Source of the DNA: Bacteroidota bacterium
Lineage (GTDB): Bacteria > Bacteroidota > Bacteroidia > AKYH767-A > 2013-40CM-41-45
DNA: 64,000 bases
NCBI GenBank assembly: GCA_003389385.1
Contig: QQVM01000005.1
Coordinates: forward strand, 1 to 64,000
Direction of reading: 5' to 3'
The notes under the pieces were generated by a model, which was given only the letters and a program-made list of their open reading frames with translations, did not search any database and had not been told where the DNA came from. A program made the translations under genes and the position numbers. Of the stretch, positions 1-64,000 are shown piece after piece. Within the stretch, counting starts at the first letter, position 1. Each line of letters opens with the position of its first letter.

Positions 1-56
1 TCAGGATCGCTCAGGAAGGATAATATCACTTTATAGCCAAATAGGCTGAAGGGCAT
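1..56 (-). CDS. Possible 5' start of a minus-strand CDS running off the left edge (MPFSLFGYKVILSFLSDP...)
   Basis: Reverse complement of 56..1 begins ATGCCCTTCAGCCTATTTGGC with no stop before the edge; only 18 codons visible. Confidence 0.3.
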   Translation of the reverse strand, partial: MPFSLFGYKVILSFLSDP

Positions 57-182
57 CCTGGTCAATTGTACATTTAGAAAGGTAGATGTGTTTTTATATG
101 GCGGTTGTGCAACGGCTACCGCTGTTAGCTGCTGCCCTTCTTTTCTGTCGGGGGTTTTGCTGTCTTTGGTGCGGTTGGACAG

Positions 183-241
183 ACACACTCTTTGCCAAGT
201 TTTGGCTTGTGGGTCGGCTTGTGTTACTTGGCAATGTGTGT
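183..241. repeat. Large imperfect hairpin, left flank of the R-M gene
   Basis: ACACAC(183-188)/GTGTGT(236-241) and TTGCCAAG(192-199)/CTTGGCAA(227-234); loop contains GGGTCGGCTTGTGT (211-224). Confidence 0.7.
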
Positions 242-265
242 GGCTGTGAAGCGTTGGCATTTCTA

Positions 266-3200
266 TTAGTTAATGTTTTTTTCTACTGTTTTTATTTCTT
301 CTGCGGTCAGGTCGTAAAGTTTGTAAACTAATGTGTCAATTTTATTTTCCAAGTCCGTTGTGTCAGATGAATGGTCTTGAGCTTTCTTAGTCAATATTTG
401 GTCTACAAGAGTTTCAATTTTCTCTTGTGTTTTAGTGTCTGCAAGTTTTATAGGAAGATTTTTAACCGATGAAATTCTCACTTGAGGGAAAATGTCACCA
501 CCTTGAGAATTTGTTTTACGATAATAAAATTTGAATAAGGTCGAATTGAAAAGCCCTAAAACAAATTTTGTTTTAAATCTTTTGTCTGTTATATGGCAAC
601 TGTGTATGGTTTGTTCATAGTAAATTCCTTTGTCTGCATATGTAGCGATAAGTTCCTTACCAACTTTACGGTAAATAATTTTATCTCTTTCAAATATTTT
701 TTTATCCCGCATCCAAAGCCCAGACCTTTTCCCTGCTTGTCTTTTGACTTCTTGTTTCATCATTTCTTCGGGTTTATAATTAACCCAAACATCAGTTGTT
801 CCTAAATGAAATCTTGATAAGTTTTTACCGAAATACAGTCTATGACTGTCTTTGTCCATTTTTTTATCAATAAATAATAGGTCTTTAATTGCACCTGCAA
901 CAATTCCGTCCTTTACTTCCGCAATTTCTTTTACTTTAAGTGTGTCGGCTTCAATCTTTGTAATAAGGTTATCAAATTTGGTGTTTATTTCTAAACGGAA
1001 AATAATCTCCTTATCGTTTAAGATGCTTGATACTTCTGTTTCCGATAAGGATTGCAATTCCTGCATTGTAATTTTAAATGCCTTGTATTTTGCTTTTGTT
1101 GCCGGATAATTTTCTACGATTACACTATCTACTTGTGCATCTTCAAATACTTTATCATCAATTTTTACAACGGTTACTCCGTGATTATCGCAAACTATTT
1201 TACGAGCAGTAACAAACTGTTTGTTGTTTAAAAACTTCCCAGGAATAATGTAAGTGAAAACACCTGTTGGCTGTTTTATTTGCATCGCTTTCTCAATGAA
1301 TAGAGAATACAAGTCAAATCTGCCAGTTGCTGTTTTATAAATGGTTTCGTAAAATCTTCGATAATCCCAAGTAATATCTTCAATGCCGATATATGGCGGA
1401 TTTCCAATTAATACATTGAAGCCAACAAAATCTCCATCATCGTTTAGCACTTCGGGAAACTCGAAACGCCATTCAAAAGCATTTTCATAAATCTTGTTTG
1501 CTTTAATTTCTTCTATTTCGGTTTCTAACTTTTGAGTTTCTTCAGTGAGTTCTTTAACTTTTGAGTTCCAATCTGCTTTTTCCTTTTTGCTCATTTCAAA
1601 AAGCTGTCCTTGATTGGTAAGCCTGAAAAGGTCGCCTGATAGTTTTCTTAGCTTTTTTACTTTGGGGTCATTCATAGAAATTTCACTTCTGAAATCCGAT
1701 TTAATGTCGGCAATCAGTCGTTCCATTTCTTTTTTCTGTTCCTTGCTTTCGGCATTACGGTAAGTGTCAACGGCAATTCGGTAGCTGTCAATTGTCCATT
1801 TGCTTTTTTTAAGGGCTTGTTTTAAATCTGCATCTATGGCAAATCGGCTAATAAGTGAGTTTCCGCATTTTATGTTGATATCAATATTTGGAAGTGTTTC
1901 AAGTTCTGTAGTGTTTTTGTAATAAGCGTTTTTCAAAAGCTCAATCCATAAACGCAAACGACAAATTTTTACCGAATTGGAATTGATGTCAACACCGAAG
2001 AGGCAATTTTCAATTATTGTTTGCTTTTCGTGGAAAAGCATTTCTTGTATTCTTTGACTTTCCTTGTTGGTTGGGTTGTATTCAAACAGTTCGCCTTCTT
2101 CATCTGTTACAATTAGTTCATCATTTACAACTTCCACTTGATATTCTTTCAGGCGTTTTCCGTCACGGTCTTGCAGAATTTTCAAGTCATTTTTTACTGC
2201 AATCATTTCATTGAGTGCCGAAACTAAAAAGTGCCCTGAACCAACAGCAGGGTCGCAAATTTTGATGCTGTTTACTATTTTGTTGGCTTCCTTTCGGTCT
2301 TCAATTTTATCGTAGAGTTCTTCAATGTCTTTGCAGTTCCATTTTTTGGTTTCGTTAAATTTTTGAACCACCGCTTTGCGGATGGTTTCACGACACATAT
2401 ACATTGTGATGAAACCCGGAGTAAAGAATGAACCTTCTTTGTAGCCGTTTATTTTCTCAAAGATTAATCCGAGAACCGAAGCGTTAATAAGCGACTTGTT
2501 ATCTTCTTGTATTTCTTCCGAACCTTCACTGCTGAAATCATATGCGTTCAAAAACTCAAACAGATATTCCAAAGTATTTAAACTTCCTGTTCGCTTTTTG
2601 CCTTGGTCGTTTTTTAATACGGTGGTTGAAATGATTGGTATTTTCTTATCGTCCTTTAAATTGCTTATGAATAAGGTTACTTGTTCAATATCTGTTGGTT
2701 CAAAAAGCGAACTGTTTAAGTAAGGAACTTTTTCAAAAGCCTTTTTTACATCATCATTTCTGTCACTATATTTACGAGCCAACACTTGAAAGAACAAGCT
2801 GTTTAGGTCGTCATAGTTTTTGATTTTGTCAAGGTTAAGAAACGAATACGATTTGTCGCCTTTGTGGTAAGTAATAAGTTGGGCTTCCAGCAACTTCAAA
2901 AACAGTATTCGGTTTATCCAAGTAATGGAAAGTTCAAGGGCAACATTGAAAAGCCTTTCTTGTGTTGTGCTTCCAAATTGGTTTGGTTTGTCTAATCGAC
3001 TTAGTTTATCTAAGCTGTCAAGCTGAATGATTGCATCTTCGAGAATTGTTCCAGAATGTCTTTCGCCTGATTTGTTTCGTTCAATAAGTTTTTTGTTTCC
3101 TTCTTTGGTTTCGGTTAAGCCAATAATGTGCAACAACTCGCTGTAAAAGCGTTTGTCAAGGCTGTTGCTGTCGTTGGTGAATGGAAGTTTTAAAAGATGT

Positions 3201-3898
3201 TCAGGCGTTAAAAGTTTGAATAAAGCAATTAATGAGTTGTCGTCTGCTTTGTCAGCATTACGAAGTGGCTTTTGATAGTCCTGAATATTGAAGTATGTAA
3301 ATTCAATTTCTATTGCTATGTCTGCGATAAATGGCTCGGCAATTTGTTTGTAGAAAAAATCGGTTTTTGTATCTGCCAAACGCCCACCTTCAAACTCTGT
3401 AAATTGTTTTACAAGATTTTTGTTTTGCGCAAAAAGCCTATCGAATAGGGTAGCGTCAAAAATGAACCATTCGTTAATGTTGGTCGCCACCAAATGTTTT
3501 ACTTCAAGATTTTTGTGAGTAATTCTTTCTCGTAAATAGTAAAGCACCAATTCCTGAAACGCTTTTGCGTTCAGTTTTTTGGTGGTAATCATTTCCGTTT
3601 TGTTGGTTGGCTTTTTAGCTTCAATGATTACACCAACGGAACTTTTAGCCGTATTGCCATTGTGAATAACAAGGTCGTTTCGACCTTTGGTATTTATAAA
3701 ATGGTTCGGGTCGTAATAGGTTTTCTTTAAAAAGTCAATGACAAGGTTTTTATGAAACTCTTCGCTTTCGGTGTCATTTGTCCTGTCGAGTAAAGCAATT
3801 AGATTAGTCTTGAAACCTTCAATTTCAGTCCTGTTCGGTTTTACTTTTAAAAAGGCTTTGTTTAATGCCTTTCTTGGTTTCAATTCTTTTAATTCCAT
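266..3898 (-). CDS. Single-polypeptide type IIG-like restriction-modification enzyme (N-terminal nuclease + N6-adenine methyltransferase + TaqI-like C-terminal region)
   Basis: 1210 aa; nuclease-like GRNDLVIHN...VGVIIEAKKP; methyltransferase motif I DPAVGSGHFLV and motif IV NPPYIG. Confidence 0.9.
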   Translation of the reverse strand: MELKELKPRKALNKAFLKVKPNRTEIEGFKTNLIALLDRTNDTESEEFHKNLVIDFLKKTYYDPNHFINTKGRNDLVIHNGNTAKSSVGVIIEAKKPTNKTEMITTKKLNAKAFQELVLYYLRERITHKNLEVKHLVATNINEWFIFDATLFDRLFAQNKNLVKQFTEFEGGRLADTKTDFFYKQIAEPFIADIAIEIEFTYFNIQDYQKPLRNADKADDNSLIALFKLLTPEHLLKLPFTNDSNSLDKRFYSELLHIIGLTETKEGNKKLIERNKSGERHSGTILEDAIIQLDSLDKLSRLDKPNQFGSTTQERLFNVALELSITWINRILFLKLLEAQLITYHKGDKSYSFLNLDKIKNYDDLNSLFFQVLARKYSDRNDDVKKAFEKVPYLNSSLFEPTDIEQVTLFISNLKDDKKIPIISTTVLKNDQGKKRTGSLNTLEYLFEFLNAYDFSSEGSEEIQEDNKSLINASVLGLIFEKINGYKEGSFFTPGFITMYMCRETIRKAVVQKFNETKKWNCKDIEELYDKIEDRKEANKIVNSIKICDPAVGSGHFLVSALNEMIAVKNDLKILQDRDGKRLKEYQVEVVNDELIVTDEEGELFEYNPTNKESQRIQEMLFHEKQTIIENCLFGVDINSNSVKICRLRLWIELLKNAYYKNTTELETLPNIDINIKCGNSLISRFAIDADLKQALKKSKWTIDSYRIAVDTYRNAESKEQKKEMERLIADIKSDFRSEISMNDPKVKKLRKLSGDLFRLTNQGQLFEMSKKEKADWNSKVKELTEETQKLETEIEEIKANKIYENAFEWRFEFPEVLNDDGDFVGFNVLIGNPPYIGIEDITWDYRRFYETIYKTATGRFDLYSLFIEKAMQIKQPTGVFTYIIPGKFLNNKQFVTARKIVCDNHGVTVVKIDDKVFEDAQVDSVIVENYPATKAKYKAFKITMQELQSLSETEVSSILNDKEIIFRLEINTKFDNLITKIEADTLKVKEIAEVKDGIVAGAIKDLLFIDKKMDKDSHRLYFGKNLSRFHLGTTDVWVNYKPEEMMKQEVKRQAGKRSGLWMRDKKIFERDKIIYRKVGKELIATYADKGIYYEQTIHSCHITDKRFKTKFVLGLFNSTLFKFYYRKTNSQGGDIFPQVRISSVKNLPIKLADTKTQEKIETLVDQILTKKAQDHSSDTTDLENKIDTLVYKLYDLTAEEIKTVEKNIN

Positions 3899-3972
3899 CT
3901 ACAATTTTATGTTCTTTTTTCAGTCGGTTAAGATAAGTTTTAATGTCGAAACGATGTCAGTGCGTTGGCAAA

Positions 3973-4038
3973 AAAATGGCTCTTTTGGTTTTGCGAAGGG
4001 TCGGCTTGTGTGTCGGGCAAAACCAAATGTGCCATTTT
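3973..4038. repeat. Large imperfect hairpin, right flank of the R-M gene
   Basis: AAAATGGC(3973-3980)/GCCATTTT(4031-4038) and TTTGGTTTTGC(3984-3994)/GCAAAACCAAA(4017-4027); loop contains GGGTCGGCTTGTGT (3998-4011). Confidence 0.75.
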
Positions 4039-4321
4039 GTGCGGTTGGCTTTTCGGGTCATTTTTCTGTCAGTTTGTTGTTGCTCTGTCGTTCGTCATAG
4101 GGTTGCAGCTAACTAGTTTATTCCCACCAGTAATTATTAATATCTATACAGATCTCATTAATCCATCACTCCAAACCCTTAAAGAAATATTGTCTTTCCT
4201 GTCTATAAATCATACCAATCCTGACAAAACTATAAATTCCTCCACGCAAAAAGTTTAGAACAATCCCCCGCAATCAATAAAGCAAGATTGGGAAATATTT
4301 TAGGAAAAGCAAGGGATGAAC

Positions 4322-4720
4322 GGTTCGTGATTCGAGGAAAAGGTTCGAAGGGAAATGGTTCGGAGTTCGAGGAAAGGGGTCGAAGGGAATGGTTCGGAGT
4401 TCGAGGAACGGGTTCGAAGGGAAATGTTTCAGAGTTCAAGGAAAGGGTTCGAAGGGAAATGTTTCGGAGTTCGAGGAAAGGGGTCGAAGGGAATGGTTCG
4501 GAGTTCGAGGAACGGGTTCGAAGGGAAATGTTTCGGAGTTCATGGAACGGGTTCGAAGGGAAATGTTTCGGAGTTCGAGGAAAGGGTTCGAAGGGAAATG
4601 TTTCGGAGTTCGAGGAAAGGGGTCGAAGGGAATGGTTCGGAGTTCGAGGAAAGAGGTCGAAGGGAATGTTTCGGAGTTCAAGGAACGGGTTCGAAGAATA
4701 TTCGTTCGGAGTTCGAGTCT
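4322..4720. repeat. Tandem array of about 11-12 units, 34/35 bp, consensus GTTCGAAGGGAAATGTTTCGGAGTTCGAGGAAAGG
   Basis: Read directly; units alternate between 35 bp and 34 bp (GGTCGAAGGGAATGGTTCGGAGTTCGAGGAAAGG) forms. Confidence 0.95.
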
Positions 4721-4794
4721 GAACTTTTTTCGAACTCAGCACCCACACCCGCCCTCATCCGCCGAAGCGCGAAGCGCGTAAGAGGGACTCTCAT

Positions 4795-5535
4795 TCACTT
4801 CACCTTCATTTCCTTCACAAGCATACCTTTCCTGTACACAATCTTTTGCACCAGAATTCCTTTGTCATAAATCTTCCATTCTCCTTCTTGTTCGTTGTTG
4901 GTATAATTGCCTTCTTTGATTAGTTCTCCGTTTTCTCCGTACTCTTTGGATGGGCCGTGGATGCTGCCGTTTACATAAGTGTACTCGAGCGTGGGATTGC
5001 CGTCTTGTTTGTACCATCGGCTGATGCCGTCTCTTTGTCCGTTTTTATAATTGGCTTCTTCCTGCAACTTGGTGTTTTCGTAATAGCTGCGCTTTTCTCC
5101 TGTGAGGATTCCATTGCTGTAGTTTTCAAATGTCTTCACACGCCCGTTGCTGAGATAAACCGTGCGCTTGCCTTCGAGGATGCCGTTCACATAGGTCTCG
5201 TCTTCGGTCGCCTGACCGAGCTGCGAGAATTTGATACTGGCTCCGTGCTTTTTGCCCATCCTGTATTCTGTGAGCTGGGTGAGGATGCCATTGCCTTTTA
5301 AGTATTCGCGCCAGACTCCGTCTTTCTCACCATTCAGCTTGCTGCCTTGCTGCATCACATTGCCCCGTGTGCTGAGTATCATCCAGTATTCGCGCCCGGC
5401 TTCGTTCGGGTCTTTGCGTATGACGGTGTCTTTGGCTAGGTCGTCGTTTTCATTGCGCACCAATGCCGGATTGCCTTGGGCAAATGCATTCAGCTTGAGT
5501 AGAAGTAAAATTGAGTGGAGTAGAATGTGTTTCAT
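4795..5535 (-). CDS. MORN-variant repeat protein (YwqK family), secreted
   Basis: Signal peptide; repeated NGxxxGxxxxYxxNGxLxxExxYxNG pattern. Confidence 0.8.
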   Translation of the reverse strand: MKHILLHSILLLLKLNAFAQGNPALVRNENDDLAKDTVIRKDPNEAGREYWMILSTRGNVMQQGSKLNGEKDGVWREYLKGNGILTQLTEYRMGKKHGASIKFSQLGQATEDETYVNGILEGKRTVYLSNGRVKTFENYSNGILTGEKRSYYENTKLQEEANYKNGQRDGISRWYKQDGNPTLEYTYVNGSIHGPSKEYGENGELIKEGNYTNNEQEGEWKIYDKGILVQKIVYRKGMLVKEMKVK

Positions 5536-5577
5536 ATTTTTATGACCGGAATATCTTTGTGATTTTCCTGCAAAATT

Positions 5578-6099
5578 ATGAATTCAGTCAGAATTAAAAT
5601 CGCCAGCCCGGAGGATTACCTTCTTGTCGCCAAAACAGGGCGCGATACTTTTTATGAAACCTGGAAGCCGGTGAATACGGAAGAGGATCTGCAGCTATAT
5701 ATGGCTAAGGCATTTGATCCGGAGAAGATACGTGAAGAAATACAGGACAGTGCCGTGAATACTTTTCTGCTGGCGATGAATGGAGAAGAAGCCATCGGTT
5801 ATGCCAAGCTGCGCCGCGATCGTACGCATACGGGAATAGGGGATGGGTCGGCTATCGAAATCGAGCGTATCTATGCTTTCAAATCTCATCACGGATTGGG
5901 TGCAGGCAAATCGCTGATGGATGAGTGTATGCGAATTGCTTCAGAAGAAAATCACCGCTGGATCTGGCTGGGCGTGAACATCGACAATCACCGCGCCATC
6001 GCTTTTTATAAAAAGTATGGATTCGAAATTTTTGGCTCCAAGAATTTTGTGCTCGGCAATGCAGTGGATGAGGATTTTTTGATGAAAAGGGAGGTGTAG
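5578..6099 (+). CDS. GNAT family N-acetyltransferase
   Basis: IERIYAFKSHHGLGAGKSLMDECMRIA and WLGVNIDNHRAIAFYKKYGFEIFG. Confidence 0.9.
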   Translation: MNSVRIKIASPEDYLLVAKTGRDTFYETWKPVNTEEDLQLYMAKAFDPEKIREEIQDSAVNTFLLAMNGEEAIGYAKLRRDRTHTGIGDGSAIEIERIYAFKSHHGLGAGKSLMDECMRIASEENHRWIWLGVNIDNHRAIAFYKKYGFEIFGSKNFVLGNAVDEDFLMKREV

Positions 6100-6101
6100 G
6101 T

Positions 6102-6220
6102 GGTTCGGGGTTCGGAGTTCGGGGTTTGGGGTTTGGGGTTTGGGGTTTGGGGTTCGGTGTTCGGGGTTTGGGGTTCGGTGTTCGGGGTTCGGAGTTCGGG
6201 GTTCGGAGTTCGAGTTCGAA
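6102..6220. repeat. Heptanucleotide array (RGTTYGG, about 16-17 units) with G-quadruplex motif
   Basis: Direct reading; GGGGTTTGGGGTTTGGGGTTTGGGGTTTGGGG at 6121-6152. Confidence 0.95.
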
Positions 6221-6269
6221 AGGGCATGAGTGTAAAGTCACCATCGAACTTCGAACTCGAACTCCGAAC
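6201..6269. terminator. 20-bp perfect inverted repeat in a convergent intergenic region, possible bidirectional terminator
   Basis: GTTCGGAGTTCGAGTTCGAA (6201-6220) and TTCGAACTCGAACTCCGAAC (6250-6269), between GNAT stop and LptD-like stop; no U-tract. Confidence 0.6.
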
Positions 6270-6271
6270 TA

Positions 6272-8878
6272 TTACCTGTCGTAAAAATCCTTCTTCCGTA
6301 TCAGCTTCAGGTCCTGAAGGATTGCGGCTTTGACATTGATCTGGAAGTTATAGCTTTCCTGCAGTCCGAACGGTATCCAGTTCATGCGCATTTCCCAGCA
6401 GTGCAGGTCGCGGTAGATGTTGACGCCAAAGTTTGTAAAGCGTCCGTCTTCAATGTCGTACCAGGAATTAAAACCGATCTTCCAGGCAGGGGTAAGGCTG
6501 AAGTCTCCGTTGATGCTGGCTGACTGTGATTTAATGGACTCCAGATTGCCACGCTTGGAATAGGCATAGGTGTAGTTGACGCTCACGTTGTATGGCACAT
6601 CGAAGTCGATGTAGTTCTCCGGATTCTGGTAAATGTAGTCGAGTTCCTGCCTGCTGTACTTTTCCGTTATCTTTTTACTGATGCGGTTCAATGAAAATCC
6701 GACGGACATGTTCGCATTCGTCAGGCGAAAGAGTTTTCCTGTCTCGTCGATGAGAAATCTGTCGTAGTCGATGTTGTTCTCGTCAAATGCGTATGGATTC
6801 AGTATCATGCCGATGTTGACACTGATGCGCTCGAGCAGTGTGGTTCTTCCGCTCACACTCAGCGGACTCCAGTTGAGGGAGTCAGCCATGAGATTGTAGT
6901 TCGCACCGAAGCGCAGACTTTCAAGCAGCTTGATCTTTTTGTCAGTCGCCCCGGTGTCGGAGCGCGTCCTGACTTTCATCTCGAGGTTATTGTCGAGACC
7001 GAAGCCGAGTGAACCGAATTTGCCTGCTCCCGGTCCGCCATAGACTGTGTTCTGAAAGATGGAGTAGGTGCGAAAGGTCTGGTTGGTATCGATCTGCACG
7101 CTCTTGTAATAGCCAAAGCTCTCCTGGCTGAAGTCGGGCCTGTAACTGAAAGATACGGCCGGCGTCATCACATGCCGCACGGCTTTCACAGGACCGCGCA
7201 GCACTTGGTACATTCCATATACGCGTGTCGTGAGTCCGGCGTTGAACTGGTAGTCGCGCGCGGCCTGGAATTTTTTTACATCGATGGTGTCGAGCTTTCT
7301 GTTCTCTTCATTCCACTCAAACTGGGTTGTCTTGAAATACCAGCGTTCGGTGTAATTCACCGAAGGACTGAGGGTGAAGTATTTCAAGAGCTTGAAGGAT
7401 GTCGATACCGGCACGCTGTGCTGCACTCCGTTCTGAAATTCATTCAGGCTACCGCTCTTAAAGAGAAGAGAATCCTTGGTCTGTATGTAATTGGTGGCCC
7501 TGAGTGAATAGTTGGTTCCGATTTTCTCGTACCATTTTTGTGCGCCGATGCTGACTTTACGTTTGAAAGGATTAATCCGGCTTACGTTGAAGCTAAGGTC
7601 AGGTGAAGTAACTCTTATGTCGCGCGTAATGGTGTTCTGCGTATGGTTCATTGACAATCCCAGGTTGATGGGCTTGTCAGCAAAGACCTTTGAATAAGAA
7701 ATGCTGGACTGAAAAGTATTCGAAAGGAAATTGTTTACAGAAGAAATGGTGTTCTGGTAATACTGTGAAGAACCCGCGTTCACATTCGCGCTGAATGAAC
7801 GGTAGGGACTTGCCTTGGCATCCTGCGCATGTGTCCAGTTGACATGAAAGTCTTTTCGCGCATTGAAGTCGGGCAGTTCGCGTTCGCTGGTGACGGAGTA
7901 AGCATAACTCAACCGGAGGTTTCCCGAATATCGGTAACGCTTGCGATAAACTGAGGCGGCATCGAGCGTATAGGATCCTTTTGTGTACAAATCGCTGGTG
8001 AGGGCAAGGTTGATATAATCACTGAATCCGAAGTAATAACCAAGATGCTGAAAGTAAAAGCCTCTCTGCGCGCTTTCTCCAAAAGAAGGAAAGATAAGTC
8101 CGGATGAGCGTCCTTTCTTGTTAGGAAAAAATCCAAAGGGAATAAATAGAGGAGTGGGGACTTTTTCAATGCTCAGGTTGGCCGGACCGGTCACGATCTT
8201 GTTATTGCTTATGACTTTGAGCTTGTTCGCGCTGATGGAGAAATGCGGAGTGTCGAGATTGCATGTGGTGTATTGTCCGTACTTGATGAAGAAATTATTT
8301 TCAGGATCTTTCTTCACGACTTCACCGTGAATGAATCCATCGCCTTCCTGAGTGATCACATGAGCGATGCGTCCTTTCTTCGTCTCAAAATTATAGCGGA
8401 TGTTATTCGAGCGGAACTTTCGCGGCCCTTGAGAAAAGTTGGGTGTGCCATAAACCTGACCCAGGCTGTCGGTCCGACCTTCCGCTGTGAGCACTTTCTC
8501 ATTCATGTTGATCATGATATACTCCGCTTCGAGGTGCAGGTCTTCATAATCCACTGATGCATTTCCATACAGGTGTATCGTTTCACTCTGAAGATCAGCC
8601 CGTATGCTGTCTCGCGCCTGGTATTTGATTTTTGACTTCAGTGCCTGTGATTCTTTCGCTCCGGATCCTGCTTCAATCACAAGAGAATCGCTTTTTGCCG
8701 GAGAAAGCAGGGAAGTATCGCTAATATTTTCCGGTATGCTGTCGTTAAGAGATTGATATGCGTCTGAACCAACAGCATTTTGTTGAAAAACAAGCAGAAA
8801 AGCAAAATAAAGAGCGATCGATATTTTGGATACTTGCGGGAGCAAAAGATTGGTTATTTTCAAAGGATTTGAGCCCAA
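6272..8878 (-). CDS. lptD: Putative LPS-assembly protein LptD (OstA-like)
   Basis: 868 aa; OstA-like N-terminus (IHLYGNASVDYEDLHLEAEYIMINMNEKVLTAEGRTDSLG) followed by long beta-barrel with SGLIFPSFGES...RGFYFQHLGYYF. Confidence 0.8.
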   Translation of the reverse strand: MGSNPLKITNLLLPQVSKISIALYFAFLLVFQQNAVGSDAYQSLNDSIPENISDTSLLSPAKSDSLVIEAGSGAKESQALKSKIKYQARDSIRADLQSETIHLYGNASVDYEDLHLEAEYIMINMNEKVLTAEGRTDSLGQVYGTPNFSQGPRKFRSNNIRYNFETKKGRIAHVITQEGDGFIHGEVVKKDPENNFFIKYGQYTTCNLDTPHFSISANKLKVISNNKIVTGPANLSIEKVPTPLFIPFGFFPNKKGRSSGLIFPSFGESAQRGFYFQHLGYYFGFSDYINLALTSDLYTKGSYTLDAASVYRKRYRYSGNLRLSYAYSVTSERELPDFNARKDFHVNWTHAQDAKASPYRSFSANVNAGSSQYYQNTISSVNNFLSNTFQSSISYSKVFADKPINLGLSMNHTQNTITRDIRVTSPDLSFNVSRINPFKRKVSIGAQKWYEKIGTNYSLRATNYIQTKDSLLFKSGSLNEFQNGVQHSVPVSTSFKLLKYFTLSPSVNYTERWYFKTTQFEWNEENRKLDTIDVKKFQAARDYQFNAGLTTRVYGMYQVLRGPVKAVRHVMTPAVSFSYRPDFSQESFGYYKSVQIDTNQTFRTYSIFQNTVYGGPGAGKFGSLGFGLDNNLEMKVRTRSDTGATDKKIKLLESLRFGANYNLMADSLNWSPLSVSGRTTLLERISVNIGMILNPYAFDENNIDYDRFLIDETGKLFRLTNANMSVGFSLNRISKKITEKYSRQELDYIYQNPENYIDFDVPYNVSVNYTYAYSKRGNLESIKSQSASINGDFSLTPAWKIGFNSWYDIEDGRFTNFGVNIYRDLHCWEMRMNWIPFGLQESYNFQINVKAAILQDLKLIRKKDFYDR

Positions 8879-8913
8879 AACTAATTAAAAAATATTGTCT
8901 GCCTTCAGTGTTT

Positions 8914-10167
8914 ATGTCACTGATGCTGACATTCTTTTGTCTCTTGCCGGAATATTCCTTTTCACCTCCTCCGGCTCCGGCATATACTTTGGGCAAAGTC
9001 GTGATAGACGCGGGACACGGAGGACATGACAGCGGATGCCTGGGCTCCAAGTTCAAGGAAAAGGACATTGCCCTCAACATCGCTCTTGCTCTTGGGAAGA
9101 TGATAGAAGAGCAGTTTCCTGATGTGAAGGTGATTTATACTCGTAAGAAGGATGTCTTTGTCGAATTACACGAAAGAGCTTCGATTGCAAACACTGCCAA
9201 GGCCGATTTATTCATCTCCATTCACTGCAACTCAGCATGTTTCTATGACAAGAAGAAGAGAAAAGAGATGTGCAACAAAGAAACACAAGGTGCAGAAACA
9301 TGGGTGATGGGATTGCACAAGACAGAAGCGAACCTGGAAGTGTCCAAAAGGGAGAATGAAGTGGTCTTGCTTGAAAAGGATTATACCCGTCAGTACGACG
9401 GCTTCGATCCAAATAGTCCTGAGGCGAACATCATCTTTTCGCTTTATCAGAATGCATTTCTTGACCAAAGTCTGAAAATGGCCTCCTATGTGCAGCAGGA
9501 GTTCAAGGAGATCAACCGAAACAACCGTGGTGTAAAGCAGGCAGGCTTTCTTGTACTGTACAAAACATCCATGCCTTCCATTCTCATTGAGACTGGATTT
9601 CTTTCTCATCCTGCGGAAGAGCTATATCTCGGATCTGAAAAAGGACAAAAAGAAATCACTCAGGCAGTATTCAAGGCATTCAGGTCATATAAGAAGGCCA
9701 TGGAATTTGGCCTGAGCAGGCAGGAGCCTAAGGCTCAGGAAAAAGAGGTCCAGCAAAAAAAATCTGAAACGGATAGCGTGAAAGAGAGGCCACAGGTAAA
9801 AGAAAACCCTTCTGTAAAAGAAGTTCAGCCTCAGAAAGAAAATACTCCTGTGAAGCCTCAGGAAAAGCCGGCGGAGATAGTTGAAACGCCCAGGGATGTT
9901 CCTCTTTTCGGAGTGCAGTTTCTACTTTCAAAAGTTTCACTGAAGAAAAATGATCCTGCTTTCAAAGGGATTAAAGATGTAATGGAAGAGTTTGACAATG
10001 GCTTTTACAAATACACCTCTGGAAGAATCAGAAGTCTGGATGATGCGGTGACCCTGCAGATGATGTTGAGAGAAAGCGGATTTCCGGATGCCTTTGTGGT
10101 GGCTTATCTTAATGATAAGAGAATCAGTCTGAAGGAGGCTCGCCAAATGCTTGTCAACAGCAATTGA
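8914..10167 (+). CDS. N-acetylmuramoyl-L-alanine amidase
   Basis: VVIDAGHGGHDSGC, FISIHCNS, SILIETGFLSHPAEE; start trimmed from ORF start 8758 to the Met preceding the signal peptide. Confidence 0.9.
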   Translation: MSLMLTFFCLLPEYSFSPPPAPAYTLGKVVIDAGHGGHDSGCLGSKFKEKDIALNIALALGKMIEEQFPDVKVIYTRKKDVFVELHERASIANTAKADLFISIHCNSACFYDKKKRKEMCNKETQGAETWVMGLHKTEANLEVSKRENEVVLLEKDYTRQYDGFDPNSPEANIIFSLYQNAFLDQSLKMASYVQQEFKEINRNNRGVKQAGFLVLYKTSMPSILIETGFLSHPAEELYLGSEKGQKEITQAVFKAFRSYKKAMEFGLSRQEPKAQEKEVQQKKSETDSVKERPQVKENPSVKEVQPQKENTPVKPQEKPAEIVETPRDVPLFGVQFLLSKVSLKKNDPAFKGIKDVMEEFDNGFYKYTSGRIRSLDDAVTLQMMLRESGFPDAFVVAYLNDKRISLKEARQMLVNSN

Positions 10168-10233
10168 AAGAAAATACATATTTTTGAAACCACACATTCG
10201 AATAAAAGCTGTAGCCCGTAAGGGATTTAATGC

Positions 10234-11202
10234 ATGAAATTTTCCAAAGAAGTTAAGACCGGTTTTATTGTATTGTCCGGCATTTTGCTTGCCTTCTGGG
10301 GCATCAATTTCCTGAAGGGCAAGGATTTTTTCACCGACAGGATCAAAGTGTACGCCATGTATGACAGGGTGGACGGACTCGCTCCATCCAATCCTGTATA
10401 TGTAAACGGATTGAAAGTGGGGCTCGTGAGGAAGCTGGAACTTCTGCCTGATTTTTCAGGTCGAATTGTGGTGAGTTTGCAGCTGAGCAAAGACGTGAGA
10501 ATACCACGGGATTCAGAAGCAGAGATCTACGCCACCGATCTCTTAGGTTCCAAGGGCATACGAATCAATTTCGGTAAAGGAACAGATCTTTTGCAGGATG
10601 GTGATACCATGGTCACATCCATCCAAAACAGTCTGAGTGAAGAAGTAAATGCGCAGGTAGCGCCCTTCAAGCAAAAAGCCGAGAGTCTTTTGTCGTCGCT
10701 GGATTCTGTCATGCTGATCGTACGCGCTGTCTTCAATGAAGGCACAAAGCAGAATCTGAAAAACTCATTCGAAAGCATTTCACACAGCCTTCGGAGCATA
10801 GAAAACATTGCAGGAAGCATGGATACCGTGCTCACCAAGCAGGGCAAGCTGAAAAGCGTGTTCAACAACCTGGAGTCAATTACCACTAACCTGAAGAATA
10901 ACAACGATAGGATTACAGACATACTGGAGAATTTCCATACGATTTCAGACACTCTTGCCAGAGCGAACATCGCAGCCACGCTTCATAATCTGAAAGAAAC
11001 TCTGGGAGAGACATCGATAACCTTCGACAAGATCAACAAAGGTGAAGGCACACTGGGAATGCTCATGAACAATGACAGTCTCTATGTGAACCTGAACAAT
11101 TCCGCCCGCGACCTCGACTTTTTGCTTAACGACTTTCAGCAGAATCCAAAGCGTTACCTGAAATTCTCGGTCATCTCAATAGGTTCAGGCAAGAACAAAT
11201 AG
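10234..11202 (+). CDS. MlaD/MCE family lipid-transport protein
   Basis: N-terminal TM, VDGLAPSNPVYVNGLKVGLV, ATDLLGSKGIRINFG. Confidence 0.9.
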   Translation: MKFSKEVKTGFIVLSGILLAFWGINFLKGKDFFTDRIKVYAMYDRVDGLAPSNPVYVNGLKVGLVRKLELLPDFSGRIVVSLQLSKDVRIPRDSEAEIYATDLLGSKGIRINFGKGTDLLQDGDTMVTSIQNSLSEEVNAQVAPFKQKAESLLSSLDSVMLIVRAVFNEGTKQNLKNSFESISHSLRSIENIAGSMDTVLTKQGKLKSVFNNLESITTNLKNNNDRITDILENFHTISDTLARANIAATLHNLKETLGETSITFDKINKGEGTLGMLMNNDSLYVNLNNSARDLDFLLNDFQQNPKRYLKFSVISIGSGKNK

Positions 11203-11209
11203 CATACTC

Positions 11210-12517
11210 ATGATTTCACAGGTCCTTTTCACACTCATACTGGCAGGCGCGGTTTTCTGGTTTGCATCCAATGTGGGAAAGATCAGAAGGAACATTCTGC
11301 TTGGCCGTGAGTTCGAGCCCGGCGGTCTTTCTTCCGAACGCTGGAAGACTATGGCCATGGTTGCCCTGGGTCAATCCAAAATGGTGACAAGACCTGTCGC
11401 CGGAATACTTCACTTCTTTGTGTATGCCGGTTTTGTGATCATCAACATTGAGGTGATGGAGATTCTGATAGACGGAATGTTCGGCACACACAGAGTGTTC
11501 AGCGGAATAGGCGCTTTGTATGATGTGCTCATCGGCTCATTTGAAATACTGGCTTTCATGGTTCTTCTCGCTTGTGTAATTTTTCTGATACGCAGAAATA
11601 TTCTCAAGCTGAAAAGATTCTGGATGCCTGAGATGACTTCCTGGCCTCGCACCGACGCGAATCTTATTCTCATCACGGAAATACTGCTCATGGCAGCTTT
11701 TCTCACGATGAACGCGGCAGACAGTCTGCTGCAGGACAGAGGCTATGAGCATTATGTGATTGCCGGGGCATTTCCTGTAAGCTCATTTGTGAGTGCTGCT
11801 TTCGCAGGATTGAGCAGTGAATCACTCTTCATGATAGAAAGATTCTGCTGGTGGTTTCACATCATCGGAATCCTCGCTTTTCTGAATTACATTCCTTACT
11901 CCAAGCACTTCCATATTTTTCTTGCCTTTCCGAATACATATTATTCCAATCTCAACAGCAAGGGGAAGTTCAATAACATGGAAAGTGTGACAAGAGAAGT
12001 GAAGTTGATGCTGGATCCATCTGCAACGCCTCCGGCAGATGCTGCTGCAGCGCCCGCAAGGTTTGGCGCGAAGGATGTGCAGGACCTCACCTGGAAGCAG
12101 CTGATGGATGCCTATTCATGCACAGAGTGCGGAAGATGCAGTTCCGTTTGTCCGGCCAACCAGACGGGAAAGTTATTATCTCCGCGCAAGATCATGATGG
12201 ATACACGCGACCGTCTGGAGGAAGTTGGAAAGGGCATTGATAAAAACGGAAAAGAGTACAAGGATGAGAAATCACTCTTTGATTATATCAGCGAAGAAGA
12301 ACTCTGGGCTTGCACCACATGCAATGCCTGCACGGAAGCATGTCCTGTGAACATTGATCCGCTTGGAATCATCGTGGATCTTCGGCGTTTCCTTGTGATG
12401 GAAGAATCCAAGGTGCCTGCGGAACTCGGAGGAATGTTTAATAAAATTGAAAACAACGGCGCGCCTTGGCAGTTCGCCCAGGCCGACCGTATGAATTGGC
12501 CACAAAGCGATAGCTGA
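11210..12517 (+). CDS. Membrane (Fe-S)-binding oxidoreductase, heterodisulfide-reductase-like
   Basis: Multiple TM helices; CTECGRCSSVCPAN and CTTCNACTEACPVN 4Fe-4S motifs. Confidence 0.88.
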   Translation: MISQVLFTLILAGAVFWFASNVGKIRRNILLGREFEPGGLSSERWKTMAMVALGQSKMVTRPVAGILHFFVYAGFVIINIEVMEILIDGMFGTHRVFSGIGALYDVLIGSFEILAFMVLLACVIFLIRRNILKLKRFWMPEMTSWPRTDANLILITEILLMAAFLTMNAADSLLQDRGYEHYVIAGAFPVSSFVSAAFAGLSSESLFMIERFCWWFHIIGILAFLNYIPYSKHFHIFLAFPNTYYSNLNSKGKFNNMESVTREVKLMLDPSATPPADAAAAPARFGAKDVQDLTWKQLMDAYSCTECGRCSSVCPANQTGKLLSPRKIMMDTRDRLEEVGKGIDKNGKEYKDEKSLFDYISEEELWACTTCNACTEACPVNIDPLGIIVDLRRFLVMEESKVPAELGGMFNKIENNGAPWQFAQADRMNWPQSDS

Positions 12518-12533
12518 AAAGAAAAGAACCGAA

Positions 12534-13319
12534 ATGGAATTCAAAGTTGAAACAATGGCCGATTATGCGGTCCGCAATGAAAGTCCGGAAGTGCTTTTCT
12601 GGGTGGGATGTGCCGGGAGCTTTGACGAAAGAGCACAGAAAATCACGCGCGCTGTCGCAAAGATTCTGCATCATGCCGGAGTGAAATTTGCCGTTCTCGG
12701 AACGGAAGAGTCCTGCACCGGTGATCCGGCAAAGAGGGCAGGGAATGAGTTTCTCTTTCAGATGCAGGCCATGATGAACATTCAGGTCTTGAACGGCTAC
12801 GGAGTGCAAAAAATCGTCACGGCTTGTCCGCATTGCTTCAATACTCTGAAGAATGAATATCCTGAGCTGGGAGGAAATTATTCTGTGTTGCATCATTCCG
12901 AACTGATACAGCAATTGCTCGAGTCGGGACGTTTGAATATTGAAGGAGGAAGCTTTAGCGGCAAGAAAATTACATTTCACGATCCTTGTTACCTGGGACG
13001 TGCGAATGGAGTTTATGAAGCGCCGCGAATGCTCATTGAAAAACTCGACAGCGCATTGATAGAGATGAAACGCTCCCGTGCCAACGGATTCTGCTGCGGA
13101 GCCGGCGGTTCTCAGATGTTTAAAGAACCTGAAAAGGGTAACAAGGATGTCAACATTGAAAGAACCGAAGAAGCTCTCTCACACAAACCCGACATCATTG
13201 CAGTTGGATGTCCGTTCTGCATGACCATGATGAGTGACGGTGTGAAGCATTTTAACAAAGAAGCAGAGGTGAAGGTGCAGGACATCGCCGAACTGATTGC
13301 TTCCGCAAAGGATCTTTGA
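12534..13319 (+). CDS. CCG-domain (Fe-S)-binding protein, heterodisulfide-reductase-related
   Basis: TACPHCFNTLKNEYPELGG, HDPCYLGR, GFCCGAGGSQMF; directly downstream of the Fe-S membrane partner. Confidence 0.88.
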   Translation: MEFKVETMADYAVRNESPEVLFWVGCAGSFDERAQKITRAVAKILHHAGVKFAVLGTEESCTGDPAKRAGNEFLFQMQAMMNIQVLNGYGVQKIVTACPHCFNTLKNEYPELGGNYSVLHHSELIQQLLESGRLNIEGGSFSGKKITFHDPCYLGRANGVYEAPRMLIEKLDSALIEMKRSRANGFCCGAGGSQMFKEPEKGNKDVNIERTEEALSHKPDIIAVGCPFCMTMMSDGVKHFNKEAEVKVQDIAELIASAKDL

Positions 13320-14324
13320 TCATTCTTCAGGATTCAGAATCCTGTCGGCCAAGGCTTTCATCGACTCTTTACTTGTTGCTTCAAGCCGTCCGCTCTGTAT
13401 TACCATCATGTTTTCCTTGCCTTTGTCAAGCATATAGCTAAAAACAAATCCCGCTTCGGGTTTGTGCCATCCTGCAATTTGTCCGAAGCGCAGATCGTTG
13501 AATCTCGGACCGTCTTTCCATTCCGGAAGATAAAATCCTTCAGAAAACTGTAACAGGGTTTTATATGCAGGGTAATTGCTAAATGCTTTGTCAAGAGAAT
13601 CATTCAGAGGGAAAAAAGTAAATACAGCTTTTTCATTCTTGTCAAACATGGTTCTGTGAGTGATCATATAACCCGAATCATTCTTAGCAACAGCATACCA
13701 GAGCAGGGAATTGTAAGGAGTGGGAGTGATGAAGAATTTTTCTGACTGTCTGAGTTCCTCTTTAATGTCTGAGTACACATCGTATTTTCCGTATGAGCAG
13801 AAAGAAAGGTAAATCAATGGAAGTATCAGGCCAAAGTTTATCCATTTTCTTCTGGCATCATGGTTCGTATTTAAAATGAGCAGAGCGATGCTTGCAAGCA
13901 GCAGTGGCAGAGTAAAAATCGGGTCAGCCACAAAGAGAAGATGGAAGGAAACCCTGTACTCGCTGAAAGGCTCGAACCAGCCCACTCCGTAGCCTGTGCA
14001 GGCATCCAATAGTATATGCAGCAGAAAGCCGAATCCGAATATTTTAAACCAGTCTTTATACTCTGCTGGCGTATGTTTTCTGTGAAATCTGTGAAATAAG
14101 GCTGCGAGAAAAAATGATGAGAGAAACATCAATAAAATGGAATGTGAAAATCCCCGATGCATGAGCAGCACCTGAGGATGCCCCACCCAGAGGTTGGCCA
14201 AGACGTCCAGATCGGGTACATTATTAGCCAATGCTCCGTAAAGCATGGCCTTTTTGCCCAGCTTTTTACCTGCAATCACTTCACCTGTAACTGCACCGAT
14301 GACGGTATGCGTCAGCGTATCCAT
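13320..14324 (-). CDS. Membrane-bound metal-dependent hydrolase, YdjM-like
   Basis: MDTLTHTVIGAVTGE, NNVPDLDV, HRGFSHSILL, HILLDACTGYGVGWFEPF. Confidence 0.85.
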   Translation of the reverse strand: MDTLTHTVIGAVTGEVIAGKKLGKKAMLYGALANNVPDLDVLANLWVGHPQVLLMHRGFSHSILLMFLSSFFLAALFHRFHRKHTPAEYKDWFKIFGFGFLLHILLDACTGYGVGWFEPFSEYRVSFHLLFVADPIFTLPLLLASIALLILNTNHDARRKWINFGLILPLIYLSFCSYGKYDVYSDIKEELRQSEKFFITPTPYNSLLWYAVAKNDSGYMITHRTMFDKNEKAVFTFFPLNDSLDKAFSNYPAYKTLLQFSEGFYLPEWKDGPRFNDLRFGQIAGWHKPEAGFVFSYMLDKGKENMMVIQSGRLEATSKESMKALADRILNPEE

Positions 14325-14366
14325 TTCATTAATTTCAGCTGTCTTATTCCGTCAAAGAAAATAAAT

Positions 14367-14375
14367 TAACTTTGC
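14367..14375 (+). promoter_or_regulatory. Bacteroidetes -7 element TAACTTTGC upstream of slyD-like gene
   Basis: TAnnTTTG match, 13 nt before ATG 14389. Confidence 0.65.
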
Positions 14376-14388
14376 GAAAATTTATAAA

Positions 14389-14880
14389 ATGAAAATTTCT
14401 GCAAACAAAGTCGTGACGGTATCATATGAGCTGCACGCGAACGCTCCGGGTGAAAACCGCAATCATATTGAAACGGCCGACAAAAGCGAGCCATTGAAGT
14501 TTCTCTTTGGCATCGGCATGATGATTCCTGGATTCGAACGGGGGCTGGAAGGCAAAGGCACAGGAGACAAATTCGATTTTTCCATTGAGGCGGAAGAGGG
14601 TTATGGTGATGTGGAAGAGACTGCTGTGATACAGCTGCCGATTGAAATATTCAAGGTGGATAACGCGATTGACTTCAGCATGCTGAAAGTCGGCAATGTA
14701 CTTCCGATGAACGATCAGGAAGGAAATGTGCTGAACGGAAAAGTGTTGAAATACGACGAGACCATGGTGACCATGGACTTCAATCATCCACTTGCCGGAC
14801 ACCAGCTGCACTTCAGCGGCGAGGTGCTGGAAGTGAGGGACGCGAGTCCGGAGGAAATTAATCACGGACATGTGCACTAA
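14389..14880 (+). CDS. slyD: FKBP-type peptidyl-prolyl isomerase, SlyD-like
   Basis: VVTVSYELHANAPG, FLFGIGMMIPGFERGLEGKGTGDKFDFSIEAEEGYG, DFNHPLAGHQLHFSGEVLEVRDAS. Confidence 0.9.
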   Translation: MKISANKVVTVSYELHANAPGENRNHIETADKSEPLKFLFGIGMMIPGFERGLEGKGTGDKFDFSIEAEEGYGDVEETAVIQLPIEIFKVDNAIDFSMLKVGNVLPMNDQEGNVLNGKVLKYDETMVTMDFNHPLAGHQLHFSGEVLEVRDASPEEINHGHVH

Positions 14881-14916
14881 AAAAAGAGCGACTCGATGGG
14901 TCGCTCTTCTTTTTTG
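14856..14916 (+). terminator. slyD 3' end plus intrinsic terminator, copy 1
   Basis: AAGAGCGAC-TCGATGG-GTCGCTCTT followed by CTTTTTT; near-identical to 15231-15292. Confidence 0.92.
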
Positions 14917-14967
14917 GCGTTCATAACGATTCTATCAGACTGCGTGGTTCAAATTGTAAGTCAATAA

Positions 14968-15085
14968 TGTTTATTCCACTTTCTTTTGCTTGACCAAAAG
15001 AAAGTGGCAAAGAAAAGTCAAGACCAAAATATGCTGCCCACAGCACATGGCGGACGCTTCCCGCATTTTGGTCGGCCAACCCGCA
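14968..15085 (-). ncRNA. Bipartite structured repeat element, copy 1 (RNA or DNA structure; class unknown)
   Basis: Hairpin CCACTTTCTTTTG(14976-14988)/CAAAAGAAAGTGG(14995-15007); stem GACCAAAAT(15022-15030)/ATTTTGGTC(15065-15073); conserved 15-mer GCGGACGCTTCCCGC (15050-15064). Confidence 0.6.
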
Positions 15086-15230
15086 TAAGAAACATCTATT
15101 TTTTTCATAGCGTTTCGTTTGCATTATTTTGCATTTCCTAAGTTTTTAATGTTTTATTATGTCAAATTCTATGTTAATAGCTCACAGATCAAATTCCCAT
15201 TTTGTAGAAGTAAGGAATATTTCAGTTTCT

Positions 15231-15292
15231 AATTGATCACGGACATGTGAACTAAAAAAAAGAGCGACTCGATGGGTCGCTCTTCTTTTTTG
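15231..15292 (+). terminator. Duplicated slyD tail plus terminator, copy 2
   Basis: AATTGATCACGGACATGTGAACTAAAAAAAAGAGCGACTCGATGGGTCGCTCTTCTTTTTTG; two substitutions and one A insertion versus copy 1. Confidence 0.92.
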
Positions 15293-15304
15293 CTTCTGAT
15301 ATGT

Positions 15305-15655
15305 TTAGAAAGGCAGATCGTCTTTGCCTGCCGGGATGTCTGAATAATCCGGAGTTTCCTGGCTGTAGGAAGATTCACTTCCGCTTCTTTCGATTCTCCA
15401 GGCCTCCAGTGTGTTGAAGTACTTTATTTCACCCTGCGGGCTGGTCCACTCGCGGCCGCGCAGATTAAAATGAACGGTGATTATATCACCTGGTTTATAG
15501 CCATCCAGCATGGAGCATTTGTCCTGGGTTAGCTGGAAACTGATGTGCTGCGGATATTGCGATGAATTGTCTGTTACGACAAATTCACGCTTTCTGAACT
15601 TTTCACTTACCTGCTGTTCCTTGCCAATTACCTTGATTGATCCTTTGATTTGCAT
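15305..15655 (-). CDS. DUF3127 domain protein
   Basis: MQIKGSIKVIGKEQQVSEKFRKREFVVTD...YPQHISFQLTQDKCSMLDGYKPGDIITVHFNLRGREW. Confidence 0.85.
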   Translation of the reverse strand: MQIKGSIKVIGKEQQVSEKFRKREFVVTDNSSQYPQHISFQLTQDKCSMLDGYKPGDIITVHFNLRGREWTSPQGEIKYFNTLEAWRIERSGSESSYSQETPDYSDIPAGKDDLPF

Positions 15656-15821
15656 TGATGATTAATTTTCAACAAAGATACTGAAATGCATGCGACTGAT
15701 ACACGAAATCATGAATTGATATGAACATTTACATTTTTTAAGTAAGTATGTGCATAAACCTTATTTTCAGTCCTTTATTATGCCAATTTTTTATCTTTAC
15801 TTTGACATACAAACCCTGATC

Positions 15822-17645
15822 ATGAAAAAAATATTTATACTGTTCATGCTGGCATCCAACCTCTGCCAGGCTCAGACATTTTCCAATACCAATCAGCTTC
15901 CTGTTCCGAACAACAATTCGGAATTGATGATTCCAATAGTGGTAAGCGGACTTCAGAACATCGACTCTTCCTTTGGGATCGGAGCTCTTTGCCTGGATAT
16001 CTCGCATCAGTCGGCATCGGATCTGATCATCACGATTAAAAGTCCGGATGGCAAAGAAGCACTCTTAGTCGACACCAAGGGTGGTAATTCTCCCGGCTTT
16101 CCTGGCACCTGCTTCCAGGAGAATGGCAGTGGCGGCTGGATAAACCTGGCTGTTCCGCCTTTCAGCGGCTCTTACTTTCCGCAGCAGACAATCAATCTCT
16201 TTAATGACGGATCAAATCCGAACGGCACCTGGTGGCTGAGCATACGGGATGTTTTCGTTCCGGGTAATACAGGCACATTTAATTACGTGAACCTTACTTT
16301 CATGCACAATCCACCATACAGGGCTGCAGGCTCAGGCCCATGCAGCGCAGCAAATCCAGGTGGATGTCTTTGTCCGGACTCGACAGCCACCGACTGTGAC
16401 CTTTTGCCTGACATGACAGCTTCTGCACTATGCATCATGAATGATCATCAGGAACAGGTAGGCAATATCCGCCTCGGCAATGCAACTCCTAATATCGGCT
16501 ATGGTCCTCTTGAAATTCATGGCACCAATACCTGTTATTGTGATACGGTGTTGGTTGCCTGCAATATCGGCGTTTGTCCTGACGGGTCATCTCCTAAAGA
16601 GCTCATCAACCAGAGAGTGTATCACCGCAGCGGGAACAACATGACTTATTACGACAGGCCTGCTGGAACAATGAGCTATCATCCATCACACTCTCATGTG
16701 CACGTCGATAACTGGGCCGATTTCTCCCTTCGCCGCAGCACCGCAGATCCTGACGCACGCAACTGGCCGAGAATAGGAAACGGAACCAAGGTGAGTTTCT
16801 GCCTTGTGAACCTGGGCGACTGCGACAACAATCTCGGCTACTGTGTTGACTCTGCCGGTCAGGTGCTGAGAAAGTCTGATATTCCGAATTCGGATTTCGG
16901 CAGTGTCACCGGTTGCGGAAGCAGTCAGGGGATCTATGTCGGCAATCTTGACATCTACAGCAGCGGCCTGAACGGCATGGGCATCATTCTTCCTCCGAAT
17001 GCATGCAACGGCGATTACTTCATCGTATCCATTACAGATCCGGACGATAACATGCTTGAGGTTAACGAGGACAATAACTGGGTGGCAGTTCCGATCACTC
17101 TTACTTTGCAATCGGGCGGAACTTTCCCGGATGCTGGAGTCAACTTTACTGTCTCAGTCAATACAGTCAACTTCACTGCTGTGGCCAACAATCCTGATTC
17201 TGTCGTTTGGCACTTTGGTGATGGTTCTGCTCCGCAGACTAGCGTGGGCAATACAATTTCATACACTTACCCCGGTCCGGGTTTCTATGTGGTACAGCTT
17301 TATGCCTACAACTCATGCGGCCCTACAGTGACCATCGACACGGTGGCAGTATTGCCGGTCACCACTTTCATATCTGAGCATGAAGCCCTGGGGCAGGTAA
17401 AATTATTCCCTAATCCTGCTACAGATGGTTTCAGTCTGCAATACTCACTGATGATGAAGGATGATGTTCATATCAGCATGACTGACATGATGGGCAGAAA
17501 AGTGTTTGAGCGCGTTCACAGATCTCAGCTTCCGGGAAAACATCAGTATGAATTCATCAAAGACGCAGCAATTTCATCGGGAATTTATTTCTTCAACATT
17601 AAAACGGCAAGTTCCTCTTACAGTGAACGGCTCCTTGTTCACTGA
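15822..17645 (+). CDS. T9SS-type secreted protein: P-domain + lysyl-oxidase-like domain + PKD-like + C-terminal sorting domain
   Basis: Signal peptide at Met 15822; LDISHQSASDLIITIKSPDG...NPNGTWWLSIRD (P-domain-like); YHPSHSHVHVDNWADFSLR and TKVSFCLVN...NLDIYSSGLNGMG...MLEVNEDNNW (lysyl-oxidase-like); VWHFGDGS (PKD); KLFPNPATDGFSL... Confidence 0.8.
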   Translation: MKKIFILFMLASNLCQAQTFSNTNQLPVPNNNSELMIPIVVSGLQNIDSSFGIGALCLDISHQSASDLIITIKSPDGKEALLVDTKGGNSPGFPGTCFQENGSGGWINLAVPPFSGSYFPQQTINLFNDGSNPNGTWWLSIRDVFVPGNTGTFNYVNLTFMHNPPYRAAGSGPCSAANPGGCLCPDSTATDCDLLPDMTASALCIMNDHQEQVGNIRLGNATPNIGYGPLEIHGTNTCYCDTVLVACNIGVCPDGSSPKELINQRVYHRSGNNMTYYDRPAGTMSYHPSHSHVHVDNWADFSLRRSTADPDARNWPRIGNGTKVSFCLVNLGDCDNNLGYCVDSAGQVLRKSDIPNSDFGSVTGCGSSQGIYVGNLDIYSSGLNGMGIILPPNACNGDYFIVSITDPDDNMLEVNEDNNWVAVPITLTLQSGGTFPDAGVNFTVSVNTVNFTAVANNPDSVVWHFGDGSAPQTSVGNTISYTYPGPGFYVVQLYAYNSCGPTVTIDTVAVLPVTTFISEHEALGQVKLFPNPATDGFSLQYSLMMKDDVHISMTDMMGRKVFERVHRSQLPGKHQYEFIKDAAISSGIYFFNIKTASSSYSERLLVH

Positions 17646-17656
17646 TCATCCAAATG

Positions 17657-17689
17657 ATGCCTTTGAAAATCCTCAAAGGCATTTTTTTT
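17657..17689 (+). terminator. Intrinsic terminator
   Basis: ATGCCTTTGA-AAATCC-TCAAAGGCAT followed by T8. Confidence 0.92.
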
Positions 17690-17692
17690 GAT

Positions 17693-17701
17693 TATTTTTG
17701 C
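17693..17701 (+). promoter_or_regulatory. -7 element TATTTTTGC
   Basis: TAnnTTTGC 12 nt before ATG 17714. Confidence 0.55.
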
Positions 17702-17713
17702 AGCACAAACAAT

Positions 17714-19090
17714 ATGAGGAGAAAATTTATTTTAACTGTATCACTGTCCGTCCTGATTTCGCAGGTTGCGATTGCCCAAGTGGACTTTTTATGGAAGCAC
17801 AGCATCAAGAATTCGCTGAACAGCATCAACAAATCTGTCGCTATACAAACAGACAAGTGGGGAAACTGTTACATGACAGGAACCTCATGGATTCCTGATT
17901 CCACAAAGGATGTGCTTCTGATCAAGTTTGATCCTCAGGGCAGGGAAGAATGGAGGCGTCTGTATGACCATCCTGATCACCGTGACGACGTTCCTGTTGC
18001 CATGAGTCTGGATCCTTTCGGGAACATTCTGATTGCCTGCATGAGCCGGAGTGACAAAAGCATGAATGATATCCTGCTGTTGAAATTTTCACCTGAAGGA
18101 GCTTTGGAGATTGAAAAGAAAATTGACGGAGGACACAAACTTTTCGACGCTCCGGTTTGCATTACTGCTGATGATAGAGCCCACATCCTTGTGGGTGGTT
18201 ATGTGACTACGCCAGACTCAGGCCTTAATGCGGTTTTATACCGCTTTTCTCCTGAAGGAAAACTGCTTTGGTCTAAGCGTGCCGGAACAAAAGATATGGA
18301 CATCTTCAATGCCATTATCAGCGATGATTCTTGCAATGTATATGTAGCGGGCAATTACAAGGTGGCGCAGCGAAGCTCTGACTTCATCATTCAGAAATAT
18401 GATTCCTCCGGAACCAAGATGTGGGAATATATTTATGACGGAATGTTATCCATGTCTGATGGCATCAGTCACCTGGCTTCCGACGATTCTCTGAATATTT
18501 ATTTCAGCGGCTTCATCAACAAGGGCAGCGACCGTTCAGATGTACCTCTGTTCAAAATGGACCGCAACGGAAAATCAATTCAGGAAAATCTTTTCTTTGG
18601 AGGAATGTCTGACTGCAGAGCAAAACATCTATACGTGAATGCGTCAGGTGTGTACATGACATTGGAGCAAACTAATTATAACATGGGCGGACAGAGCTCC
18701 AATACAGTTTTGCTTTACGGAAAAGGAGGGCGACAGGAGTTCAGCATGAACAGCAGACAGGATTTCAGATACGACAGGTTTATTCCTGTTGACGGAATGC
18801 CCCTGATTCTGGGAACAGGTTTGACCAGACCGGAAAACACACTGATTCCCTTCATCGCTGAACCGGATACATCAGAAGAATTGGTCTGGATGTTCACAGA
18901 TAATGAGGTGTACGGACTCACCAATATGATCGACTATGCAGTTCACGGAAAAAGAATTTTTTTCCTGGGTGATGATACCGGAGAAGCTACCGGCACTATC
19001 ACACTCTTATGCTATAATTTTTTAAATCCGAATAAAAAATCCAGACGCTGGATAGCAAAATTATCAGACTGTGAAGTTCAGAAAGATTGA
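17714..19090 (+). CDS. Secreted beta-propeller (SBBP-like) protein of unknown function
   Basis: Signal peptide MRRKFILTVSLSVLISQVAIAQ; repeated D..GN.Y..G......D..L.K....G motifs. Confidence 0.7.
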   Translation: MRRKFILTVSLSVLISQVAIAQVDFLWKHSIKNSLNSINKSVAIQTDKWGNCYMTGTSWIPDSTKDVLLIKFDPQGREEWRRLYDHPDHRDDVPVAMSLDPFGNILIACMSRSDKSMNDILLLKFSPEGALEIEKKIDGGHKLFDAPVCITADDRAHILVGGYVTTPDSGLNAVLYRFSPEGKLLWSKRAGTKDMDIFNAIISDDSCNVYVAGNYKVAQRSSDFIIQKYDSSGTKMWEYIYDGMLSMSDGISHLASDDSLNIYFSGFINKGSDRSDVPLFKMDRNGKSIQENLFFGGMSDCRAKHLYVNASGVYMTLEQTNYNMGGQSSNTVLLYGKGGRQEFSMNSRQDFRYDRFIPVDGMPLILGTGLTRPENTLIPFIAEPDTSEELVWMFTDNEVYGLTNMIDYAVHGKRIFFLGDDTGEATGTITLLCYNFLNPNKKSRRWIAKLSDCEVQKD

Positions 19091-20474
19091 AGAGAAGCAC
19101 CTCGCGGAGCTGAAGCAAATTGTCGGTGAGAAACATGTGCACACCGACAGGGAAATGCTTGAAAATTGTTCACATGACTATACTGAAGACCTTCGCTTTT
19201 ATCCAGAGCTTGTGATCAGTCCGGGTACTACAAAAGAAGTTTCCGACATCATGAAATTCTGCAACCGCGAGATGATACCCGTTACTCCACGTGGCGCAGG
19301 TACAGGCCTTAGCGGCGGAGCGCTTCCGGTGCATGGCGGAATCATCATGTCCACTTCGAGATTCAATAAAATCATTTCGATTGATGACAGAAACCTGCAG
19401 GCAACGGTTGAGCCGGGTGTTATCAATCAGGTTTTCCAGGATGCTGTGAATGAAAAAGGATTGTTTTATCCTCCTGATCCCGCGAGTAAGGGAAGCTGTT
19501 TTCTGGGTGGGAATCTCGCTGAATGCGCAGGCGGTCCGAGAGCGGTGAAGTATGGTGTCACCAGAGACTATGTGCTGAACTGTGAAGTGGTATTGCCTAA
19601 CGGCGATATCATCTGGACCGGTGCGAACGTGCTGAAGAACAGCACAGGATATAATCTCACACAGTTGATTGTGGGCAGTGAAGGAACATTGGGTGTGATC
19701 ACAAAAATTGTTTTCCGCCTTATACCCATGCCGACGGAAAACATGCTGATGCTTGTTTCTTTTTATGACCAGGAAAAAGCCTGTGAAGCGGTTAGCGAAA
19801 TCTTCCGTGCTGGCATCACGCCTTCGGCACTTGAGTTCATGGAGCGCGACTGCATTGAATACGTGATGCGCTATGTAGATGTGAAAATTCCACTTAAAGA
19901 TAATGTGATGGCTCATCTGCTCATTGAAGTGGACGGAAATGACAAGGATGTTCTTTTTAAGGAGTGTGAAAAAATCGCTGCTGTGCTCGAAAAATTTGAG
20001 TACGATGACATACTATTTGCCGATTCCTCCCAACAGAAAGCAGATTTATGGAAAGCAAGAAGATCGGCAGGAGAAGCGGTGAAGTCTCATTCAATTTATA
20101 AGGAGGAAGACACAGTCGTTCCGCGCGCTGAATTGCCAAGGCTTTTGAGGGGTGTGAAGGAAATAGGGAAGAAGTACGGTTTCAGGAGTGTTTGCTATGG
20201 CCATGCCGGCGATGGAAACCTGCATGTGAATATTATCAAGGAAGAAATCAGCGATCAGGATTGGAATGAGAAAGTGCCATTGGGTATACGTGAAATTTTC
20301 CAGCTTTGTGTAAGTCTGGGCGGAACAATTTCCGGTGAGCACGGAATCGGTTATGTTCAAAAATCATATCTTGATATCGCTTTCAACGAAAGCCAGATGA
20401 ATTTGATGAAGGGAATAAAAAACCTGTTTGATCCGAAGGGGATATTGAATCCCGGTAAAATTTTCAATGATTAG
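19071..20474 (+). CDS. FAD-binding oxidoreductase, GlcD / D-lactate dehydrogenase-like
   Basis: PRGAGTGLSGGALPVHGGI, VGSEGTLGVITKI, GHAGDGNLHVNI, GEHGIGYVQKSYL; C-terminal NPGKIF. Confidence 0.93.
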   Translation: MKFRKIEEKHLAELKQIVGEKHVHTDREMLENCSHDYTEDLRFYPELVISPGTTKEVSDIMKFCNREMIPVTPRGAGTGLSGGALPVHGGIIMSTSRFNKIISIDDRNLQATVEPGVINQVFQDAVNEKGLFYPPDPASKGSCFLGGNLAECAGGPRAVKYGVTRDYVLNCEVVLPNGDIIWTGANVLKNSTGYNLTQLIVGSEGTLGVITKIVFRLIPMPTENMLMLVSFYDQEKACEAVSEIFRAGITPSALEFMERDCIEYVMRYVDVKIPLKDNVMAHLLIEVDGNDKDVLFKECEKIAAVLEKFEYDDILFADSSQQKADLWKARRSAGEAVKSHSIYKEEDTVVPRAELPRLLRGVKEIGKKYGFRSVCYGHAGDGNLHVNIIKEEISDQDWNEKVPLGIREIFQLCVSLGGTISGEHGIGYVQKSYLDIAFNESQMNLMKGIKNLFDPKGILNPGKIFND

Positions 20475-20501
20475 AATTCATCAGCGTCGAATGAGAAGAG
20501 C

Positions 20502-21308
20502 ATGAAAGACAAGGTAGTCATAATCACTGGCGCGGGTTCGGGAATCGGACGTGCTCTTGCGGTGGAATTTGCTTCCAAAGGATCTTCTGTGGTCATCAGT
20601 GGCCGGGATATTGTGGCGCTCGAAGACACAGAGAAACTGCTTGCGCCCTTCAATGTGAAAGTGCTACAGTTTCAGGCCGACATCAGCAAGGAAGAGGATT
20701 GCAGAAAACTGATTGAAGCTACCCTCAGTCATTATTCAAGACTGGATGTGCTGATCAACAATGCAGGAATTTCCATGCGTGCCCTCTTCGAAGAGACCGA
20801 TCTTGAAGTGCTGCGTAAAATCATGAACACAAATTTCTGGGGTGCGGTCTATTGTACGAAGTATGCACTGCCTCATCTGCTGAAACAAAAAGGCAGCGTG
20901 GTGGGTGTTTCATCCATTGCAGGAAAGAAAGGACTTCCCGGCAGGACCGGTTATTCTGCTTCCAAGTTTGCTCTTGAAGGATTTCTTGAAACACTTAGAA
21001 CGGAAAACCTGAAAAAAGGGCTGCATGTCCTTGTGGCTTGTCCTGGTTTCACGGCTACAAACATCCGCTCGACTTCCATGAACAAAGAAGGTAAAGCCCA
21101 GAAAGAATCGCCGCGTGACGAAAGCCGAATGATGAGCGCTGCTCAAGTGGCTGCTCACATTTATGAAGCAGTGCAGAAAAGAAAACGCGATATTGTTTTG
21201 ACTGGAAATGGAAAACTCACGGTATGGCTGAATAAGTTTTTTCCTTCGCTGATGGATAAGCTTGTGTACAATCACATGGCAAAAGAACCTGATTCTCCTT
21301 TCAAGTGA
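20502..21308 (+). CDS. SDR family oxidoreductase
   Basis: VVIITGAGSGIGRALA, LINNAGISM, SSIAGKKGLPGRTGYSASKFALEG. Confidence 0.93.
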   Translation: MKDKVVIITGAGSGIGRALAVEFASKGSSVVISGRDIVALEDTEKLLAPFNVKVLQFQADISKEEDCRKLIEATLSHYSRLDVLINNAGISMRALFEETDLEVLRKIMNTNFWGAVYCTKYALPHLLKQKGSVVGVSSIAGKKGLPGRTGYSASKFALEGFLETLRTENLKKGLHVLVACPGFTATNIRSTSMNKEGKAQKESPRDESRMMSAAQVAAHIYEAVQKRKRDIVLTGNGKLTVWLNKFFPSLMDKLVYNHMAKEPDSPFK

Positions 21309-21311
21309 GGA

Positions 21312-21758
21312 TCAGTTAATTTCGATTTTCACTTTGCCTGCGCAAAGCATTTTATCTCTTTCATCATACACATAAACCACGTATTCGCCAGCTCGGTAAA
21401 AAGTTACTTCGCTTTTGAACCATGACCAGTAAAGTTCTGTCTTCAAACGAATGGTGTTTTCGAAAATTTCTTTTTTTGTCTGCGGATCAATAAAGAAAAT
21501 ATCCATCAGGGCATTATTGGCTTCAATCGGCCTGCGAAGCGTGGCAAGGACCTGCAGTGATCCTCCCTCAGCCGGAATCGTGAAGACAGTATTCGCTTTT
21601 TCAGGAATACCTTTTTCATTTACGTTCTCGCAGAATGTGAGCTTTTGTGCTTCAGCTTTGTGTAAATAGAAATTGCTGAAAAATACAAGCAACAGCAAAG
21701 GTTTCCAGAATGATTTGGAACTGAAAAACTCATTTGATGCGGCTTCAGAATTTCGCAT
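21312..21758 (-). CDS. Hypothetical secreted protein
   Basis: Start chosen at MRNSEAASNEFF, overlapping the stop region of the TonB receptor by about 14 nt. Confidence 0.6.
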   Translation of the reverse strand: MRNSEAASNEFFSSKSFWKPLLLLVFFSNFYLHKAEAQKLTFCENVNEKGIPEKANTVFTIPAEGGSLQVLATLRRPIEANNALMDIFFIDPQTKKEIFENTIRLKTELYWSWFKSEVTFYRAGEYVVYVYDERDKMLCAGKVKIEIN

Positions 21759-24255
21759 TGATTCTGATGTTAAGTTGTCTTGAAGTAAGATAATTCGGAA
21801 TTGCGTAACGACGTGCATTGCTTACATCTGTGATCCAGTTGTATGATGCCACATTGCTTACCTGCAGAAGATTGAAAACTTCAAGTCCGACCCAAAGCGT
21901 ATTGATCTGTCCGAAGAATTTACTCCTTGACTTGTTGGGCATATCTTCTCCGATAATCTGCTTCGAGAAGCCGATGTCCACTCTGCGGTATGTCGGAGTT
22001 CTCAGAACATCCTTATACCTGTCTCTTCCCGGCGGACCGAAAGGAAGGGCGGTTCCGAAGAGCAGGTTGAGCGACATCTTATAGGATGGAAACTTTGGCA
22101 GATAATCCTGAAAGAAAAGTCCGAAAGTCACACGCTGGTCAGTCGGACGCGGAAGATAACCGGGCTCAATTCGCGTGCTGTCCACAGCAACCTGATCGAA
22201 TGTAAAGCCGGGAATTATTTCTTCGCCGTCAGCATTGAATCTTATGTAATAGAAATCCTCTCGAATGTCTTCTTCAGTTTGCAAGACTGAGAGACTGGCC
22301 CAGGACTCTATGCCGGGAACAAATTCTCCGAAAAGCCTGAAGTCAAGTCCGCGCGCATATCCCTTCGAAGTAAAATTGGGAAGGTAACGTATACGGAGAT
22401 TATCAACTTTGTAAGGAATCAGGTTTTCATGATACTTGTAAAATACCTCACTCGTAAGTTTGAATTCCCTGCCAAGTCCTAGAAAAGTAAATTCAGATCC
22501 CAGCACCGCATGATATGATTTCTGAGCTTTTATATCCGTGTAAACCAGTCCGTCGAGATCACGAAGCTCTCTGTAAAATGGAGGCTGGTAATAAAGTCCG
22601 CCTGCCATTCGGAAGCTGAGGTTTCGCTTCCACTGCGGAGTGTAGGTAAGAGAGGCTCTCGGACTCACCACCAATTCTTCGTTCAGGTCCCAGTAGTTGG
22701 CTCTCAATCCTCCTGTCAATATAAATCTTGTGGTATCGCTGATATACCAGGTGCCTTGCATGTAACCGCTGATCCTGGATGAGTTCAGATTTGTTTTTGA
22801 AATGACAACATCATTCAGCCTGATCTGTGGATTTGCTGAATCACGGTATGAAGGAATTGAAAATCCTGCCGAGTCATTATAATTCCACTCATGAAGTTTG
22901 TCTTCGATTTCTTCCATCTGGTACTTGAATCCCCATTGCCAGAGCAATTTCTCACCGACTCTTTCTCCTTTATGCTCGGCTGAATACACTGTGGCATTGA
23001 GTTCATTCCTCGCATGATTTAAAAAAGAACCAACGCCAAGGTTAAATGCCACATTTCCGAAATTATCTCTGCCGAAATCATTTTCCAGCTGGTCAAGAAA
23101 ATATTGTCCGAGTATGTCAAAGTTCTCTTCCTCCTGAGTGGTATAAGCGCTGGTGATCAGTTTCAGCTTGACATTTTCGTTGGGTCTGAATGTGGCTGAA
23201 GCGGAGCCGGTGAAAGTCTCATAACGGTCAATCTCCTGCCCTGCAAAAAATACTGTGAAGCGCTTTGCATCGTTGATGGTTCCGAAATTGGTTTCCCTAG
23301 TTTCTGGCACTAAGTTGTATCGATTCCGGGCATAATTTCCAAAAATCTCCAGGTTGAACCGGGCAGAGTGGTCCAGTCCTGTAATCAGCTGTATGTCTGT
23401 GAACGATGGCTTGTATTCACCTTTGGTGTCAAAAGTGTTCAACAGATACTGATTGGACTTCTGCCTGACGCTTCCCATCCAGTACCATTTTTCATTTTTG
23501 CTTCTGTCTTCAAGTGAGAGAGAACCTCCGAGCAGACTCGCACTCACGGCACCTGCAAACTTCTTTGGCTTTCTGTATTGAATATCGAGCACAGAAGAAA
23601 GCTTGTCGCCATATACGGCATCGAATCCTCCAGCGGAAAAGCTTATGTTCTCAACAAGGTCCGGGTTGATCACACTCAGGCCTTCCTGTTGTCCGCTGCG
23701 AACGAGCAGAGGCCGGTAGACTTCAAAGTCATTGATGTAAACAAGGTTCTCATCGTAATTGCCACCTCTTACAGAGTAGGTCGAGCTCAGTTCATTTGCA
23801 GAAGAGACGCCCGGAAGCGTTTTTAATATATCTTCCACACTCTGGTTCGGGGTGGGGATGACTGATACGATTTTCGGATTGATTGGTGTGATGTTGATTC
23901 TTTTAAGCGATTTATCCTCAATCACCACATCACGGAATTCAATTGCTTTGAATTTTAAACTTCTGTTTATTTCTCTTTCTTCTCCCTGATCCAGTTTCAA
24001 TGTAACTGAATCCGCTGCATATCCTGTTGATGTGAATACAATTTTAATCAGGGTTTCAGACGGAACTCTCAGTCTGTATCTGCCGTTTTCATCGCTGGTG
24101 GTTCCGTATGGTTTTCCGAAAACCGCTATGCTCACTCCGAACATGGGTTTGGAATTCTCGTCTACCATGCGTCCATAGATAATTCCGTCCTGTGCCTTTG
24201 CGCAGAAAGAGGAAATAAAAAAAATCGCAATAAGGAATAGCCTAAGGAATGGCAT
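21745..24255 (-). CDS. TonB-dependent receptor with carboxypeptidase-like N-terminal domain
   Basis: IIYGRMVDENSKPMFGVSIAVFGKPYGTTSDENGRYRL; plug PNQSVEDILKTLPGVSSANELSSTYSVRGGNYDENLVYINDFEVYRP; barrel; start trimmed to MPFLRLFLIAIFF. Confidence 0.9.
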   Translation of the reverse strand: MPFLRLFLIAIFFISSFCAKAQDGIIYGRMVDENSKPMFGVSIAVFGKPYGTTSDENGRYRLRVPSETLIKIVFTSTGYAADSVTLKLDQGEEREINRSLKFKAIEFRDVVIEDKSLKRINITPINPKIVSVIPTPNQSVEDILKTLPGVSSANELSSTYSVRGGNYDENLVYINDFEVYRPLLVRSGQQEGLSVINPDLVENISFSAGGFDAVYGDKLSSVLDIQYRKPKKFAGAVSASLLGGSLSLEDRSKNEKWYWMGSVRQKSNQYLLNTFDTKGEYKPSFTDIQLITGLDHSARFNLEIFGNYARNRYNLVPETRETNFGTINDAKRFTVFFAGQEIDRYETFTGSASATFRPNENVKLKLITSAYTTQEEENFDILGQYFLDQLENDFGRDNFGNVAFNLGVGSFLNHARNELNATVYSAEHKGERVGEKLLWQWGFKYQMEEIEDKLHEWNYNDSAGFSIPSYRDSANPQIRLNDVVISKTNLNSSRISGYMQGTWYISDTTRFILTGGLRANYWDLNEELVVSPRASLTYTPQWKRNLSFRMAGGLYYQPPFYRELRDLDGLVYTDIKAQKSYHAVLGSEFTFLGLGREFKLTSEVFYKYHENLIPYKVDNLRIRYLPNFTSKGYARGLDFRLFGEFVPGIESWASLSVLQTEEDIREDFYYIRFNADGEEIIPGFTFDQVAVDSTRIEPGYLPRPTDQRVTFGLFFQDYLPKFPSYKMSLNLLFGTALPFGPPGRDRYKDVLRTPTYRRVDIGFSKQIIGEDMPNKSRSKFFGQINTLWVGLEVFNLLQVSNVASYNWITDVSNARRYAIPNYLTSRQLNIRINAKF

Positions 24256-24265
24256 AATTAAATTC

Positions 24266-24901
24266 TCATTGTTTTTTTCTGAACTCACCGTTCTGCCACA
24301 TCTGGATGAACTTGGACCATGCGATAGGATTGAGCAGATTGTTTGGAGGAAGTTGTCCGGCATAATACAGCCTGGATCCTTGCTGCTCCATTTGATATTT
24401 GAAATTCATGCTCCCGTCCATTGGCATGATCTCCGACAAGGCGGCCATTTCACTTCGGTGAAGGTTACGCTGGGCTCTGGTGAGATCATCATCAGGTATC
24501 CGCAATTGTAAGAAAGCTTCCTTGAACTGCTCTTTGGTTGGCCAGGGAAATATCACCACTTCTTTCAACAATATGGTGTCTTTCACCAGCATTTGAATGA
24601 GTGAACATCGATGATCAGCAAGTGTGTCAGGAATTACAAAAAGTGCACGTTTGTAACCCAGAGCAGCGAACTCAATGGTGTCATTCATTTTTGCCACGAA
24701 AGAGAAAAAACCATAATAGTCTGAAATGGTTCCTCTATAGGTATTCCTGATCATAATGGAGGTGAAGGGTAGAGGTACGAGAGAGTCACTGCCAATGACC
24801 ACTCCGGAAAACTGCACCAGACGGTCCTTGGATTCCGGTTTTTCCTGAGCAATTAAACTCAGACTGAAACTTAATATTATAATGAGAAAGAAATAGCGCA
24901 T
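24266..24901 (-). CDS. Secreted protein with carboxypeptidase-like regulatory domain
   Basis: VQFSGVVIGSDSLVPLPFTSIMIRNTYRGTISDYYGFFSFVAKMNDTIEFAALGYK; signal peptide. Confidence 0.75.
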   Translation of the reverse strand: MRYFFLIIILSFSLSLIAQEKPESKDRLVQFSGVVIGSDSLVPLPFTSIMIRNTYRGTISDYYGFFSFVAKMNDTIEFAALGYKRALFVIPDTLADHRCSLIQMLVKDTILLKEVVIFPWPTKEQFKEAFLQLRIPDDDLTRAQRNLHRSEMAALSEIMPMDGSMNFKYQMEQQGSRLYYAGQLPPNNLLNPIAWSKFIQMWQNGEFRKKQ

Positions 24902-25018
24902 GTACGAATCTGATAAACCTGCTAAAGGTATTAAACTAATTGCAAATGGAGGATTTTAATAAGCAGATTATCAGTCGCAAGGAGCTGTTTTTCAGAGTCA
25001 TAAATTTGTAATTTTGCA

Positions 25019-26065
25019 ATGATGATTTCAAATCGGGAAAGTGGGTGCAACTGCAGGTATTTCTGGAGTCTTTTGCCTGGAATAGTTACCGCTGCAAGCA
25101 TGTATGCAGGCGAATGGTGGGTAGTTTCTAACGTTATTCTCACATTGTTTATTCTGCCTGTAATTGAATTTTTTCTTCCGGAAGATAAAAGCAATTCTTC
25201 CAATGAAAATTCCTTTATCCCAGATTTCATTCTTGTCATGCATTTTTTAATCCAGCCTGTCATTCTGTTATTACTTTTTTGGAACATTTATTCCGGATCA
25301 ATACATGGCATTCAGCTGTTTTTTGCAGGACTCTCTGTCGGAATTCATTCCGGCTCTTCTTCCATCATAGTTGCTCACGAAATGATTCACAGGAAAAGCA
25401 GCATCTGGCAGACAATGGGAAAAATTTTATTGTTCAGCGCAGGTAACATCTATTTCTTTGTGGATCACCTGAGGGTGCATCACAAATGGGTCGGTACTGA
25501 TAAGGATCCTGCTACGGCGCGTAAAGGCGAATCGGTGCATTCCTTCTTTTTCAGATCGGCGGGCGGACAAATCAGGAGTTCCTGGAAACTGGAATGTGAG
25601 CGGCTGAGATCACTGGGAAAAAGTCCATATGGTTTTGGCAACTATGTACTTTCTTCTTCTGTTCTTCTTTTGTTACTGATGGCAGTAATTTATCATTATA
25701 CTGGTATTGCCGGTCTGTTTGTTTTTGCATACCAGGCATTGATGGCGAATTTTCTTCTTGAGTTTGTGAATTACATTGAACATTACGGCCTGACCAGAGA
25801 TGAGAACGTGAGAGTCGATCCTACACACAGTTGGCAGTCTGATAAGGTGCTGAGCCGTTTTTTCCTGGTTGAGCTCAGCCGTCACAGCGATCATCATTAT
25901 TATTCTTCGAAGCCCTATCACGTATTAAAGTCATATGATGAGAGCCCGGTCTTGCCAGGTGGATACGCACAGATTTTCTTTTTTGCATTGATTCCTGCTT
26001 TGTGGTACCGAAAAGTAGATCCGATTCTGGAAGATTATCTTAAAAAAGTAAAGAAGCAGGTCTGA
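25019..26065 (+). CDS. Alkane 1-monooxygenase-like / membrane fatty-acid hydroxylase
   Basis: Histidine motifs HEMIHRK, HLRVHHKWVGT, NYIEHYGLTR, ELSRHSDHHYYSSKPYH; hydrophobic segments. Confidence 0.85.
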   Translation: MMISNRESGCNCRYFWSLLPGIVTAASMYAGEWWVVSNVILTLFILPVIEFFLPEDKSNSSNENSFIPDFILVMHFLIQPVILLLLFWNIYSGSIHGIQLFFAGLSVGIHSGSSSIIVAHEMIHRKSSIWQTMGKILLFSAGNIYFFVDHLRVHHKWVGTDKDPATARKGESVHSFFFRSAGGQIRSSWKLECERLRSLGKSPYGFGNYVLSSSVLLLLLMAVIYHYTGIAGLFVFAYQALMANFLLEFVNYIEHYGLTRDENVRVDPTHSWQSDKVLSRFFLVELSRHSDHHYYSSKPYHVLKSYDESPVLPGGYAQIFFFALIPALWYRKVDPILEDYLKKVKKQV

Positions 26066-26148
26066 GATTAACCAAATGAATGAAAAATTGTTGATATTAG
26101 GATTGCGTAACAGGCATTTTAACCACTCATGAAATTAATTTCAGCTGC

Positions 26149-27822
26149 ATGAATTTATTCGCCCGGCATTTTATTTTACATCTTCTAATTATTTTTTCCA
26201 CAGGCAATGCTTTTGCGCAAAGCACATTGCATAAGTATTTCATTTCATTCACAGATAAAAACGGTAGCACATTTTCTGTTTCCAATCCCTCAGAATTTCT
26301 CAGCCAGAGAGCCATACAGCGAAGAGCCAATCAGGGCATTCAGATAAGTTCAGAGGATCTTCCGGTCAATTCCAACTATGCAGATGCTCTGACTTCCGCA
26401 GGAGCCAGGTTGCTGGGAACAAGCAAATGGTTCAACGGCGCGGCAGTTGAATGCGATTCTTCGACTTTGATTTCAATACAAAGTCTTCCATTTGTGAGCG
26501 GATCAAGAATTGTGAGAGGGCCTGTAAAAAAGGAGAGGGAGCAAGCAAAGTTCAGGAGCGATTTGAATAGTGTATTGAATGAGCCCAGTATTTTACGGGT
26601 GCAGGGTTTCGACTACGGACAATCTTTCAACCAGATTCATCTTATGAACGGAGAGTATCTGCACAATCAGGGATTCACAGGCAACGGAATGCTCATTGCA
26701 CTTTTAGATGCCGGATATTTTAATGTTGATCAATTGAATGCCTTTGATACGCTGCGTATGCTTGGAAATATTGTAGCTACCTGGGATTTTGTAGAAGGCA
26801 ACGATTCAGTATATGAGGATGATGCACACGGTACGCAGGTACTTTCCTGCATCGCGGGCAATGTACCCGGACAACTTGTCGGAACCGCTCCTCATGCAAG
26901 TTTTCTCTTATTGCGTTCAGAGGATGCTCCGACGGAATACATTGTGGAAGAATATTACTGGGCTTTTGCAGCCGAATATGCTGACAGTGCAGGAGCAGAT
27001 ATAATTTCTTCTTCACTCGGATACACGACTTTTGATGATTCAACCATGAATCACACTTACCTGGATATGGATGGTAATACCGCTCCTTCTACAATTGCAG
27101 CCGACAAAGCCGCATCCAAAGGAATTTTAGTAATCAGCAGTGCGGGAAACAGCGGAAACAATCCCTGGCGCTATATTGGCGCTCCTGCTGACGGAGACAG
27201 CGTGCTCGCCATTGGGGCAGTGAATCAGTTTGGAGTAAAAGCAGGATTCAGCAGTTGGGGACCTTCTTCAGATGGTGATGTTAAACCCAATGTAGCAGCC
27301 AAAGGTGAACAAACTACCATTGCATGGCCAAATGGTTTTGTCGGAACTGGTAACGGTACATCTTTCGCTTGTCCGGTGCTGGCTGGTGCTGCCGCATGTC
27401 TCTGGCAGGCGCATCCGGGAAAAACGAATATGGAAATTTTCAGAGCGATAGAGCAGAGCGCCAATTATTATCAGAATCCCGGTGATTCACTGGGATACGG
27501 AATTCCTAATTTCATCACTGCTGATATTCTCCTCGGTGGCGGAACTCTTAATCTTCCCGGTGAAGATCTATTACACAGTGTCTACCCGAATCCATTCAGT
27601 TCCAGAATTGAAATCAGGTTTTATTCTTTCAGCCATCAGAATCTGATTGTCGAACTGATTGATGCTTTGGGAAGAAATATAATGAGAGAAAGTGTAAAAG
27701 CTGAAGCGGGTATTGTAAATCAAATCAGCATCAATCCGCCTGCTGATTTAAACAAAGGAATTTACTTTATCAGGATTGAATCAAAAGGGAAGCTTTATAC
27801 AAGACGCATCATGAAGATTTAA
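26149..27822 (+). CDS. S8 family subtilisin-like peptidase with T9SS sorting domain
   Basis: IALLDAGYFNVD, DAHGTQVLSCIAG, GTSFACPVLAGAAA; C-terminus SVYPNPFSSRIEIRF...YTRRIMKI. Confidence 0.92.
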   Translation: MNLFARHFILHLLIIFSTGNAFAQSTLHKYFISFTDKNGSTFSVSNPSEFLSQRAIQRRANQGIQISSEDLPVNSNYADALTSAGARLLGTSKWFNGAAVECDSSTLISIQSLPFVSGSRIVRGPVKKEREQAKFRSDLNSVLNEPSILRVQGFDYGQSFNQIHLMNGEYLHNQGFTGNGMLIALLDAGYFNVDQLNAFDTLRMLGNIVATWDFVEGNDSVYEDDAHGTQVLSCIAGNVPGQLVGTAPHASFLLLRSEDAPTEYIVEEYYWAFAAEYADSAGADIISSSLGYTTFDDSTMNHTYLDMDGNTAPSTIAADKAASKGILVISSAGNSGNNPWRYIGAPADGDSVLAIGAVNQFGVKAGFSSWGPSSDGDVKPNVAAKGEQTTIAWPNGFVGTGNGTSFACPVLAGAAACLWQAHPGKTNMEIFRAIEQSANYYQNPGDSLGYGIPNFITADILLGGGTLNLPGEDLLHSVYPNPFSSRIEIRFYSFSHQNLIVELIDALGRNIMRESVKAEAGIVNQISINPPADLNKGIYFIRIESKGKLYTRRIMKI

Positions 27823-27836
27823 TCCTTCGAATGAAA

Positions 27837-28085
27837 TCAGTGAGCGGACATCTCGCTGTATATCTTATCAATCGCGTCGGCCAGTTTCTTGTCTTTTTCC
27901 GTCACAATGTCACCGGCATCGTGTGTGCTTAGTGTAATCCACACTTTATTCCAGATGTTTTTCCATTCAGGATGATGATTCATCCTTTCGGCAGTGAAAG
28001 CCACCCTGGTCATGAATGCGAATGCATGGGCAAAATCCTTGAATTCAAATGTTCTTTCGAGCTTATTGTTGCTTTCTGTCCACAT
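27837..28085 (-). CDS. 4a-hydroxytetrahydrobiopterin dehydratase (PCD)
   Basis: [59 protein letters not shown]. Confidence 0.9.
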
Positions 28086-28227
28086 GAGAATTTATTTTCT
28101 GGTTCAATTTAATATTTAGTATAGAGTATTTAATTTTTAATCTACAATGTATTTTAACTCTCGCACTCGCAATTGATTTATTTTGATTTGGTGAACTATA
28201 TTCAAAGAATAGACGTCGAATCGAGCG

Positions 28228-28345
28228 GCGCGTGGGCCTGACCAATTGCGCGGGAAGCGTCCGCTTGTGCGGCTGGCAGAATCAATTGGTCTTGATTTTT
28301 TTGCATACTTTTTTTATCAAGAAAAAAAGTATGAATAAAAATGTT
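28228..28345 (+). ncRNA. Bipartite structured repeat element, copy 2
   Basis: Stem GACCAATTG(28240-28248)/CAATTGGTC(28283-28291); GCGGGAAGCGTCCGC (28250-28264); hairpin CATACTTTTTTT(28304-28315)-ATCAAG-AAAAAAAGTATG(28322-28333). Confidence 0.6.
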
Positions 28346-28450
28346 AATAGCAGTAATGTCTGTAATTAACAATTCTCGAATTAGAGATTTAATCATCTAA
28401 TCTTGTTCAAAATAAAATTAAGACAATTTCAGGCAGAATTGCAAATTAAA

Positions 28451-29395
28451 TCAATGGATTCCTTGCGAAGCAAGATATCGCTCTGCATCCAATGCCGCCA
28501 TGCAACCCGTTCCTGCAGCAGTTACTGCTTGTCTGTATATTTTATCCGCAACATCTCCTGCAGCAAATACGCCTTCCACATTTGTTTTCGATGTGCCCGG
28601 TTTTACTTTGATGTAACCTGTATCATCCATGTCGAGCCAGCCTTTGAAAATGTCAGAATTCGGCTTGTGTCCTATGGCCACAAAAAATCCTGTCACTTTC
28701 AGTTCTTTCTCTTCTCCCGTCTGGTTATTTTTTACTCTGACGCCCTCTACAGTTTTGCTTCCAAGAATTTCCTGAGTGTCGGTATTCCAGAGTATTTCAA
28801 TATTGGGTGTGTTCTCAACTCTGTGCTGCATGGCTTTGCTGGCGCGCATCTCGTCCCTTCGTACAATCATGTACACTTTCTTGCAGAGCTTGGCGAGGTA
28901 AGTTGCTTCTTCTGCAGCAGTATCACCGGCACCTACAATGGCTACATCTTGTCCACGGAAGAAAAATCCATCGCACACCGCGCAAGCGGAAACTCCATAT
29001 CCGTTCAGCCTTTGCTCCGATTCAAGTCCCAGCCATTTGGCTGAAGCGCCTGTAGCGATGATTACTGTGTCAGCTGTGACAGTTTTGTTTTCGTCTATAA
29101 CCACTCTGTATGGTTTTTTAGAAAAGTCAACTTCGCTTGCATAGCCGAAGCGCACATCAGTGCCAAATCTCTCAGCCTGTGCTTTGAAATCTTCCATCAT
29201 CTCCGGGCCCTGAGTTCCTTTAGGATAGCCGGGATAATTCTCCACTTCAGTGGTGATTGTAAGCTGTCCTCCTGGCTGCAGTCCCTGATACATCACAGGC
29301 TTCATATCAGCTCTTGCTGCATAGATTGCCGCTGTATAACCCGCCGGACCTGAGCCTATGATCAGGCATTTCATGTGTTCCTTTTGTTCAGTCAT
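28451..29395 (-). CDS. trxB: Thioredoxin-disulfide reductase
   Basis: CLIIGSGPAGYTAAIYAARA, CAVCDGFFFRGQDVAIVGAGDTAAEEA, GVFAAGDVADKIYRQAVTAAGTGCMAALDAERYL. Confidence 0.97.
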   Translation of the reverse strand: MTEQKEHMKCLIIGSGPAGYTAAIYAARADMKPVMYQGLQPGGQLTITTEVENYPGYPKGTQGPEMMEDFKAQAERFGTDVRFGYASEVDFSKKPYRVVIDENKTVTADTVIIATGASAKWLGLESEQRLNGYGVSACAVCDGFFFRGQDVAIVGAGDTAAEEATYLAKLCKKVYMIVRRDEMRASKAMQHRVENTPNIEILWNTDTQEILGSKTVEGVRVKNNQTGEEKELKVTGFFVAIGHKPNSDIFKGWLDMDDTGYIKVKPGTSKTNVEGVFAAGDVADKIYRQAVTAAGTGCMAALDAERYLASQGIH

Positions 29396-29504
29396 ATTGA
29401 TCTTGTCCTGCTTCAGACAGCTGCAAATTTAACATTTGTCTCAGTTTTTGAAACTTGCTTTGTTCTGACAGGTGTAATTAGTTATATAATTAAATTTCAG
29501 ATGC

Positions 29505-30398
29505 TTATCTGGCAATTATTGTATCGAAAGTGCATGCGTATCCTCCCCAAATTCCCAAGCCACCTTCTATATTGCTGCTCACAGGAGCCACCGATGCAAA
29601 GGGATTACCATTGCTTCCTACCTGGGTTTCCACAGTTCTCCAAAAGTCAAAGTGCGATCTGTCTATAGTGCAGAACCTGACAACAATAGTATCTCCTATT
29701 TTAAAGAAAAACTTTTCGTCATTGAAATCGTCAGCCTTATTGGAATTGGGAACCTGCCCGCGTTGATATGCGAAATCGAAACTCTTTCCGTTGATAAACT
29801 TATCTTCAAATACTGATCCGTTCGGAGCGATAAATATGCTGTCTTTGATCTTGCCTTCTTCCAGTCCGAATGTATATCGGTTGATACGCTGTGCGAACCA
29901 TCTGTAATAATTCCCGAGGGTGTCGGGATCAGTCAGGTGTGCCCAGGCGAAACCGAGTGAATCTCTGTTGCCGTTTACTTTCCACCAGACACTGTCGAGC
30001 GCTACCGGCTGCGGTAAGAATGTGGAAGAACTGAGTACCTTGCCTTCAGCTTCCACACGGAGTGTATAAGTTTTACCGGACTCGCCGGTGATTAGATCAG
30101 AGATGTAAAGTCCGATACCGGGAAACTGTTCAAGTGTGTCGGTGATGATCCCGTCACTCACGGTAACAAGGGCTCCTGTGATGGTCTGGTTGACGACAGA
30201 ATTTATATTGACAGTTCCGAAGAAGGGAAGCGTGCGGGACAAAATCACATAAGGTTTTTCTCCGGCAATTACGTATCCTTCCACCACAATTTTTGGTTCT
30301 GATTCAGGGATTTCGACTGTGACATTCTTTTCACAGGCTGAAAATCCGATGATGATCAGAATGAATGCCATTACTCTGTATAATTTTCTTTCCATCAT
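29505..30398 (-). CDS. DUF4249-type lipoprotein, partner of the TonB receptor
   Basis: Lipobox-like IIGFSACEKN; PKIVVEGYVIAGEKPYVILSRTLPFF; adjacent to TonB receptor. Confidence 0.82.
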   Translation of the reverse strand: MMERKLYRVMAFILIIIGFSACEKNVTVEIPESEPKIVVEGYVIAGEKPYVILSRTLPFFGTVNINSVVNQTITGALVTVSDGIITDTLEQFPGIGLYISDLITGESGKTYTLRVEAEGKVLSSSTFLPQPVALDSVWWKVNGNRDSLGFAWAHLTDPDTLGNYYRWFAQRINRYTFGLEEGKIKDSIFIAPNGSVFEDKFINGKSFDFAYQRGQVPNSNKADDFNDEKFFFKIGDTIVVRFCTIDRSHFDFWRTVETQVGSNGNPFASVAPVSSNIEGGLGIWGGYACTFDTIIAR

Positions 30399-32773
30399 CA
30401 GAATTTGAAATTATAGGTGATGCTTGGCAGAATAGGGAAGAGGGTAATCTGTTTCGCCTGAATGCTGATGTTATCTTCGTTTAGGTCCGTATCAAAATAT
30501 ATTATGAATGGATTGTACCGATTATAGACATTGAATACGCTGAAGTTCCAGCTGCTTTCAAATTTCTTCGTGGGCTTATTCCTGAGAGTAAAGCTCAGGT
30601 CGAGGCGGTGGTAAGGTACGAGCCTGTAATTGTTGCGCTGGTCGCCGTAATCCTGCAGCACATTTCCATCTGAAAGGAGATACAATCTTTCAGGAAAAGT
30701 GTTCAGGTTTCCTGTAGCGTAAACCCAGGTTGCGCCCAGGCTCACTCTCTTGCTCACATCATAGCTCAGTACCAGAGATACATCATGTCTTCTGTCGTAC
30801 TTCGGAGCAAACACATTTGCGCGATTCAAATCAGGAAACTTTCTGTATGTCCAGGCCAGTGTGTAGCCGATCCATCCGCTGAAATTTCCCTTCACTTTTT
30901 TCAGAAAGAGCTCAGCACCATAACTCCATCCCTGACCAAACACGAAATCATTGTCGACATTGTCATTGATTGAATTTTCAGGCAGAAATCCTTCGGAATA
31001 TTCCACCTGATTTTTCATGTCTTTGTAATACACTTCGATGCTTGTTTCGTAAGTGTTGTTATTAAAATTCCTGAAATATCCTGCGGCATATTGAGTGCTG
31101 AACTGAGGTCTTACAAGATCAGTGCTGGGTACCCAGGTGTCTGTCGGAAGTGAAATGGAGGACAGCGATGCCAGATGTATGTACTGATAGTTCTGAGTAT
31201 AAGAAGCCTTCACCGAAGATTTTTGATCAAGGGTATATCGTATTGAAAGACGTGGTTCTACATTAGAATATGTCTTCACGTTTTCCAGAGTGTTGTAATG
31301 TATCGTGTCAGTCACGACTTTTCTGATCGGATCTCTTACAAACCTGTCGAAGGGACCGACTTGTTGGAATAAGGTTCCTCTCAAGCCTGCATTGATTCGA
31401 AGTTTGTCAGTGATGTCGTATTCATCATTGATATATATAGCCAGGTCATGCGCGTATTGCCTTAAGGTTTTGCCAAGATCAAAAACCACATCGCCTGATC
31501 TCGCGGAGACATTGGAAGGCACGAACACATGGTAGATGTATTGCCCGCCAAACTTGATATTATGTCCGGGATGAGGAAACCAGTTGAAGTCGGATTTGAT
31601 ATTGTAATCGGTTATACCTGAGAACAATTTAAAATTGAATCCTTCCTGACCTCCCTCAAACTGAAAATCGTAATTGGTATAGATCAGGCTGGTGTTCATA
31701 AATATCCTGTCATTGAATACGTGATTCCAACGGAGCGTGGTTGTGGCGTTTCCCCAGGGGATTTCAAGTTCGAAATCCGAATCCGGACTTTTAAAATTGA
31801 ATATGTCACGTCCGAAATATCCGCTCAGAAATATTCTGTTATTCTGATTCAGCCTGTAATTTGCTTTCGCATTCAGATCGTAGAAGAAATACTTGTTGCC
31901 TTCAATATCGCTTCCTTCCTGAACGAAGGGTTTTCTGAGGAACAAATCCACAAATGTCCGTCTCCCTGAAACAATGAAAGAGCCTGTATCTCTTTTAATT
32001 GGACCTTCCACCGTAAGTCTTGAGGAAATAAAACCCAGTCCGCCCTGCACTCCGAATTTCTGATTGTTTCCCTCTTTCATCTGAATGTCCAATACAGATG
32101 ACAGCCGTCCACCATAATTCGCCGGCATTCCGCCCTTGGTAAGTGTGACGTTCTGCACGGCATCCGCATTAAACACAGAAAAGAAACCGAAGAGGTGATT
32201 TGCATTATACACATTGGCTTCATCCAGCAGAATCAGGTTTTGGTCAGGTCCGCCACCGCGCACATAATAACCGGTATTTCCTTCACCTGCTGAGAGCACT
32301 CCGGGTAGCAGCTGAATGGTTTTCAGGATATCCACCTCGCCAAGGAAAGCCGGAAGACTTTTAATCTTTTCTATTTCAAGCTTGTCGCGGCTCATTTCGG
32401 CACTTTCCACATTCTTCTCTTCTTTCCTGCCGACTATCTCAACTTCCTTCGTAATGAATGCAGCTTTTCTCAGCTTAATATCCATTCGGATATCTTTTAC
32501 CAGATCAATGCTGTGTTCCTGGGTTTCGAAGCCCAGATAGGAAATCACGAGGGTGTATTTTCCTTCAGGAATTGTGATGGAGTAAAAACCATACACATTG
32601 CTGCTGGTGCCCTTAAGGTTCTCCTTGATATAAACATTGGCGCCTAAAAGTGATTCGCCTGTGCCTTCCTCTTTAACAAATCCGGAAATGGTGAAAGGTT
32701 TGGCTGCACTAACCGCTACACAGTCGGTAAAGGCATTTAAAAGAAATGGGAGGAGAATGAAAAAAGCCCGCAT
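30398..32773 (-). CDS. TonB-dependent receptor
   Basis: FTISGFVKEEGTGESLLGANVYIKENLKGTSSNVYGFYSITIPEGKYTLVISYLGFE; plug LPAFLGEVDILKTIQLLPGVLSAGEGNTGYYVRGGGPDQNLILLDEANVYN. Confidence 0.93.
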   Translation of the reverse strand: MRAFFILLPFLLNAFTDCVAVSAAKPFTISGFVKEEGTGESLLGANVYIKENLKGTSSNVYGFYSITIPEGKYTLVISYLGFETQEHSIDLVKDIRMDIKLRKAAFITKEVEIVGRKEEKNVESAEMSRDKLEIEKIKSLPAFLGEVDILKTIQLLPGVLSAGEGNTGYYVRGGGPDQNLILLDEANVYNANHLFGFFSVFNADAVQNVTLTKGGMPANYGGRLSSVLDIQMKEGNNQKFGVQGGLGFISSRLTVEGPIKRDTGSFIVSGRRTFVDLFLRKPFVQEGSDIEGNKYFFYDLNAKANYRLNQNNRIFLSGYFGRDIFNFKSPDSDFELEIPWGNATTTLRWNHVFNDRIFMNTSLIYTNYDFQFEGGQEGFNFKLFSGITDYNIKSDFNWFPHPGHNIKFGGQYIYHVFVPSNVSARSGDVVFDLGKTLRQYAHDLAIYINDEYDITDKLRINAGLRGTLFQQVGPFDRFVRDPIRKVVTDTIHYNTLENVKTYSNVEPRLSIRYTLDQKSSVKASYTQNYQYIHLASLSSISLPTDTWVPSTDLVRPQFSTQYAAGYFRNFNNNTYETSIEVYYKDMKNQVEYSEGFLPENSINDNVDNDFVFGQGWSYGAELFLKKVKGNFSGWIGYTLAWTYRKFPDLNRANVFAPKYDRRHDVSLVLSYDVSKRVSLGATWVYATGNLNTFPERLYLLSDGNVLQDYGDQRNNYRLVPYHRLDLSFTLRNKPTKKFESSWNFSVFNVYNRYNPFIIYFDTDLNEDNISIQAKQITLFPILPSITYNFKF

Positions 32774-32905
32774 AAACAGTTTTGAAACAATACTCTGGCC
32801 AGATGGTTTCAGGCATGCAAAATTATCATTTTATTCAGCTGCTTAAAAATGGAAGCTATAAATTGATCACTTGCAAATGCAAGAGGCTGAATCAGATAAA
32901 ATACT

Positions 32906-32914
32906 TAACTTTGC
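32906..32914 (+). promoter_or_regulatory. -7 element TAACTTTGC upstream of rnpB
   Basis: TAnnTTTGC about 22 nt before the predicted P1 helix. Confidence 0.65.
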
Positions 32915-32935
32915 GTTAACAAACTGTTCTTTCAT

Positions 32936-33331
32936 ATCAGTGACTGATCTATCGCCTCATTAAATGGGGAGGAAAGTCCGGGCAGCACATAGCATCCTGC
33001 TTCCTAACGGGAAGGCATGCAGCCGATTGGCAGCATGACAGCAAGTGCCACAGAGAATTACCGCCACGGGTGCAAATCCGCGGCAAGGGTGAAAACGTGA
33101 GGTAAGAGCTCACGGGCTTGCATTGCGAGATGCAGGCAGGGTAAACCTCAGGAGCTGAAAGACCAAATAAGCCGCGCCCAGCGCAAGCAAAGAACGGCTC
33201 GTTCGAATTCCCGAAAGGTGAATGACGCGGCGGGTAGGTCGATAGAGGTGAAGCGTGAGTTTCATCCCAGATAAATGATAGATGTTCCGGTGCCTCACCG
33301 GATTACAGAACCCGGCTTACAAGTCATTGAT
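32936..33331 (+). ncRNA. rnpB: RNase P RNA (bacterial class A)
   Basis: GGGGAGGAAAGTCCGGGC, CACAGAGAATTACCGCC, GGTAAGAGCTCACGGG, terminal CCCGGCTTACAAG; P1 pairing ATCAGTGACT with AGTCATTGAT. Confidence 0.95.
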
Positions 33332-33336
33332 GTACA

Positions 33337-33363
33337 AACATCCTCCCCAAAAGGGAGGATGTT
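33337..33363 (+). terminator. Hairpin downstream of rnpB
   Basis: AACATCCTCCC-CAAAA-GGGAGGATGTT, 11-bp stem; weak T-tract. Confidence 0.7.
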
Positions 33364-33433
33364 CTGTTTATATGAAGTCCTTCAATTCAGGGAATACAAT
33401 TGCGTTTACAATTTTTATATTTGTGCGCCTTTC

Positions 33434-35521
33434 ATGAAATTCCAGCTCATCACCCAATATTCTCTGTGGTTTGTTCCGCTTTGCATCCTTCTTGGAGTCG
33501 CTTACGCATGGATTTTATACCGAAGAAAGGAAGAATGGGAAGGACAGTCACCCTGGCTGCACCGAACGCTTTTCTTTCTGCGAATGTCATTGGTTGCACT
33601 AATCTCTTTTCTCCTGTTAAACCCAATGCTTCGCAGCCTGAGCAGAGAATCAGAGAAGCCTCTCCTGGTTTTTGCTCAGGATAATTCTTCCAGTATTCTG
33701 CTGAATAAGGATTCAGCTTTCTACAGAAACGAGTATCCTGCCGCAGTATCAAAAATGCTCGATGAATTATCGGATAAATACGATGTCCTGAGAGTGAACT
33801 GGGGCGACAAGGTGGAAAATTCGGATGCAAGTGATTACTCATACCGCGAGACAGATTTCACCAGGCTTTATAACGAACTGAACATCCGCATGGGCAACAG
33901 AAACATGGGCGCTGTGGTGATAGCCAGCGATGGCTTGTACAACCGTGGTTCCAACCCCTTGTATCTGGAAGGACCGTCCACTCCGATTTACACTGTCGCA
34001 ATGGGCGATACAAGTGTGAGGAAAGATCTGCTGGTGGCTAAGGTGAATTTCAACAAAGTGGTTTACCTGGGAAATGCATTTCCTGTTGAAGTGGGTATTT
34101 CTGCCAGGAACAGTTCCGGAGAAAAGTTCAGCATGACAATGAAGGAAGGAGATGAAGTACTCTTCACGAGACAGTTCACAGTTCCCACAAACCGCTTTTC
34201 CCAAACCGTGCCGGTGATTCTGGATGCGAAACAGAAAGGCATGCGCAATTTGAGAATCGAGCTCTCAAGACTGGATGGTGAAGTCAGCTACAGCAACAAC
34301 GTGCGTGATATCTTTATAGAAGTGAAAGAAGGCAAACAAAAAGTTCTATTACTGGCAAATGCGCCTCATCCGGATCTGGCTGCTCTCAGCATGGCCATTG
34401 AAAGCAATGGGAACTATTCTGTAAAGACTGTTTACCCTGATAATGTCCCTGTCAATTTCAGGGAGTACAATCTTGTTATTCTGCACAATCTTCCATCCAC
34501 ACAAAATCAGTTACCCGGCCTGCTTCAACAGGGTTCTGAAGCAGATTTTTCTGTGTGGTACATTGTAGGTAGCCAGACAAATCTGAACCTGTTCAATTCC
34601 ATGAACGCTGCGGTTAAGATCAATGCCACTCTTGAAAAGTCGAATGCGGTGCAGGCTGCTTTGGATCCCAACTTTTCCTTGTTCACCCTGAGTGACATCA
34701 CAAGAAGGAATATACCTCAGTTCCCGCCTTTGAACGCTCCATTCGGACGTTACACTTTTTCAGGAGCTCCTTACATGATGATGAAACAACGCATCGGAGC
34801 CGTAACCTCCGATGATGCTTTGCTCGTTTTCGGAGGAAGCGGTGGAATTAGAAACGCTGTTCTATGCGGAGAGGGAATCTGGAGATGGAAGCTGGATGAC
34901 TTTGCAAGGAACGGAAATTTTGATGCTTTCACTGAAGTTGTTTCTAAGACAGTTCAAAACCTTGTTGTCAGAGAGAATAAATCGAGATTCAGGATTCTCA
35001 ATAAAAACGAATTCGCCGAAAACGAACCCGCTCTCTTTGAGGCCGAGCTTTACAACAACAGCTATGAGCTGGTGAATGATCCGGATGTGAGCATGATTCT
35101 CACAAACCGTGATAACAAGAACTTCCCATTCACCTTCAGTAAAACGGAAAGAGCTTATTCCCTGAATGCCGGTTATCTTACTCCAGGGACATACAGCTAC
35201 AAAGCCACAGTGAATGCCGGAGATAAAGTGCTTCGTGCAGAAGGCAGCTTCAACGTTGCAGAGCTTCAGGCAGAATTATCTGAAAGCATTGCAGACCACC
35301 AGCTACTTTATAATGTCGCGGAAAAATCGGGTGCTGCAATGTATTATCCCTCACAGCTCAACGAGTTGAAGGTGGCTCTCAAATCAAGGGATGATCTGAA
35401 GAATATTTCATTCTCTCAGATTAAACTCGAAGATCTCATTAACAAAAAATCCTTGTTTTTTATCATCCTGATTCTTCTCTCACTTGAGTGGTTTATACGG
35501 AAAAGATCAGGCTCCTACTGA
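33434..35521 (+). CDS. Large membrane-anchored protein of unknown function (TM helices at both ends)
   Basis: 748-aa ORF trimmed to Met 33434 because the upstream start lies inside rnpB; N-terminal TM helices, C-terminal LFFIILILLSLEWFIRKR. Confidence 0.75.
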   Translation: MKFQLITQYSLWFVPLCILLGVAYAWILYRRKEEWEGQSPWLHRTLFFLRMSLVALISFLLLNPMLRSLSRESEKPLLVFAQDNSSSILLNKDSAFYRNEYPAAVSKMLDELSDKYDVLRVNWGDKVENSDASDYSYRETDFTRLYNELNIRMGNRNMGAVVIASDGLYNRGSNPLYLEGPSTPIYTVAMGDTSVRKDLLVAKVNFNKVVYLGNAFPVEVGISARNSSGEKFSMTMKEGDEVLFTRQFTVPTNRFSQTVPVILDAKQKGMRNLRIELSRLDGEVSYSNNVRDIFIEVKEGKQKVLLLANAPHPDLAALSMAIESNGNYSVKTVYPDNVPVNFREYNLVILHNLPSTQNQLPGLLQQGSEADFSVWYIVGSQTNLNLFNSMNAAVKINATLEKSNAVQAALDPNFSLFTLSDITRRNIPQFPPLNAPFGRYTFSGAPYMMMKQRIGAVTSDDALLVFGGSGGIRNAVLCGEGIWRWKLDDFARNGNFDAFTEVVSKTVQNLVVRENKSRFRILNKNEFAENEPALFEAELYNNSYELVNDPDVSMILTNRDNKNFPFTFSKTERAYSLNAGYLTPGTYSYKATVNAGDKVLRAEGSFNVAELQAELSESIADHQLLYNVAEKSGAAMYYPSQLNELKVALKSRDDLKNISFSQIKLEDLINKKSLFFIILILLSLEWFIRKRSGSY

Positions 35522-35527
35522 GATCAC

Positions 35528-36754
35528 ATGCATTATCTTCTAATCATCATCCTTGCCATAGTCTGCGCGGATTTTCTGCTGGGCAGATTGCTCGATTACC
35601 TGAACAATACACATATTAAGAAGGAGCTTCCTTCTGCCGCACACGGAATCTATGATGAGAACAAGTATCATAAGTTTCTTCAATATTATCGTGCAAGGAA
35701 TGGTTTTTCACAAATCACTTCCATTTTCGGTTTCATTATCACTGCAATTTTGCTTGTGAGCGGGGCATTCGGAGCTTTGGATGAATGGCTGCGCACTTTT
35801 ACAGAGAATCCGATCTGGCTGGCAATACTTTTCTTCGGAGTCATCGGTTTGGCTTCAGACATCATTTCGACTCCTTTTTCTGTCTATTCTACATTTGTAA
35901 TTGAAGAAAAATTTGGCTTCAATAAAACCACGGTGCGTACATTTATTGCAGACAAATTGAAAGCTTATGTTCTTGCAGCCCTTGTTGGAGGCGGTTTACT
36001 TGCACTGCTAACCTGGATATATCTTTCAACCGGGACTTTGTTTTGGCTGCTGGCATGGGGAACGCTGACCTTGGTAATGATCTTCATCACGGCCTTTTAC
36101 ACATCGGTGTTGTTGCCTGTATTTAACAAGCTGAAACCCCTGCCGGAAGGTGAACTACGGAGCGCAATAGAGGAATATGCACGCAAAAATGATTTTCGAC
36201 TTGATGATATCTACGTGATGGATGGATCGAAACGAACATCAAGGGCTAACGCTTTTTTCAGCGGCTTAGGGAAAAGAAAAAAGATTGTATTGTTCGACAC
36301 GCTGATTGAAAAGCATACAGTGCCAGAGCTGGTGGCAGTGCTTGCTCATGAAACCGGTCATTTCAAATTAAAGCACACCCGCACCGGACTTTTTGCAGGA
36401 ATTCTTCAGAGCGGAATTATGTTTTACCTCCTCGGTTCTCTTTTGGGTAATCCTGATCTGACTCTCGCAATGGGAGGTACTGAACCGGCCTTTCATCTTG
36501 ATTTGCTTGCATTTGGTTTGCTTTATAGTCCGGTTTCTCTTTTGCTGGGAATTTTCATGAACATGCTTTCCAGAAAGCACGAATATGAAGCGGATCGTTT
36601 TGCATCGAGCACATACGACGGACAAGAGCTTGCTTCCGCGCTTAAAAAACTTTCAGTTGACAACCTGAGCAATCTGAATCCGCATCCTGCCTATGTATTC
36701 GTTCATTACTCACATCCACCATTGCTAAGCAGACTTGCCGCTTTGAAAAAATAG
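35528..36754 (+). CDS. M48 family metallopeptidase (Ste24/CAAX protease-like)
   Basis: VLAHETGHFKLKHT zinc motif; NAFFSGLGKRKKIVLFDTLIEKH; HEYEADRFA. Confidence 0.93.
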   Translation: MHYLLIIILAIVCADFLLGRLLDYLNNTHIKKELPSAAHGIYDENKYHKFLQYYRARNGFSQITSIFGFIITAILLVSGAFGALDEWLRTFTENPIWLAILFFGVIGLASDIISTPFSVYSTFVIEEKFGFNKTTVRTFIADKLKAYVLAALVGGGLLALLTWIYLSTGTLFWLLAWGTLTLVMIFITAFYTSVLLPVFNKLKPLPEGELRSAIEEYARKNDFRLDDIYVMDGSKRTSRANAFFSGLGKRKKIVLFDTLIEKHTVPELVAVLAHETGHFKLKHTRTGLFAGILQSGIMFYLLGSLLGNPDLTLAMGGTEPAFHLDLLAFGLLYSPVSLLLGIFMNMLSRKHEYEADRFASSTYDGQELASALKKLSVDNLSNLNPHPAYVFVHYSHPPLLSRLAALKK

Positions 36755-37813
36755 GTGACTGTACCGGGCAATATCAGCTTCTGAGTTAATTGCCTTTCCG
36801 CATTGAATATTTTCAATCAGCTCATGAGCGAAATATGGTCCCAGCATCACTCCCTTGGTCCCAAGTCCGTTCAGAATGTACATGTCTTCTTTCTCAGGAT
36901 GTTTGCCAACAAGTGGTCTTCTGTCAAGCACAGTTGGTCTTATTCCGGCCTGATGATCCAACACTTTATATGGAAGGCGAATTGCTTCTCTAAGCTTTTT
37001 CTCCAGTTCCATCAAGCCTTGTTCAGTCGGCTTGCTTTCAGGATAATTCCATGAATACGTTGACCCGATTCTGAACACAGAATTTCCAAGAGGTAAAATA
37101 AAAATGCCGCTCATGATGATATGATCTTCAGGTAAACCCGGAATTGAGACGTTCAATATTTCTCCCCTGGCAGGATTGAAAGGAAGATAGTTCCAAAACA
37201 AATTTTCAAATGAATCAATCCCTTCACAGAAAATTATTTTTTGAAATTTCCCAAGTTCGTAGCGGTATCCGTTTTCAATTCTTTCCAGTTTCCCGGGGAT
37301 GAACTTTGCTTTTGTAAGCTTTCCCTGTTCTGAAAAATGCTTCTCTGTCACTGAAAGAAACCTTGTAATATCCATCCATCCTGAATCACCGAGTAATAAT
37401 TTTCCGGCATGAGATTGAAGACAATTGTCGTATTCCGGATTTATTGCTTCATCCTTGTGAAGCCGGCTGAATTCCGGCTGGGCCAGGCGGCCTTGCCAGT
37501 CATTGTATTCACGTGCAGTACCCATCACCTCCAGTATCAGCTTGCGATGGAAAAATTTTTCTCCGAGTTTGCTTTCTGTTCTTTCATAAAAGGATGTGGC
37601 ATAGTCGTACAGCTCTCTTGCTTTCCAGCTGAACACAATTCGCCTTCCGGTTACAGGATGAAAAATTCCAGCCGCAACTCTTGATGATGTTTTTTCTTTA
37701 CCTTCTTCAATGAGCATGACATTGTACCCGGCATCTTCCAGCATCAATGCTGTGATGCTGCCTGCCAGTCCTTGCCCGACAATCAGAAAATCGTAAGAAA
37801 AATTTATACTCAT
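36725..37813 (-). CDS. FAD-dependent oxidoreductase (DAO family)
   Basis: YDFLIVGQGLAGSITALMLEDAGYNVMLIEEG; C-terminal YILNGLGTKGVMLGPYFAHEL; start trimmed to MSINFSYDFL. Confidence 0.82.
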   Translation of the reverse strand: MSINFSYDFLIVGQGLAGSITALMLEDAGYNVMLIEEGKEKTSSRVAAGIFHPVTGRRIVFSWKARELYDYATSFYERTESKLGEKFFHRKLILEVMGTAREYNDWQGRLAQPEFSRLHKDEAINPEYDNCLQSHAGKLLLGDSGWMDITRFLSVTEKHFSEQGKLTKAKFIPGKLERIENGYRYELGKFQKIIFCEGIDSFENLFWNYLPFNPARGEILNVSIPGLPEDHIIMSGIFILPLGNSVFRIGSTYSWNYPESKPTEQGLMELEKKLREAIRLPYKVLDHQAGIRPTVLDRRPLVGKHPEKEDMYILNGLGTKGVMLGPYFAHELIENIQCGKAINSEADIARYSHLFFQSGKSA

Positions 37814-38697
37814 GGTTTTTCTCCTCTGAATGCTACGAAGGCAATCAGTCCGGCTTTGGCGTCCAGAGAAATTCTGTAAAACTCTCCGGTATGCTCTCTG
37901 AGATCTGCAATGATCCTCCATTCATCGCTTTCATCAAAAGTTCTTCTGATAAGCCTTCCCGCGACACCGGCAAGGATGCTGTTGTCCGGCAACACTTCAA
38001 AATCCTCTGTCTTGTCAGGCATGTGAAATAAGGTTTCAGATATCAATCTTGACAAATCAAGAGATTTCAGTGACCAGTACATACTGTCATTTTTATCCAC
38101 ATAGTAGAGCTGCGATTTATCCGGACTCAATTTCATGCACCTGCCCGGATTTTGCATAATGTAAATTTGCCTGCCGTTCTTCAAGTCAAGCAATTGCAGG
38201 CGATGTGGTTTCCCGACAACAAAGGTGGCAATTGATGAATCATTGATCCAACAATAGTAACCTGTGGAGTCTGAATTGCTGATCTTTTTGGCCGATACCG
38301 TATTATTCCTGTCAAGCAGGTATAGCCATTGGGAAGAGTCAGCGTCAACTCTTACAACTGAAAGGTGTTTGCCGTCAGGACTCATGGCAGGGGAGTATTC
38401 GCTTTCAGTTGTGAAAGTGATCTGCTCTTTTTTTCCTGACTCGACATCAAAAGCAAATACATCAGACTGCTTATCGTCTTCTACAGAAACATAGAGGACC
38501 TTGCTTTCCGATTTTAAAAAGGATGGCTGGTTGTCGTATCCTTTTCTTTCAGTGATATTCCTTGTATTGGAGATTGTCCAATTTCCATTTTCCTTTTTAA
38601 GATCGGCAATAAAAATATCTGTGTCCGGTAACTGGGCAAATGAGGTGTTGATTAGTAGGGAACAAAGCAGATATATGCTTAGTTTGATGTGTTTCAT
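37810..38697 (-). CDS. TolB/PD40-like beta-propeller secreted protein
   Basis: Signal peptide; FTTESEYSPAMSPDGKHLSVVR. Confidence 0.7.
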   Translation of the reverse strand: MKHIKLSIYLLCSLLINTSFAQLPDTDIFIADLKKENGNWTISNTRNITERKGYDNQPSFLKSESKVLYVSVEDDKQSDVFAFDVESGKKEQITFTTESEYSPAMSPDGKHLSVVRVDADSSQWLYLLDRNNTVSAKKISNSDSTGYYCWINDSSIATFVVGKPHRLQLLDLKNGRQIYIMQNPGRCMKLSPDKSQLYYVDKNDSMYWSLKSLDLSRLISETLFHMPDKTEDFEVLPDNSILAGVAGRLIRRTFDESDEWRIIADLREHTGEFYRISLDAKAGLIAFVAFRGEKP

Positions 38698-38705
38698 GCC
38701 GGGAA

Positions 38706-39371
38706 TTATAGTCTGTATTCGATTGTGCCGTGTTTCTTCTTTTTAAGAGGAAGTTCAGCATCCATGCTATCAATACTGCTGCTTACATAGCTTTCTTCCA
38801 TACGGTAGGCTCTGACCTGAATGGTTTTGCCTGGATTAATATTCATTACTCTCACGGAATCAACTCTTCCTTTAAAGTCAATGTCCCTTTCCAGTGTGCT
38901 GTAGAAAATGCCCTTCTTTTTTATGAGCTTGTAATGCAATTGATCAATTTCTTCCGAAGAGTGGCCTTGTTCCATCAGAATGAGATTATCTCCAAGTTCG
39001 AATGTCTGGCCAGTTGTCTGAACATACCTGGCGGACAGTAAAAAGTTTACAGTCATGGAAGGTGAAAGCAAAAACATGGGTATGCTGATGGTAAACAATG
39101 AAAAATAAACCCGGAACAGTAACTGAAGGGAGGAACGAATGAACAATCCGCTGAGTGCAAGTCCGGAACATATAAAGAGCATAAAGAAATAATTCGGAAC
39201 TCTTTCGCTTCCGCCAATGGCGACTGAACCTGCGTAGGCGAGAAGAAAGAGCAAATGCACTGAAGCAAGCAGCAGCAGTTTCTCCTTCGGCAGATTTTTC
39301 GCAGTGATCATGAGCACAAGACCCAGGACAAGCGAAAAAATGAAACATAAAATGGCTATATAAAATGACAT
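38706..39371 (-). CDS. Membrane protein of unknown function
   Basis: 221 aa with several hydrophobic helices. Confidence 0.6.
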   Translation of the reverse strand: MSFYIAILCFIFSLVLGLVLMITAKNLPKEKLLLLASVHLLFLLAYAGSVAIGGSERVPNYFFMLFICSGLALSGLFIRSSLQLLFRVYFSLFTISIPMFLLSPSMTVNFLLSARYVQTTGQTFELGDNLILMEQGHSSEEIDQLHYKLIKKKGIFYSTLERDIDFKGRVDSVRVMNINPGKTIQVRAYRMEESYVSSSIDSMDAELPLKKKKHGTIEYRL

Positions 39372-39435
39372 ACCGGAATTACCGGCTCAAATCTAAGCAG
39401 AAAAAAGAGGAGTAAGAAACCAGGAATTTATTCAT

Positions 39436-40143
39436 TCAGGACATAGACTCTGCATTGTCTATCAGACGAAATCCTTTTCCGTGAATATTTATTATATCGA
39501 GGGAAGGGTCTTCTTTAAGGTACTTCCTCAGTTTGGTGATGAATACGTCCATGCTCCGTGCATTAAAATAGTTATCATCACCCCAGATTTCTTTCAGGGC
39601 TTTTTCGCGGGGAAGAAGTTCGTTCTTATAAATACAAAGCATCCTCAAAAGATCCGCTTCTTTGGGAGACAACTTCTGGCTTGAATCACCTGCTTTAATA
39701 GTTCTGTGATCATAATTGAAATGAAATTTGCCCAGATCAAATTCTTTCTGATCGCTGTCGTGATGCTTATCTGCAGATCTCTTCAGGACTGCCTTTAGTT
39801 TGTAAAGTAAAACTTCTGAGTCGAATGGTTTTGTGATGTAATCGTCCGCGCCTGCCTGGAATCCGCTGAGCATGTCATCCTTCATGGTTTTTGCCGTGAG
39901 GAAAATAATGGGAATGTTTTTATCCTTTTCACGAATATCACGCGCCAGTGAAAAGCCGTCTTTTCTCGGCATCATCACATCCAGAATACACAGGTCGAAT
40001 TTACCGCTACTGAATTGTTCATATCCCTTCATGCCATCCGGGCAGAGTTCAACCTCATAGTCATTCAGCTCAAGGTAATTCTTAAGTACCGAACCGAAAT
40101 TCGGATCATCTTCCACTAATAGAATCTTGTTTCTTGAAGTCAT
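39436..40143 (-). CDS. OmpR/PhoB-family response regulator
   Basis: KILLVEDDPNFGSVLKNYLE, LCILDVMMPRKDGF, winged-helix LSPKEADLLRMLC...VFITKLRKYLKEDPSLDIINIHGKGFRL. Confidence 0.95.
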   Translation of the reverse strand: MTSRNKILLVEDDPNFGSVLKNYLELNDYEVELCPDGMKGYEQFSSGKFDLCILDVMMPRKDGFSLARDIREKDKNIPIIFLTAKTMKDDMLSGFQAGADDYITKPFDSEVLLYKLKAVLKRSADKHHDSDQKEFDLGKFHFNYDHRTIKAGDSSQKLSPKEADLLRMLCIYKNELLPREKALKEIWGDDNYFNARSMDVFITKLRKYLKEDPSLDIINIHGKGFRLIDNAESMS

Positions 40144-40158
40144 TTATTGCGCTTTGCA

Positions 40159-41793
40159 TTATTTGTAAGGAATAAAAAACTCAAAAGTGCTGCCTTTTCC
40201 TGGCTCACTTTCCACGTCGATCCAGCCATTATGACTGTCTATAATCGCTTTGACATAACTGAGGCCAAGTCCGAATCCTTTCACGTCGTGGAGATTTCCT
40301 GTCGGTACCCTGTAAAATTTTTCGAAAACTCTTTTTTGGGTTTCCCGGTTCATGCCTATACCTTTGTCCTTTACGCTAACGATCAGACCATGCTGATTAT
40401 TGCTTGTGCTCACAAGGATTTCAGGAGATTCTGGAGAATACTTATTTGCGTTGTCAAGGAGGTTGATGATGACATTCGACAAATGGACAGGGTCGGATAC
40501 CACGAGCGGAATTTCAGCGTCAAACTGTGTCTGTATCTGCCCATTTCTGCTTTGAATTTGAAGTCCAATAAGCTCAATTCCTTTTTGAATTAACTGATGC
40601 ACATTCACTTCTTCTTTCTTCATGCGCAGTTCTCCTTTTTCTATCTGCGCCATTTGAAGTACATTTTCAACCTGTGCATTCATTCTCCTGTTTTCTTGCC
40701 GGATAATGTTTGAGAAATAATCAAGTTTCTCCTGGCTGGAAACGACTTTTGGATTTTTCATTGAGTCCACGGCGAGTGAAATTGTAGCGATAGGAGTTTT
40801 GAACTCATGGGTCATGTTGTTGATGAAGTCGCTCTTGATATCGGAGAGTTTCTTCTGCCGAATGATAGTGTGGATGGTATATCCGAATCCGAAAAGTATG
40901 AGTATGGTGAACAGCGTTGAACTTAAGAGCATCAGCCACATGGATGAAAGCACATACTGGATGCTCGATGGAAAATTCAAAACAAGAAAATCAGGCTTTG
41001 AAACGATATCATTCGGAAAAAGCAGAACCTTGTATTTTGAATTGATCAGTTCAACAGGGTTCAATGATGCCTTAGAGAAAACCATCTTATTCTGATCGCC
41101 GTTCCAGATTCCGAAATCGTAGTCTACATTGATGCCTTGTTTGCACAACTCCGCGGATATAATTGAATCAAGAAGAATGGGATTAAGCCGTGCATCGATA
41201 TTTTTTTCCGGCCCTGAGAATTCCACTGCCATCTTCTGTACCACTTCGCTTAACTTTTCAATTCTCGCTTTGATTTTTTCCTCGTTCTGCCTGATGATAA
41301 CCTCTGCAGAGTCTCCATAGAAACGCATGATCTGCGAGGAACGTATAGTGTGTTTCGAGAGTGAGTCCTGGTGAAAATAATTCCTCCGTTGCACTTTAAG
41401 GAAAGATTTTCTGCTTCCCGGATGATGAAATTCAATGTTGATGTCTGCATTGTCGAGATCAGGCAGAAATGTATTTGGTGGCAGAAGCGCAGTAGATTGA
41501 GGTTCTTCTATTGTGTCAAGAATTATCGCAGGTTGCAGATCAGGAGAGTCGCGCATGACAAGCTTACTGAGTTGTCCCGGATCGATGTCTAGCAACCTCT
41601 CATGCAGCATGGTCATCGCTTCTTTGGTTTCTATCCGGTCAACTATGGCATTCATGGCCTGCGTGACATTCTGATCAAATTGTTGTTCTTTCAGGCGAAT
41701 GTCGTGCATGATCCAGTAAACCTGGAGAAAAATAATCCCAAGCAGCGATACGCTCATCAAACCAATGATCCACTGAAATTTACGCCTGTTCAT
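40159..41793 (-). CDS. Sensor histidine kinase
   Basis: H-box NNMTHEFKTPIATIS, N-box NLLDNANKYS, G-box VKDKGIGM and GFGLGLSYVKAII; two TM segments. Confidence 0.95.
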   Translation of the reverse strand: MNRRKFQWIIGLMSVSLLGIIFLQVYWIMHDIRLKEQQFDQNVTQAMNAIVDRIETKEAMTMLHERLLDIDPGQLSKLVMRDSPDLQPAIILDTIEEPQSTALLPPNTFLPDLDNADINIEFHHPGSRKSFLKVQRRNYFHQDSLSKHTIRSSQIMRFYGDSAEVIIRQNEEKIKARIEKLSEVVQKMAVEFSGPEKNIDARLNPILLDSIISAELCKQGINVDYDFGIWNGDQNKMVFSKASLNPVELINSKYKVLLFPNDIVSKPDFLVLNFPSSIQYVLSSMWLMLLSSTLFTILILFGFGYTIHTIIRQKKLSDIKSDFINNMTHEFKTPIATISLAVDSMKNPKVVSSQEKLDYFSNIIRQENRRMNAQVENVLQMAQIEKGELRMKKEEVNVHQLIQKGIELIGLQIQSRNGQIQTQFDAEIPLVVSDPVHLSNVIINLLDNANKYSPESPEILVSTSNNQHGLIVSVKDKGIGMNRETQKRVFEKFYRVPTGNLHDVKGFGLGLSYVKAIIDSHNGWIDVESEPGKGSTFEFFIPYK

Positions 41794-41814
41794 TCTTTGC
41801 AAAAATACTATGCA

Positions 41815-41871
41815 TTAACAATTCAATCAGGACTTTAACCTATTTTTAACACTGATTAACCGCCCATTAAC
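41815..41871. promoter_or_regulatory. Five phased TTAAC repeats in a divergent promoter region
   Basis: TTAAC at 41815, 41835, 41846, 41856, 41867 (spacings 20, 11, 10, 11). Confidence 0.6.
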
Positions 41872-41920
41872 GCGAGAAATCAAAGTCCGGTCATACATTC
41901 GTTTCATAAACTTCAAAGCC

Positions 41921-42982
41921 ATGACAAACAGACTACACAATCGCGAAATAATTGCCTGGTTTATTTTAATGACAGCCTTCCTTTTGCTTGGTCTGACTGT
42001 AAGTTACGCTCAGGAGAGTGTCGCTCACTACCGTGTGAAAATCACAAAAGAGTCTGATGGAAAAGTGACAGAGACTGACACGCTGTTTTCGGCTTCAGAG
42101 AAAGAAAGCATGGACCGCTGGCTGGAAGAGCAAAAGAAATCTGGACATGAGTCGATCAGCATTAGGATAGAAAAAAACGGCGGATCAGATGTGATCAAGG
42201 CTGAAAACGAGGGGAAGGATGGCGGTAAGCGCAAAGTTGAAAAGGTAATCATTGAAAAATTTTCGGAACAGGGTGATGACATCCGATTTAAAATGGACTT
42301 GCTGAAAAAGGAAATGGCAGAACTCAAGGATATTATTCGTGAGGAATCCGGAGCATTTAAATTCGAGATTGATGCGGAAATTGAAGAGGAATTGAACGGC
42401 CTTGAAGACGAAATGCGGGTTTTGTTCAGCAATGATTCTGTCTTGTCAAAATCCAAATCCATGAAAAAGTGCATTGTGATATCTGCTGATTCTGATGAAG
42501 CCAGGGATGTCATGAAAGAAATAGAGTCTATGGAGACTGATGGTGATGGCAAAGGAAAGATGGTGATTATTTACAAAACTGAGGAAGACGAAGAACCGGT
42601 GATTGTCAGAAAGGAAGTGAATAAGGATAAAAATCGAGATAATCCCGGGGAGAATGAAGAAAACAAAAGCATACACAAGGAAATAAAAATTGAATCTTCA
42701 TTATCTTCTGATTCAAAAACTTTGGATGAAAAATTCCGATTTTCTGTCAGCCCTAATCCGGGATCAGGAAAATTTGATGTTTCGTTTTACAGCGATAAAA
42801 AGCAGGATTTCATTTTCAGCATCACAGATTCAAAAGGTGCTGTCATAAAAAGCGAGAAGCTGAAGGGACATAAAGGCGAGTTTAAGAAAAAATTCGAGGT
42901 AGAATCAGGTTCCGGCAATATGTACATATTCAGCTTGCAGTCTGATTCCGACAAAGTGGTGAAAAAAATAATAATACGATGA
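41921..42982 (+). CDS. Charged secreted protein with T9SS-type C-terminal domain
   Basis: N-terminal hydrophobic segment, Glu/Lys-rich central region, FSVSPNPGSGKFDVSF...MYIFSLQSDSDKVVKKIIIR. Confidence 0.75.
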   Translation: MTNRLHNREIIAWFILMTAFLLLGLTVSYAQESVAHYRVKITKESDGKVTETDTLFSASEKESMDRWLEEQKKSGHESISIRIEKNGGSDVIKAENEGKDGGKRKVEKVIIEKFSEQGDDIRFKMDLLKKEMAELKDIIREESGAFKFEIDAEIEEELNGLEDEMRVLFSNDSVLSKSKSMKKCIVISADSDEARDVMKEIESMETDGDGKGKMVIIYKTEEDEEPVIVRKEVNKDKNRDNPGENEENKSIHKEIKIESSLSSDSKTLDEKFRFSVSPNPGSGKFDVSFYSDKKQDFIFSITDSKGAVIKSEKLKGHKGEFKKKFEVESGSGNMYIFSLQSDSDKVVKKIIIR

Positions 42983-43027
42983 ATCAGTAAAATTTTGATT
43001 GGTTAGAATGCTTGATTGGTTTGTAAT

Positions 43028-43070
43028 ACGGCAGACGGAAGATTGAAAAATCACGGCTGCCGTTTTTTTT
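43028..43070 (+). terminator. Intrinsic terminator
   Basis: ACGGCAG...CTGCCGT followed by T-tract. Confidence 0.85.
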
Positions 43071-43083
43071 CATTCGGGTATTT

Positions 43084-43470
43084 TCAGCTTTCTGTAATAG
43101 CTGTTACTTCAATTTCCATGAGCATATCCGGATGAATGAAGCCACCGACTTCAATCATCGAGGCTGCCGGATTTATATCGCGAAACACCTCAGCGTAGAT
43201 TTTTCCTACAGCTTCCCAGTCAGATATATTTCGTAAAAATATTCTTGTTCTGACCACATGTTTCATTTCTGCTCCTGCATCCTGAAGTGCCTTCCCGATT
43301 TTATTGAAGATGAAAACTGCCTGAGCTGATGGATCCCCCCGACCTATTATTTTATCTCCATCAACAGCGGTTGTTCCGGATACTTCAATATGATTTCCAG
43401 AGCGAACAGCACGAGAATAGGAGATAAGGTCTTCCCATTTGGTATTGCTGCGGATATTAAGTCTTTTCAT
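43084..43470 (-). CDS. RidA family protein
   Basis: SYSRAVRSGNHIEVSGTTAVDG, QAVFIFNKIGKALQDAGAEMKHVVRTRIFL, AASMIEVGGFIHPDMLMEIEVTA. Confidence 0.92.
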   Translation of the reverse strand: MKRLNIRSNTKWEDLISYSRAVRSGNHIEVSGTTAVDGDKIIGRGDPSAQAVFIFNKIGKALQDAGAEMKHVVRTRIFLRNISDWEAVGKIYAEVFRDINPAASMIEVGGFIHPDMLMEIEVTAITES

Positions 43471-43479
43471 GTCCTTAAG

Positions 43480-43980
43480 TCATTTTAAATTCATCATTTC
43501 TTTGAGCACATCTTTATCCACATTTTTCTTTAGCTCAAAACTGTATGATTTGCTCCAAAGTGATTTGCTTAGTTTGAATTTGCCGCGCAGGACAGCTTCC
43601 TTTTTTTCGCCGGAGAAGAGCTGCATGCCGAGCGATAACATTCCTCCGAAGTTTACTGATTCAGTCGGGATAAGAAAAGTAAGCTTGCTCTCTGACTTCC
43701 TTCTGATGTGATGGCTTTCATCAAGTCTTCCTTTTCCCAAAATGTGATTGTCCATGCTTAACTCGGTATTCAGTTCACGAAGCGAAACTCCAATTGAATT
43801 TGGATTATAAACGCTGACTTGGACCAGGGCAGAGGATTTACCCTCTTTTTCTGTCATGTCTAGTTTTTCAACTCTTCTGAATTCAACGGGCTGAATGCTG
43901 GCGCATGAATAAAATAAACACCAGACAACAAACAGTGAAAAAGTAAAAGTATATTTTCTGAGAGCTGCACTAATGTTCAT
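43480..43980 (-). CDS. LEA type-2-like lipoprotein
   Basis: FYSCASIQPVEFRRVEKL; VQVSVYNPNSIGVSLRELNTELSMDNHILGKGRLDE. Confidence 0.7.
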   Translation of the reverse strand: MNISAALRKYTFTFSLFVVWCLFYSCASIQPVEFRRVEKLDMTEKEGKSSALVQVSVYNPNSIGVSLRELNTELSMDNHILGKGRLDESHHIRRKSESKLTFLIPTESVNFGGMLSLGMQLFSGEKKEAVLRGKFKLSKSLWSKSYSFELKKNVDKDVLKEMMNLK

Positions 43981-44034
43981 GTAAGCTTCTGTGATGATCT
44001 GAACAAATTTAACAGGATTAATTTGCAGAATGAC

Positions 44035-44793
44035 CTATTTAATAAAATGCATGAAAGTGTCGCTTCTGAGACCAAGTCGCAAAGATTCCACAGCGATGAT
44101 TTCAGCAGGAGCGATATTGCCAAGGTTTGCATTGGCACCAAGAAGTTTAATGAAGTATGTCTGGCCGGATTTGTTTGGGGTTTCCCAAATGATTTTTTCA
44201 GGCGGAACTTTGGCTATTATTTTGTTGATTAATACAACATGTGCCTTGCCGCTTGGTCTGTAGATCCCGACTGTCCCGCTTTCTCTGGCTTCTGCAATCA
44301 CTTTCCAGGCGCCGGCATCCAGCTCATTTTTCATCATTTCTATCCATTTGGCTGGATGAATTATGATGCCTTCCTCTTTGGATCCGACTTCAGAAATAAC
44401 TGTAACATGCTTGCTGAGATTCCTGATATACTCAAGTTTGTTTTTATGTGGAATCGTGATGCTTCCGTCGCTGATTTCCGCGTGCGTCATCTTGTATTTT
44501 TCAAGCAGCCTCAGGTAATCATCCAGTTTGTTTCTTACCTGAAAGGCTTCCCACAGGGTGCCACCAAAATAAACTGGCACTCCGGCACTGCGGTAGATTG
44601 AAATCTTTTTTTCAAGATGATTGGTGATAAGAGCTGATCCAAAACCAAGCTTAACAAGGTCAATGAACTTGCTTGCGCTGTCCATAAGATCTTCGGCCTG
44701 GCGTACGCTCAGTCCTTTGTCCATTACCATAGTCAGACCATTATCACGGGGCTGGACAGTCCGCTTAGGAATTCCTTCCAGAGAAAAATTCAT
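44035..44793 (-). CDS. Phosphosulfolactate synthase (ComA) family protein
   Basis: RDNGLTMVMDKGLSVRQAEDLMDSASKFIDLVKLGFGSALI, GVPVYFGGTLWEAF, VISEVGSKEEG. Confidence 0.88.
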   Translation of the reverse strand: MNFSLEGIPKRTVQPRDNGLTMVMDKGLSVRQAEDLMDSASKFIDLVKLGFGSALITNHLEKKISIYRSAGVPVYFGGTLWEAFQVRNKLDDYLRLLEKYKMTHAEISDGSITIPHKNKLEYIRNLSKHVTVISEVGSKEEGIIIHPAKWIEMMKNELDAGAWKVIAEARESGTVGIYRPSGKAHVVLINKIIAKVPPEKIIWETPNKSGQTYFIKLLGANANLGNIAPAEIIAVESLRLGLRSDTFMHFIK

Positions 44794-46208
44794 AAATTAT
44801 TTTTATAAGTGTCAACTAAATGCAGCACATGCTGGTCGTTTTCCATTGCCGGACAATATTCAAACATCGCGCTGCATTTGTCTATGTTTTGACCAAGGGC
44901 ATTTTCCAGTGTATTGTATGCTTCCCTGATCTTTCCGGATGAATAAAGGTAGGCGCAAAGACGGAACAGGAAGTCAGCATCATTCTGATGAAACACAAGC
45001 CCGTGCTCAATCATTTCAATGGCTTCATCAGCCCTGTTGTCCGCAAGAAGAAGGTGTGAGTATTCTAGCCAGATATCATGATTTTCAGGTTCGAGGTCCA
45101 TGACTTTTTTGTATGCGGATTCCGCCTGCAGGAAATTGTTCAGGTGGTATTCTGCATCACCAAGGGCAAACCAGGCTTCCGGATTTTCATCATTTAATTC
45201 AATTGCCTTTCTGATATAATGTGTGGCTTCGAACCAACGTTCTTCGCCCTGCAGTGTGATTCCTATACCGAGCCAGGCTTCCGGCAAAGCCGGGTTCAGC
45301 TTGGTGGCTCTCTTGTAATAATCTCTTGCCTTGTGAAGATCTTCAAGCTGCTCATAGCACTCCCCGATGTTGTAATAAGTCAATGCGTCCGGAGCTTCGT
45401 ATTCAAAGGTCTTCTTGTAGCATTCAATCGCGTCGGCATAACGCTGCATATTAGCGTATGTATTGCCCTTGTTGAAATACGCGGATGAAAAATCATCCTT
45501 GATCACAAGGCAATAATCGTATGCATCCAAAGCTTCTTCATTGCGGTTCAGCTTATTTAATACATTGCCAAGGTTATACCATGCGGCAAAAGAATAAGGC
45601 TGACGGTCAATGAACTTTTTATAAAATTCAATGCTGTCATTTAAACGATCTGTGAATTCAAAGCAGAATGCAATTTCATAAAGTCCAATCTCATTGTCAG
45701 GATTTTCTTCCAGGCTTAAACTCAGATATTCAATTGCTTTGTCATAGTCACCCCAGCTCTCATACACATAAGCAAGGTTCAGGTAAAGTATGTCAAGTTC
45801 ATCGGCAAGCGGAATGGCCTTGTTGAAATTCTCCACCGCCTGTTCAAACTTTTGAAGCTGGGAATATATGCTTCCTCGGATCATATACAGGTCTGGATCG
45901 AGTGGGGTGAGCATTTCCGCCTGATTGAGGATTCTCAAAGCTTCCTGGTAACGGTCGACCATGGCCAGCAGCTGCGCCTCACGAAGAAGAAACTCCACTG
46001 AACCCGGATGCTGGCTTTGGGCATAATCAACCACTTGCAAAGCTTTTACAGGATCGTTTTTTTCGATATAGAAATCGATGATATTCAGAAAAGCGTCCAC
46101 ATCAAAGAAGTAAGCATCTTTGTTGCGAATCATTTCTTCATATCGTTCTATGGAATGCCGTATCTGGTTTTGCTCGTCCTGTGGACTCAGGAATTCATCT
46201 TCTGACAT
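44790..46208 (-). CDS. Tetratricopeptide-repeat protein
   Basis: Many TPR units (EAWFALGDAEYHLNNFLQAESAYKKVMDLEPEN); start trimmed to MSEDEFLS; 4-bp overlap with downstream gene. Confidence 0.88.
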   Translation of the reverse strand: MSEDEFLSPQDEQNQIRHSIERYEEMIRNKDAYFFDVDAFLNIIDFYIEKNDPVKALQVVDYAQSQHPGSVEFLLREAQLLAMVDRYQEALRILNQAEMLTPLDPDLYMIRGSIYSQLQKFEQAVENFNKAIPLADELDILYLNLAYVYESWGDYDKAIEYLSLSLEENPDNEIGLYEIAFCFEFTDRLNDSIEFYKKFIDRQPYSFAAWYNLGNVLNKLNRNEEALDAYDYCLVIKDDFSSAYFNKGNTYANMQRYADAIECYKKTFEYEAPDALTYYNIGECYEQLEDLHKARDYYKRATKLNPALPEAWLGIGITLQGEERWFEATHYIRKAIELNDENPEAWFALGDAEYHLNNFLQAESAYKKVMDLEPENHDIWLEYSHLLLADNRADEAIEMIEHGLVFHQNDADFLFRLCAYLYSSGKIREAYNTLENALGQNIDKCSAMFEYCPAMENDQHVLHLVDTYKNNL

Positions 46209-46363
46209 GCAACAGCTTTTTTTCCAGGCAAGAATTGCTTCACCAAAGATAAGTATTCCGTTCAATAACTACCTCATAAAAAGCCGAGTTATTCACAGAT
46301 TCCGGTTAATTCGATAAATTCAGCCTCATTATTTTTCTGTAGAGATTACTCTGGAGGAATGAT

Positions 46364-46372
46364 TAATTTTGC
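46364..46372 (+). promoter_or_regulatory. -7 element TAATTTTGC upstream of recF
   Basis: TAnnTTTGC just before ATG 46380. Confidence 0.5.
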
Positions 46373-46379
46373 CGTATCC

Positions 46380-47534
46380 ATGTTCCTCAAGAAGCTTAAC
46401 CTGCTGAATTTTAAAAACTACCAAGAGGCAGAGATCTGTCCTGATCTTGGCGCCAACGCTTTTGTCGGAGGAAACGGAGCAGGAAAAACCAATGTGCTGG
46501 ATGCAATTCATTACCTGTCAATGTCCAAGAGTTATTTCAATGCCATGGATTCGCAGGTAATCCGGAACGGTGAGGAGTACTTTATAGTTCAGGGTGTTTT
46601 TGAGGATGGCGAATCGGAGGAGAATATATCCTGCAGCCTGAAAAAGAATCAGAGAAAGGTGCTCAGAAGAAATCAGGAAGACTACGAAAAACTTGCCGAT
46701 CACATCGGACTCATTCCGGTGGTGATGATTTCACCAACCGACACTGTACTGATTACCGGGGGAAGCGAAGAGAGAAGAAAGTTCATGGACAGCATCATCT
46801 CTCAGTACAACAAAAAATACCTTACGGATCTGATCAGCTACAACCGTGTATTATCACAAAGAAACGCTTTTCTCAAGCAGTTGTCGAAGTCAGGAAGAGG
46901 GGATATCTCAATGCTTGAAATTTTCAATGAACAGCTGATACCCCTCGCTGAATATATTCATGAGACACGCTTAGGGTTTATCGAGGAGCTGGTTCCGGTA
47001 TTCAGGCATTACTATGATTTCATCTCCGGAAAATCTGAAACTCCGGGAATTCACTATGATTCAAAAGTCATGCACGGGCAATTTCATGATTTGCTGGAAA
47101 AGCATGCTGAACGCGACTTGATCATGCAGCATACCACGGCCGGAATACATAAGGATGAATTACAGTTTATCATGAATGATATGCCGGTACGCAAATTCGC
47201 GTCTCAGGGGCAGCAGAAATCTCTGTTGATCGCTCTGAAGCTGGCGCAGTTTGATTTTATAAGCAAAGTCAAAAATGTGAAGCCGGTACTTTTGCTCGAC
47301 GACATTTTTGAAAAGCTTGATAATATGCGGATCGACAGGCTGATGAAACTGGTTAGGGAAGATAACTTCGGACAAATTTTCATCACCGACGCGCATCCGG
47401 AGAGGGTTAGTCATATCTTTCGGGAACTTGATCTTCCTTTGAGAACTTTCGTGGTAGAAAACAACGAAATACGTCAAAGTGCGGATAAAGAAATCGGACA
47501 GGAAATACAATGGAATGATGAAAAGATCCAATGA
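46380..47534 (+). CDS. recF: DNA replication/repair protein RecF
   Basis: MFLKKLNLLNFKNYQEAEI, FVGGNGAGKTNVLDAIHYLSMSKSY, LLLDDIFEKLDNMRIDRL. Confidence 0.96.
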   Translation: MFLKKLNLLNFKNYQEAEICPDLGANAFVGGNGAGKTNVLDAIHYLSMSKSYFNAMDSQVIRNGEEYFIVQGVFEDGESEENISCSLKKNQRKVLRRNQEDYEKLADHIGLIPVVMISPTDTVLITGGSEERRKFMDSIISQYNKKYLTDLISYNRVLSQRNAFLKQLSKSGRGDISMLEIFNEQLIPLAEYIHETRLGFIEELVPVFRHYYDFISGKSETPGIHYDSKVMHGQFHDLLEKHAERDLIMQHTTAGIHKDELQFIMNDMPVRKFASQGQQKSLLIALKLAQFDFISKVKNVKPVLLLDDIFEKLDNMRIDRLMKLVREDNFGQIFITDAHPERVSHIFRELDLPLRTFVVENNEIRQSADKEIGQEIQWNDEKIQ

Positions 47535-47808
47535 CAGACATATGAGCGAAGCCGTGAAGGAAATGCTTCGCAATCTCGGCCTTGAGCAGAAACTTCTTCA
47601 GGTAAAACTGATCAACAGTTGGGAGAAGGTGATGGGTAAGACTGTAGCCAACCGAACAACAGATCTGCTTGTCTCAGATAAAAAACTTTTTGTAAGCCTC
47701 AGTTCAGCTTCACTTCGTCAGGAATTATTCAGTGTCAGGAATGAAATCTGCGAAAAGCTGAATCAGGAGGTCGGGGAGGACGTGATCAGCGAAGTGATTT
47801 TCAGATAA
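47518..47808 (+). CDS. DUF721 (DciA-like) domain protein
   Basis: LIDSWEKVMGK-type motif (LINSWEKVMGKTVANRT), KLFVSLSSASLRQELFSVRNEI; follows recF. Confidence 0.88.
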   Translation: MKRSNDRHMSEAVKEMLRNLGLEQKLLQVKLINSWEKVMGKTVANRTTDLLVSDKKLFVSLSSASLRQELFSVRNEICEKLNQEVGEDVISEVIFR

Positions 47809-47813
47809 AAAAA

Positions 47814-47836
47814 AACGCCGGAACTTGTCCGGCGTT
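47814..47836 (+). terminator. Intrinsic terminator, convergent recF-DUF721 / ndk
   Basis: AACGCCGGA-ACTTG-TCCGGCGTT, preceded by A-tract. Confidence 0.88.
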
Positions 47837-47851
47837 AATTTATTTCAAAAC

Positions 47852-48268
47852 TCAGAATCTTTCAGTTTGAGAAAAGAAGAATGATCCTTCAATTTCCGCG
47901 TTTTCATTGCTGTCACTTCCGTGAATTGCATTCGCATCAATTGATTTCGCGAACAGGTTGCGGATTGTACCAGGCTCGGCCTTGGCAGGATCAGTAGCTC
48001 CGATCAGCTTACGGAAATCTTCCACCGCATTATTCTTTTCCAGAATTGCAGCTACGATCGGTCCGCCTGACATGTAGTTGACAAGGTCATTGTAGAATGG
48101 CCTTTCTTTGTGAATGGCATAGAATTTTGCAGCCAGCTCCGGAGAAAGACGGGTATATTTCATGGCGATAATCCTGAAACCGGCTTCGTTGATCTTAGCC
48201 AGAATCGGACCGATGTGGTTATTTGCGACCGCATCGGGTTTAATCATGGTAAATGTTCTGTTTGACAT
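47852..48268 (-). CDS. ndk: Nucleoside-diphosphate kinase
   Basis: [36 protein letters not shown]. Confidence 0.97.
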
Positions 48269-48296
48269 TGATGTAGTAAATTTTACGGGCGCGAAG

Positions 48297-48326
48297 ATAA
48301 AAAAATCCCGGCATTGGATTGCCGGG
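48297..48326 (-). terminator. Intrinsic terminator after pntB
   Basis: CCCGGCA-TTGGAT-TGCCGGG with A-tract on + (T-tract on -). Confidence 0.75.
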
Positions 48327-48351
48327 CTTCCATCAGATTCTTTTCTTGTTT

Positions 48352-49758
48352 TTACATTGTCTTGAGCTCGGCAACCAGTTTGGTGAGCACATCTTTTGCA
48401 TCGCCGAAAAGCATGCTGGTCTTGGGATTATAAAATAATTCGTTGTCGATTCCGGCGTATCCTGCACTCATCGATCTCTTGTTCACGATGATGTGCTTGG
48501 AGTTTTCCACATCCAGAATGGGCATTCCGTATATTGGTGAAGATGGATCAGTCTTTGCAGCAGGATTCACTACGTCATTCGCGCCAACCACCACAACCAC
48601 ATCAGTATTGCTGAACTCCGGATTGATTTCTTCCATCTCCGACAGCTTGCTGTAATCTACATTGCTTTCTGCCAGAAGTACGTTCATGTGTCCGGGCATA
48701 CGTCCTGCAACAGGGTGAATGGCGTATTTCACATCCACACCGCGCTCTTCCAGAAGTTGCTCCAATTCATGAATGACATGCTGGGCCTGGGCAACTGCGA
48801 GGCCATATCCGGGAACGATGATTACTTTCTTGCTGTAATTCATCAACACTGCCGTATCGCTGATTGAGATGTCTTTGATGCTTCCTGTGACTCCGCTTTT
48901 TCCTGTGGCTACCGCAGCACTTTCACCGAAGGCTCCGAAGATTACATTGAAGAGCGGACGGTTCATGGCTTTACACATTGCCACTGTGAGAAGTGTTCCG
49001 GCTGAACCAACCAGGATACCGCCTGTAAGCATCACCTGGTTTCCGTAAAGGAATCCCCCGAATGCCGCAGCGAGTCCGGTAAATGAGTTAAGCAAGGATA
49101 TCACAACTGGCATGTCTGCGCCACCGATTGGAACCACAAACAACACACCGTAGAGCAAAGAGAGTGCAAAGACAAGAATCAGGAATCCGAAACTGTCACT
49201 GTTGCTGGCAGTCAGATACACTCCTGCTAAAACGGTAACGATCATAAGCAGGGTGTTGATCTTATTGTAATGAGGAAGGCGGAGAGATTTGCTCAATGTT
49301 CCGTTGAGCTTTAGAAATGCGATGATGGAGCCTGAGAATGATACCGATCCAATGATGAGTCCGGCCATGATGACCGCAATTCTTTCCGACTGTCCTACGT
49401 TGTGATGAAACTCAAGTAGTGAAATCAAGGCGGCACAAGCGCCACCCATTCCGTTAAAGAGCGACACCAGCTCAGGCATGGCAGTCATCTTTACTCGTTT
49501 GGCAGTCATCCAGCCGATAATTGTGCCGACTGCAATTCCACCAAAGATGAAAGCCATTTTGATTGGTTCACGCGTAGTTACTGCTGATGGATCATTTGAA
49601 TTATACAGGTAAATGGTGCCGGCTATAGCAATAGTCATTCCGAATGCAGCCCACAAATTCCCGCTGCGCGCTGTCTGCGGACCGCTGAGCATTTTAAGTC
49701 CTATCACGAATGTGACAGATGCAATGAGGTAAATTATTTCAAGTATGTACTGGTTCAT
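48352..49758 (-). CDS. pntB: NAD(P) transhydrogenase subunit beta
   Basis: [78 protein letters not shown]. Confidence 0.97.
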
Positions 49759-49784
49759 TGAGGCTTAATTGTATGAAAACGATA

Positions 49785-50105
49785 TTATTTTTTTTCTTTC
49801 TTCTTGAACATTTCAAGCATGCGGTCGGTCACCACAAACCCGCCGACCACGTTCAGTGTTCCAAGCACTACAGCAATGAAACCCAAAGTCAGAAGTCCGA
49901 TGTTGTCTGCAGGTGTATTCAGCATGACGATGATGGATCCAATAATCACGACACCGTGGATTGCATTAGCCCCCGACATCAGAGGCGTGTGAAGCACGGA
50001 AGGCACTTTGCCGATCACTTCCACTCCTACAAACACTGAAAGAATCAGTATGTAGATCATCTGCATGTTTTCACCCAAGAAGGCAATCAGATTGTTTATT
50101 TCCAT
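49785..50105 (-). CDS. NAD(P) transhydrogenase alpha subunit, membrane part (split)
   Basis: YILILSVFVGVEVIGKVPSVLHTPLMSGANAIHGVVIIGSI. Confidence 0.93.
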   Translation of the reverse strand: MEINNLIAFLGENMQMIYILILSVFVGVEVIGKVPSVLHTPLMSGANAIHGVVIIGSIIVMLNTPADNIGLLTLGFIAVVLGTLNVVGGFVVTDRMLEMFKKKEKK

Positions 50106-50106
50106 T

Positions 50107-50469
50107 TCAGTTTATTTTTTCCTGGAGGTTTATCACTTTTAATGTGGCTTCAAGCACGCTGAGCATGCTCTTGCCCTGGTTGAGCAGAATCCTTGAATTA
50201 TTAAGATCTGCCAGTTCATAGTCTAAACTGCGCTCATACCAGTAAAGGCAGTTTTTTGTTTCCTGAACATAGACACACAACAGGTTGTAAAACCCGCTTA
50301 TGGTCTCGCTTTCATGCATTTTTTTGCAAATCTTATTCAGATATATCACCGAATCATTTAGTTTATCGTGAATGAATCTTTCCACATGGTTTCCATCCGT
50401 CCGGAAGGTGGACAGCATGATGTTTTGAGTGAAAGTTTCTGTCCAGCTTATAAAATGTTGGTTTTGCAT
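50107..50469 (-). CDS. Small hypothetical protein between the two transhydrogenase alpha genes
   Basis: 120-aa ORF, tightly packed in the operon; appears helical, no recognised motif. Confidence 0.65.
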   Translation of the reverse strand: MQNQHFISWTETFTQNIMLSTFRTDGNHVERFIHDKLNDSVIYLNKICKKMHESETISGFYNLLCVYVQETKNCLYWYERSLDYELADLNNSRILLNQGKSMLSVLEATLKVINLQEKIN

Positions 50470-50486
50470 AAAGCTTTATTGCGTGG

Positions 50487-51611
50487 TTATGCCTGTTTTT
50501 TCAGTGAAGGGTGAACTGATTTTCCTTCGTGTACCATCAGGGAACCTGCCGTGATTTCTTCTTCCATTTCCCAGCGGAACTTGTCTTTGTCAGCAAGATG
50601 AAGGAGAAAAGAAGAAATATTCTTTGCATAGAGTTCACTTGCATTCAGAGGAAGAAGAGAAGGGAGGTTAGATTCACCGATTATGGTAACACCGTTTTTC
50701 ACTACGGTTTTATTCAGTTCACTCTGAGTGCAATTTCCTCCTTGCTCCACAGCCATATCCACAATCACTGATCCCATCTTCATGCTTTTCACCATTTCGT
50801 CTGTAATCAATACCGGAGCTTTCTTGCCGGGGATCAGAGCTGTAGTGACTACAAGATCTGCTTCTGCAATATGTTTGGCAATGAGTGCCTGCTGTTTTTT
50901 GAGAAACTCATCGCTGACATTTTTCACATATCCGCCTTCGAGTTTTACCGAGTCATCACCCTTCAGTTCAATGAATTTACCTCCAAGTGATTCAACCTGT
51001 TCTTTGGTTTCAGGGCGAATGTCACTCACTTCTACAATAGCACCGAGCCGCTTGGCAGTTGCTATAGCCTGTAGACCTGCAACTCCTGCTCCCATGATGA
51101 CCACTCTTGATGGCTTGATAGTACCGGCGGCAGTCATGAGAAGAGGGAAAATCTTACCCAGGGCTGCAGCACCGAGAATGACAGCTTTGTATCCTGCAAG
51201 ATTTGCCTGAGAACTAAGCACATCCATTTTTTGAGCTCTTGAAATACGCGGTATGGCATCCATTGAAAATGCAGAAATCCCCGCTCTTTCGCAAGCTTCA
51301 ACCATTGCCGGATTGGTGGCGGCATACATCAAAGAAATGAGAATGGCACCTTTTTTCATCCCGGCAATTTCTTCAGGAGTTGGAGCATTCACCTTCAGGA
51401 TGACGTCAGCAGTCGAATAAAGAGAGGATTTGTCCTCCACAATCTTAACGCCTGTGTTCTGGTATTTTTCGTTTTCAAAATAGGAGAGAATTCCGGCATC
51501 CTTTTCCATGATCACTTCGAAGCCCTGCTTTACCAGACTTCCGGCAACATCCGGACTGAGTGACACTCTTCTTTCCTTTTCTTTAGTTTCCTTGGGAACA
51601 GCTACGATCAT
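50487..51611 (-). CDS. pntA: NAD(P) transhydrogenase alpha subunit, NAD-binding part (split)
   Basis: MIVAVPKETKEKERRVSLSPDVAGSLVKQGFEV, RISRAQKMDVLSSQANLAGYKAV, VVIMGAGVAGLQAIATAKRLGA. Confidence 0.95.
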   Translation of the reverse strand: MIVAVPKETKEKERRVSLSPDVAGSLVKQGFEVIMEKDAGILSYFENEKYQNTGVKIVEDKSSLYSTADVILKVNAPTPEEIAGMKKGAILISLMYAATNPAMVEACERAGISAFSMDAIPRISRAQKMDVLSSQANLAGYKAVILGAAALGKIFPLLMTAAGTIKPSRVVIMGAGVAGLQAIATAKRLGAIVEVSDIRPETKEQVESLGGKFIELKGDDSVKLEGGYVKNVSDEFLKKQQALIAKHIAEADLVVTTALIPGKKAPVLITDEMVKSMKMGSVIVDMAVEQGGNCTQSELNKTVVKNGVTIIGESNLPSLLPLNASELYAKNISSFLLHLADKDKFRWEMEEEITAGSLMVHEGKSVHPSLKKQA

Positions 51612-51716
51612 ATGATCAGTTAAAAGTTCAACATTTGATTAATGCGCAAAGAAAACAATTAATTCGGTTTGTTTAATTCGCATTTTATCCATATTATCAA
51701 TACAGAGAGATATGAG

Positions 51717-51725
51717 TATATTTGC
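51717..51725 (+). promoter_or_regulatory. -7 element TATATTTGC
   Basis: TAnnTTTGC 6 nt before ATG 51732. Confidence 0.5.
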
Positions 51726-51731
51726 AAAACC

Positions 51732-52019
51732 ATGATTAAACTGAATCAATCTACACTGGACAAGCTGGAAGAGCTGTTGATACTAGGCGGTTATAAAGTC
51801 AGAACAGAAAAAGGAAATTTCAAATCCGGCAGCTGCGTGGTGGAAAGTTCCAAACTGGTTGTGCTGAATAAGTTTTCAACCGTGGAAGTTAAAGTGAGTT
51901 TCCTCATTGAAGCAATCCGTTCCCTGGACCTGGATACCAGCATGATGGATGAAAAGTACCTGAAACTGCTGCAGGATGTCAAGAACACCGTGCCTGCTGA
52001 TCAGGAGAACCTTTCGTAA
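51732..52019 (+). CDS. Conserved-looking hypothetical protein
   Basis: 95-aa ORF MIKLNQSTLDKLEELLILGGYKVRTEKGNFKSGSCVVESSKLVVLNKF; promoter motif and tight spacing to next gene. Confidence 0.7.
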   Translation: MIKLNQSTLDKLEELLILGGYKVRTEKGNFKSGSCVVESSKLVVLNKFSTVEVKVSFLIEAIRSLDLDTSMMDEKYLKLLQDVKNTVPADQENLS

Positions 52020-52024
52020 TTTAT

Positions 52025-52786
52025 ATGCAGCTTACTTTCTTAGGCACAGGAACCAGTCAGGGTGTACCCATGATTGGATGCAAATGCAGGGTCTGCCAAT
52101 CTGATGACCCAAGAAACAAGCGCCTTCGAACTTCCGTCCTCATCCAAAGCGAAAGCACCAGTGTGGTAATCGACTCCGGTCCGGATTTCAGGCAGCAAAT
52201 GTTGCGTGAAAATGTTAACCGTCTGGATGCTGTCCTTTTCACCCATGAGCACAAAGATCATATTGCAGGACTGGATGATGTAAGAGCATATAATTATCTG
52301 ACTGGCAAAGAGATGGAGATTTATGCGACAGAGCGGGTTCAGGAAGCATTGAGACGTGAATTCTTCTATGTTTTTTCTGGAGCCAAATATCCGGGTATCC
52401 CACGATTAAATCTGCAAACAATAAGCAACAAGCCATTTCAAATAGGAGATATTCCATTTATACCTATTGAAGTTTCTCATTTAAATCTCCCGGTACTCGG
52501 CTTCCGGATTGGCGATTTTACATATATCACAGATGCGAATCTGATTCCGGATTCCGAAAAGGAAAAAATCAAGGGCTCTCGCTTCATAGCCATCAATGCA
52601 CTTAGAAATGAAAAGCATGTTTCTCATTTCACTCGAGACGAGGCTGTGGAAATTATCAGGGAGTTCAATCCCGAAAGAGCCTTCCTGATTCATATTTCGC
52701 ATCAGCTGGGATTGCATGAGAAGGTTAATGCAGAATTGCCGGAGAATATTGAATGCGCCTACGATGGTCTGCAGGTGGAATTCTGA
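52025..52786 (+). CDS. MBL-fold metallo-hydrolase (PhnP-like)
   Basis: FLGTGTSQGVPMIGCKCRVCQSDDPRNKRLRTSVLI, VLFTHEHKDHIAGLDDVR, TYITDANLI. Confidence 0.92.
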   Translation: MQLTFLGTGTSQGVPMIGCKCRVCQSDDPRNKRLRTSVLIQSESTSVVIDSGPDFRQQMLRENVNRLDAVLFTHEHKDHIAGLDDVRAYNYLTGKEMEIYATERVQEALRREFFYVFSGAKYPGIPRLNLQTISNKPFQIGDIPFIPIEVSHLNLPVLGFRIGDFTYITDANLIPDSEKEKIKGSRFIAINALRNEKHVSHFTRDEAVEIIREFNPERAFLIHISHQLGLHEKVNAELPENIECAYDGLQVEF

Positions 52787-52809
52787 ACGGATTATAGCCT
52801 CAATTTTCT

Positions 52810-52817
52810 TACTTTTG
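52810..52817 (+). promoter_or_regulatory. -7 element TACTTTTG upstream of ffh
   Basis: TAnnTTTG, 25 nt before ATG 52843. Confidence 0.55.
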
Positions 52818-52842
52818 TGCTCCTCATTAAAATTCTGATTAA

Positions 52843-54177
52843 ATGTTTGAGAATCTGAGTGATAAGCTCGAAAGGGCTTTTAAGGTTTTAAAGGGTGAAG
52901 GAAAGATTACGGAGATAAACGTAGCTGAAACCCTTAAGGAAGTTCGCAAAGCATTGTTGGATGCTGACGTGAACTACAAAGTTGCGAAACAGTTCACAGA
53001 CACTGTCAAGGAAAAAGCCCTGGGGCAAAATGTTCTTACGGCTGTTTCTCCCGGACAGCTCATGGTAAAAATTGCTCATTCGGAGCTTACTCAACTCATG
53101 GGCGGTGAAAAAGTGGATGTGAATATCAACTCTAACCCGGCTGTGATTCTCATGTCAGGTTTGCAAGGTTCCGGTAAAACCACACTATCAGGGAAGCTTG
53201 CTTCTTTTTTGAAATCCAAAAAGCAAAAACTGCCTTTGCTGGTGGCTTGTGACGTCTATCGTCCAGCCGCAATTGACCAGTTGAAAGTGCTGGGTACTCA
53301 GATCGATGTGCCTGTCTTTTCTGAAGATGGCAACTTGGATCCGGTGGATATTGCACTCAAAGGAATTGCATTTGCAAAGGAGAATAACCGCAATCTGGTA
53401 ATCATCGATACAGCAGGACGACTTGCCATTGACGAGCAGATGATGGATGAGATCAGCAGGATTAAAAAGGCGGTGAAGCCGGATGAAATCCTTTTCGTGG
53501 TGGACGCAATGACCGGTCAGGATGCTGTCAATACTGCAAAGGCGTTCAACGACAGACTTGATTTTGACGGGGTGGTTCTTACAAAACTTGACGGTGATAC
53601 ACGTGGCGGAGCTGCACTTTCCATCAAGTCGGTTGTGAACAAACCAATAAAATTCATTGGTACAGGAGAAAAGCTGGATGCCTTGGATATTTTCTATCCG
53701 GAAAGGATGGCAGACAGGATTCTGGGAATGGGTGATATCGTGTCACTCGTAGAAAAAGCTCAGGAACAGTTTGACGAAGAACAAGCTGCCAAGCTTCACA
53801 AGAAGATTGCGAAAAATCAATTTGGCTTTGATGATTTTCTCCAGCAGATACAACAGATCAAGAAGATGGGTAACATGAAGGATCTGCTTGGTATGATTCC
53901 GGGAGTGGGAAAAGCCGTGAAGGATATTGATATAAGCAATGATTCATTTAAACATATTGAAGCGATCATCAAATCCATGACAATGGATGAAAGAAATAAT
54001 CCTGCAATCATCAGCGGAAGCAGAAGATCCAGGATCGCGAAGGGTAGCGGCACTTCAGTACAGGAAGTGAATAAGCTGCTCAAACAATTTGATGAAATGA
54101 GAAAAATGATGCGTATGATGACCAACAAAGACCAGGCAGCTAAATTCATGAGAAGCATGCCGGGCATGCGCAGATAA
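52843..54177 (+). CDS. ffh: Signal recognition particle protein
   Basis: [64 protein letters not shown]; Met-rich M domain. Confidence 0.98.
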
Positions 54178-54186
54178 TTAATTAAA

Positions 54187-55074
54187 ATGATTCTTCTCGA
54201 CGGAAAACTTGTTTCATCATTCTACAAGAAAAAACTTGCGGAGGAAGTGAAGGAAATGAAGGCAAGGGGAGAGAGAGCCCCTCATTTGTGTGCCATCCTT
54301 GTCGGAGAAGATCCTGCCTCTGAAACTTATGTTGCCAGTAAAGTGAAAAACTGCGCTGAAGTTGGGTTTGATTCGACTCTCATTCGCTTAGACAACAGTG
54401 TATCTGAAGCAGAACTGATTTCCAGAATTGAATCAGTCAACATTAATTCCTCCATAGACGGGATAATAGTTCAGCTGCCACTTCCTGCGCACATCAGCGT
54501 TCAGCGCGTTACCGAGTCTGTTTCACCTGCCAAAGACGTAGATGGTTTTCATCCGCTTAATATTGGCAGGATGGTTCAAAATCTTCCCTCATTCTTACCG
54601 GCCACTCCATTGGGCATCCTGTTGATGCTCGAGCATTACAAGATTGAAACAGCAGGAAAACATTGCGTGGTGGTGGGAAGAAGTAATATTGTCGGAACAC
54701 CGGCGAGCATTCTGCTCGCAAGAAATTCAAGTCCCGGAAACTGCACCGTAACACTTTGCCACAGCAGAACAAAGAATTTGAAATCGATCACAAGTAATGC
54801 CGATATTATTATCGCAGCAATAGGAAAACCTAGGTATATAACAGCAGACATGGTAAAGGAAGGCGCTATTGTAATGGATGTAGGCATCAACAGGATTCAG
54901 TCATCAGAAACGAAAAGCGGCTGGAAACTTGTCGGAGATGTAGATTTTGAGCCGGTGTCGGAAAAATGTTCTATGATCACCCCTGTACCGGGTGGATTGG
55001 GCTTAATGACCATCATTGGCCTTTTGCAAAATACATTGAAAGCTGCAAAGAAGGAAGTTCAACCGGTTCTGTAA
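54187..55074 (+). CDS. folD: Bifunctional methylenetetrahydrofolate dehydrogenase/cyclohydrolase
   Basis: [56 protein letters not shown]. Confidence 0.97.
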
Positions 55075-55081
55075 TTCAAAC

Positions 55082-55705
55082 ATGAAAAAATTCAAAGAAG
55101 ATTATTCTTCAGGACTTCCACTCATGGAGCATTATTATACAATCCAGGGCGAAGGATATAATACCGGTAAGGCTGCATATTTCATTCGCCTCGGAGGTTG
55201 TGAAGTTGGCTGTGTATGGTGTGATGTGAAAGACAGCTGGGATGCTTCCAGGTATCCTATGGTAATGTTTGATGAAATGCTGAATGTGACGAAAGAAGCA
55301 GGAGCCCGAAGGGTTGTAGTTACCGGAGGAGAACCATTGATGTATGACCTGAGCGAACTTTGTAAAACTTTTAAAGCAGCCGGCATTGAACTATACCTTG
55401 AAACCTCCGGAGCTTACAAACTTAGCGGTGAATGGGACTGGATTTGTGTCTCCCCGAAAAAATTTATGCAGCCCATTAAAGAAACTTTGGAAAAAGCGGA
55501 TGAGCTGAAAGTGATTGTCTATAATTCAAGTGATTTTGATTGGGCGAAGAAGCATGCAGCAATTGTACGACCGCAATGTAAATTATTTCTTCAGCCTGAA
55601 TACTCAGTGCGTGAACGTGTGCTGCCTGACATCATAGACTTTGTGAAAAGAAATCCTGACTGGCAGATTTCGCTGCAGACTCATAAAGTCATGCAAATTC
55701 CTTAA
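55082..55705 (+). CDS. queE: 7-carboxy-7-deazaguanine synthase
   Basis: YYTIQGEGYNTGKAAYFIRLGGCEVGCVWCDVKDSWD, VVTGGEPLMYDL, WICVSPKKF. Confidence 0.94.
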   Translation: MKKFKEDYSSGLPLMEHYYTIQGEGYNTGKAAYFIRLGGCEVGCVWCDVKDSWDASRYPMVMFDEMLNVTKEAGARRVVVTGGEPLMYDLSELCKTFKAAGIELYLETSGAYKLSGEWDWICVSPKKFMQPIKETLEKADELKVIVYNSSDFDWAKKHAAIVRPQCKLFLQPEYSVRERVLPDIIDFVKRNPDWQISLQTHKVMQIP

Positions 55706-55801
55706 TCAGCTTACATTTTGTTAATACTTTATTTCCAGGGCATGGTTTTTTCTGATAATCCGGCCTAATTTTCAGCTTTCATTAAAATCCAGAAAACAGC
55801 G

Positions 55802-57787
55802 ATGAAAATATCATTCAGATTCCGGCGTTTTCCATTCATGCGTTTTGCAATCCTGCTGTGGGTGTTCTGCACTCCATTCACAGCCTTTAGTCAAAAGGGC
55901 TATTCCAGCGCTAACCCAAAAGCGATTCGGACATTTGAGATGGCATTGAAATTTTATGATGCCAGGCAGAATGAAAAAGCACTGGAAGCATTAAAGACAA
56001 CTCTTGAAGCGGATCCGAATTTCACCGAGGCGCACATGCTTAGGGCCAATATTTATTCTGATCTTAACATGTACAGCAAGGCGATAGAATCATATGAAGC
56101 TGCGATCAAGTCAGGTCCTGATTTCTTTCCGAACAATTATTACTCTCTGGCGAAAGCTCAGTTCCTCAATGGCTTGTACAGAGATGCAAGAATGAACTAT
56201 GAAAAATTTCTTGCTTATCCGAAAATCAATCAGGGACTTGCTGCCAATGCGAGAAAGTACATAAAGAATTGTCTTTTCGCGGAGCAGGCTGTTAACAACC
56301 CGGTAAATTTTGATCCTAAGAATATGGGAGAAGCCATCAACAGTCCTGACCCGGAATATTTTCCGGCAATTACTGCAGATGGCAAAACTTTCCTTTTCAC
56401 TCGTCGCTCAAAGACAATATTGATGGGGAGAAGCACTGAGCAGGAAGATTTTTATGTCAGTAAAAACACTGGAGGCAAGTGGAATACCGCGGTGGCACTG
56501 ACAGAAATCAATACACCAGGAAATGAAGGTGCGCCTTCACTCTCCGCCGACGGACAATATCTTTTTTTTACGGCATGTGAGGAGTTACAGGAAACAGCAG
56601 GCGCAAGAAAAACAAAAGGGAGCTGCGATATTTTTCTCGCCAAAAAAGTAGGAGAGAAGTTCAATGCGCCAAGGAACCTGGAAGTACCCATAAATTCTTC
56701 TTCCTGGGAAAGTCAGCCATCTTTTTCTTCCGATGGCAGAACTCTTTATTTTATCAGGGCCATCAAAAGTCCCAGCGGTAAAACACAGAGAGACATCATG
56801 GTCAGCAGCATTTCTGATAAGTCAGAATGGAGCGAGCCGGTTCCATTGCCGGATCATATAAATACACCAGATGAAGAAATGTCTGTGTTCATTCATCCGG
56901 ATGATCAGACATTGTATTTTGCTTCAGACGGTCACCCCGGGATGGGAGGTCTCGACATATTCATGTGCAGACGAACGCCAAGCGGTGAATGGGGGATGCC
57001 GGTAAACCTGGGTTACCCTTTCAATACTAGCGGTGATGAAAATTCATTGCTTGTTAGTCCGGATGGCAGCACCGGTTTTTTCGCATCCGACAGACCTGGT
57101 GGGTTTGGCGGACTCGATCTTTACAGTTTCGCATTGCCGGAACAAATGCGTCCGATCCCGGTCACTTATATGAAAGGAAAAGTTTTTGATGCGGAAACAA
57201 AGAAGCCTTTGAGTGCCAGCTTTGAACTCATTGATCTCGCCACAGGAAAGCTGAGTGTGAGTTCCACTTCAAATGCAGGTAACGGAGAGTTTTTAGTTTG
57301 CCTTCCGGCCGGTAAAAGCTATGCGCTGAATGTTGCTAAAGACGGTTATCTGTTCTTCTCTGAGAATTTTTCTTTGCGTGATGCCTCTTCTTCAAAGGAA
57401 CCTTTCCTCAAAGATGTGCCTCTGCAGCCTGTGAAAGTAGGGCAGAGTGTAGTCTTGAAAAATATCTTCTTTGACTTTGACAAATCTGATTTGAAACCTG
57501 AATCAAAAATTGAACTTGATAAACTGATCTCATTCTTGCAGAAAAACACTTCGGTGAAAATAGAAATCAGCGGACATACTGATAACGTAGGTTCCAAAAC
57601 GTACAATCAAAATCTCTCTGAAAGAAGAGCCCAGTCAGTGAGCGAGTTCTTAACAAAGAATGGCGTACCTGCTTCGCGAATTCAATTCAAAGGCTACGGC
57701 GATACTGTTCCCATTGAAGACAATGCTACAGATGAAGGCAGGTCAAGAAACAGAAGGACCGAATTCAAGGTGATATCTGTAAATTGA
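55802..57787 (+). CDS. OmpA-family protein with TPR, PD40 and carboxypeptidase-like modules
   Basis: TPR-like N-terminus; PSLSADGQYLFFTA repeats; C-terminal ISGHTDNVGSKTYNQNLSERRAQSVSEFL...NRRTEFKVI. Confidence 0.92.
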   Translation: MKISFRFRRFPFMRFAILLWVFCTPFTAFSQKGYSSANPKAIRTFEMALKFYDARQNEKALEALKTTLEADPNFTEAHMLRANIYSDLNMYSKAIESYEAAIKSGPDFFPNNYYSLAKAQFLNGLYRDARMNYEKFLAYPKINQGLAANARKYIKNCLFAEQAVNNPVNFDPKNMGEAINSPDPEYFPAITADGKTFLFTRRSKTILMGRSTEQEDFYVSKNTGGKWNTAVALTEINTPGNEGAPSLSADGQYLFFTACEELQETAGARKTKGSCDIFLAKKVGEKFNAPRNLEVPINSSSWESQPSFSSDGRTLYFIRAIKSPSGKTQRDIMVSSISDKSEWSEPVPLPDHINTPDEEMSVFIHPDDQTLYFASDGHPGMGGLDIFMCRRTPSGEWGMPVNLGYPFNTSGDENSLLVSPDGSTGFFASDRPGGFGGLDLYSFALPEQMRPIPVTYMKGKVFDAETKKPLSASFELIDLATGKLSVSSTSNAGNGEFLVCLPAGKSYALNVAKDGYLFFSENFSLRDASSSKEPFLKDVPLQPVKVGQSVVLKNIFFDFDKSDLKPESKIELDKLISFLQKNTSVKIEISGHTDNVGSKTYNQNLSERRAQSVSEFLTKNGVPASRIQFKGYGDTVPIEDNATDEGRSRNRRTEFKVISVN

Positions 57788-57789
57788 TA

Positions 57790-58602
57790 TCAGGAAATTG
57801 CCTGCCTGATTCTGAGAAGTTTTTCAAGCAACTCTTTCAGTTTGTCAAGCCTGAGCATATTGGCCCCGTCTGATTTTGCATTCGCAGGATCCGGGTGAGT
57901 TTCAATAAAAATTCCGTCAGCTCCGCTTACGATACCTGCTTTGGCAATGAGCTCTATCATTTCAGGTTTTCCTCCAGTTACTCCGCTGCTCTGATTGGGT
58001 TGTTGCAGTGAATGTGTGATGTCAAGAACCACAGGAACTCCGAAACTTTTCATCACAGGGATCCCTCTGAAGTCAACGACAAGATCCTGATATCCGAACA
58101 TGCTGCCTCTTTCAGTAAGCATCGCATTCGGATTGCCAGTGCCTTTCACTTTTTCTACAGCGAATTTCATCGCATCAGCGGAAAGAAACTGTCCCTTCTT
58201 AATATTCACATGACGACCGGTGGCAGCGGCAGCAAGCAATAAATCTGTTTGCCTGCAGAGAAAGGCTGGAATTTGAAGGACATCCGCGAATGGTGCGGCA
58301 ATAGCAGCCTCCTGGCTTTCATGTATGTCTGTCACTACAGGAAGCTTGAATTCATCCCTGATCCTTCCAAGTATTTTCAATGCTGCTTCATCGCCGATTC
58401 CTGTAAATGAATCTGTTCTGGTACGATTGGCTTTACGGTAGCTTGCTTTAAAAACATAAGGTATTTTCAGCTCGTCAGAAATCTTCCTGATTTTTTCAGC
58501 AATCTGCATAGTCAACGATTCTCCTTCGACAACACAGGGTCCTGCAAGCAGGAAAAAATTCCCTGAGTTTGTATGGCTGATGTTATTAATCTTGCTGATC
58601 AT
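57790..58602 (-). CDS. kdsA: 3-deoxy-8-phosphooctulonate synthase
   Basis: FFLLAGPCVVEGESLTMQIAEKI, FKASYRKANRTRTDSFTGIGDEAALKIL, DVLQIPAFLCRQTDLL, VNIKKGQFLS. Confidence 0.97.
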   Translation of the reverse strand: MISKINNISHTNSGNFFLLAGPCVVEGESLTMQIAEKIRKISDELKIPYVFKASYRKANRTRTDSFTGIGDEAALKILGRIRDEFKLPVVTDIHESQEAAIAAPFADVLQIPAFLCRQTDLLLAAAATGRHVNIKKGQFLSADAMKFAVEKVKGTGNPNAMLTERGSMFGYQDLVVDFRGIPVMKSFGVPVVLDITHSLQQPNQSSGVTGGKPEMIELIAKAGIVSGADGIFIETHPDPANAKSDGANMLRLDKLKELLEKLLRIRQAIS

Positions 58603-59849
58603 TAAAATGTTTTTGACAAAGATACGAAAGCTCCCTGAGCTTTTCCCTTGCTGCCCGTCAACATTCCAACCAGATAATCACTTTGCAGCATCACAGTAAA
58701 ATTGCCGGGGATATGCAATAAATACGAAAGCCCTGCATCCAGATTTCCATAAAGTCCGTAAAGAAGTTTAACTCCTGTGTGATGATATTTTCCGGTCTTG
58801 TATCTGAATTCAGTCCATCCTGAAAATCCGGTATTGTAAAACAAAACATGCTCTATTCCTGCACCGGCAATCATTCTGTCCCCATCAAACTTTTTGTAGT
58901 AATTCATGCCTATTCTCGCAGGGGTTTTCATTATGAATGATTCTTTCTTCCTATTGGTCAGAAAGGCCTGAATGTATGCACTGTCATTGTCAACAATACC
59001 TCTTACAGAATCGGAAAAGTTGAACAGTTCACTTACGTCTATTCCTTCAAATCGAAAGCTTGTATCCACAGGAATATAAGCACTTCGCGATCCCCAGTTA
59101 ATAAATCCCAGATTTTGAAAATATGCGGTCAACTGTGAGCTTGAAGAAAACTCTGCAGACCATCCGGCTGACAATGAAGCTCCCGCACCCTGGAACCTCC
59201 GTCGGAGGGAATCGCTTTGCCTGATTTCCATGTCAAGACCTAAGTCCATATAAAAACCATCCTGCGCAGTAAAGAGACTAGATTCGTTTGTCCTGATTCC
59301 AAAATAATCAATACCACGGTTCAGTGATATCAATGCATAACAGGATGAAGACTTATTTGCAGATCTTTGTATTTCAATTCCGGCGCTGACTTGCTGATAT
59401 CGAAAGGCATTCAATTCGAATTTTCCTATATCGGCTGTTTGACCTTCGAACATTTTATTGCCTCTGAAATACAGTTCAAAGGCATCGCCAGGAAAACGGC
59501 TGTCGAGAAAATAACGATTGGAAAAATTAAAGATGAATGAAGCACCAGAGATGCCCATGATTGTATCGGCTTCAGACCGAAATTCAATATTGAAATTGTA
59601 ATCGGCTCCGAATCTATTTTTTTCTTTCAGATTGCTGCTGACATTGTCCTTTAATTCTGTGCCGATGAATTTGTTAAGAAAATAGGCCTGTGCGAATTCG
59701 TTTGTAATTGCATCTGAACCGAATTTATAATTTCCGGAAATGCTCAGCCTGTTCCCTGATTCATAGGAAAACGGCAGCTCTGATCTCCAAACCTGAGCCT
59801 GGCTGAATGCACTGATGCAACAAAAAAATATAAATAGAGCTATCTTCAC
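58602..59849 (-). CDS. Outer-membrane beta-barrel-like protein (possibly DUF5723)
   Basis: Signal peptide; alternating hydrophobic strands; terminal aromatic (AFVSLSKTF). Confidence 0.65.
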   Translation of the reverse strand: MKIALFIFFCCISAFSQAQVWRSELPFSYESGNRLSISGNYKFGSDAITNEFAQAYFLNKFIGTELKDNVSSNLKEKNRFGADYNFNIEFRSEADTIMGISGASFIFNFSNRYFLDSRFPGDAFELYFRGNKMFEGQTADIGKFELNAFRYQQVSAGIEIQRSANKSSSCYALISLNRGIDYFGIRTNESSLFTAQDGFYMDLGLDMEIRQSDSLRRRFQGAGASLSAGWSAEFSSSSQLTAYFQNLGFINWGSRSAYIPVDTSFRFEGIDVSELFNFSDSVRGIVDNDSAYIQAFLTNRKKESFIMKTPARIGMNYYKKFDGDRMIAGAGIEHVLFYNTGFSGWTEFRYKTGKYHHTGVKLLYGLYGNLDAGLSYLLHIPGNFTVMLQSDYLVGMLTGSKGKAQGAFVSLSKTF

Positions 59850-59852
59850 GGA

Positions 59853-61445
59853 TCAGCGAATTGAATATATTCCGTCTCCTGTCAGACGAAGTTTCAGTTT
59901 ATAATGCGAATAAATTTGTATCAGTTGCGAATAATCCGGTGTGTTGAATCTGCCTCGAATGCCAAGGTATTTTCCGTTCTTCAAAATGTCTCTTCTTCGG
60001 CTGTCTGCAAATACATCAAATTCGCTCAATATCGGTGAAACAGCTATGTAATTCAAGTCAGTGTTGGCTTTTCTCACAAGACCCGGACCAAGCAGCGAAT
60101 CTGTAATGTTTCTCTGTTCGTCGAGAACAAAAAGCTGCAGTTCGATGTCAAATGGAAAGCCGTTTTCCACAATCAGTTTCAGTCTGGTCTCACCGGCATT
60201 ATCAAAGTCGGTGAATGTGCCAAGCTCCATTTTTTGCGTATCTGCAAGCATCAAGTTCTCTGCAGCGAAACGCAAAGGCATGGATAGCTTCATGCGGCCT
60301 TCGACCAGATAATCACTGTAAACAAAATCATTGTAGGAAGAAATGTTTCCAAGCGGGTTGAATTCAATCTCCGCTTCATAGTTGATGCGGTCGGGAATGT
60401 TCTCAATGAAAGAAATGAGATTACTGTTTGAATTGTTCAGGCTGAAAACCCTGCTGCTTTTTATCGGAGCCTGGCCTGTTACAGGATTTTCAATTGCCCG
60501 GTTAATATTGATTACGTTTCCTATCATCGTAGGAGCGTTGAGTGGAACCGATGCACTGCTTCGGGAATTTACAGACTCCAGGAAATTAAATTTGATTCTG
60601 GCATCGGCGCCGATGTAATTGTCTATGAAAATATCAAGATTCATGCTGTCAAGCTTAATCATTCCGTCTTTGATAAGTCCACCGATTCCGATATTCTCAG
60701 ACGAGCTTTCACGGATGAAATTTTGTCCCAAATATCCTCTTGCATAGGATGGTTCCATATCAATTATACTGGTCATGATATTGATCACAGTATCATTGAA
60801 GTTCACAGTAAACGCAGTGCCTGAAGGATCAGAAACTGCCTGGACATTGTAGTAAATCGTATTGAATGATGAATTGGTCGAACCTTTCAGATTTACGGAG
60901 TAACCGGATAAATCTATATCCATTATAAACCTACCAGGACCTCCAGGGCCTGCCTCGTCCACGGTCTGAGTGAAAGTAAGAGCTGTACCATTTTTAACTG
61001 CTCCCGGAATGGTATAAGTGTAAATAATTTTGGATGGGAGTGTATTGATCATTTCAACCCTGATTATTCCTGATCTCACTCTCAGCTCGTTCAGTGAGAC
61101 GCCGGATAATCCAAGCAGAACATTATTGTTGTTTGAAAAAAATGGGAAGCCCGGATTTATAGTAGAGGTAACGAATGGCCAGGTGATTACTTTAGGGATG
61201 ATAGTATCAGGAACCTCATAAATCGAATCAAGATTAAAATCGTAAAATGAGCGCTCATAAAGTATGTGAACAGAACCGTCACCTTGTATGGAAGTAATTG
61301 AATCAGCTATCAGATTTCCTATTCCGATTTCGGCCTGCACCAATGGACCAATGACGGAAACGTCCCATCTTGGTTTATCATATTCCTTGCTGCATGAGTG
61401 AAAAAGCAGTAGAATTAAAACCGCCGCGATATTCCTTATTTTCAT
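59853..61445 (-). CDS. Hypothetical lipoprotein
   Basis: Lipobox-like LLLFHSCSKEYDKP; 3 bp from next gene. Confidence 0.7.
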   Translation of the reverse strand: MKIRNIAAVLILLLFHSCSKEYDKPRWDVSVIGPLVQAEIGIGNLIADSITSIQGDGSVHILYERSFYDFNLDSIYEVPDTIIPKVITWPFVTSTINPGFPFFSNNNNVLLGLSGVSLNELRVRSGIIRVEMINTLPSKIIYTYTIPGAVKNGTALTFTQTVDEAGPGGPGRFIMDIDLSGYSVNLKGSTNSSFNTIYYNVQAVSDPSGTAFTVNFNDTVINIMTSIIDMEPSYARGYLGQNFIRESSSENIGIGGLIKDGMIKLDSMNLDIFIDNYIGADARIKFNFLESVNSRSSASVPLNAPTMIGNVININRAIENPVTGQAPIKSSRVFSLNNSNSNLISFIENIPDRINYEAEIEFNPLGNISSYNDFVYSDYLVEGRMKLSMPLRFAAENLMLADTQKMELGTFTDFDNAGETRLKLIVENGFPFDIELQLFVLDEQRNITDSLLGPGLVRKANTDLNYIAVSPILSEFDVFADSRRRDILKNGKYLGIRGRFNTPDYSQLIQIYSHYKLKLRLTGDGIYSIR

Positions 61446-61523
61446 AATTTATAGAGCGGGTAAATATGCGAAATTATTGTCTTGAACCTGAACAGGCTGT
61501 ATGGAGTTTTCATCAGATACTTA

Positions 61524-62807
61524 TCAGTATCCGTATTTTTCTTTCCATCGTTGTTTCAGAAATTCTCTTAATTCCATCTCTCTCGGATTGCTTCCGGGAT
61601 TATAAAGCTGCTTTCCACTCAGCTGCTCAGGCATGAACTCCTGACCCGCGAACGAATCTTTTTTTGAGTGATCATATTCATAACCTTCAGAATATCCCAG
61701 TTCTTTCATCAGCTTTGTCGGAGCATTCCGAATATGCAAAGGCACAGGAAGATCTCCGCTTTGTCTGACCAGCTGAAGCGCTTCCTCAATAGCCATGTAG
61801 GATGCATTGCTTTTTGCAGAAGATGCAAGGTAAATTGCTGTCTGGCTCAAGATTATTCTGCATTCAGGATATCCTGTCTTGTAGCATGCTTCAAAGCAGG
61901 CAGTGGCAATAACCAGAGCAGTTGGATTTGCATTTCCAATATCTTCGGATGCAAGAATCAGCATTCGTCTCGCAATGAACATAGGATCCTCACCACCATG
62001 AATCATTCTGGCAAGCCAGTAAACAGCCGCATTGGGATCAGAACCCCGTATTGACTTTATGAAAGCGCTGATGATATCATAATGTTGTTCTCCCCCTTTG
62101 TCGTATAGTGCCGATTTTTCCTGAGCAAGCTTTTGAACCACTTCATCACTGATGATTACATCTTCCTCTTCATTGTAAGAATTAACTGTCAGTTCGAGCA
62201 GATTCAGCAATTTGCGTGCATCACCTCCTGAAAGCCTGAGCAATGCATTTGTTGCTTCCAGGTGAATTTTTCTCTTTTTTAAAGAGGGGGCATTTTCTAT
62301 AGCGTAGCTGATTATTTTCAGCAGATCTTCCTTGCCTAGTTCTTTCAATACATATACCTGGCATCTTGAAAGCAGGGGAGAGATCACTTCAAAGGATGGA
62401 TTCTCTGTAGTAGCTCCTATTAATGTGACATATCCTCTTTCAACAGCATGAAGTAGTGAATCCTGTTGGCTCTTGCTGAATCGGTGTATTTCATCAATAA
62501 ATAATATTGCATTCCCTTCCACTTCTTTCAACTCTCCGGAATATCGAATCGCCCTATCAATAAGCTCCCTTACGTCTTTTACCCCGGAATGGACAGCACT
62601 TAGCGTGTAAAACGGCCTTTTTAACCCTGATGCAATGATATTGGCCAGTGTAGTTTTACCTACTCCCGGCGGTCCCCAGAGAATCATGGAGGGAATACGT
62701 CCTGACTCAATGGCTTTTCTTAAAACCGAATCTTTGCCAACAAGGTGATCCTGACCGAAATAATGATCCAGATCTTTTGGCCTTAAACATTCTGCAAGAG
62801 GAATCAT
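61524..62807 (-). CDS. rarA: Replication-associated recombination protein A (AAA ATPase)
   Basis: LAECLRPKDLDHYFGQDHLVG, ILWGPPGVGKTTLANIIA, AILFIDEIHRFSKSQQD, GATTENPSFEV. Confidence 0.96.
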   Translation of the reverse strand: MIPLAECLRPKDLDHYFGQDHLVGKDSVLRKAIESGRIPSMILWGPPGVGKTTLANIIASGLKRPFYTLSAVHSGVKDVRELIDRAIRYSGELKEVEGNAILFIDEIHRFSKSQQDSLLHAVERGYVTLIGATTENPSFEVISPLLSRCQVYVLKELGKEDLLKIISYAIENAPSLKKRKIHLEATNALLRLSGGDARKLLNLLELTVNSYNEEEDVIISDEVVQKLAQEKSALYDKGGEQHYDIISAFIKSIRGSDPNAAVYWLARMIHGGEDPMFIARRMLILASEDIGNANPTALVIATACFEACYKTGYPECRIILSQTAIYLASSAKSNASYMAIEEALQLVRQSGDLPVPLHIRNAPTKLMKELGYSEGYEYDHSKKDSFAGQEFMPEQLSGKQLYNPGSNPREMELREFLKQRWKEKYGY

Positions 62808-62886
62808 CTGTCCAAGATACTCATCAATGTTAACAATTCACCAACAGGGTTCAGGCTTTGTCTTTTGCACTGCAAAACAATTGCTT

Positions 62887-62895
62887 TACCTTTGC
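62887..62895 (+). promoter_or_regulatory. -7 element TACCTTTGC with upstream TTG at 19-bp spacing
   Basis: TTG (62865-62867)-N19-TACCTTTGC, 17 nt before ATG 62913. Confidence 0.65.
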
Positions 62896-62912
62896 GAACT
62901 ATTTTGAAATCA

Positions 62913-64000
62913 ATGAAGTGCGGTAAAATTGTTTTGTGGCTTTGTATGGGCCTTTCCTTTGTTCGAGTGCAGGCTCAGCAAGCGGGGCAGTTTAGGAACT
63001 TGCCAGATTCTGTTCGTCAGAATATGCCGAAAATCGGAAAGGTGAGCGGCCAGGTCATGGATGGCGCAACAGGTGAGCCCGTGGGATTCGCTTCTGTTGC
63101 AGTTTTATCAGTTCCTGATTCTTCTCTGGTTGGTGGAAACATGACAGATGAGAAGGGAAATTTCCAGATTTCAGAATTACCATATGGGAGGTACTGTCTG
63201 CAAATTTCCTTTGTAGGTTACAGCACCCGGTTCAGTGATCCTTTCGGTATCATGCCTCAAAATACCGAACATCACAGCGGTGTCATCAAATTGAATACCT
63301 CGGCTTCTCGTCTGAAGCAGATTGATGTAGTCGGGGAGAAATCGGAATTCAACAATTCACTCGACCGAAAAGTCTACAATGTGGACAAAAACATTGTGAA
63401 TACAGGCGGGACAGTCACTGAGGTCATGCAAAACATTCCATCTGTGACTGTGGATATAGACGGAAGAGTGAGTTTGAGAGGATCTGAAAACGTCAGTATA
63501 CTGATTGACGGAAAACCTTCCGGTATGCTGGGAAGCGACAGGAAGGCGGTACTTGACCAGATTCCGGCGAGTGCTGTGGATCAAATTGAAGTCATCACGA
63601 ATCCATCAGCCAAATATGAAGCGAGCGGAATGGCCGGCATCATCAACATCAAGACTAAGAAGGAAAAGATGAAGGGCCTGAACGGAAATGTTTCTGCAGG
63701 TGTTGGCTCGAACGATAAATACAATTTAAGCGGCGGTCTGAACAACCGTACAGCAAAGACTAATATTCATACAAATTTTTCATACAGAAACGATACAAGA
63801 AGTACTACCGGCACAGGAATTCAACAGCATTATTTTCCCGATCGTGAACCTTATTACTATACTTTCAATTCACAGGGAACACGAAAGTCAGAATTTGTAT
63901 CGGGTAAAGTTGGTGCCGATTTTTATCTTGATCAGAGAAATGTAATCGGGATCAGCGGCTCAGCAAACAGGAGAACAGAATATGATCCTGATCAGGTCGA
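62913..64000 (+). CDS. Outer membrane beta-barrel / TonB-receptor-like protein, truncated by window edge
   Basis: Own translation: MKCGKIVLWLCMGLSFVRVQAQ...GKVSGQVMDGATGEPVGFASVAVL...SRLKQIDVVGEKSEFNNSLDRKVYNV...VTEVMQNIPSVTVDIDGRVSLRGSENVSILIDGKPSG; absent from ORF track because it is open at the edge. Confidence 0.88.
   Translation, partial: MKCGKIVLWLCMGLSFVRVQAQQAGQFRNLPDSVRQNMPKIGKVSGQVMDGATGEPVGFASVAVLSVPDSSLVGGNMTDEKGNFQISELPYGRYCLQISFVGYSTRFSDPFGIMPQNTEHHSGVIKLNTSASRLKQIDVVGEKSEFNNSLDRKVYNVDKNIVNTGGTVTEVMQNIPSVTVDIDGRVSLRGSENVSILIDGKPSGMLGSDRKAVLDQIPASAVDQIEVITNPSAKYEASGMAGIINIKTKKEKMKGLNGNVSAGVGSNDKYNLSGGLNNRTAKTNIHTNFSYRNDTRSTTGTGIQQHYFPDREPYYYTFNSQGTRKSEFVSGKVGADFYLDQRNVIGISGSANRRTEYDPDQV

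Follow-up and report, generated by a model that had tools for sequence, protein, structure and literature searches.

A divergent lysyl oxidase family protein with a predicted type IX secretion sorting tail in a Bacteroidota bacterium

The stretch of DNA analysed here (the window) comprises 64,000 nucleotides of a Bacteroidota bacterium contig (QQVM01000005.1, positions 1 to 64,000). One gene for a multidomain, predicted secreted protein and a second gene downstream of it are the subject of this study, and their features are as follows.

15822..17645, + strand: coding sequence of 607 aa (signal peptide, P-domain, lysyl-oxidase-like domain, PKD domain, type IX secretion system (T9SS) sorting tail); open frame with no internal stop
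15822..15875, + strand: predicted signal peptide MKKIFILFMLASNLCQAQ, read from the sequence; the model has a hydrophobic helix at 2-14
15993..16301, + strand: P-domain PF01483, residues 58-160; 30.4 bits, cut-off 21
16332..17117, + strand: lysyl-oxidase-like domain, residues 171-432; from profile, homologue and fold searches
16680..16682, + strand: His287, at the position of human LOX His289 and LOXL2 His623 by motif alignment; variable in the family
16689..16703, + strand: HxHxH putative copper site, His290/His292/His294 (His-Ser-His-Val-His); codon count and alignment with lysyl oxidases of Streptomyces and of further Bacteroidota
16788..16790, + strand: Lys323, putative LTQ lysine; codon count and alignments
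16956..16958, + strand: Tyr379, putative LTQ tyrosine (DIY motif); codon count and alignments
17154..17336, + strand: PKD domain PF00801/PF18911, residues 445-505; above the curated cut-off
17403..17639, + strand: T9SS type A sorting domain PF18962/TIGR04183, residues 528-606; 35.2 bits and 37.1 bits, above the curated cut-offs
17656..17693, + strand: candidate intrinsic-terminator-like hairpin just past the lysyl oxidase stop, with an 11-pair stem and a T-rich tail; consensus scan
17714..19090, + strand: secreted beta-propeller-like protein with SBBP repeats; PF06739 20 bits, cut-off 20.5

The sequence-only reading had placed the HxHxH, lysine and tyrosine codons within 15822-17645, and counting codons from 15822 showed that these positions are exact to the base. 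It had also regarded the fusion with a P-domain, a PKD domain and a T9SS tail as unusual. All three domains scored above their curated cut-offs, but the architecture is not unusual locally, being common to sister genes.

Pfam search with the whole protein gave no lysyl oxidase match at E 1, and a scan of genome contigs with the whole protein gave matches restricted to the P-domain or the sorting tail. The domain was also missed by single-protein searches of Pfam, NCBIfam and PDB sequences, and surfaced through paralogues in the same genome and through family profiles. Scored alone it reached 18.4-18.6 bits with PF01186 against a curated cut-off of 20.4, and being under the cut-off in the present protein it is likely to go unannotated.

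The relatives gave clearer matches. Two other genes of the same genome showed 42% identity over residues ~171-466, and both clear the Pfam lysyl oxidase cut-off themselves; close paralogues of that genome do so at 33-34 bits. PF01186 was matched by 37 of 57 relatives, with a best value of 7e-12. With a profile of 23 homologous domains, human LOXL2 (5ze3, chain E) was the sole significant PDB match (6e-6), and the KASFC/KVSFC and DMY/DIY motifs were in register between LOXL2 and the family profile, which aligns the LTQ lysine and tyrosine. Comparison by hhalign gave 2.5e-14 against a Streptomyces plasmid protein annotated as "lysyl oxidase family protein", and BLASTP gave 3e-6 to a Bacteroidota lysyl oxidase (L113, genome G055), the string DIYSSGL being common to both. 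The invariant columns in a five-way alignment of diverse proteins were mainly the three histidines, the lysine, the next cysteine, GxDxY and NN near the end. In L113 itself the lysyl oxidase domain is animal-like (PF01186, 9e-33) and lies within a large multidomain protein, in which PKD-like and dockerin-like stretches were seen by eye.

The full-length model had a pLDDT of 86.7. Its fold matches were mostly generic beta-sandwich chains and P-domains, with furin chains among the Foldseek matches, and the domain was therefore modelled separately. The domain-only AlphaFold2 model, built with 57 sequences, was confident, with a pLDDT of 93.9 and a pTM of 0.89, and chains A and B of LOXL2 alone were matched in the PDB below 1e-3 by Foldseek (9.5e-6 and 1.4e-5, probability 1.00), so that LOXL2 is the sole significant solved-structure match of this model. 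The match is local, because the TM-score to LOXL2 was 0.42 with an rmsd of 12 A, and the LOXL2 structure matched is the zinc-bound precursor. Since lysine and tyrosine are 16.6 A apart in the LOXL2 precursor crystal (PMC9694262), a wide separation of the His triad from Lys and Tyr in a model is a weak criterion for refutation. The lysyl oxidase kinship proposed from the letters alone was thus upheld: the Pfam score of the protein is marginal, the relatives, the profile, hhalign and the fold agree, and sequence and fold homology together establish family membership.

The copper histidines and the LTQ lysine and tyrosine, which the earlier reading had considered present, are kept beyond chance across nearly all of 53 homologous domains. 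Lys323 was found in 53 of 53, and Tyr379 in 52 of 53, the exception being a copy whose gene is broken in two by a shift of frame. His294 is likewise kept in 53/53, while His290 and His292 are each kept in 50/53, and all three histidines are intact in 50/53. In LOXL2 both the formation of LTQ and activity depend on each one of the three histidines (PMC9694262). Three copies without two of the copper histidines keep the lysine and tyrosine and are otherwise intact, and they form one clade in the tree (support 100/99). Because Lys and Tyr are retained in these copies, their conservation may be partly structural. The clade consists of L087, L090 and L091 (G007, G003 and G004), and downstream of each of the three is encoded a polytopic 4Fe-4S protein of the Fer4_5 type that contains TPR repeats.

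Prokaryotic lysyl oxidases have been reported in Bacteroidetes, Actinobacteria, Proteobacteria, Gemmatimonadetes, Deinococcus-Thermus and Archaea (Grau-Bove et al. 2015, PMC4448552). They were mostly single-domain proteins, and the first histidine (human H289) was absent from bacteria in that survey (PMC4448552). The present protein belongs to the same domain family and keeps the three copper histidines and the LTQ Lys/Tyr, whereas its domain is flanked by a P-domain, a PKD domain and a T9SS tail. His287 is also present, as it is in 30 of the 53 copies, the position being mostly D or N elsewhere.

Compared with LOXL2 (5ze3), with 14-16% identity over the structural alignment, the present protein lacks SRCR domains and has the lysine and tyrosine in register. 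Cys327 and Cys365 occupy the places of Cys657 and Cys673, which form a disulfide in LOXL2 (pairs: PMC9180022), whereas Asn375 stands where LOXL2 has Cys685; the disulfides differ from one lysyl oxidase to another (PMC6452851). The best functional precedent is the lysyl oxidase of Haloterrigena turkmenica, which is prokaryotic and has copper-stimulated amine oxidase activity (PMC6452851). That enzyme, compared here by description, is archaeal, and no P-domain, PKD or T9SS tail is reported for it (PMC6452851). By tblastn, a protein of Streptomyces sp. SGAir0924 (WP_127436696.1) was matched over 169 aa at 27% identity, with HxHxH, Lys and Tyr aligned, but its N-terminal half differs and no T9SS sorting tail was seen in its sequence.

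The genome also encodes a SprA translocon (SprA_N, 538 bits) and has at least 150 sorting-tail matches. The C-terminal sorting domain and the presence of a T9SS in the genome mark the protein as predicted T9SS cargo. We consider it probable that the protein, a divergent yet true member of the lysyl oxidase family, leaves the cell through the type IX secretion system.

Homologues were found in all 11 family-level genomes. With the family profile, members were detected in 19 of 23 genera of the order and in 27 of its 42 genomes. Sampling across the phylum gave members in 4 of 297 genomes, one of which is the window's own genome and another of which (G082) is matched just in short stretches that recur along one long ORF. 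The family is common in its Bacteroidota order and rare in the phylum. A P-domain with a lysyl oxidase domain, without the T9SS tail, was found in a distant family (G200, L044), so the fusion is not restricted to the order of the window. A scan of viral contigs revealed no relatives.

One genome, G006, had 18 lysyl oxidase copies (L058-L075) at separate loci, which form a single clade with support 100/100. The paralogue pairs compared gave dS of about 0.8-1.3 and dN/dS of 0.05-0.11, values that come from paralogues of this one genome, the dS of the window-locus orthologues being saturated. The clade and these values indicate old duplicates under strong purifying selection and not assembly duplicates.

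The start codon of the downstream propeller gene (17714..19090) was chosen by its signal-like N-terminus. A propeller gene lies downstream of the lysyl oxidase gene in four genera, and the lysyl oxidase/SBBP pair was also found in G010, G002 and G007, where, however, synteny takes in an entire block of roughly twelve genes. The downstream side is readable for 17 copies of G006, and 16 of these have a same-strand SBBP gene within about 1.1 kb, two of the 16 pairs having a small or doubtful ORF in the gap; these pairs are non-independent observations because the copies share one ancestor. The remaining (17th) copy has an SBBP gene divergently upstream, and the 18th runs off its contig. Many further SBBP genes occur in G006 away from lysyl oxidase genes, with roughly 50 SBBP ORFs counted by eye.

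An operon of the lysyl oxidase and propeller genes was considered. Co-transcription is doubtful because a strong terminator-like hairpin (17656-17683) separates the two genes in the window, and with the synteny extending over the whole block in the three relatives, the link to a substrate is weak; we claim adjacency alone. The propellers are candidate partners of the lysyl oxidase. A second type of lysyl oxidase, without P-domain (L085, L086 and L088), was followed in three genomes by a same-strand secreted Reg_prop-like propeller, which belongs to another propeller family. The propeller of L085 is Reg_prop by Pfam and has a T9SS tail, and similar proteins were found at L086 and L088.

No report of a T9SS lysyl oxidase was found in the literature searched, and the one paper there that has both terms, a review on P. 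gingivalis and oral cancer, appears to be unrelated. Bacterial lysyl oxidases are already known, while the P-domain/lysyl oxidase/PKD/T9SS architecture, the prevalence at order level and the expansion to 18 copies appear to be undescribed. The function of prokaryotic lysyl oxidases has been called enigmatic (PMC6452851). A clade with a surface-export tag, the full set of catalytic residues, expansion under purifying selection and adjoining candidate partners provides a concrete gene set for testing covalent lysine cross-linking of the bacterial surface.

The most likely reading of the protein is a copper/LTQ amine oxidase that reaches the cell surface by way of the T9SS. It would be exported by Sec and then fold and form disulfides in the periplasm, where Cu(II) may be bound through His290/292/294, before it passes through the outer membrane, to be either set free or anchored at the surface. 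By analogy with the family, copper and oxygen would convert Tyr379 to a quinone which is joined to Lys323, giving LTQ, and the enzyme would oxidise primary amines, whether protein lysines or polyamines, to aldehydes, releasing ammonia and H2O2. The P-domain and the PKD domain probably aid folding or binding to adjacent surface proteins. Speculatively, aldehyde groups arising on proteins of the surface or matrix, the adjoining beta-propeller proteins perhaps among them, might give rise to covalent cross-links.

The substrate could also be of another kind. An active amine oxidase whose substrates are small amines (polyamines, amino acids or amine antibiotics), or one serving H2O2 production, would be a variant of this best explanation differing in substrate only. 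The archaeal lysyl oxidase has relaxed specificity, accepting amines, taurine and aminoglycosides (PMC6452851), and because this precedent is broad for small amines we take small-amine oxidation as a serious alternative, possible rather than probable. It also fits that no protein substrate is strongly tied to the gene, whereas the T9SS surface module and the propeller neighbours would fit surface protein substrates somewhat better.

Reuse of the lysyl oxidase fold as a non-catalytic surface or adhesion domain, which may bind metal and forms no LTQ, seems unlikely to us. The companion P-domain, PKD and Ig_7 domains are typical of adhesive or structural modules, some members have CARDB matches, and the three histidine-deficient relatives keep their lysine and tyrosine. 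But histidine loss is confined to that one clade, and three histidines kept in 50 of 53 domains are as expected if most copies are selected for metal binding.

That the domain is merely a CARDB/Ig-like beta-sandwich with a chance HxHxH and no lysyl oxidase kinship is very improbable, and identity with this non-enzymatic Ig-like family was rejected: the match of the present protein to PF07705 (12.3 bits, cut-off 22.7) is under the cut-off and covers ~30 residues, the matches of 24 of 57 relatives, though better, are weak (8.6e-5 at best), PF01186 is far stronger in the relatives, CARDB structures came at E 0.2 or worse in Foldseek with the domain model against 9.5e-6 for LOXL2, and the HxHxH, KxxFC, GxDxY and NN pattern is common to independently annotated lysyl oxidases.

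Beyond a T9SS-exported copper/LTQ amine oxidase as such, it is conceivable, though in our opinion rather doubtful, that in a lineage of Bacteroidota the exported lysyl oxidase and dedicated beta-propeller partners make up a covalent cross-linking system for the surface or matrix, with 18 diversified copies in one genome. If true, it would be a bacterial counterpart of animal matrix cross-linking. Animal lysyl oxidase cross-links collagen. Two collagen-like (Gly-X-Y) ORFs were observed in the genome of the window (G000:C14:66748-68112 and G000:C3:149616-149771), which are possible substrates.
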